Below the pieces are notes generated by a model. That model was not told the origin of the DNA, did not search any database, and was given only the letters and a program-made list of their open reading frames with translations. A program made the position numbers and the translations under genes. Below, piece after piece: positions 1 to 24,990 of a stretch of DNA of 24,990 nt. The DNA comes from a virus, in the IMG/VR virus record IMGVR_UViG_3300023171_000038, positions 1 to 24,990 of that record. The stretch is one strand, 5' to 3'. Position 1 is the first letter of the stretch. Each line of letters starts with the position of its first letter.

Positions 1-1349
1 CTAAGATAGGTGGCGGAACTTCTGGAGATTTATCGGCAATTAGAAAAGAAGGTGCTCCGATAACAGGTGGAGGCTTCGCAGATGGTGTTATGAGATATGT
101 AAAAAGAATTCAGGACACCACAAGTTGGATTAGCCAAAGAAGTAGAAGAGGTAAATTTGCTGCTTATCTAGACGTTGAGCATCCAGATATTTTAAAATTC
201 TTGACCATTAAAGATAAAACCTCAGACATACATGAAGTACCTTTTGCTGTTAAAATAGGGGATGAGTGGATTAAACAGTTAAAAGAAGGGGATACAGAAA
301 AAAGAGAAATCTGGGCAAAAATAATTAAAAAGAAGTTCGAAACAGGATTCCCTTACATAATGTTCAAAGATAATGTAAACAACGTAAGGCCAGATATTTA
401 TAAGGAAATAGGTAAGTATGTAAATAACAGTAATTTATGTTCCGAAATTCTATTATCTAATGACCACAAAAATACATTTGTTTGCTGTATAGGAGCTATG
501 AATTTGGTTCATTTCGATGAGTGGAAAAATACAGACGCTGTTGAGGTATTACTTAATCTACTAGATACTTTTCTGTTAGATTTTATTAGTAAAAATGAAA
601 CCAATGTATTAATGCACAGAGCTGTTAATTTTGCTAAAGAACAAATGGCAGTTGGTATTGGAGCTAGTGGTTATCATTCTTATTTACAAATGAATATGAT
701 TCCATTAGAAAGTATGGAAGCTAAGTTTAAAAACACTGAAATATTTAGTAAATTGAAAGAGTTGTCTTATAAAGCTTCCGAAAAAATGGCTTTAGAATAC
801 GGTAAAGCTCCTTTATTAAAAGATGATAAATATACTAGGCGACATGTTACTTTAAATGCTATCGCTCCTAATACTTCAAGCAGTGAAATTGTTGGGCAAT
901 GGTCGCAAAGTATAGAGCCAGTTTATAGTAATTATTTCATTAAAGCTTTGGCCAAGTCTAAACACGCACAAAAGAATGTATTTTTAGAGCAGTTATTAGC
1001 AGAAAAAGATAAGAACACAGAAGATGTTTGGGAAACAATCAAAAACAACAACGGTTCAGTACAACACTTGGACTTTTTAAGCACTTTAGAAAAATCTGTA
1101 TTTAAAACTTTTCCAGAAATAAGTCCTATGGAATTGTTGATTCAAAACTCTACGAGAACAAAATATATTGATCAGGGGGTTTCATTTAATACCATGATTC
1201 CATTTGGTACTTCAGCAAAAGAGGTAAGCGATTACTACTTAAAAGCACACGAGTTAGGAATTAAGACTCTTTACTACCAATTGAACCAAAATGCTGCCCA
1301 AACATTCACTCGAAAATCAATCTTAGAATGTGATAGTTGTGCTGGTTAA
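1..1349 (+). CDS. nrdA: Ribonucleoside-diphosphate reductase, large (alpha) subunit, class I; 5' end outside the window
   Basis: This enzyme reduces ribonucleotides to deoxyribonucleotides using a thiyl radical. The frame is open from base 3 with no start, so the N-terminal part, including the first redox cysteine, lies upstream of the window. Visible class I landmarks are a Gly-rich GGGTSGDLSAIR stretch, QRSRRGKFAAYLD, the active-site NLCSEI (the N-x-C-x-E of the family), a second redox cysteine in FVCCIGAMNL, the radical-transfer tyrosine pair in KTLYYQ, and a C-terminal CDSCAG cysteine pair for re-reduction. A terminator follows the stop directly, so this ends its transcription unit. The small subunit (NrdB) is not in the window and may lie upstream. 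A T4-type phage-encoded reductase that supplies dNTPs for replication is the natural reading. Confidence 0.95.
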   Translation, partial: KIGGGTSGDLSAIRKEGAPITGGGFADGVMRYVKRIQDTTSWISQRSRRGKFAAYLDVEHPDILKFLTIKDKTSDIHEVPFAVKIGDEWIKQLKEGDTEKREIWAKIIKKKFETGFPYIMFKDNVNNVRPDIYKEIGKYVNNSNLCSEILLSNDHKNTFVCCIGAMNLVHFDEWKNTDAVEVLLNLLDTFLLDFISKNETNVLMHRAVNFAKEQMAVGIGASGYHSYLQMNMIPLESMEAKFKNTEIFSKLKELSYKASEKMALEYGKAPLLKDDKYTRRHVTLNAIAPNTSSSEIVGQWSQSIEPVYSNYFIKALAKSKHAQKNVFLEQLLAEKDKNTEDVWETIKNNNGSVQHLDFLSTLEKSVFKTFPEISPMELLIQNSTRTKYIDQGVSFNTMIPFGTSAKEVSDYYLKAHELGIKTLYYQLNQNAAQTFTRKSILECDSCAG

Positions 1350-1357
1350 ACCAACCA

Positions 1358-1390
1358 AATCCTCCAATAAAACGGGGGATTTTTTATTTT
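1358..1390 (+). terminator. Rho-independent terminator after nrdA
   Basis: AATCCTCC (1358-1365) pairs with GGGGGATT (1374-1381), with one G-U pair and an 8-nt loop, and is followed by a T-rich tail. It sits 8 nt after the nrdA stop and before a new promoter, so it separates two transcription units. Confidence 0.85.
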
Positions 1391-1413
1391 ATATAAAGTT
1401 TTTACAAAAAAGC

Positions 1414-1444
1414 TTGTGAGATAAATAAATTAGTTGTAAGTTTG
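1414..1444 (+). promoter_or_regulatory. Bacteroidota-type promoter (TTG-N20-TAAGTTTG)
   Basis: The -33 TTG is at 1414-1416 within AAAAGCTTGT and the -7 box TAAGTTTG at 1437-1444, exactly 20 nt apart. This fits the Bacteroidota consensus TTG / TAnnTTTG. The first ATG is 20 nt past the -7 box, giving a very short leader. The AAAAGCTTGT block recurs at the promoter at 9209. Confidence 0.8.
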
Positions 1445-1464
1445 CAATAATAAAAATAAGAAAT

Positions 1465-1641
1465 ATGACAGCATTAAATTTATACACAGAGTGTGAAGAC
1501 CCAGAAGATATAATTGAGGGATTTAAAAAATTTGCAGAATATCATGTACAAAAGGCTTTGACAGAAGCTAGTGATAAATTTGACGCAGAATGTAATAAAT
1601 ACGTAATTTTAAATGCGTATCCACTAGAAAACATTAAATAA
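1465..1641 (+). CDS. Small acidic protein, 58 aa, unknown function
   Basis: First ORF after the promoter at 1414-1444. It starts at an ATG preceded by an A-rich stretch and ends with TAA, whose last base is shared with the next ATG (TAATG). The sequence begins MTALNLYTECEDPED and is acidic and probably helical, with two cysteines (residues 10 and 43) and no recognisable domain. The promoter, start context and coupled downstream ORF make it likely real. Function unknown. Confidence 0.65.
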   Translation: MTALNLYTECEDPEDIIEGFKKFAEYHVQKALTEASDKFDAECNKYVILNAYPLENIK

Positions 1642-1748
1642 TGACAGACCAAGAACAACGGAAAGCAAACATTACTTTCATTAAAACAGTTGCAGTAACA
1701 TTAATCATATTAGGAATTATACTTTGGCGCATAAATACAGTAAAATAA
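1641..1748 (+). CDS. Single-span membrane peptide, 35 aa
   Basis: Its ATG overlaps the previous stop (TAATG), which suggests translational coupling. A polar N-terminus (MTDQEQRKAN) is followed by one hydrophobic segment, about residues 11-29 (ITFIKTVAVTLIILGIILW), and a short basic tail. It probably sits in the inner membrane. Phages often encode such peptides, with roles ranging from lysis control to superinfection exclusion; nothing here chooses between these. Confidence 0.55.
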   Translation: MTDQEQRKANITFIKTVAVTLIILGIILWRINTVK

Positions 1749-1767
1749 CGAAAGAATCTACTTAACT

Positions 1768-2004
1768 ATGAAAACAACATTTTATTTATTTGATAGGGAT
1801 AACGGGGATTACTGGGTCAATGATAAACGATGTACTGAACTATTTACACTAGATGGATTTTTATATGAGCCAAATGGTAACATAGTTAAACACATCGTAG
1901 ACCCAAAGACTAATTTTATAAAATCTCTAACGATAACCACCGTTAATGACAAATTCACCGAAAAATCAATAGAACGAAGAATAGTATTATATAAAAGTGA
2001 GTAA
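1768..2004 (+). CDS. Hypothetical protein, 78 aa
   Basis: Third ORF of the unit that begins at the 1414 promoter. It starts MKTTFYLFDRDNGDYW and has alternating hydrophobic and charged stretches typical of a small beta-rich fold (FTLDGFLYEPNG, FIKSLTITTVND). No family recognised. Its last 8 nt overlap the GTG-started gene that follows. Confidence 0.7.
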   Translation: MKTTFYLFDRDNGDYWVNDKRCTELFTLDGFLYEPNGNIVKHIVDPKTNFIKSLTITTVNDKFTEKSIERRIVLYKSE

Positions 2005-2188
2005 AAAATACAATAAAATAAATAAAGAAGCTGTTCTTAGTCTTTTTTTGCGCGAAAAACAAGTAATAAACAGAAATTACATAGCAAAACAATTAAACTG
2101 TTCTGTATACAGTGTAAGAATAGCCTTAGAGCAATTAAAAGACGATAATAAAATTAAATTAAGTAATCACGGCCATCGAGCCATTTAA
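1997..2188 (+). CDS. Small winged-helix / HTH-like protein, 63 aa
   Basis: GTG start overlapping the previous gene by 8 nt; no in-frame ATG is available. After a basic N-terminus (SKKYNKINKEA), residues 12-50 read as a helix, then NYIAKQLNCSVYSVRIALEQL, the usual pattern of a DNA-recognition helix-turn-helix, then a KIKLSNHG segment like a wing. It may be a phage transcriptional regulator. The match rests on pattern, not on a named family. The DNA at its 5' end carries one T7-GCGCG-A5 motif (2043-2059). Confidence 0.65.
   Translation: MSKKYNKINKEAVLSLFLREKQVINRNYIAKQLNCSVYSVRIALEQLKDDNKIKLSNHGHRAI
2042..2058 (+). repeat. 17-nt exact repeat, copy 1 (partner at 7889-7905)
   Basis: CTTTTTTTGCGCGAAAA occurs identically here, inside a coding region, and at 7889-7905, between genes. 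It is the longest exact instance of the dispersed T-tract / GC-core / A-tract motif described in the findings. Confidence 0.8.
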
Positions 2189-2199
2189 AAACCAACAAC

Positions 2200-2478
2200 A
2201 TGAAAAGAAAAGACTTATTAGAGAGCGGATTAACAGAAGGACAAAATCCAACAGCAATTGTAACAAACACATTGAAAAAAGATTCTAAATTCATTAACAA
2301 AGCTAAAAGAGACCTGGAGGATGCGATTGAAAGTGCAGAAGAAGCATTAGAAGAAAGATTAGCGTCTAACACGCCACTAGACAAATCAACAGTTGAAGTC
2401 TTATTTGCCAAAATTATTGATCTAAAAGCAACTACAAAGCTTTATGAGCAATTTGAGTCAGAGATTTTAGCAGAGTAA
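2200..2478 (+). CDS. Hypothetical coiled-coil protein, 92 aa
   Basis: Almost wholly helical and strongly charged. Residues about 26-55 (KDSKFINKAKRDLEDAIESAEEALEERL) have heptad-like spacing, so a coiled coil is likely. Starts MKRKDLLESGLTEGQN. It is the last gene before the UUCG terminator at 2486. The family looks like a small phage protein of unknown function. Confidence 0.75.
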   Translation: MKRKDLLESGLTEGQNPTAIVTNTLKKDSKFINKAKRDLEDAIESAEEALEERLASNTPLDKSTVEVLFAKIIDLKATTKLYEQFESEILAE

Positions 2479-2485
2479 TCATCAT

Positions 2486-2503
2486 CCCTCTTCGGAGGGT
2501 TTT
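2486..2503 (+). terminator. UUCG-capped intrinsic terminator
   Basis: CCCTC (2486-2490), TTCG loop, GAGGG (2495-2499), then TTTT. A compact 5-bp stem with the extra-stable UUCG loop, 8 nt after the preceding stop. No promoter is visible between it and the next ATG at 2515, so read-through is probably needed for the downstream genes. Confidence 0.75.
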
Positions 2504-2514
2504 AAATTAGAGTT

Positions 2515-3870
2515 ATGAAAGAAGTTTATTTTTATACCCCCACAATATTATCTTATCTAGATTTAGTTTCAATGGGTGGAAGTGACAAAGCAGATGATGA
2601 TTCTACAATAGGTAAATATAATTCTGGGCTAAAATTTAGCATGGCTTTAGCATTACAGAATGATGTTGAAATGTTGATTAGAACCTATGATGAGGAATTT
2701 TCAGACAATCACCAACGTCAGCGTGAAACTTCTTACTATATAGACACATACACAGAGGCTTGCGAGCAAACAGATAAAGTAAAGAACTTAATTAAGTTGA
2801 CTAAATCAGTAGTTGCTCAAAACTTTCATTCAGGTGTTTGTGATGATTATGGCGGAGGAGAATATCCAGAAGAAGAGTTAAAAACAGGCTTTTCTACTAA
2901 AATGGGCGTAGACTGGAGTCTTTGGATGTTACTTAGAGAGATTTATTCAAATATGGTAGATGAAAATGGATATTATTATGAAGATGTTTGTAAGCATGTA
3001 AACTTAGGAACTGTTATTAAATTAGGTTTTAAAGAAGATTCAGAATTTGCCGAGATTTGGAATAACCGTCATTTGTACATCAATGAAAAAGAGCCTTTAT
3101 TTAAAATTTCCGATTCTTTAGATATCCTGGAAAATGAGGAGAAATATTTAAGAATTTACAAACAAAATATTTTAGTTTACAAGGATGAGAATGTACCTAG
3201 TAGATATGCTTTTAATGTCAAATTTGGAAACATAGATGAACGAAGAATACTTTCAGATATTTACACTGTAGAAGGTGAGATTGTTTCTGCTATAATGAGA
3301 ACTAAAAATGAAGAATTTCTAAGACAAATTATATCTGCTGACTTCCAAACTTTGGATAAAGAGTTTTTAGCTAATAGGAGCCCTTACTATTCTCCAAGTG
3401 AATTAATACATGACATCGCTTTTGAAATTTATGAAGCTAATGGCGAAGTTAAATCTTATGAGTGGATTATTGATGGAATTAAAAAGCTTAAAAACTGTAG
3501 AATTGGTGGTAAGAAGATAACCAATGTTGGAGATAGTTTGTGGCAATACAGTAATACAGTAACTGTTGAGTCTGTTCCTGAGCCATGTTCTGAACCTGCT
3601 GTTGAGATTGAAGGAGAGATTCTTATTAGTCCTTTTTCCGCGGAAATAAAAAAATATTACAACTTCGAATTAGATGTAGAAGTAACTAAAGCTAAATTAA
3701 AAGGAAGTAAATGTATTGCTGATAAATATAATAATTGTTTGATTATAGATAACGATTTTAATATAGAAACTGATTTTCCAGAATTAATCGTGCAATATCT
3801 CGATCTTACGGTGAAAGAAAATGTAATTATAGCCATGAGTGAATATATAACTAAACTACTAAAAAAGTAA
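2515..3870 (+). CDS. Phage protein, 451 aa, possible permuted GHKL-type ATPase
   Basis: Long unknown protein. Residues 31-40 (TIGKYNSGLK) resemble the glycine-rich GxxGxGxK loop of GHKL (histidine kinase/Hsp90/MutL) ATPases. Residues 134-150 (WSLWMLLREIYSNMVDE) resemble their N-box (E142, N146, D149). The glycine loop comes before the N-box, the reverse of the usual order, which suggests a circular permutation. I recall phage proteins with this FGSGLKYA...WMALRE layout, but I cannot confirm the family. The C-terminal 150 residues look like a separate domain. It is the first gene after the 2486 terminator and is followed 1 nt later by the MazG-like gene. A role in DNA handling or host takeover is only a guess. 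Confidence 0.7.
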   Translation: MKEVYFYTPTILSYLDLVSMGGSDKADDDSTIGKYNSGLKFSMALALQNDVEMLIRTYDEEFSDNHQRQRETSYYIDTYTEACEQTDKVKNLIKLTKSVVAQNFHSGVCDDYGGGEYPEEELKTGFSTKMGVDWSLWMLLREIYSNMVDENGYYYEDVCKHVNLGTVIKLGFKEDSEFAEIWNNRHLYINEKEPLFKISDSLDILENEEKYLRIYKQNILVYKDENVPSRYAFNVKFGNIDERRILSDIYTVEGEIVSAIMRTKNEEFLRQIISADFQTLDKEFLANRSPYYSPSELIHDIAFEIYEANGEVKSYEWIIDGIKKLKNCRIGGKKITNVGDSLWQYSNTVTVESVPEPCSEPAVEIEGEILISPFSAEIKKYYNFELDVEVTKAKLKGSKCIADKYNNCLIIDNDFNIETDFPELIVQYLDLTVKENVIIAMSEYITKLLKK

Positions 3871-3871
3871 A

Positions 3872-4222
3872 ATGAAATACAACGAATTAGAACCATTAGT
3901 TATTCAATGGGCAAAAGATAAAGGGATTTTAGAAAAAGCAACTCCATTAGATCAAGCTAAGAAAACATACGAGGAGTTACATGAATTAATTGAGGCATTA
4001 GAAGTACAAGAAGATGATGTATCAGATTACTATAACGTGAAAGGAAAGCTTGTAAATACAAATGAAGAAATTCTGGATGCGTTAGGAGATATTCTTGTGA
4101 CTATCATTATTCAAGCTGAAATGCAAGGACTTAAATTAGAAGATTGTTTAGAGTCTGCTTATAATGTGATTTCTAAACGTACTGGAAGTATGCAAAATGG
4201 TCAATTTGTAAAGGACGAGTAG
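3872..4222 (+). CDS. MazG-like nucleotide pyrophosphohydrolase
   Basis: All-alpha NTP pyrophosphatase, hydrolysing (d)NTPs to (d)NMPs and pyrophosphate. At 116 aa it is a single-domain member. The metal-binding signature is present: E35xxE38 in KTYEELHELIEAL, then E66xxD69 and D73 in NEEILDALGDILV. The conserved tail SKRTGSMQNGQFVK is typical of phage MazG proteins. It probably cleans the nucleotide pool or alters alarmone/nucleotide signalling in the infected cell, in keeping with the reductase at 1-1349. It lies in a tightly packed run of genes (1 nt after the upstream stop, 1 nt before the next start). Confidence 0.88.
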   Translation: MKYNELEPLVIQWAKDKGILEKATPLDQAKKTYEELHELIEALEVQEDDVSDYYNVKGKLVNTNEEILDALGDILVTIIIQAEMQGLKLEDCLESAYNVISKRTGSMQNGQFVKDE

Positions 4223-4223
4223 C

Positions 4224-4415
4224 ATGAAAAAAGAAGTAACAGCTAAATTCACTTTGCTAGGTGATGAAATAAACGAAGCATTTTATGATGTGTTTGTAAG
4301 AAAAATGAAGGGTGCTAATATTAATGCAGCATTCTCACCAAAAGATATAAAAATAGACTTTAATGATTTTTTAGAAGTGTCACTAACAATAATAGAAGAA
4401 AAAGAAATAAACTGA
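4224..4415 (+). CDS. Hypothetical protein, 63 aa
   Basis: Small protein starting MKKEVTAKFTLLGDEINE, with a helix-rich middle (FYDVFVRKMKGANINAAF) and an acidic tail. It lies between the MazG-like gene and the 4417 gene with 1-nt gaps on both sides, so it is surely co-translated. No family recognised. Confidence 0.7.
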   Translation: MKKEVTAKFTLLGDEINEAFYDVFVRKMKGANINAAFSPKDIKIDFNDFLEVSLTIIEEKEIN

Positions 4416-4416
4416 T

Positions 4417-4932
4417 ATGTACTACAAAATAACGAACAAAGACTCAAAAGTGTATCAAGAACTACACGCTTTAAGAACAAAAGAACTAAAAATAGAGGGA
4501 GATAACATCAAAGCTATTGAAGAAAAAACAGGTATGACTTGGGAGAATAGTTTTGGAAATCATGGTCAACAAACTTTTAGACGAGTTTCTTCTTATCAAG
4601 GATTTGAATTTAAAGAGACTGAAAAGATTGATCCTAAGATTTGGAAACAACATAAAGAGCATGCAGAACTTTATGTTCCAAATACAAGAACTAAGCTTGG
4701 CCGAGAAATGCAGGAGTTTTTAAATAATGGATTGCAAGGAAGTAATTATCATAAAGTTATTAAGAATTTAGATTTAGAAGATCTTCACAGATTTACTTTT
4801 CCTTTTGTAGAAATTGTTGACGATTTAATTATTATCTTTCTGGGAGACGGCCACGAACCTAAAGATGAAAACTTAATAGAAATAACTAAGAAAGAGTTTC
4901 AAAGTTTAAGAGAAGAACTTGTTATTGTATAA
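4417..4932 (+). CDS. Hypothetical phage protein, 171 aa
   Basis: Soluble protein beginning MYYKITNKDSKVYQEL. The N-terminal third has TGMTWENSFGNHGQQTFRRV, the middle has many charged residues (KIWKQHKEHAELYVPNTRT) and a GREMQEFL segment, and a hydrophobic strand FVEIVDDLIIIFLGDG precedes a helical C-terminus. The layout suggests an alpha/beta domain. Similar uncharacterised proteins are common in Bacteroidota phages as I remember them. Function unknown. Confidence 0.75.
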   Translation: MYYKITNKDSKVYQELHALRTKELKIEGDNIKAIEEKTGMTWENSFGNHGQQTFRRVSSYQGFEFKETEKIDPKIWKQHKEHAELYVPNTRTKLGREMQEFLNNGLQGSNYHKVIKNLDLEDLHRFTFPFVEIVDDLIIIFLGDGHEPKDENLIEITKKEFQSLREELVIV

Positions 4933-4934
4933 AT

Positions 4935-5270
4935 ATGAAAGAGACAAGAGTAAATTCAGAGTACATAACACATATTAAAATTACACCTGCTGTTAATAGC
5001 GGTTTTGTGTGGCGAGATAAAGTAGAGAAAAGAAGATTATTTGGCAGAGATAAAAGCATACCAGAAGGGTATTATTCTAAATGGGGGCATTGGCTTGATG
5101 TTGAAAATTGGAAATATCTTAGTATTATTGATAATATTGTTTGGTATCAGCCTTTTTTAGAAGTTTTTTGCGGTGAAACTTTAGTTTATAGTGCCCATTA
5201 TGAAACGACAGAAGAAATTAGAGAACTTTGTCAAAGAGAGTTTCCATATATAAATGTTATTTTATCATGA
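4935..5270 (+). CDS. Hypothetical protein, 111 aa
   Basis: Aromatic-rich beta-type protein (VWRDKVEKRRLFGRDK, YYSKWGHWLDVENWKYLSI, WYQPFLEVFCGE). Stop codon overlaps the next ATG (ATGA at 5267-5270). No family recognised. Confidence 0.7.
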   Translation: MKETRVNSEYITHIKITPAVNSGFVWRDKVEKRRLFGRDKSIPEGYYSKWGHWLDVENWKYLSIIDNIVWYQPFLEVFCGETLVYSAHYETTEEIRELCQREFPYINVILS

Positions 5271-5542
5271 AAGCCTTTAAAATAAAAAACCAATACGATT
5301 TATTCTCAACTGGAGGTAATAATCCCAGATGGACTAAAAGAGGCAAAACTTGGGGCAGTTTTCAAGCTTTAAAATTACATTTAAGACAGTTTTGCTCTAA
5401 AACTCATTTTAATGGGGAAGAATGGGTTTATAAATGGACGAATGAAATTGGTGATGACTGGATTGTAATTGAATTATCAGAGGAAGGCCTTAAAGAATAC
5501 TCAGCAAAAGAGTTATATAAACCAACAGAAGAGGAACTATGA
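5267..5542 (+). CDS. Hypothetical protein, 91 aa
   Basis: The ATG at 5267 overlaps the upstream TGA by 4 nt; a longer in-frame start at 5228 would overlap the previous gene by 43 nt and is less likely. Starts MKAFKIKNQYDLFSTGG and contains a WTKRGKTWGSFQALKLHL segment, a common motif in small phage proteins of unknown role. The C-terminus is acidic. Coupled by another ATGA overlap to the next gene. Confidence 0.7.
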   Translation: MKAFKIKNQYDLFSTGGNNPRWTKRGKTWGSFQALKLHLRQFCSKTHFNGEEWVYKWTNEIGDDWIVIELSEEGLKEYSAKELYKPTEEEL

Positions 5543-5853
5543 GTTACGAATTACAAAAATTAGTAGAAGCACACGAAGCATTCTTGGATACAGATATTCC
5601 AGATTCAGATTGGAATAAATTAGATGGTGATCCAATTCCTGGCGGAAAAATAGAAATAAAATGGAAAGGAAGAGAATTCACAGATGAAGGTTATTTCTTT
5701 GCTTTACCTACAAGTGACACAGATATCTACGACATTTGTGTTCATATTCCCGAACCAGATAATAGTGATGGAATGGATAGTGCGCCACCTGTGTGGATTA
5801 ATTTATATCAGTTGGTCATGAATAAACAAGTTAAATGGATAAAATGTAAGTAG
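5539..5853 (+). CDS. Hypothetical acidic protein, 104 aa
   Basis: ATGA overlap with the previous gene. Very acidic, rich in D and P (LDTDIPDSDWNKLDGDPIPGG, PEPDNSDGMDSAPPVW), with a short hydrophobic C-terminus. Such charge suggests a DNA mimic or a small interaction protein, but that is speculation. No family recognised. Confidence 0.7.
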   Translation: MSYELQKLVEAHEAFLDTDIPDSDWNKLDGDPIPGGKIEIKWKGREFTDEGYFFALPTSDTDIYDICVHIPEPDNSDGMDSAPPVWINLYQLVMNKQVKWIKCK

Positions 5854-5855
5854 AT

Positions 5856-6506
5856 ATGTATTTAAACTTCACACCAATACAACAAAATTTGCAAAGAGGG
5901 GATTTAGAATTACTCACAGCAATAAAACAGGTTGAAACAGACTATCTTTTAAAAGAATTAACTGAAAGTGATTTAGAGCGTTTTAAGACACTAAATTTTA
6001 TAAGTGAGGTCAAGCTAAAGAAAAAAGGAGATCATGTCTATACAACTCTTAGAGCATCAGATATTCTTAAAAAACTATTGATTTCTATTTCTTTTGAAGG
6101 CGCGCCAGACGAAGAAAGCAAAAAAATAGGAGAGTGGATATTTTCAGTGTTTAAAAATCGTAGTGGTGGGATCATAAAAAATAAGACAGAAACGATTAGG
6201 CGCTTGCACTGGTTTAAATCAATAACAAAAATCGAAGGTAATTTCTTAGCACTTTTAATTCAAAGTTATTTTTCAGATACATATGATGCAAACTTAGGAG
6301 TATCAGTGAAAGACTTTATGGAAGAAAATAAGAGAGGGGTGCTTAATCAAATGTGTGATAATATCTGTTGGTCTCCTCCTAATCATTTTGCGAGAAATTA
6401 CACTTTGGCTGATTCGCCACTTTACCGTTATTATGAAGACAATCAACAATACATTGAAAATATTTGGAAAACTAATTTAGACGAAGATGGTAATAGAAGA
6501 AAATAG
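5856..6506 (+). CDS. Hypothetical protein, 216 aa, upstream of the helicase
   Basis: Starts MYLNFTPIQQNLQRGDLELL. The first 60 residues, ending in KLKKKGDHVYTTLRASD, resemble a winged-helix fold (phage replication-protein style). The rest is mostly helical, ending in a region with aromatic residues (YRYYEDNQQYIENIW). Its place two genes before the DnaB-like helicase makes a replication accessory role (helicase loader or initiator) possible, but no signature proves it. Confidence 0.75.
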   Translation: MYLNFTPIQQNLQRGDLELLTAIKQVETDYLLKELTESDLERFKTLNFISEVKLKKKGDHVYTTLRASDILKKLLISISFEGAPDEESKKIGEWIFSVFKNRSGGIIKNKTETIRRLHWFKSITKIEGNFLALLIQSYFSDTYDANLGVSVKDFMEENKRGVLNQMCDNICWSPPNHFARNYTLADSPLYRYYEDNQQYIENIWKTNLDEDGNRRK

Positions 6507-6738
6507 AAAGAAGGTTTTAGACAGACTAGAACAAATAAAAACTGTAGATGCCTTTGTATATGCAGTTAATTTCAAAGGTAAGCGGTTAAAGATGGGTTCT
6601 GGAAAATCTTCTTGGGCTTCAATCGGGGCAGCCAAGAACGCACTTAGAATTCAAATACCTTCTATTAGTGGCGGTAAGCATTTGGAAGTTTTAAAAGAAT
6701 TAGAAGCAGAAGGAATAATTGAATATATTAAATTGTAA
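6487..6738 (+). CDS. Hypothetical protein, 83 aa
   Basis: Overlaps the upstream gene by 20 nt and ends 15 nt before the helicase start. N-terminal helix (ENRKKVLDRLEQIKTV), then a strand-rich middle with KGKRLKMGSGKSSWASIGAAKNAL. That GSGKSS only superficially resembles a P-loop; no Walker B is present and the protein is too short to be an NTPase. Function unknown. Confidence 0.7.
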   Translation: MVIEENRKKVLDRLEQIKTVDAFVYAVNFKGKRLKMGSGKSSWASIGAAKNALRIQIPSISGGKHLEVLKELEAEGIIEYIKL

Positions 6739-6753
6739 AAGAAGTACAAAAGT

Positions 6754-7887
6754 ATGCAAATAGAGAAATTTAAAGATTTAACAGTAAAAGCATTTGCAGA
6801 AATAAAACAATACCAATTAGGAGAAAAAGGTATAATTAAAACTGGCCAAAGTTATTTTGACGACTTATTTCCTGTAGTAAATGGCTCTATAATAATTTTT
6901 TCGGCGGGCTCAGGTATTGGAAAATCCCATAAACTAGCTCAAATTACTGATAATATATTAAATACAGCAATAAACCCAACAGCAGGTAATTTTGCAGTTT
7001 TGCACATTTCTTTGGAGATGAGAGTGATGAGTTTAGTCTTAAGGGGAATGTCTAAAAAGATTAAGTCAAAATCTAAAAAAGATATTTTATTACAAGAATT
7101 TACAGAGGAAGAAAGACAACAAGCTAATGAGTATTTTTTAAGTCTGCAAGATGAAAGGGTTTTTATTTCGCAAGTTCCTACAACACCTAAGAAGTTTTAT
7201 GAGGGATGTGTTACTTTTCTAGATGCCAATAAAGACAAGGACAGTGTAATTATTACTGTTGACCACCTTGCCCTAATATCTGGAGATAATGGAGAACCTA
7301 GAAATTCTATTATTGAAAAGTTTATAGAAAGAGTAAATGATTTAAAAATGTTATATGAAAATGTTGTGTTCATTCTTCTTTCTCAAACTAACTCAGATAT
7401 GCAAAAAAGAGCACAAGATAAAAACATAATGTCTCAACCAACAGCTAGTGATATTTATTATTCTCAATTTACATTTCAAGTCGCTGATTATGTAGCTATT
7501 ATGATTAGCCCAGGACGTTTTGGTATTAAAGAATATTCAAAAATAACTCCTGATCGTTATCCTAATCTAGAGAAATATTTCTTAGAAGAAGATAAAAATG
7601 GTAGGGTTTCGTTGGAAACTTATGGAGTAAATTATGTCCATTTACTTAAGTGTCGTGAGGCAGAAGGGCTTTATCTAGATATTTACGCAGAAGAAATGAA
7701 TATACCTAATGTAGATAAAGAAAGAGAGATTAGGAAAAAAGAAAATATGCCTACATTTAGTTCTACTATACCATCATTCAATACTGTTGATTTCACTGTA
7801 GAGAAGCCGTTGCAAGTAGCTCCTAATTTTGATTTAGCTTCTGCTTTTGATGTTCCTGATACTAAGAAAGCTGAAGACCCTTTTTAA
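6754..7887 (+). CDS. DnaB-type replicative helicase (RecA-like core only)
   Basis: 377-aa ATPase matching the C-terminal motor domain of DnaB/gp4 helicases. Walker A is AGSGIGKS (K57, S58), the catalytic-glutamate strand is HISLEM (E88), Walker B is VIITVDHL (D170), and the sensor glutamine is in LLSQTNSDMQKRA (Q211). Residues 1-40 carry the linker-type KTGQSYFDDLFP seen before the core. The usual DnaB N-terminal domain and any primase domain are missing, so priming must come from elsewhere, possibly the protein at 23785. The C-terminal 60 residues are low-complexity and proline-containing and may bind a partner. The ring helicase would unwind DNA ahead of the polymerase at 16059. Confidence 0.88.
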   Translation: MQIEKFKDLTVKAFAEIKQYQLGEKGIIKTGQSYFDDLFPVVNGSIIIFSAGSGIGKSHKLAQITDNILNTAINPTAGNFAVLHISLEMRVMSLVLRGMSKKIKSKSKKDILLQEFTEEERQQANEYFLSLQDERVFISQVPTTPKKFYEGCVTFLDANKDKDSVIITVDHLALISGDNGEPRNSIIEKFIERVNDLKMLYENVVFILLSQTNSDMQKRAQDKNIMSQPTASDIYYSQFTFQVADYVAIMISPGRFGIKEYSKITPDRYPNLEKYFLEEDKNGRVSLETYGVNYVHLLKCREAEGLYLDIYAEEMNIPNVDKEREIRKKENMPTFSSTIPSFNTVDFTVEKPLQVAPNFDLASAFDVPDTKKAEDPF

Positions 7888-7888
7888 A

Positions 7889-7905
7889 CTTTTTTTGCGC
7901 GAAAA
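7889..7905 (+). repeat. 17-nt exact repeat, copy 2 (partner at 2042-2058)
   Basis: CTTTTTTTGCGCGAAAA, 1 nt after the helicase stop. Identical to 2042-2058, although one copy is coding and the other intergenic, so protein constraint does not explain the match. Confidence 0.8.
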
Positions 7906-7923
7906 CAATTAAAACAAAATATT

Positions 7924-8124
7924 ATGTACACACTAACAAACGAAGAACTAGAACAGTTTCTAATAGAAACAGATTCATTTTATGATTGTCCAGATGAAGA
8001 ATCTAAACAAAGAATGAGGGATTCATATAGAAAGGTAGAAGCAGAAAGTAATGAACAGATAGCTGAAGCGGGCGGTTTTACAAAATGGTATGAGAGTGGG
8101 AGAGGAAGAGTATTACACTTTTAA
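7924..8124 (+). CDS. Small acidic protein, 66 aa
   Basis: Last gene before the long gene-free stretch. Starts MYTLTNEELEQFLIETD after an A-rich leader. Acidic N-terminal half with helices, then a Gly/Arg tail (GGFTKWYESGRGRVLHF). No family recognised. Its stop is followed by a hairpin-rich 3' UTR and a strong terminator. Confidence 0.7.
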   Translation: MYTLTNEELEQFLIETDSFYDCPDEESKQRMRDSYRKVEAESNEQIAEAGGFTKWYESGRGRVLHF

Positions 8125-8170
8125 ATCATATATCTTATTATTACATTTTTTATTAAGACAGAAAGCTTGC

Positions 8171-8223
8171 GGAGAGTTTTTCATTTTATCTCCAACACTT
8201 AAGAACTTTACACCACTAAAGTT
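8171..8223 (+). other. Paired hairpins in the 3' untranslated region
   Basis: GGAGA (8171-8175) pairs with TCTCC (8189-8193); AACTTTA (8204-8210) pairs with TAAAGTT (8217-8223) around a CACCAC loop. They lie between the 7924 gene and the terminator at 8250, and may protect the transcript 3' end or belong to a processed RNA. Confidence 0.4.
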
Positions 8224-8249
8224 ACTTTCAGCTGTATGTTCTTTATATT

Positions 8250-8290
8250 AAACAGAATGAGGAGAAATCTTTGTTCTGTTTTTTATTTTC
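8250..8290 (+). terminator. Strong GNRA-capped terminator
   Basis: AAACAGAATGAGGA (8250-8263) pairs over 14 bp (three G-U) with TCTTTGTTCTGTTT (8268-8281), closed by a GAAA tetraloop and followed by TTTTATTTTC. It ends the helicase transcription unit and insulates the non-coding region downstream. Confidence 0.88.
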
Positions 8291-8318
8291 TGTTGTTTTT
8301 ATTTCTTTTTTCGCGCCG

Positions 8319-8333
8319 AAACGAAGTGTGAAA
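8319..8333 (+). repeat. AAACGAAGTGyGAAA repeat, copy 1
   Basis: AAACGAAGTGTGAAA here matches 14 of 15 bases of AAACGAAGTGCGAAA at 19141-19155. In both places a T-tract/GC-core/A-tract motif lies just before it, and both are next to a promoter-like site. Confidence 0.6.
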
Positions 8334-8360
8334 TTAAGGCTTACTCTAAAATTAAGTTGT

Positions 8361-8391
8361 TTGGTGAATGGGTATTATTTTTGTATATTTA
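8361..8391 (+). promoter_or_regulatory. Promoter-like site (TTG-N20-TATATTTA)
   Basis: TTG at 8361-8363 and TATATTTA at 8384-8391 are exactly 20 nt apart, the spacing of the clear promoters in this window. The last -7 base is A rather than G, as at 21583-21590. No protein start follows, so it would drive the structured non-coding region beginning near 8398. Confidence 0.5.
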
Positions 8392-9170
8392 CAGCTTTAA
8401 AATACGAAATACAAAGATTTTATCCATCACCTCTAAAATCGTCACAATAAATAAGATAACCTCTTACCAAAAAGGACTAATAGAAGGATGCGTGATGGCT
8501 CTAACTGTTAGTTTTTTGCGTTAGGAGGTTTTTGTATTTTTAAATAGGCGGTACAGAAGTGTATCACATCTTCAAGGTTGGTTTAGGAAAGCCATTAATA
8601 AAGTCTATATAAGGAATTGTGTTATATAGGGGACGGAGAAGAATAGACGTTTGGGTTGAATATATGTTAGTTGAAAGAGGTATTTCTCAATAAGATTTTT
8701 AAAATCGACAGAACTAAATGAAAATTGTCCCCAACAGCCGAAAAATTGGCTTATATATAAAGTTGCGGGCATTGTAAGACGTATCATTTTGAAAAGGGTA
8801 GATGCGCAGTGTGTAGGTGTAGGAAGAAATTCTGACGAACGGCGTTGCGGAAATTATGAGTTTAAATCGCCAATACAATCAAATTTTCACAAAAGGAGAA
8901 GTATTGGTCAGGAGATGTAAAAATCTTCAAAGGGGTTTCCTATGCCTCATAATTACTTAATCAATCTGTATTATTCTTTACTTCTTGTGCTTTACTTTTC
9001 TCGGCGGAATAATTAAAATAACTGTTTTTAACATTCTTTGTCTACAGAGTTTCCGCCGCTATAATCAATAGCACATATTTATTTAACAGTTTTGCCAATC
9101 TTCGCGCGTAAAAGAGTAAAGAACAGTTGAAAAAAGAAACGGAAGTTAATATAAAGTCACTGTTAGAAGC
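8392..9170 (+). ncRNA. Candidate large structured non-coding RNA, unknown class
   Basis: No ATG-started reading frame of credible length lies on the plus strand between 8125 and 9257. Many helices can be traced by eye: 8424-8430/8492-8498 (CCATCAC/GTGATGG); hairpin 8579-8594; 8622-8634 (TTATATAGGGGAC) pairing in two stacked parts with 8727-8732 (GTCCCC) and 8754-8760 (TATATAA), with hairpin 8737-8750 inserted between the 3' parts; hairpin 8694-8706; 8764-8772/8802-8808 with a 2-nt bulge; a four-way junction closed by 8852-8860/8946-8954; 9002-9009/9051-9058 (CGGCGGAA/TTCCGCCG); 9084-9090/9159-9165. Parts are visibly richer in G and C than the coding DNA around them. A promoter-like site precedes it and an insulating terminator lies before that. 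Ends are uncertain. I recognise no tRNA, tmRNA, RNase P or intron core. Phages do carry large ornate RNAs such as GOLLD and ROOL, and this may be a comparable class. Confidence 0.5.
8424..8537 (+). promoter_or_regulatory. Pseudoknot/switch-like element with U-run at the 5' end of the non-coding region
   Basis: Helix A: CCATCAC (8424-8430) with GTGATGG (8492-8498). Helix B: AACCTCTTA (8458-8466) with 8522-8530 (TAGGAGGTT, one G-U), followed by TTTGTATTTTT like an attenuator. Helix C: CTAAC (8501-8505) with GTTAG (8520-8524) competes with helix B for 8522-8524. A and B cross, giving a pseudoknot; B and C are mutually exclusive, as in riboswitch or attenuator folds. Confidence 0.35.
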
Positions 9171-9208
9171 CCTAATTATACCCAATTTAAAAATAATCAA
9201 CAAAAAGC

Positions 9209-9239
9209 TTGTAGGAATCAAAAGTAATACTTAGATTTG
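9209..9239 (+). promoter_or_regulatory. Bacteroidota-type promoter (TTG-N20-TAGATTTG)
   Basis: TTG at 9209-9211 inside AAAAAGCTTGT and TAGATTTG at 9232-9239, spaced 20 nt. The AAAAGCTTGT block is shared with the promoter at 1414. The PP-loop gene starts 19 nt after the -7 box. Confidence 0.82.
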
Positions 9240-9257
9240 CTGAAATAAAACTAATAA

Positions 9258-10205
9258 ATGGAAACAATAGAAGAAAAACAAAAGTGGACTTTAGATCAAA
9301 AGATATTTCATTTCTTTGAAACACTTGATTTATTTTATCATAAAATGGAAGGTAAAGTTTACATAGGTTTTTCTGGCGGAAAAGATAGTACAGTAATGCA
9401 CACACTTTGCGATAAGTGGACTGATATGATGGGCTATCCTAGAATACAGTTAGTTTTCAATAATACAACTAATGAGTATGCAGATATATTAACATTTGTA
9501 AAAGGATATGGAGATAGAGTTACTTGGTTAAGACCTAAAATGACTTTTGCACAATCATTAGAAGTTAATGGGTTTCCTTTAGTAAGTAAAGAACAAGCAC
9601 AAAGAATTAGCGAAGCGAAACACACTAAAAGTGATAAACTTAGAAATATTAGAATTTTCGGCACAAAAAGAACTTCAAAAGAAACTAAAAGAGAGTATGT
9701 ATCAGGTAAGATATCTGAAAAGTGGATGTACTTAGTTTATGAAGATGTGGAAATAACTTCTAAGTGTTGTGATATTTTAAAGAAAGCTCCAGTTAAAAAA
9801 TTCGAAAAAGAGACAGGATTAAGCCCTATTATTGGAGTAATGGCTTCTGAATCATCATTGAGAAAACAGCAATATAATAAAACAGGAACTTGTAATGTAT
9901 ATGGAGTACGTAATATGTGCAAACCATTATCAATATTTACAGAAGAAGATATTTGGGCTATTATAGATAAATTTAACATTGAAATTTGTCCAATCTATTA
10001 CGATATGGTTATTGACGGTGAGATAGTTAAAGGAGAAGAAAGAACTGGATGTGCTTATTGTGCGTTTGGAATACAATATGAAGATCCTGAAAATAATAAA
10101 TTCCACAGGCTGGCCAAAAGAGAACCGAAACGGTTTTTATCTTTTATGGATAAATTAGGTTTCAGAAGAGCGTTATCATTTTTAAATATTAAATTACCAG
10201 AATAA
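9258..10205 (+). CDS. PAPS-reductase-like PP-loop protein
   Basis: 315-aa member of the phosphoadenosine phosphosulfate reductase/adenine nucleotide alpha-hydrolase family. The PP-loop SGGKDS is at residues 39-44. Family features follow: CC at 170-171 (SKCCDILKKAP), the ES(S)LR turn near 198-202, C221-K-P-L-S-I-F-T-x-x-D-I-W, and the C-terminal GCAYCAFG (C265, C268). The cysteines resemble a metal or Fe-S site as in DndC-type relatives. In phages these proteins are common but rarely tested; proposed roles are sulfur metabolism or nucleic-acid thiolation/modification. It has its own promoter and a 1-nt overlap with the next gene, so the two probably work together. No ParB-like IbrB partner is seen. 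Confidence 0.85.
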   Translation: METIEEKQKWTLDQKIFHFFETLDLFYHKMEGKVYIGFSGGKDSTVMHTLCDKWTDMMGYPRIQLVFNNTTNEYADILTFVKGYGDRVTWLRPKMTFAQSLEVNGFPLVSKEQAQRISEAKHTKSDKLRNIRIFGTKRTSKETKREYVSGKISEKWMYLVYEDVEITSKCCDILKKAPVKKFEKETGLSPIIGVMASESSLRKQQYNKTGTCNVYGVRNMCKPLSIFTEEDIWAIIDKFNIEICPIYYDMVIDGEIVKGEERTGCAYCAFGIQYEDPENNKFHRLAKREPKRFLSFMDKLGFRRALSFLNIKLPE

Positions 10206-10594
10206 TGAAAGTAGCTTCATTAATAACAACATATAATAAATGTCGAAAAAGTGACAAAGCAACTAAATTTGAAAAAGACTTTATAAGTAGTTTAGTGAAG
10301 AATGCTCCTAAATACTGCTCTCCAAGACTTATACCTAATGATATTTTTCATTCAGCTAATAGAGATAATAAATTGAAATTCTCTGAGAAACAAATGGACG
10401 TTTACAATCAAATAAAAGAGAAGTATAATCCAGACAGTACTGGTGAAGACTTATATCATAAATACTCAAAAATATTTAGAGATAAAGGTATAGATTTAGA
10501 TAGTTTTGATACACGACACTTGGAAACATTTAAAGGTATTATGAAAGAGTCAGAGAACTTTTTAAAGTGGGTTGCAAGTATATTAAAAGAGTAA
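10205..10594 (+). CDS. Hypothetical protein, 129 aa, partner of the PP-loop gene
   Basis: Starts within the previous stop (TAATG). Basic, helix-rich protein with LITTYNKCRKSDKATKFEKD at the N-terminus and a long helical C-terminus (HLETFKGIMKESENFLKWV). No family recognised. The two-gene unit bounded by promoters at 9209 and 10629 implies a linked function with the PAPS-reductase-like enzyme, for instance targeting it to a substrate; that is inference from position only. Confidence 0.75.
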   Translation: MKVASLITTYNKCRKSDKATKFEKDFISSLVKNAPKYCSPRLIPNDIFHSANRDNKLKFSEKQMDVYNQIKEKYNPDSTGEDLYHKYSKIFRDKGIDLDSFDTRHLETFKGIMKESENFLKWVASILKE

Positions 10595-10628
10595 ATTTCC
10601 GCGAAAAACAAATAAAAACAGTTTTTTC

Positions 10629-10659
10629 TTGCACAGTAAATAAATACATTGTAGATTTG
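10629..10659 (+). promoter_or_regulatory. Bacteroidota-type promoter (TTG-N20-TAGATTTG)
   Basis: TTG at 10629-10631 followed directly by CACAGTAAAT, and TAGATTTG at 10652-10659; spacing 20 nt. TTGCACAGTAAAT is shared exactly with the promoter at 19065. It starts the long unit of small ORFs; the first ATG is 23 nt past the -7 box. The 88-nt gap it occupies also holds a TTTCCGCGAAAAA motif (10596-10608). Confidence 0.85.
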
Positions 10660-10682
10660 TAGAAAATAAAAAGCAAAACATT

Positions 10683-10907
10683 ATGAGTTGGAATTACACA
10701 AAAGATAAATTACCTCACGCTTACATAACAGGAGGTTTTGACGGAAAGAAAAGTGATGAAATATTAGTTCAGGATAAAGATGGAAGTAATTATGTAGCTG
10801 TCTTATATTCAGGCTTTATGGATGGCTTTGAATTTAACGATTGGTATACTAGTAATGATGAATATAGTCTTAAGGATATTGTAAAATGGATGGAAATACC
10901 TTATTAA
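10683..10907 (+). CDS. DUF551-like small protein, 74 aa
   Basis: Matches the pattern of the DUF551 family of small phage and bacterial proteins: an opening tryptophan and KLP (SWNYTKDKLPHAY), a central DEILVQDKDGSNYVAVLYSG, and a closing DIVKWMEIPY. Function of the family is unknown. First gene after the 10629 promoter, which suggests early, strong expression. Confidence 0.65.
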   Translation: MSWNYTKDKLPHAYITGGFDGKKSDEILVQDKDGSNYVAVLYSGFMDGFEFNDWYTSNDEYSLKDIVKWMEIPY

Positions 10908-10909
10908 TT

Positions 10910-11113
10910 ATGAAAGATAAGTTTGAATGTTTTGAAGAAGAGGGATCTTATATACAATTTATATATTCAGAAGAATACAACAATATTGAGATATTTGGTG
11001 TAAGTCAAAAAGAACCGTTTTGTGTGATACTGGATGAAAAATACGCCAGAGGTTTCAACCTTATGTTAAAGTTTGCTATAGATAAAATTAAAGACAGTTA
11101 TGAAAGAATATAG
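10910..11113 (+). CDS. Hypothetical protein, 67 aa
   Basis: The ATG at 10910, 2 nt after the upstream stop, is preferred over an in-frame ATG at 10886 that lies inside the previous gene. Starts MKDKFECFEEEGSYIQF, mixed alpha/beta pattern, C-terminal helix FNLMLKFAIDKIKD. Overlaps the next start by 14 nt. No family recognised. Confidence 0.65.
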   Translation: MKDKFECFEEEGSYIQFIYSEEYNNIEIFGVSQKEPFCVILDEKYARGFNLMLKFAIDKIKDSYERI

Positions 11114-11585
11114 ATTATTAAAATGGTATCCAAGTTTAGTTAAAGAATGGAAGTCAGTTACTTTTCCAATAATGGTGGTAGAAAGAGAAGACGGTTATCG
11201 TTTACATCCATCCTTAGTCGCAAGATTTGCAATTCTAGATAAGTTAGAAGTGGAAGAGAATGAAGAATATTGGCAAGAGTTAATTCCGAATACTTACACA
11301 ACAGTGGGTGGTCAGCCAATTAGAGAGGGTGATAAGTTTTATATGTATGACGATAAGTATTTCAAATGTATTCAAGCAAAATTCGGCCATTACACAAATA
11401 AGAAATACGACGGAAAAAGATATAAAACACAGAAAGAAGCTGAAGATCTAATTGAATTAAATAAATGTCAGTACACTCTGAAAGACATTATAAAAACAGT
11501 TAATAGACTTTCTTTTAAGTTGTGTAGTAAGGAAGATGTTTTGGAATTATTGGCGGAAAAAGAAACTGTAAAAATAGAAATGTAA
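11100..11585 (+). CDS. WYPSL-motif protein, 161 aa
   Basis: N-terminal about 60 residues (KEYRLLKWYPSLVKEWKS ... VEENEEYWQEL) are a small domain that recurs as a separate protein at 12927. A second segment (TTVGGQPIREGDKFYMYDD, residues about 70-105) looks like a beta domain, and the C-terminus is helical (YTLKDIIKTVNRLSFKLCSKEDVLELLAEK). In the phage proteins I recall, the WYPSLP module is a common building block of unknown function, often fused to other pieces. The 3' end carries a GGCGGAAAAA motif (11552-11561). Confidence 0.75.
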   Translation: MKEYRLLKWYPSLVKEWKSVTFPIMVVEREDGYRLHPSLVARFAILDKLEVEENEEYWQELIPNTYTTVGGQPIREGDKFYMYDDKYFKCIQAKFGHYTNKKYDGKRYKTQKEAEDLIELNKCQYTLKDIIKTVNRLSFKLCSKEDVLELLAEKETVKIEM

Positions 11586-11591
11586 AGCCTT

Positions 11592-11801
11592 ATGAAAACA
11601 GTAGTCAAACAAATACTAGACAACAGAGATAAGAATTTCGACGCAAATAAATTTATAAAGTGGCTGGACGAAAATAGGCGTAATTTATTACATTTAGAAA
11701 AACAAAACATAATTGACACAGCTATAGAATTTGGGATGCACGGAAAAGAAACAATGCAAGAAAGAGGAGAAGAATATTATAATTTAGTTTTTAAATCATG
11801 A
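11592..11801 (+). CDS. Hypothetical protein, 69 aa
   Basis: Helical, charged protein (MKTVVKQILDNRDKNFDANK, FIKWLDENRRNLLHLEKQN). Six nt after the previous stop and coupled by an ATGA overlap to the next gene. No family recognised. Confidence 0.7.
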   Translation: MKTVVKQILDNRDKNFDANKFIKWLDENRRNLLHLEKQNIIDTAIEFGMHGKETMQERGEEYYNLVFKS

Positions 11802-12010
11802 CACCACTAGAATTTTTAGAGAGTAAAGGAATTACAAATTTAGTACAACCATTACAAGCTGCTAAGGTAGAGCTACTTTTGGAGGAGTATGGTGATTTAG
11901 TTCTTTCTGTTGCGGCAGAAAAGGCCGAAATACTAGAATACTTTGAATTAGACTATCAATGGTACAGTGTAGACAAAGGATCAATTTTAAACTGTTTGAA
12001 AGATAAGTAA
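11798..12010 (+). CDS. Hypothetical protein, 70 aa
   Basis: Starts MTPLEFLESKGITNLVQPLQ, helical with LLLEEYGDLVLSVAAEKAEIL. The opening TPLEFLESKGI resembles small helical phage proteins I remember near replication genes, function unknown. Its TAA overlaps the next ATG by 1 nt. Confidence 0.7.
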   Translation: MTPLEFLESKGITNLVQPLQAAKVELLLEEYGDLVLSVAAEKAEILEYFELDYQWYSVDKGSILNCLKDK

Positions 12011-12219
12011 TGGAAAAAGAAGAACAACTCAGGATTTACTGGGAGCGACGAAAAAACTGTGAAAAAGGAAAACATAAATTAAAAGACAACAGTTTCGGTA
12101 TTACTTGGTGTGTAACTTGCGGATATTTATCTAATAAACCTGCTTCCATAACAGCATTTAAAAACAGTAATCTATTACAACCTAAAGATCAATTAATTTG
12201 GCCAAATAAAATAGTATGA
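12010..12219 (+). CDS. Small putative zinc-binding protein, 69 aa
   Basis: Has C17, H21 (NCEKGKHK) and a CVTCG pair (C34, C37), spaced like a four-ligand zinc site. The rest is basic and polar. Possibly a nucleic-acid or protein-interaction module. One of several Cys-rich small proteins in the window. Coupled by an ATGA overlap to the next ORF. Confidence 0.65.
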   Translation: MEKEEQLRIYWERRKNCEKGKHKLKDNSFGITWCVTCGYLSNKPASITAFKNSNLLQPKDQLIWPNKIV

Positions 12220-12545
12220 AAGAAATTTGTAAATTAGCCGCGGAAAAAGGATTTAAAGCAAAAGCATTAAGTACTGATTGGACTCTTAAAGATTATAATG
12301 GTAAAAACTCTGGTTTTAAAATAAATGACACATGTGATTATCTATTACTTTGTGAGATTCAGAAGTGGATAAGAGAAGAGTTTGAAATCTATATTCAAGT
12401 TTTCTATCATAAAAGTGGTAAATTCGAGGTAATGATAGTTAATTCTTCTGATAATGTGATAAGTACAGAGTTATTTGGAGAAATGTTTATCAGTTATGAA
12501 GAAGCTTTAATGGCGGGAATAAAACAAATACTAAAAGAGAAGTAA
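12216..12545 (+). CDS. Hypothetical protein, 109 aa
   Basis: Mixed alpha/beta protein: MKEICKLAAEKGFKAK helix, a central CDYLLLCEIQKWIREEFEIYIQVFYHKSGKF-type strand-helix-strand layout (here given in part), and a C-terminal YEEALMAGIKQILKEK helix. The latter resembles the YEEALE.GL.EAL tail of another ORF (14362), a frequent ending in phage hypotheticals. The start overlaps the previous gene by 4 nt. Confidence 0.7.
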   Translation: MKEICKLAAEKGFKAKALSTDWTLKDYNGKNSGFKINDTCDYLLLCEIQKWIREEFEIYIQVFYHKSGKFEVMIVNSSDNVISTELFGEMFISYEEALMAGIKQILKEK

Positions 12546-12546
12546 G

Positions 12547-12861
12547 ATGAACATAGAAATTAAAACAAATTATTCAAGCAAAGATATAATTTACACAGCA
12601 GAAAACATAAAGGTAGAAGAAAATATTTCAGAGAGGATATATGAAAAAGATGAAAACGGTAAAACAGATTTCAAAAGATTGGAGTTAGAAGATATCACTG
12701 ATGAAGCAATTGAACAATTTACGCAATTAACAGAAGAGTTATTATACTACAGAAAAAGAGATTTCGATACAAGTGAGTTAATATATCAAGCTTTTAATAA
12801 ATTGCCGCAAGAAAAAATTAAAGAAGTCTTAGAACAGTTAAATAAAGATTATGCAGAATAA
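12547..12861 (+). CDS. Hypothetical protein, 104 aa
   Basis: Starts MNIEIKTNYSSKDIIYTAEN one nt after the previous stop; acidic, with a helical C-terminal half (LTEELLYYRKRDFDTSELIY, LPQEKIKEVLEQLNKDY). No family recognised. It closes a run of coupled genes; a 65-nt gap follows, holding at most a 28-codon ORF. Confidence 0.7.
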   Translation: MNIEIKTNYSSKDIIYTAENIKVEENISERIYEKDENGKTDFKRLELEDITDEAIEQFTQLTEELLYYRKRDFDTSELIYQAFNKLPQEKIKEVLEQLNKDYAE

Positions 12862-12937
12862 CACCTTCTTACAAGACTCCAAAGAACACGAACAAAACTT
12901 TAATATAAACAAAAATATTTATTGTGATGAGATATAA
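12851..12937 (+). CDS. Possible 28-aa peptide bridging two genes
   Basis: ATG at 12851 overlaps the previous stop by 11 nt and the frame ends at 12937, overlapping the next start at 12927. Polar (MQNNTFLQDSKEHEQNF), no hydrophobic core. It fills an otherwise unusual gap, which is the only argument for it; it could be chance. Confidence 0.25.
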   Translation: MQNNTFLQDSKEHEQNFNINKNIYCDEI

Positions 12938-13109
12938 AATTTTACAGTGGTATCCCTCTTTACCTAAAACTTGGGACGCAGGAAAAGAATTAATAAGATA
13001 TGCTCCTATAGTAGGTTTCGTTTATTATAGTGATATCTATGACAGTTATCAAGTAAGAAAAGAAGAGGTAGAAGATAATCCAGAATTTTTTGAAAAGATA
13101 GAAAAATGA
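12927..13109 (+). CDS. WYPSLP-motif protein, 60 aa
   Basis: Begins MRYKILQWYPSLPKTWDAG and ends VEDNPEFFEKIEK, parallel to the N-terminal module of the 11100 gene. The ATG at 12927 fits that alignment; a GTG one codon earlier is possible. The two are likely paralogues by duplication of a single small domain. Function unknown. ATGA overlap with the next gene. Confidence 0.7.
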   Translation: MRYKILQWYPSLPKTWDAGKELIRYAPIVGFVYYSDIYDSYQVRKEEVEDNPEFFEKIEK

Positions 13110-13420
13110 AAACAAAACTGCTTAGAAAAATACGTAAAAGATACGAGATAAATTACTATCCTAATGGTTATGATTTTGGAAGTGGATACGATAGTAATAC
13201 AGAATGTGTAGCGTTAATAGACACAAGATTTTGGACTTTTAAAGCGAGTCCTATTATACACAGAGTATTTCTTGTTGGAGGAACCAGTAAAGAATATGGT
13301 TTTAAAGAATGTTTAAACCAATTAAATAATATCATAATAAATAAATATGACTACTATGGGACTCGCCGTAATAAAAAACTAGAAAAGAGAACAGAAAAAC
13401 TATGGCACGTTATAAAGTAA
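13106..13420 (+). CDS. Hypothetical basic protein, 104 aa
   Basis: Very basic ends (MKTKLLRKIRKRYEINYY, GTRRNKKLEKRTEKLW) around an aromatic beta-like core (NTECVALIDTRFWTFKAS). Charge suggests nucleic-acid binding. No family recognised. Overlaps the next gene by 19 nt. Confidence 0.7.
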   Translation: MKTKLLRKIRKRYEINYYPNGYDFGSGYDSNTECVALIDTRFWTFKASPIIHRVFLVGGTSKEYGFKECLNQLNNIIINKYDYYGTRRNKKLEKRTEKLWHVIK

Positions 13421-13587
13421 CAACAGAACTAAAAACACCTCTTTGGAAGAAAGTACTTAGATGGATTAAATTAATTCCTGCTTTACCTACATTCACACTT
13501 ATCTTAAATGATGATTTTGATGGTTTCGAAAAAGGTAGTATTTTATTTGGCGGGCAAGGAAAAGTAAAAATAATAGAAAAATTATGA
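13402..13587 (+). CDS. Hypothetical protein, 61 aa
   Basis: Starts MARYKVTTELKTPLWKK, followed by an amphipathic KVLRWIKLIPALPTFTLIL segment and a Gly-rich FDGFEKGSILFGGQGKVKI end. It might be a peripheral membrane or small SH3-like beta protein. Coupled by ATGA to the next ORF. Confidence 0.6.
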   Translation: MARYKVTTELKTPLWKKVLRWIKLIPALPTFTLILNDDFDGFEKGSILFGGQGKVKIIEKL

Positions 13588-13769
13588 AAAAAACAGGAAT
13601 TACATTAACAGATGGTTACGAAAATATTTTAAATATGCATTTGGATGAGGATAATGATGTGACAATTCAAGTAACGACTGAATTATTTTCATTTAAAAAT
13701 AGAGCGGAAGTGGAATTATTTAGTAAAAATGTTATTGATTTATTAATTTTGGCCGAGAAAAAAGACTAA
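13584..13769 (+). CDS. Hypothetical protein, 61 aa
   Basis: Short acidic alpha/beta protein (KTGITLTDGYENILNMHLDE, RAEVELFSKNVIDLLILAEK). Lies between coupled genes with a 4-nt overlap upstream and a 2-nt gap downstream. No family recognised. Confidence 0.65.
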   Translation: MKKTGITLTDGYENILNMHLDEDNDVTIQVTTELFSFKNRAEVELFSKNVIDLLILAEKKD

Positions 13770-13771
13770 AA

Positions 13772-14221
13772 ATGGAAAACAAAATACTAGAATTCGTAAG
13801 AGAGTTTAACGCAGGATTAGAGAACAGTAATGAGTATAACAGTCTTCAATACCAAAATGATGGGTATCAAGAAGGAATATTACTACCAAATATTTATGCT
13901 TGGAGTAGTGACGAGGGAGAAGAGCATTTTAGACAAAAAGCTTTGAGTAGTTTAGTTCGCCAGTTAGATTTATTACAAAGTGTTGCAAAAGAACTGCTAG
14001 AAGTTGAGATTACTAAGTTTTTCGCGGAAAAGAAAAAACTAATGAAAGAGAAATTTCCACAAGCAAATCTAAAATATTTTAAAGAAGCTACATTAGAGTA
14101 CAGTATAAAAATATCTGGTTTTTACAATGACGAGTTAATGGAACAGTTCTGTGAAGTGATAGAAGAAGATTTCAAATACGTTTTTGACGGTTTAAAAATT
14201 TCGGACATATCTTATATTTAA
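13772..14221 (+). CDS. Hypothetical protein, 149 aa
   Basis: Helical protein (MENKILEFVREFNAGLENSN, ALSSLVRQLDLLQSVAKELL) with a polar strand region near YQEGILLPNIYAWSSDEGEE. The DNA at 14018-14031 has the TTTTTCGCGGAAAA motif, encoding FAEK. No family recognised. Confidence 0.7.
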   Translation: MENKILEFVREFNAGLENSNEYNSLQYQNDGYQEGILLPNIYAWSSDEGEEHFRQKALSSLVRQLDLLQSVAKELLEVEITKFFAEKKKLMKEKFPQANLKYFKEATLEYSIKISGFYNDELMEQFCEVIEEDFKYVFDGLKISDISYI

Positions 14222-14224
14222 TTT

Positions 14225-14365
14225 ATGAAAGAATGGTGGCAAACAGTAAATAAAGAAGACCCATATTTATGCAATCTTTACAGCAATTTATTTGGTACTC
14301 ATGAAAAAAGGATTGCACAATTGTATATAATTAGGAAAGGATTTAATTTCGGCGAAAAAAGATGA
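14225..14365 (+). CDS. Small basic protein, 46 aa
   Basis: Fills the 140-nt gap between two larger genes: ATG at 14225, TGA overlapping the next ATG (ATGA at 14362). Sequence opens MKEWWQTVNKEDPYLCN and ends GFNFGEKR. The exact 4-nt overlap matches the habit of its neighbours and argues that it is real. Its 3' end holds a TTTCGGCGAAAAAA motif. Confidence 0.6.
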   Translation: MKEWWQTVNKEDPYLCNLYSNLFGTHEKRIAQLYIIRKGFNFGEKR

Positions 14366-14799
14366 AAGAAAAGATAATAGACATAGAAACAGCAATATTA
14401 GCTAAAGAAGTGGAATATAATATACCATCTTTATACTTTATAAATATATACGGAGATGAAGACTGTTCTATAATGGACTATATAGGTGACAATTTTGAAG
14501 AGAAGTTAGAACATGCTAAAGAACTTATAAAGTATTGGAGACCAACTCAAAGTCTATTACAAAAATGGCTAAGAGAAACACATAATATTGGAGTTGAATC
14601 ATACCACGATTATGATCCTAAAGATAAAGGATCTCAATTTTATACAAGTTGGGGATATTATAATGGAAAAGAAATTGATGAGACTAGTAATGTAAATGGT
14701 TGGTACGATGAATATAATCATTGGAAGAAATATGAAGACGCTTTGGAGTTTGGTTTGGTTGAGGCTTTGAAAATGTTAAAATCCGCGGAGAAAAAATGA
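14362..14799 (+). CDS. Conserved phage hypothetical, 145 aa (PTQSLLQKWLRE family)
   Basis: Contains PTQSLLQKWLRETHNIGVESY and a closing YEDALEFGLVEALKML, a pair of segments I recognise from many uncharacterised phage proteins. The middle is aromatic and beta-like (FYTSWGYYNGKE). Function unknown; the wide spread suggests a general phage-host role. The stop region carries CCGCGG (14783) and an ATGA overlap with the next gene. Confidence 0.78.
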   Translation: MKEKIIDIETAILAKEVEYNIPSLYFINIYGDEDCSIMDYIGDNFEEKLEHAKELIKYWRPTQSLLQKWLRETHNIGVESYHDYDPKDKGSQFYTSWGYYNGKEIDETSNVNGWYDEYNHWKKYEDALEFGLVEALKMLKSAEKK

Positions 14800-14981
14800 A
14801 AACAAGAGAAGAACACTTAGAAACCTTCATAGAACAAGCAACATCTTATTTTAACAGTTTATACAAAGAAGTAACAGTGAGATACGAAAAAGAAAGTTTT
14901 ATAATTGATGGAACAAACGAAGAAGAAATGCAAAAAGTAGCTACAGAACTTAATCAAATGCTTAAATTTAGTAAATTATGA
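14796..14981 (+). CDS. Hypothetical protein, 61 aa
   Basis: Short alpha/beta protein (MKTREEHLETFIEQATSYFN, VTVRYEKESFIIDGTNEEEM). ATGA overlaps at both ends show tight translational coupling. No family recognised. Confidence 0.65.
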   Translation: MKTREEHLETFIEQATSYFNSLYKEVTVRYEKESFIIDGTNEEEMQKVATELNQMLKFSKL

Positions 14982-15214
14982 TAGAAGAAGCTTGGAATGA
15001 TATAATATATGACTTTGAAGACATAAAATTATATGTAGATGAAAGAGGATTTATTCCTAAATTAATAATGCAGAATTTAATGTTAGGTGAAGATATTGGA
15101 ACTCAGGAAATTGATGACGATGATACTTGGATATTAGACTTAGAAGATATAGATTTTGAAATACATCATGGAAAAGAATTATTTAGACCAACAAATTTAA
15201 GAGGTAAAGTATGA
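14978..15214 (+). CDS. Hypothetical very acidic protein, 78 aa
   Basis: About a third of residues are D or E (TQEIDDDDTWILDLEDIDFE). Strong negative charge in a short phage protein is compatible with a DNA-mimic inhibitor, but no family is recognised. 4-nt overlaps at both ends. Confidence 0.65.
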   Translation: MIEEAWNDIIYDFEDIKLYVDERGFIPKLIMQNLMLGEDIGTQEIDDDDTWILDLEDIDFEIHHGKELFRPTNLRGKV

Positions 15215-15399
15215 AAAAATACCATATAAAAATGGAAGGCAGTTATGGATATCCAGGAGGAGAATTCCATCATTCAGATGTAGTACTAGAAGAACAGTTA
15301 GAATCAGTTGTAAAGGAGTATTTAATGCCCTATATTGAAAGTTGGAAAACGGAAGAGGAGGATATAGAAGAACTTTTTATTAAAATTAAAGAAGTGTAA
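15211..15399 (+). CDS. Hypothetical protein, 62 aa
   Basis: Beta-type start (KKYHIKMEGSYGYPGGEFHH) followed by a helix (EEQLESVVKEYLMPYIESW). Adjacent to the next ATG with no gap. No family recognised. Confidence 0.65.
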   Translation: MKKYHIKMEGSYGYPGGEFHHSDVVLEEQLESVVKEYLMPYIESWKTEEEDIEELFIKIKEV

Positions 15400-15747
15400 A
15401 TGAGAACACCAGAAGAAGTTAATAAAGACATTGAAAAACTTAAGAAAGAGTTAGAAGAATCTAAAAATTACCATCAATGGGCAAAACTAACAGATGATAG
15501 TGTCAGAGAGAAAATGATTGGCTTCTTTAATATAGGAAATACAGAACTCATTTTATTCCATTTAGATAACGGGAAGCTTTTACAATATCGTCACGGTTGT
15601 TATGGAAATGTAGAAGTGAGAATGAACCCACAAAGAAATAGAATTTTAGTTTCAGAAAATAAAGATATTAATGAGACAAATATTTTAAATTTTGTTATGC
15701 GGGCTACGGGAGAGTGGTTTGTGAAACGGGCGGAAAAAGAACAGTAA
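15400..15747 (+). CDS. Hypothetical protein, 115 aa
   Basis: N-terminal coiled-coil-like helix (EEVNKDIEKLKKELEESKNY), then a beta-rich part (NTELILFHLDNGKLLQYRHG) and a helical tail. The end of the gene carries CGGGCGGAAAAA (15727-15738), encoding RAEK. No family recognised. Confidence 0.7.
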   Translation: MRTPEEVNKDIEKLKKELEESKNYHQWAKLTDDSVREKMIGFFNIGNTELILFHLDNGKLLQYRHGCYGNVEVRMNPQRNRILVSENKDINETNILNFVMRATGEWFVKRAEKEQ

Positions 15748-15750
15748 AAA

Positions 15751-15996
15751 ATGAAAGAATTAGAAAACAGTTTAATAAGCTTCTTAACATCATTAGGAGC
15801 TAAACCAAGCCTAAAGACGAAGAAAATAGTGAGACAACCTTCTGAAATGGAGTTAATGATTGATCTTAAAAGTAATGAACTAATAATTGATGAATATTTA
15901 CAAGGTTTTTCTACAGAAGAAATCTCTCTAAAGAATAATATTTCATTTAAAAATGTAGATAAAATTATCGATTGTTACAATTATTTGTATAATTAA
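15751..15996 (+). CDS. Small HTH-like protein, 81 aa
   Basis: C-terminal half (IDEYLQGFSTEEISLKNNIS, then FKNVDKIIDCYNYL) reads as a helix-turn-helix like that of sigma region 4 or resolvases. The N-terminus is helical. Sits just before the DNA polymerase, separated by a 62-nt gap with a TTTCGCGGGAAAAA motif but no clear promoter. A regulator is possible. Confidence 0.65.
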   Translation: MKELENSLISFLTSLGAKPSLKTKKIVRQPSEMELMIDLKSNELIIDEYLQGFSTEEISLKNNISFKNVDKIIDCYNYLYN

Positions 15997-16058
15997 TGCG
16001 GATTTCGCGGGAAAAAGAATAAACAAAGAACGAAAGTACAAGACAGAAAAATTAGATT

Positions 16059-18455
16059 ATGGAAGATAAAGGAGCATGGGTATTAGATTTGGAAAGTTCA
16101 GGCTTATTAGCTGATATGCTTGACTTCAGTTCTTTTCCATATAAATTAAGGCCAGATGCAAAACTGTGGTGTGTTGTTCTAAGAAATGTACACACGAACG
16201 AAGTAAGGAAAGCAGTTAAAGAGGGGATAACAAAAGAGTGGCTAAGAGAAAATCTGAAAGGCTGTCAATTCTTAATTCAGCACAATGGAATAAAGTTCGA
16301 TTTAATTACTCTTTGGTTATTTGGGGTATTTGAATATAGAATTGGTTATTTAGATGAGCCTGACACTTTATTCGGTGAAGAGGTTAAAATAATTGACACT
16401 TTAATTTTATCCAGACTTTTCAATCCTGATAGATTTGGCAATCACAGTTTACATTCTTGGGGGGAAAGAACAAAAACTAACAAGATTGATTTCAGGCAAA
16501 TTTGTATTGAAAAAGGATATATAAAGAAAACAGACCCAAAAGGAGCGGAATTTAAACAGTACGTTCCAGAAATGCTAGATTATTGTATAGGTGATACAGA
16601 TACAAACAGTAAGACTTTCATAGCTCTAGTGGAGGAAATGGGGGATTATAAAGGCTGGCAACAAGCAATTAAACAAGAGAATAAATTAGCAGATTTAGCT
16701 GTTAGAAGAGAATCATTAGGTTTTTGGTTTGATAAGGATTTTGCCATAGAATGTGTTGAAGACTTAACTATAAAAATGCAAGAGCTGACAGATAAAGTAA
16801 ATCCTTTATTACCCCCTAAACCGATGACTAAAGGGGAATTAAGTAACTTTACACCACCTAACACTCAATTCTTAAAAAGCGGGCTTCCTTCTAGTCATAT
16901 TGTTAAATTTGCTGCCAGAATTGGGGGAAAAATAGTTGAAAACGAAGAAAAAGAATATTTTATACAGTTTGAAGATAAAGAATATAAATTACCGTTTACT
17001 TTACCTTTAAAAACACATGTAGAAGCTGATATCAGCAATCTTGATCATGTGAAGATGACTCTAATAGATTTAGCCTGGATACCGACAGAATGGGCTGAGA
17101 GGGATTTAACTAAAGATAGTAAAAAAATAAGTTTACCTTATGAAAAAAGAGTTATAGCTACCGAAAGATGGTTTAAAGAGACTATGCAGGGTAAATATAA
17201 AAAATTACGTTTAGAAATAGCTTGCGAAACATTTAAAGTAAAAGACCCAGAAAATCTATTAGAAGCTATAAAGAAAAAGTTAGATACTGATTTTCCTGTG
17301 CGTGTTCCTACCAGCCCTAAAGTAAGAGTTGGGGTAGAGAAAGATTTATGCCCTAATTTAATAAAACTAGGAGAGAAAGTAGATTTTGCAAATGATTTTG
17401 CCTTATTTTTAACTTATAAACACAGAAAGTCCTCAATTGCTGGAGGAGATGTAGAAGATATGGATTTTGATGAAGAAACTCCAAATAGCGGTTTCTTATC
17501 AATGTACAGAGAAGTTGATGGAAGAGTGGCAACACCAGCAATTGAGATAGGAGCATCTACAAATCGTTACAGGCATATTGGTATTGCAAACATCGCGAGA
17601 GCCTCATCTGTTTATGGTAAAGAAATGAGGAGCTTATTCGGATCAGGTAAAGATGGGTTACAATTCGGATATGATTTTGCTAGTTTAGAGGCGAGAATAC
17701 AAGGACATTATTGTTGGAAATACACAGATGGTCAAGAACTGGCCAGAACACTTTTAGCAGAAAAACCAAATGACATACATACACTAACAGGATTAAAATT
17801 AGATATCCCCAGAAGTGACGCAAAAAGTATAAATTACGCCATTTTATATGGATCGTCGATTAATAAAATTAAGAAAATGCTTGCTTGTAGTCTAGAAAGA
17901 GCAACAGAGATATATAATGGTTTCTGGGAGTCAGTTCCTGCTTTAAAAGAGTTAAAAACAGCTATAGAGGCGCATTGGCTATCTAATGATAAAAAGTTTG
18001 TAATTGGTATTGATGGGAGAAAGATAAATATTCGTAGTCAGCACAGCATTTTGAATGCAACCTTCCAGTCAGCAGGTGTTATTGCTGCTAAATATGTTAA
18101 TATTTTATCTATGCAGTATTTGGAAGAATTAGGGCATGTTATTGATCCTTTTATAGCGCAACCCTCTGTGTGTGAGATGATTGCGTACCATGATGAGTGC
18201 CAATTATTTGTTAAAAAAGAGAATGTAAAGTTTAAAACTTTCTTAAATAAAGAAGAAGCTGAAGATTTTGTTAACAATTGGGAAGGAAGTCAACTAAGTG
18301 CAATAAGTGAAGGAAATACTTGGTATGTTACTTTACCTAATGATATTTCTCAGTGTATAGAAAAAGCGATAAATAAAACACAAGAACTTCTTAAATTAAA
18401 TGTTGATTTGGGATATGAATATGTTGTCCATAAAAATTGGAATGGTTGCCATTAA
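16059..18455 (+). CDS. Family A DNA polymerase with 3'-5' exonuclease
   Basis: 798-aa T7-like replicative polymerase. Exonuclease: Exo I D10-L-E12, Exo II HNGIKFD (N76, D81), Exo III Y175-x3-D179. Polymerase: motif A YDFASLEARI with catalytic D539; motif B R585-x3-K589-x7-Y597; motif C YHDE with D712-E713. All catalytic residues are present. Y593 takes the place of T7 Tyr526 and E. coli Phe762, the position that sets dideoxynucleotide discrimination. No 5'-3' nuclease domain. It would copy the genome with the helicase at 6754. Roughly residues 190-480 hold a long, weakly recognised stretch, including GGDVEDMDFDEE, that may contain the thumb and an insertion. Start chosen at the first ATG, which directly precedes the Exo I strand. 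Confidence 0.93.
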   Translation: MEDKGAWVLDLESSGLLADMLDFSSFPYKLRPDAKLWCVVLRNVHTNEVRKAVKEGITKEWLRENLKGCQFLIQHNGIKFDLITLWLFGVFEYRIGYLDEPDTLFGEEVKIIDTLILSRLFNPDRFGNHSLHSWGERTKTNKIDFRQICIEKGYIKKTDPKGAEFKQYVPEMLDYCIGDTDTNSKTFIALVEEMGDYKGWQQAIKQENKLADLAVRRESLGFWFDKDFAIECVEDLTIKMQELTDKVNPLLPPKPMTKGELSNFTPPNTQFLKSGLPSSHIVKFAARIGGKIVENEEKEYFIQFEDKEYKLPFTLPLKTHVEADISNLDHVKMTLIDLAWIPTEWAERDLTKDSKKISLPYEKRVIATERWFKETMQGKYKKLRLEIACETFKVKDPENLLEAIKKKLDTDFPVRVPTSPKVRVGVEKDLCPNLIKLGEKVDFANDFALFLTYKHRKSSIAGGDVEDMDFDEETPNSGFLSMYREVDGRVATPAIEIGASTNRYRHIGIANIARASSVYGKEMRSLFGSGKDGLQFGYDFASLEARIQGHYCWKYTDGQELARTLLAEKPNDIHTLTGLKLDIPRSDAKSINYAILYGSSINKIKKMLACSLERATEIYNGFWESVPALKELKTAIEAHWLSNDKKFVIGIDGRKINIRSQHSILNATFQSAGVIAAKYVNILSMQYLEELGHVIDPFIAQPSVCEMIAYHDECQLFVKKENVKFKTFLNKEEAEDFVNNWEGSQLSAISEGNTWYVTLPNDISQCIEKAINKTQELLKLNVDLGYEYVVHKNWNGCH

Positions 18456-18463
18456 TTAAATAT

Positions 18464-19042
18464 ATGAAAGACTTATATAAGAAAACGGTTTATGGAGTAG
18501 GTTTTATTGGTGAAGGAGAGTATAAAATAACTGTTAATAACCAAAGAACTAAGATGAGTAATGCTTGGAAAAATATGCTTCAAAGGTGTTACAAAGGGTT
18601 GGAGACACACCCCTCTTATGATAAAGTATTAGTAGATGATAGATGGCATAATTTTCAAAATTTTGGAAAATGGTTTGATGAAAACTACGTTGAAGATTGG
18701 CATTTAGATAAAGATATCTTAACTAAGGGTAATAAAATATATTCTCCTGGCACTTGTTGCTTTGTTCCGCCTGAAATAAATTATTTGTTTATTAAGTGTA
18801 ATAAATCTAGAGGGGAATACCCAATAGGTATCTCGCTTGTGCATACCAAATTTCAGGTTACATTAAGAAAAAATGGTAAAACTCATAACTTAGGGCGTTT
18901 TAGTACTATTGAAGAAGCTTTTCAAGTGTATAAATTTGCAAAAGAAGCTTATATCAAAGAGGTTGCTGATAGATGGAGACCCGTTATTACAGAAGTAATT
19001 TATAACGCAATGTATAATTGGGTTGTAGAAATAACGGATTAA
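18464..19042 (+). CDS. AP2/HNH-type endonuclease candidate (probable free-standing homing enzyme)
   Basis: 192 aa. Residues about 26-90 have the typical MSNAWKNMLQRCY ... HPSYDKVLVDDRWHNFQNF ... W pattern, followed by LDKDILTKGNKIYSPGTCC and FVPPEIN, the HNH-like core of many phage homing endonucleases. The C-terminal YPIGISLVHTKFQVTLRKNG ... LGRFSTIEEAFQVYKFAKE is an AP2-type DNA-binding domain. ATG at 18464, 8 nt after the polymerase stop, preferred over an in-frame start at 18437 inside the polymerase. Position beside polA fits homing endonucleases, which often target conserved replication genes. Catalytic residues are inferred, not proven. Confidence 0.8.
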   Translation: MKDLYKKTVYGVGFIGEGEYKITVNNQRTKMSNAWKNMLQRCYKGLETHPSYDKVLVDDRWHNFQNFGKWFDENYVEDWHLDKDILTKGNKIYSPGTCCFVPPEINYLFIKCNKSRGEYPIGISLVHTKFQVTLRKNGKTHNLGRFSTIEEAFQVYKFAKEAYIKEVADRWRPVITEVIYNAMYNWVVEITD

Positions 19043-19064
19043 TAAAAAATAAAGCCTTCTTTAA

Positions 19065-19095
19065 TTGCACAGTAAATTAATATCATTTATATTTG
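19065..19095 (+). promoter_or_regulatory. Bacteroidota-type promoter (TTG-N20-TATATTTG)
   Basis: TTG at 19065-19067, TATATTTG at 19088-19095, spacing 20 nt. TTGCACAGTAAAT is identical to the promoter at 10629. Unlike the others it has a long leader (81 nt) before the first gene. Confidence 0.83.
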
Positions 19096-19109
19096 CATTA
19101 AAATTAACT

Positions 19110-19158
19110 GTTTTTTCACTCTTTTTGCGGCGAAATGCTTAAACGAAGTGCGAAAAAC
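19110..19158 (+). promoter_or_regulatory. Leader hairpin with GC-core motif in its loop
   Basis: GTTTTTTCACT (19110-19120) pairs with AGTG-C-GAAAAAC (19147-19158), 11 bp with one bulged C and one G-U. The loop holds TTTTTGCGGCGAAA (19122-19135) and a short ATG ORF (19135-19161, eight codons MLKRSAKN). The 3' side lies in the AAACGAAGTGyGAAA repeat shared with 8319. It could control translation of the 19177 gene. Confidence 0.4.
19141..19155 (+). repeat. AAACGAAGTGyGAAA repeat, copy 2
   Basis: AAACGAAGTGCGAAA matches 8319-8333 at 14 of 15 positions. Lies in the leader of the 19177 gene and overlaps the 3' strand of the leader hairpin. Confidence 0.6.
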
Positions 19159-19176
19159 TAATAAAATAACATCAAA

Positions 19177-19587
19177 ATGAAAGAACTAGAAAACAAAATT
19201 AGAGAAGTTTTACCGAGATTGCAAGAAGTGAAAAGAGGCCAAAGATTCCTGTCCCCTTATTATGGTATTATCACTGCAACAAATATCACAGATCACGGAA
19301 ACAATAAATACTCTGTGTACGGTTTTGACGAAGATCAAGGGCTTCCTAGAGATAATTATTATCCAAAAGACTTAGAATTATTAGGTTTTGAGATTAAATT
19401 AAATGATGTTTTAGAGTTCTTAAATATATTTTTTATTACAGATGAAAGTACTTCCAATGTAGTTAAATTATTTAATGGTTCAGAAAAAGCCAAAATCAAG
19501 AAAACTCTGATTGATAATTGGGATTTATCTTCTGTTCTACTTAGAGATCAAAGTAATAGTATTAAAGACTTATTAAATAGTTTCTAG
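19177..19587 (+). CDS. Conserved phage hypothetical, 136 aa
   Basis: Starts MKELENKIREVLPRLQEVKRG after the 81-nt leader. N-terminal beta domain (GQRFLSPYYGIITATNIT ... YSVYGFDEDQG), then IKLNDVLEFLNIFF and a C-terminal LIDNWDLSSVLLRDQSNSI. The latter two resemble the 'ITLEDVLRAL ... WDL..pL..Q' layout I recall from many phage hypotheticals. Function unknown. Confidence 0.75.
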   Translation: MKELENKIREVLPRLQEVKRGQRFLSPYYGIITATNITDHGNNKYSVYGFDEDQGLPRDNYYPKDLELLGFEIKLNDVLEFLNIFFITDESTSNVVKLFNGSEKAKIKKTLIDNWDLSSVLLRDQSNSIKDLLNSF

Positions 19588-19590
19588 ATC

Positions 19591-19833
19591 ATGAAAGAAA
19601 AAATAGAACAAAGATTAGCTGGCTACAAAGAAGAAAAGGAAGCTTGGATAGGCAAACAGAAACAATATTGTTGGACAGCTAAAGAAAAGGAAGAGGGTTC
19701 TACTACTTATGGGTATTATCAGGAACAGGAAGTTATTTATACTAATAAGATAGTGGAGTTGGAGTGGGTTTTAGAACTGTTTTCTAATTCTTTTTCCGCC
19801 GAAATTAAACCAATTGTAACATTTGAAATGTAA
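19591..19833 (+). CDS. Hypothetical protein, 80 aa
   Basis: Helical and charged with many K/E/Q/W residues (MKEKIEQRLAGYKEEKEAWI, GKQKQYCWTAKEKEEGS). The DNA near the 3' end has TTTTTCCGCCGAAA (19791-19804). Gap of 3 nt on both sides. No family recognised. Confidence 0.7.
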   Translation: MKEKIEQRLAGYKEEKEAWIGKQKQYCWTAKEKEEGSTTYGYYQEQEVIYTNKIVELEWVLELFSNSFSAEIKPIVTFEM

Positions 19834-19836
19834 AAT

Positions 19837-20097
19837 ATGGAAAATATAATTAATATCGATAAAGGAGAAATAATTATCTCAGTATTATTTTTAGTTGCTA
19901 TGTTATTTTCTTGGTTTTATTTGGAATGGTGGATAAAAGATGTGACAAAATGTACAGAAGGAGAGCATGATTGGAAATTCGATTTAAATACTCAGGGAGA
20001 TACAGGAGATTTAGGATTTGGAATAAAGGGTTATTGGAATACAAATCATTATCGTTGTACTAAATGCGGAAAAGAAAGAACTGAAGAAATATATTAA
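19837..20097 (+). CDS. Single-span membrane protein with zinc-type tail, 86 aa
   Basis: One hydrophobic segment at about residues 11-31 (EIIISVLFLVAMLFSWFYL), then a soluble tail with C39, H44 and a CTKCGKE pair near residues 75-78, a likely zinc site. No cleavable signal peptide is apparent. Probably a membrane-anchored zinc-ribbon protein; function unknown. Confidence 0.7.
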   Translation: MENIINIDKGEIIISVLFLVAMLFSWFYLEWWIKDVTKCTEGEHDWKFDLNTQGDTGDLGFGIKGYWNTNHYRCTKCGKERTEEIY

Positions 20098-20100
20098 ATT

Positions 20101-20955
20101 ATGAACAAATACGAAAAAATAAGATTAACCTGCATATACTTAGTTCACCACTTGATATTTAATGGAAGTAAGGACTTAAGACATAGTGATGATAAAAGAG
20201 CTGAGGATTTAAAAAAGTGGGTGTTCCAGTATCAAGGAGAAATGAATCCTAAAGTAATTGATTTATATTTAAAAAGATATAAAAAGTTAGGTGTAATTCA
20301 ATTAAATGATTTATTCAAAGAAGAGAAAGCTAAAATTAGAGAAGCTGTTGGTGACTATTCCTGGCATCCAACGAATGTAACTTGTTGCGCTTCTTGTCAC
20401 ACTGGTACTAGCTCAACACCAATTGAAGAAATAATTGTTCAACGTGAGAAATATGGAACTTTTATTTGTCATAATTGTGAAGATGTTGCCGATAATATTG
20501 ACAATTACACTTTTACATTATTAAGCGAAAATGGTTTTTATAGAAATGAAGGATTAACAAGTCCAGATCGAAAATTACTTGGTTTTGGTGGTTCAAGATT
20601 TGTTATTAAACACAAGAACGGTTCTGTAACTTTAACTAATGATTTAATCGGTACAAGATCTTTTCATAAATGTTTTTTGCCGAAATTAAAAGATAAAATA
20701 AATTGTGAAATAATCGGCGTAAAAGATTTTAGGCCAAGCACTTTAAGTAAGATATTGACAGAAGAACAGTTGATAAATATCCAACCTCAAATTGAAAGAG
20801 CAGGGGAATTAGGACATACAATTGAAGAAGATAAAGAAATTACTCGCCGACCTGAATTAATAAAATCTGTAGAAGTAGTTTTGAATAAACTTACAAATAC
20901 AGAATTAGATGAAATATTAATTAAAACTACAAATAGACATGAACTACGGAAATAA
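20101..20955 (+). CDS. Hypothetical zinc-binding protein, 284 aa
   Basis: N-terminal helical region (about 1-85), then a CCASCHTGTSS segment and a FICHNCED segment about 25 residues later, giving two cysteine pairs as in a zinc ribbon or HNH-like module. A beta-rich stretch follows (LLGFGGSRFVIKHKNGSVTL), then a helical C-terminus. No named family recognised; the HNH idea is weak because no catalytic histidine pattern is evident. Overlaps the next gene by 17 nt. Confidence 0.75.
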   Translation: MNKYEKIRLTCIYLVHHLIFNGSKDLRHSDDKRAEDLKKWVFQYQGEMNPKVIDLYLKRYKKLGVIQLNDLFKEEKAKIREAVGDYSWHPTNVTCCASCHTGTSSTPIEEIIVQREKYGTFICHNCEDVADNIDNYTFTLLSENGFYRNEGLTSPDRKLLGFGGSRFVIKHKNGSVTLTNDLIGTRSFHKCFLPKLKDKINCEIIGVKDFRPSTLSKILTEEQLINIQPQIERAGELGHTIEEDKEITRRPELIKSVEVVLNKLTNTELDEILIKTTNRHELRK

Positions 20956-21181
20956 TATAAATTACGGTAGTAAAATTGAAGATACAAGAGAAGCCCAAAA
21001 TGAACTTATAATGTTAAACGTAGTAAAAGAATTATTAAAAGATAATGATTTAGCTTGTGAAGTGACTATTAATGGTATAACTATAGGTTTGTGCTCTAAT
21101 CTTTCTGTTTTGCCCGCCATAAAAAAGAATATAGCTGAAATTAATAAATTTTTAAAAGGAGAGCCAAATGAGTGGGAATAG
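20939..21181 (+). CDS. Hypothetical protein, 80 aa
   Basis: Starts MNYGNNINYGSKIEDTREAQ; central helix ELIMLNVVKELLKDND, then ACEVTINGITIGLCSNL and a helical end. Overlaps the upstream gene by 17 nt and the downstream Cys-rich ORF by 14 nt. No family recognised. Confidence 0.65.
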   Translation: MNYGNNINYGSKIEDTREAQNELIMLNVVKELLKDNDLACEVTINGITIGLCSNLSVLPAIKKNIAEINKFLKGEPNEWE

Positions 21182-21317
21182 TAAGTGTTGTAATTCAGAA
21201 GTAATCCTTGCAATGACACAAGAGGAGATGGAAGAAGCAAATATAGCTCCTAGTATGTGGAGAGCTTGTATATACGATATATGTAAGAAATGTGGTAAAG
21301 TATGTGAAATAATATGA
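21168..21317 (+). CDS. Small Cys-rich (zinc-ribbon-like) protein, 49 aa
   Basis: ATG at 21168, TGA overlapping the next ATG (21314-21317). Contains CC at 7-8 and CIYDICKKCGKVC near the end (C34, C39, C42, C46), like a small zinc ribbon. It fills what would otherwise be a 130-nt gap and keeps the ATGA coupling pattern, so it is likely real. Confidence 0.65.
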   Translation: MSGNSKCCNSEVILAMTQEEMEEANIAPSMWRACIYDICKKCGKVCEII

Positions 21318-21577
21318 AAGCACTAGACATATATTTCCTTAAACAGGGTATTAATCAAGATGATATGATATTTGCTCACAGAGCAGGAGAACATAAGAGA
21401 AACAAAGACTTATTCAAAGCTGTATATGAAGCTAAAAATGAATTGATTCAGAAACGTATTGATGAGATAACAACAGAAATAAAAGATCTAGCTGATGGCT
21501 CTATGGCGACAAGTTTTAAACTAACTGCTTTACGCGCCGTGAAAAAAGAATTAAAAAGTTTGTTAGTCTCAGAATAA
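21314..21577 (+). CDS. Hypothetical helical protein, 87 aa
   Basis: Almost wholly helical (LFKAVYEAKNELIQKRIDEI, FKLTALRAVKKELKSLLVSE). Last gene of the 19065 unit; the promoter-like site at 21560-21590 overlaps its 3' end. No family recognised. Confidence 0.7.
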   Translation: MKALDIYFLKQGINQDDMIFAHRAGEHKRNKDLFKAVYEAKNELIQKRIDEITTEIKDLADGSMATSFKLTALRAVKKELKSLLVSE

Positions 21578-21590
21578 ATACGTAAGTTTA
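21560..21590 (+). promoter_or_regulatory. Promoter-like site (TTG-N20-TAAGTTTA)
   Basis: TTG at 21560-21562 (within TTTG) and TAAGTTTA at 21583-21590, again 20 nt apart. The -7 box differs from consensus only in its last base (A for G), as at 8384-8391. It overlaps the end of the previous gene and sits 15 nt before the next ATG. Confidence 0.6.
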
Positions 21591-21605
21591 CAAAAAATAA
21601 ATGAT

Positions 21606-21848
21606 ATGAAAATAAAAGCTTATACAGAAGGACTAGATATGAAACAGTTTAAACACATTCCTTCAATTAGTGTTTACAATCAGAACTATTATAATGGATT
21701 TAATAAAGACTTATTATTTGCTTCGAGTGACGACGATGATACAACAGAATGGTTTTTAGTTGAGTACACTGAATTTAGGTATTTAGGTAATTCTTATACT
21801 TCTCAAAATGACATTTTAAATTTAATCCATGAAAGCTGTAGAAACTAA
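21606..21848 (+). CDS. Hypothetical protein, 80 aa
   Basis: First gene after the 21560 site. Starts MKIKAYTEGLDMKQFKHIPS; tyrosine and asparagine-rich middle, an acidic ASSDDDDTTEW stretch and a beta-like end. No family recognised. Confidence 0.65.
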   Translation: MKIKAYTEGLDMKQFKHIPSISVYNQNYYNGFNKDLLFASSDDDDTTEWFLVEYTEFRYLGNSYTSQNDILNLIHESCRN

Positions 21849-21849
21849 T

Positions 21850-22134
21850 ATGAAACTATATTTTAGAAATGAAGATTCAACTAATGTAGAAACTATAGAA
21901 GATATTCTGCATGATGCTAGACTGGATGAATTAACAGAGGTTTCCGTTTTAGAAGCAGATTTGGATAATGATACATCAGAATACATTTGGTGTCAATTAT
22001 ATGATTGTGTTGAAAGATCTAATTGTAAAAAATCTTTATGTTCTTCTTATGAATCAGCATCTGGTAGAGGGAAATGCAAAAACAAAGGTAATTTATATTT
22101 TCATGGAAATGAAGTAACATTTAAAGTAGAATAA
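21850..22134 (+). CDS. Hypothetical Cys-rich protein, 94 aa
   Basis: ATG at 21850, 1 nt after the previous stop, is preferred; an in-frame ATG at 21829 would overlap the upstream gene by 20 nt. The C-terminal half has five spaced cysteines (CQLYDCVERSNCKKSLC ... GKCKNKG), a probable zinc-binding fold. The N-terminus is acidic. Function unknown. Confidence 0.68.
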   Translation: MKLYFRNEDSTNVETIEDILHDARLDELTEVSVLEADLDNDTSEYIWCQLYDCVERSNCKKSLCSSYESASGRGKCKNKGNLYFHGNEVTFKVE

Positions 22135-22136
22135 TT

Positions 22137-22598
22137 ATGAAACTAATATCAATGACCAAAAGGGTTTTATATGAGATGGATATTTTTAATAATGCATGCT
22201 ATGATGATGAATATCTAGCTTTGCGTATTCTTAAAGAAGATTTGGAAAAACATTCAAAATTTATAGAGCAAAAACTTGAATTATATATGTTTGTTACTAG
22301 TAAACTTGTTAATGGTGTTTGGGTTGTTTTGGAAGAACCTTTTAATGATGGTGAAAATGATCAATATTATTTAAGCGCTTTAGAAGAATACGAAAAAGCA
22401 AAAGATAGAGTTTTATTTGAGGGATTTGAATATCAAGAAGTTAAATTGAAAACACATTATTCTCTTATTAGATTTCCAGATAAAACAATCACTCCTTTGT
22501 ATCCTAAATTATGGCGTGAAGAAACCATAGAAAACTTAGTAAAATACAATTTAGACTTGACTACCACAGCACAAAAACAGATCGGATTATGCCACTAG
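22137..22598 (+). CDS. Hypothetical protein, 153 aa
   Basis: Starts MKLISMTKRVLYEMDIFNNA; helical N-terminal half (LRILKEDLEKHSKFIEQKL), a beta middle (VNGVWVVLEEPFNDGENDQY) and a C-terminal HYSLIRFPDKTITPLYPKLW stretch. Overlaps the next start by 10 nt. No family recognised. Confidence 0.72.
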   Translation: MKLISMTKRVLYEMDIFNNACYDDEYLALRILKEDLEKHSKFIEQKLELYMFVTSKLVNGVWVVLEEPFNDGENDQYYLSALEEYEKAKDRVLFEGFEYQEVKLKTHYSLIRFPDKTITPLYPKLWREETIENLVKYNLDLTTTAQKQIGLCH

Positions 22599-22861
22599 GA
22601 CAATCATTCTCACCAATACTAGAAGAAATAGCAGACGCTCTTTTAGAAAATTACGAAACTAAACCTGAATTCACTTTAGAAGGATTCAAGGCTGCACTCT
22701 ATATCTTTCAATCTGCTTTGATGGACAAAATGTATACTCTACAAACTACAGAAGACATTCCAAATGAAATTAAAATGGATATGGCTTTGAAGTTAGGAGG
22801 AGATTTAAGAGAATTGATTAAGACATATTGTAATATTGATACTCATGAACTATACAGTTAA
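22589..22861 (+). CDS. Conserved phage hypothetical, 90 aa
   Basis: Helical protein with LEGFKAALYIFQSALMDKMY, LQTTEDIPNEIKMDMALKLG, then LRELIKTYCNIDTHELY. This order (FxxAxxIFQSxLMDKM ... MAxxxGxxLRxLIxxYxxIDTH) is familiar from phage proteins of unknown role. Overlaps the next ORF by 17 nt. Confidence 0.75.
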   Translation: MPLGQSFSPILEEIADALLENYETKPEFTLEGFKAALYIFQSALMDKMYTLQTTEDIPNEIKMDMALKLGGDLRELIKTYCNIDTHELYS

Positions 22862-23003
22862 TTGGATACTATTTGCTTTGTTTTTAATTCTTTTCGCCGA
22901 AAATAGGTTAAGACCCAGGCTATTCAAAACTGTATATGGTGATTGGATACTCTGGTTTACTTGGCGCGGTAAAAGAAAATTTTATATAATTTTTAAAGCT
23001 TAA
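22845..23003 (+). CDS. Single-span membrane protein, 52 aa
   Basis: ATG at 22845, overlapping the previous gene; stop 3 nt before the next ATG. One hydrophobic segment at about residues 4-18 (TVNWILFALFLILFA), then a basic, aromatic tail (NRLRPRLFKTVYGDWILWFT). Positive-inside reasoning puts the tail in the cytoplasm. Fills an otherwise empty 145-nt gap. The DNA holds TTTTCGCCGAAAA (22891-22903). Confidence 0.6.
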   Translation: MNYTVNWILFALFLILFAENRLRPRLFKTVYGDWILWFTWRGKRKFYIIFKA

Positions 23004-23006
23004 TTT

Positions 23007-23297
23007 ATGAAAACAATTGAATTAAATATAGATTGGACAGAAAGTATGCAATTTATAGAACAAGAAGAAACTGTTTTCTTAGATGATGGTAGTACAGCGG
23101 AAATTTCTATTTTTGCCGAGGTTACTATTTACGATAATTTACCAATATCATTCTACGATGAAAGACAACAGTCTGTAAAAGTAGAAAATTTAGAAATAGA
23201 GATTTTGGAACTATGGGATAAAATTGGTGAAAAAATCACATTAGATGATTCGGCGGAAAAAGAAATAAAACAGCAAATTTTAGAAAACATACAATAA
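23007..23297 (+). CDS. Hypothetical acidic protein, 96 aa
   Basis: Beta-rich first half (KTIELNIDWTESMQFIEQEE, STAEISIFAEVTIYDNLPIS) and a helical acidic C-terminus. Carries CGGCGGAAAAA (23251-23261) encoding SAEK. Its TAA overlaps the next ATG by 1 nt. No family recognised. Confidence 0.7.
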   Translation: MKTIELNIDWTESMQFIEQEETVFLDDGSTAEISIFAEVTIYDNLPISFYDERQQSVKVENLEIEILELWDKIGEKITLDDSAEKEIKQQILENIQ

Positions 23298-23788
23298 TGA
23301 AAGGAACTTGTTATAGAGCAGTGGAAAACCAAGACGGTACAATACAATTACATGATTTATATATTGATGATGGAGCTCATTACAATAAACCTTGCTTAGT
23401 TTTCACCAAATCTGAGTTTGAAGGTACTTGGGATGATGAAAATTATTTAATTAAGTTTTTTCGCGGGATAAAAAAGAATAAGAAAAAATATATTAAAGAA
23501 CTAAAACAGTTTTGTAAGAGTGAAGACTTTAATTATGGAATTACCCTAAGAGAGTTGCTAGATATTTATTCAGATAGTAAGAAACTAAATTTTTGGGATA
23601 AGAAAGAAAAGGTAATTCTAGACCATCAAAAACCTAATTTCAATCAATACTTAATATCTGTTGGAAGAAGTTTAAACAACTACAGTTATGATCCAATAAA
23701 AGTCTTGAATAATGTCCATTATTTTGCCGATTGCTATGATAAGAGTATTAAAGTAAAGGATGCACTTGATAATTTTAGTAAAGTATGA
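23297..23788 (+). CDS. Hypothetical protein, 163 aa
   Basis: N-terminal beta part (CYRAVENQDGTIQLHDLYID) then a basic helical region (FFRGIKKNKKKYIKELKQF) and a tyrosine-rich end. ATGA overlap with the primase-like gene, so it may be its partner. TTTTTTCGCGGGATAAAAAA lies at 23456-23475. No family recognised. Confidence 0.72.
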   Translation: MKGTCYRAVENQDGTIQLHDLYIDDGAHYNKPCLVFTKSEFEGTWDDENYLIKFFRGIKKNKKKYIKELKQFCKSEDFNYGITLRELLDIYSDSKKLNFWDKKEKVILDHQKPNFNQYLISVGRSLNNYSYDPIKVLNNVHYFADCYDKSIKVKDALDNFSKV

Positions 23789-24702
23789 GTTATTTAGATA
23801 CAAAAATACAGTTTTATCCTGCGTCTGTGTATGAATCTGCCCCAATTGGTGTATGTACTTTATCCGATATGCTGGCCAGTATAAAAAATCCAAAGCCTAA
23901 GATCCTAGAAACATTTAAGTTAATAGAAAAAGCCAGCCTAGAAAAAAATAAAAAAGAAAAAGACCGTTTAAAAGCTACATTATATTACTTCACACCTTGC
24001 ATATGGAGTAATGGTAATTCTAGAAAATATTCAGATATAGTTTCTTGGTCAGGATTGGCAATTTTAGATTTTGATAATTTGGAAGTTGATCAGGCGATTA
24101 AATTAAAACAGTTTATTTTTGATGAATATCCTTTTGTAATAGCTTCTTTTTTATCAAGTTCAAAACAAGGAGTTAAAGCAATTGTAAGAATACCTATTGT
24201 AAAATCAGTAGATGAGTTCAAGAGTTATTTCTATGGTCTTATGGTTACGTTTCAGTGGGTAGTTGGCGCAGATGCGAGCGCCCAAAATTCATCATTACCA
24301 AATTACCTTACATACGACTATGGAATATTAATAAGAAATGATGCAACTATATTCAATAAGACAGGATATAAAGAAGATGAGTTTAAAGTTTATGAAGGGG
24401 AGATAACAACAGTTAATGATGTTTCAGAAGATGACAGAGAAACTATTAAATATATTTTAAGGAAGTCTTTTGAAAAAATAACAGACTCTGGTCATTATAT
24501 TTGTAGAAGTGCTTGTTTAGCTGGATTTGGTTATTGTGGGGCAGGATATTTTGACACAGAAGAAATGAGAGAATATCTCTATGAGTTGATAGAAAACACT
24601 CCTTACTTACAAAGTAAAGTGAAAGCTTATAAACAAACTTGTGATGATATGATAGTACGTGGATTGGGATCACCTTTATATTTAGAAAAACATGCACAAT
24701 AA
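23785..24702 (+). CDS. VirE-N / BT4734-like protein, probable primase
   Basis: 305 aa. Matches the BT4734-like (VirE N-terminal) pattern typical of Bacteroidota elements: YSDIVSWSGLAILDFDNLE with D95-F-D97, FVIASFLSSSKQGVKAIVRI (about 117-136), then YFYGLMVTFQW and GADASAQNSSLPNYLTYDYG. The family has an archaeo-eukaryotic primase-like fold, where DFD corresponds to the metal site. The C-terminal 100 residues are helical. As the helicase at 6754 lacks a primase, this is the best priming candidate in the window. Overlaps genes on both sides (4 nt and 11 nt). Confidence 0.78.
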   Translation: MSYLDTKIQFYPASVYESAPIGVCTLSDMLASIKNPKPKILETFKLIEKASLEKNKKEKDRLKATLYYFTPCIWSNGNSRKYSDIVSWSGLAILDFDNLEVDQAIKLKQFIFDEYPFVIASFLSSSKQGVKAIVRIPIVKSVDEFKSYFYGLMVTFQWVVGADASAQNSSLPNYLTYDYGILIRNDATIFNKTGYKEDEFKVYEGEITTVNDVSEDDRETIKYILRKSFEKITDSGHYICRSACLAGFGYCGAGYFDTEEMREYLYELIENTPYLQSKVKAYKQTCDDMIVRGLGSPLYLEKHAQ

Positions 24703-24841
24703 ATTTGATTTTATAAGATCTGATTGGAAAACATACAATCCAAAATACAAATTAAACTGTAATTTTTGTACAGAACCTTTTATAAGAAAAGTTGAAGAGC
24801 AAATTCCGCGGGAAAAAAGAATTAAAATAGAAGAAATATGA
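24692..24841 (+). CDS. Small protein with CxxC motif, 49 aa
   Basis: ATG at 24692 overlaps the primase-like gene by 11 nt; TGA overlaps the next ATG (24838-24841). Basic, with CNFC (C23, C26) and a K/R/E-rich tail. A CCGCGGGAAAAAA motif (24806-24818) lies in its 3' half. Function unknown. Confidence 0.6.
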   Translation: MHNKFDFIRSDWKTYNPKYKLNCNFCTEPFIRKVEEQIPREKRIKIEEI

Positions 24842-24990
24842 ATACACATTTATTAAAAGACGATTTAAGTTTAAAAATAAGAACTCTTAACAACAATTTA
24901 GATCACTATGATAAAATGTTTATAGCTCATAAAGACAGTAATAAAGTTGAAGCTGAGCTATACTCTATCAAAATAGAAATAGACAAAAGA
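24838..24990 (+). CDS. Hypothetical protein, 3' end outside the window
   Basis: ATG at 24838 with an ATGA overlap; 51 codons open to the window edge. Starts MNTHLLKDDLSLKIRTLNNN, helical and charged. Too little is visible to name it. Confidence 0.6.
   Translation, partial: MNTHLLKDDLSLKIRTLNNNLDHYDKMFIAHKDSNKVEAELYSIKIEIDKR

Follow-up and report, generated by a model that had tools for sequence, protein, structure and literature searches.

The window, i.e. the whole stretch of DNA analysed, is the 24,990-base virus record IMGVR_UViG_3300023171_000038. It carries a DnaB helicase gene (6754-7887), the protein of which is 38% identical to those of the Cellulophaga phages phi17:2 and phi4:1, both filed as Lightbulbvirus. 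The small ORF at 7924-8124 is followed by 1133 nt that hold no convincing ORF, before a PAPS-reductase-like gene starts at 9258; this agrees with the non-coding gap of about 1.1 kb described in an earlier sequence-only reading. No tRNA was found in the window. A search of the gap against Rfam 15 gave no family at gathering score and only chance-level matches at E<=5, and BLAST of the gap against phages gave no match. Elsewhere in the window, positions 2515-3870 encode a 451-aa protein without a Pfam family, whose weak PHROG matches (phrog_8203 and phrog_6077) are to entries of unknown function. The gap is organized as follows:

8250-8291, + strand: intrinsic terminator insulating the dnaB unit (14-bp stem at 8250-8281 plus T tail)
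8360-8391, + strand: Bacteroidota-type promoter, exact match to TTTG-N20-TATATTTA
about 8396-8535, + strand: RNA1, with the same architecture in six diverged alleles
about 8545-8960, + strand: conserved structured core of RNA2, with relatives in 15 records
8961-9190, + strand: conserved 3' region, seen in the alignment, with a hairpin CGGCGGAA/UUCCGCCG (9002-9009 with 9051-9058)
9209-9239, + strand: next promoter, TTG-N20-TAGATTTG, before the PAPS-reductase-like gene

The strong terminator and the two flanking promoters had all been proposed from the letters of the window, and all three held up on comparison with other phages. The terminator stem is the sole one found (0.7 expected in shuffles), and the terminator is retained in L002, L003, L013, L019 and L021. 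The single match of the upstream promoter is not above chance by itself (0.43 expected); its weight comes from its conservation in all relatives with the complete arrangement and in L003, which carry different RNA downstream. The wider element of the second, promoter-like sequence recurs in relatives. Copies partly identical to this element (window 9185-9262) occur in the genome of L020 and in several of the related phages, making it a repeated phage promoter. In L019 (L047; contig 3300023181_000035), which has only the terminator among the gap elements, this conserved terminator is followed by a promoter and a gene that are unrelated. The stretch from the terminator to the next promoter thus acts like a site at which accessory modules are exchanged.

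A search of IMG/VR identified four more phages with the complete arrangement, namely: L002, L013, L020 and L021. Three of the complete-arrangement records are 141-143 kb long. In a further relative, L003, RNA2 is replaced by a 274-aa ORF behind RNA1; this ORF (L003 7118-7942) has no Pfam or PHROG family and starts about 10 nt past the terminator-like hairpin of RNA1. The sliding identity between the window and L013 is 92-100% up to about 8285 and past about 8916, and about 42-62% across 8400-8915. Compared to L002, the window is 41-64% identical across RNA1 and 95-100% identical across most of RNA2, while L020 and L021 combine a window-like RNA1 with a third RNA2 allele. Since the combinations of RNA1 and RNA2 alleles differ among relatives, the two are separately exchangeable modules; each also occurs without the other. 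Strongly diverged RNA alleles between near-identical flanks suggest conflict, either with host defence or between phages, or exchange; alternatively, the diversity in the lake phages could reflect neutral exchange with unsampled phages. Such allele swapping in near-identical genomes would offer a rare view of non-coding RNA under diversifying selection or frequent exchange.

RNA1 is about 140 nt long. It consists of a hairpin and a nested terminator-like hairpin, whose loops pair with each other:

8416-8440, + strand: hairpin
8424-8430 with 8492-8498, + strand: kissing pair
8458-8466 with 8522-8530 (outer) and 8475-8483 with 8505-8512 (inner), + strand: nested terminator-like hairpin, followed by a U run

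A TATATTTR promoter element is found in all six RNA1 alleles, together with a hairpin of the form GAUUU..AAAUC and the large terminator-like hairpin. The alleles also keep the kissing pairing with different sequences, namely: CCAUCAC/GUGAUGG (window), CCUUCAC/GUGAAGG (L020), UUCGUAG/CUACGAA (L013), GUAACGG/CCGUUAC (L002), GCAGG/CCUGC (L003) and CUCUCACC/GGUGAGAG (L044). Each loop pairs best with its own partner, at a mean duplex energy of -12.0 kcal/mol, whereas foreign partners give -6.3 kcal/mol; of the 720 permutations of partners, none but the true assignment attains the observed sum (1/720). A complementary pair at the spacing of the window's own was found in 0 of 100 window shuffles. L044, a more distant 142-kb relative of the L004 type, carries the RNA1 unit elsewhere in its genome, and its unconstrained fold prefers the loop-loop pairing itself. 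Its RNA1 is followed by about 750 nt more of non-coding sequence with long inverted repeats (1350-2268 for the whole), perhaps a third RNA module; RNA2 was not found in L044 with the covariance model R1 described below (E 1.7).

RNA2 is more widely distributed. BLAST of the L020 allele gave an intergenic match (75% over 79 nt, E 0.01) in cr118_1, a crAss-like phage of the human gut (Crassvirales, Suoliviridae). An exact scan of IMG/VR for the motif AGAAGUCGGGU - N - GUCCCCGAUAGC then returned 11 stretches, nine of them new. Together with the five lake-type phages (window, L002, L013, L020 and L021) and cr118_1, these nine make up 15 phage records, with about eight diverged sequence types and a core of roughly 270-415 nt (about 270 nt in cr118_1). 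The new members are L049, L051 and L054, which are phages with a terminase module; L052; and a gut-type group (L048, L050, L053, L055 and L056) encoding GroES/GroEL-like proteins, as named by eye. L050 has a second, diverged copy of RNA2 7.4 kb away. The RNA2 relatives have predicted promoters of their own. No new members came from BLAST of L048, L049 and L052 against phages or of L048 against plasmids. The strict P3 pattern is absent from phi17:2, phi4:1, phi14:2, crAss001, DAC15, csAssE-Sib and five other cr genomes, and the R1 scores on these crAss-like and Cellulophaga genomes are no more than weak. A looser motif, GTAAAA-N6-AAAGGGG-N-TTC, also in a version for the genome collection, led beyond the known relatives to unrelated contexts only, and the sequence matched by window 9014-9041 in G007 and G010 is in a protein-coding setting.

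The helices and motifs of RNA2, with window coordinates, are as follows:

8569-8573 with 8638-8642 (span 8569-8642), + strand: P2, supported by permutation
about 8577-8637, + strand: allele-specific insertion inside P2, in which a helix proposed earlier begins
8651-8655 with 8730-8734 (span 8651-8734), + strand: P3, supported by alignment covariation and RNAalifold
8667-8672 with 8712-8717, + strand: P3.1, inner hairpin within P3, supported by permutation
8748-8755 with 8855-8862 (span 8748-8862), + strand: PO, enclosing PA and PB/PB2, supported by permutation
8762-8767 with 8843-8848, + strand: PA, supported by permutation, alignment covariation and RNAalifold
8770-8811, + strand: PB/PB2 (PB hand-picked)
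8815-8842, + strand: motif GGUGUA..ACGAACGG, within PO
8870-8876 with 8901-8907, + strand: PE hairpin
8911-8916 with 8923-8928, + strand: P6 hairpin, followed by an AGGGG motif (region 8870-8940)

Partner permutations, with strand windows fixed from sequence motifs, gave 149/40320 for P2, 6/40320 for P3.1, 1/720 for PA, 10/720 for PO and 2/5040 for P6, the last with identical P6 in the window and L013. P1, PB, PC and PE rest on hand-picked strands, and the PA entry of the second L050 copy (L050b) in the strand table, which was out of register, is disregarded. The hairpin of the 3' region shows a C-G to U-A change in L013. A closing helix GGCGGU/AUCGCC, from the start of RNA2 to the UUAAAUCGCC motif, was rejected, as L013 does not keep it. 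Independent folds of cr118_1, L049, L050b and L052 have many helices in common; the fold of cr118_1 is much more stable than its shuffles (z -5.1), whereas for the other three the gain is modest (z -1.2 to -2.0). The window RNA likewise has just a modest advantage over shuffles in folding energy (z -2.47 for 8396-8990 and -1.59 for 8396-9190, vs. +0.28 for the reverse strand).

A covariance model (R1) was built on eight sequences, P3 and PA being the only helices it encodes. R1 finds the held-out L048 group (48 bits, 1e-8) and L052 (42 bits, 2e-7), where it should be noted that L048 and L052 had been retrieved by the exact P3 motif, such that P3 conservation and part of these scores reflect selection. 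It also finds the held-out second copy L050b (22 bits, 0.0075), and scores the window, from which it was partly built, at 129 bits. In the R1 alignment, which is fitted to the model and has PA of L048 and L050b off the best register, 90.8% of cells pair, and the covariation score of P3 and PA is 0.574 compared to 0.197 in shuffles (0/500), falling to 0.10 or below with partners slid. RNAalifold, run independently, arrives at the same two helices. The window has both the motif pair around P3 and the covarying PA that mark the RNA2 family.

No start-to-stop ORF is common to the alleles, and no protein homologue was found across the same bases. The Rfam search of those RNA2 members that were searched gave no match. 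Taken together, homologues, shared architecture, covariation, lack of a conserved ORF, variable genome position and several alleles are established at the level of sequence comparison, and the gap almost certainly holds a real structured RNA family. The sequence-only reading had proposed a large new structured non-coding RNA outside GOLLD, ROOL and any other Rfam class. The 15 records, the covariation among relatives (by both permutation and alignment), the absence of an Rfam match and the lack of a conserved protein agree with this proposal; what did not stand is the single unit, as the two modules are swapped independently of each other and either can occur alone. Neither did the 13-bp helix with a hairpin that had been considered most persuasive. 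It can be read in the window as described, but its 5' strand lies in an insertion of P2 found only in the window and L002 and absent in all diverged alleles, and its 3' halves overlap, and compete with, the conserved P3 and PO.

With regard to function, we consider the gap to be a non-coding transcription unit of two modules, RNA1 and RNA2, the latter representing in the window a new family of structured RNAs from Bacteroidota-type phages. The unit would be transcribed from the promoter at 8360-8391 during infection. No gene neighbours RNA2 in all members. The RNA lies beside dnaB in the window, at divergent junctions in cr118_1 and L052, ahead of the terminase module in L051 and L054, and near the GroES/GroEL-like genes in the L048 group. 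The second copy (L050/L088) is located among opposite-strand ORFs, with no convincing same-strand ORF downstream for kilobases. The lack of a common neighbour, the varied genome places and this second copy favour action in trans, and RNA2 probably acts in this way, as RNA. A putative chaperonin gene is found within a few kb of RNA2 in cr118_1 (L043), as are the GroES/GroEL-like genes in the L048 group; the two phage groups are unrelated, and this may be a coincidence.

The strongest rival is a cis-acting leader, in which the RNA stays on RNA polymerase and enables terminator read-through into the operon, as in HK022 put, with RNA1 as an attenuator. RNA2 opens gene units in cr118_1 and L052 and precedes the terminase module in L051 and L054, while RNA1 ends in a terminator-like hairpin that is directly followed by an ORF in L003. 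Such a leader would always be followed by a co-oriented gene, which is not the case for the second copy in L050; moreover, a separate promoter follows the unit in the window, and the downstream genes differ between phages. We therefore regard the cis-acting leader as unlikely.

The short motifs GAAGU, GGUGNA, ACGNACGG, UUAANAUCGC and AGGGGA are near-invariant across very different phages, suggesting recognition of a conserved component; they may bind a macromolecule common to the hosts. The diverged alleles in otherwise near-identical phages suggest conflict with host defence or between phages, and the fast allele swapping may reflect an arms race or phage-phage specificity. The trans pattern, the conserved motifs and the allele replacement together favour a trans-acting RNA for host takeover or counter-defence. 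That the RNA serves such a role is plausible, if short of probable; as an overall explanation, a two-module unit whose RNA2 acts in trans in this manner is the one we lean towards.

Among the other alternatives, RNA multimers with kissing loops between copies, in the manner of GOLLD and ROOL, would fit a phage RNA that is large and ornate and whose kissing pair covaries, as the known ones use conserved kissing loops between copies (PMC12286853). Against this stand the absence of Rfam similarity, the RNA2 core of only about 270 nt in cr118_1 and a window without tRNA; furthermore, the kissing pair belongs to RNA1, is absent from many members and may form within one molecule. Such multimers are thus quite improbable. 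Still less probable is a replication origin or primer RNA adjoining the helicase gene. In the window and its relatives, the RNA does come immediately after the dnaB unit, but RNA2 does not adjoin replication genes in other phages, and in a 143-kb relative the GC skew turns at about 52 and 124 kb with the RNA at 105 kb, a weak argument as skew follows the coding strand. In L051 and L054 the RNA precedes the terminase module, which would suit a packaging RNA working with the terminase motor, as phi29 pRNA does, but in the window's phages the RNA adjoins dnaB rather than structural genes, and no consistent linkage to terminase is seen, making this very improbable. Finally, a decaying, recombining intergenic region without functional RNA, as the high divergence inside the gap and the modest folding energy might suggest, is hardly credible given covariation across distant phages and motifs conserved in 15 records.

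A more specific form of the trans-acting reading is speculative: RNA2 might be a new class of trans-acting RNA in distant Bacteroidota phages including Crassvirales, with RNA1 as an allele-specific kissing element whose loops have co-diversified for self/non-self recognition among phages or for evading an RNA-sensing defence. A family common to Lightbulbvirus-like, crAss-like gut and other gut phages suggests a shared target in hosts whose takeover by phages is poorly understood, and cultivable members can be sought with the help of the alignment and model.

Several known RNAs bear comparison with this family. HK022 put and similar antitermination RNAs are structured RNAs that open phage transcription units, and RNA2 likewise stands at the start of gene units in several phages; it is longer, however, and one copy lacks a convincing downstream gene. 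The pRNA of phi29 is a phage-encoded structured RNA with loop-loop pairing, features that are found here as well, whereas no Rfam model is matched and the linkage to packaging is inconsistent (terminase only in the L049/L051/L054 group, dnaB in the window). GOLLD is a large phage and prophage non-coding RNA that has kissing loops and combines a conserved 3' part with a 5' part that varies (PMC12286853), and the present RNA resembles it in this. Unlike RNA2, GOLLD is often longer than 800 nt and near tRNAs; its Rfam covariance model was not matched, and the proximity to tRNA, which is frequent and not universal, was not observed in the window. ROOL is similarly an ornate phage and prophage RNA with kissing loops and without a known protein partner; RNA2 differs in its conserved motifs and does not match the ROOL covariance model. 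Few orphan large RNAs are known from phages, and the RNA2 motifs occur in none of those in Rfam; a literature search for the motif gave no relevant paper. Candidate structured RNAs from the human microbiome include Bacteroidetes candidates near phage domains (PMC8040213), and a gut member of RNA2 could be among them. While orphan structured phage RNAs are already known as a kind from GOLLD and ROOL (PMC12286853), RNA2 appears to be new as a family, some gut members of which may coincide with those candidates (PMC8040213).
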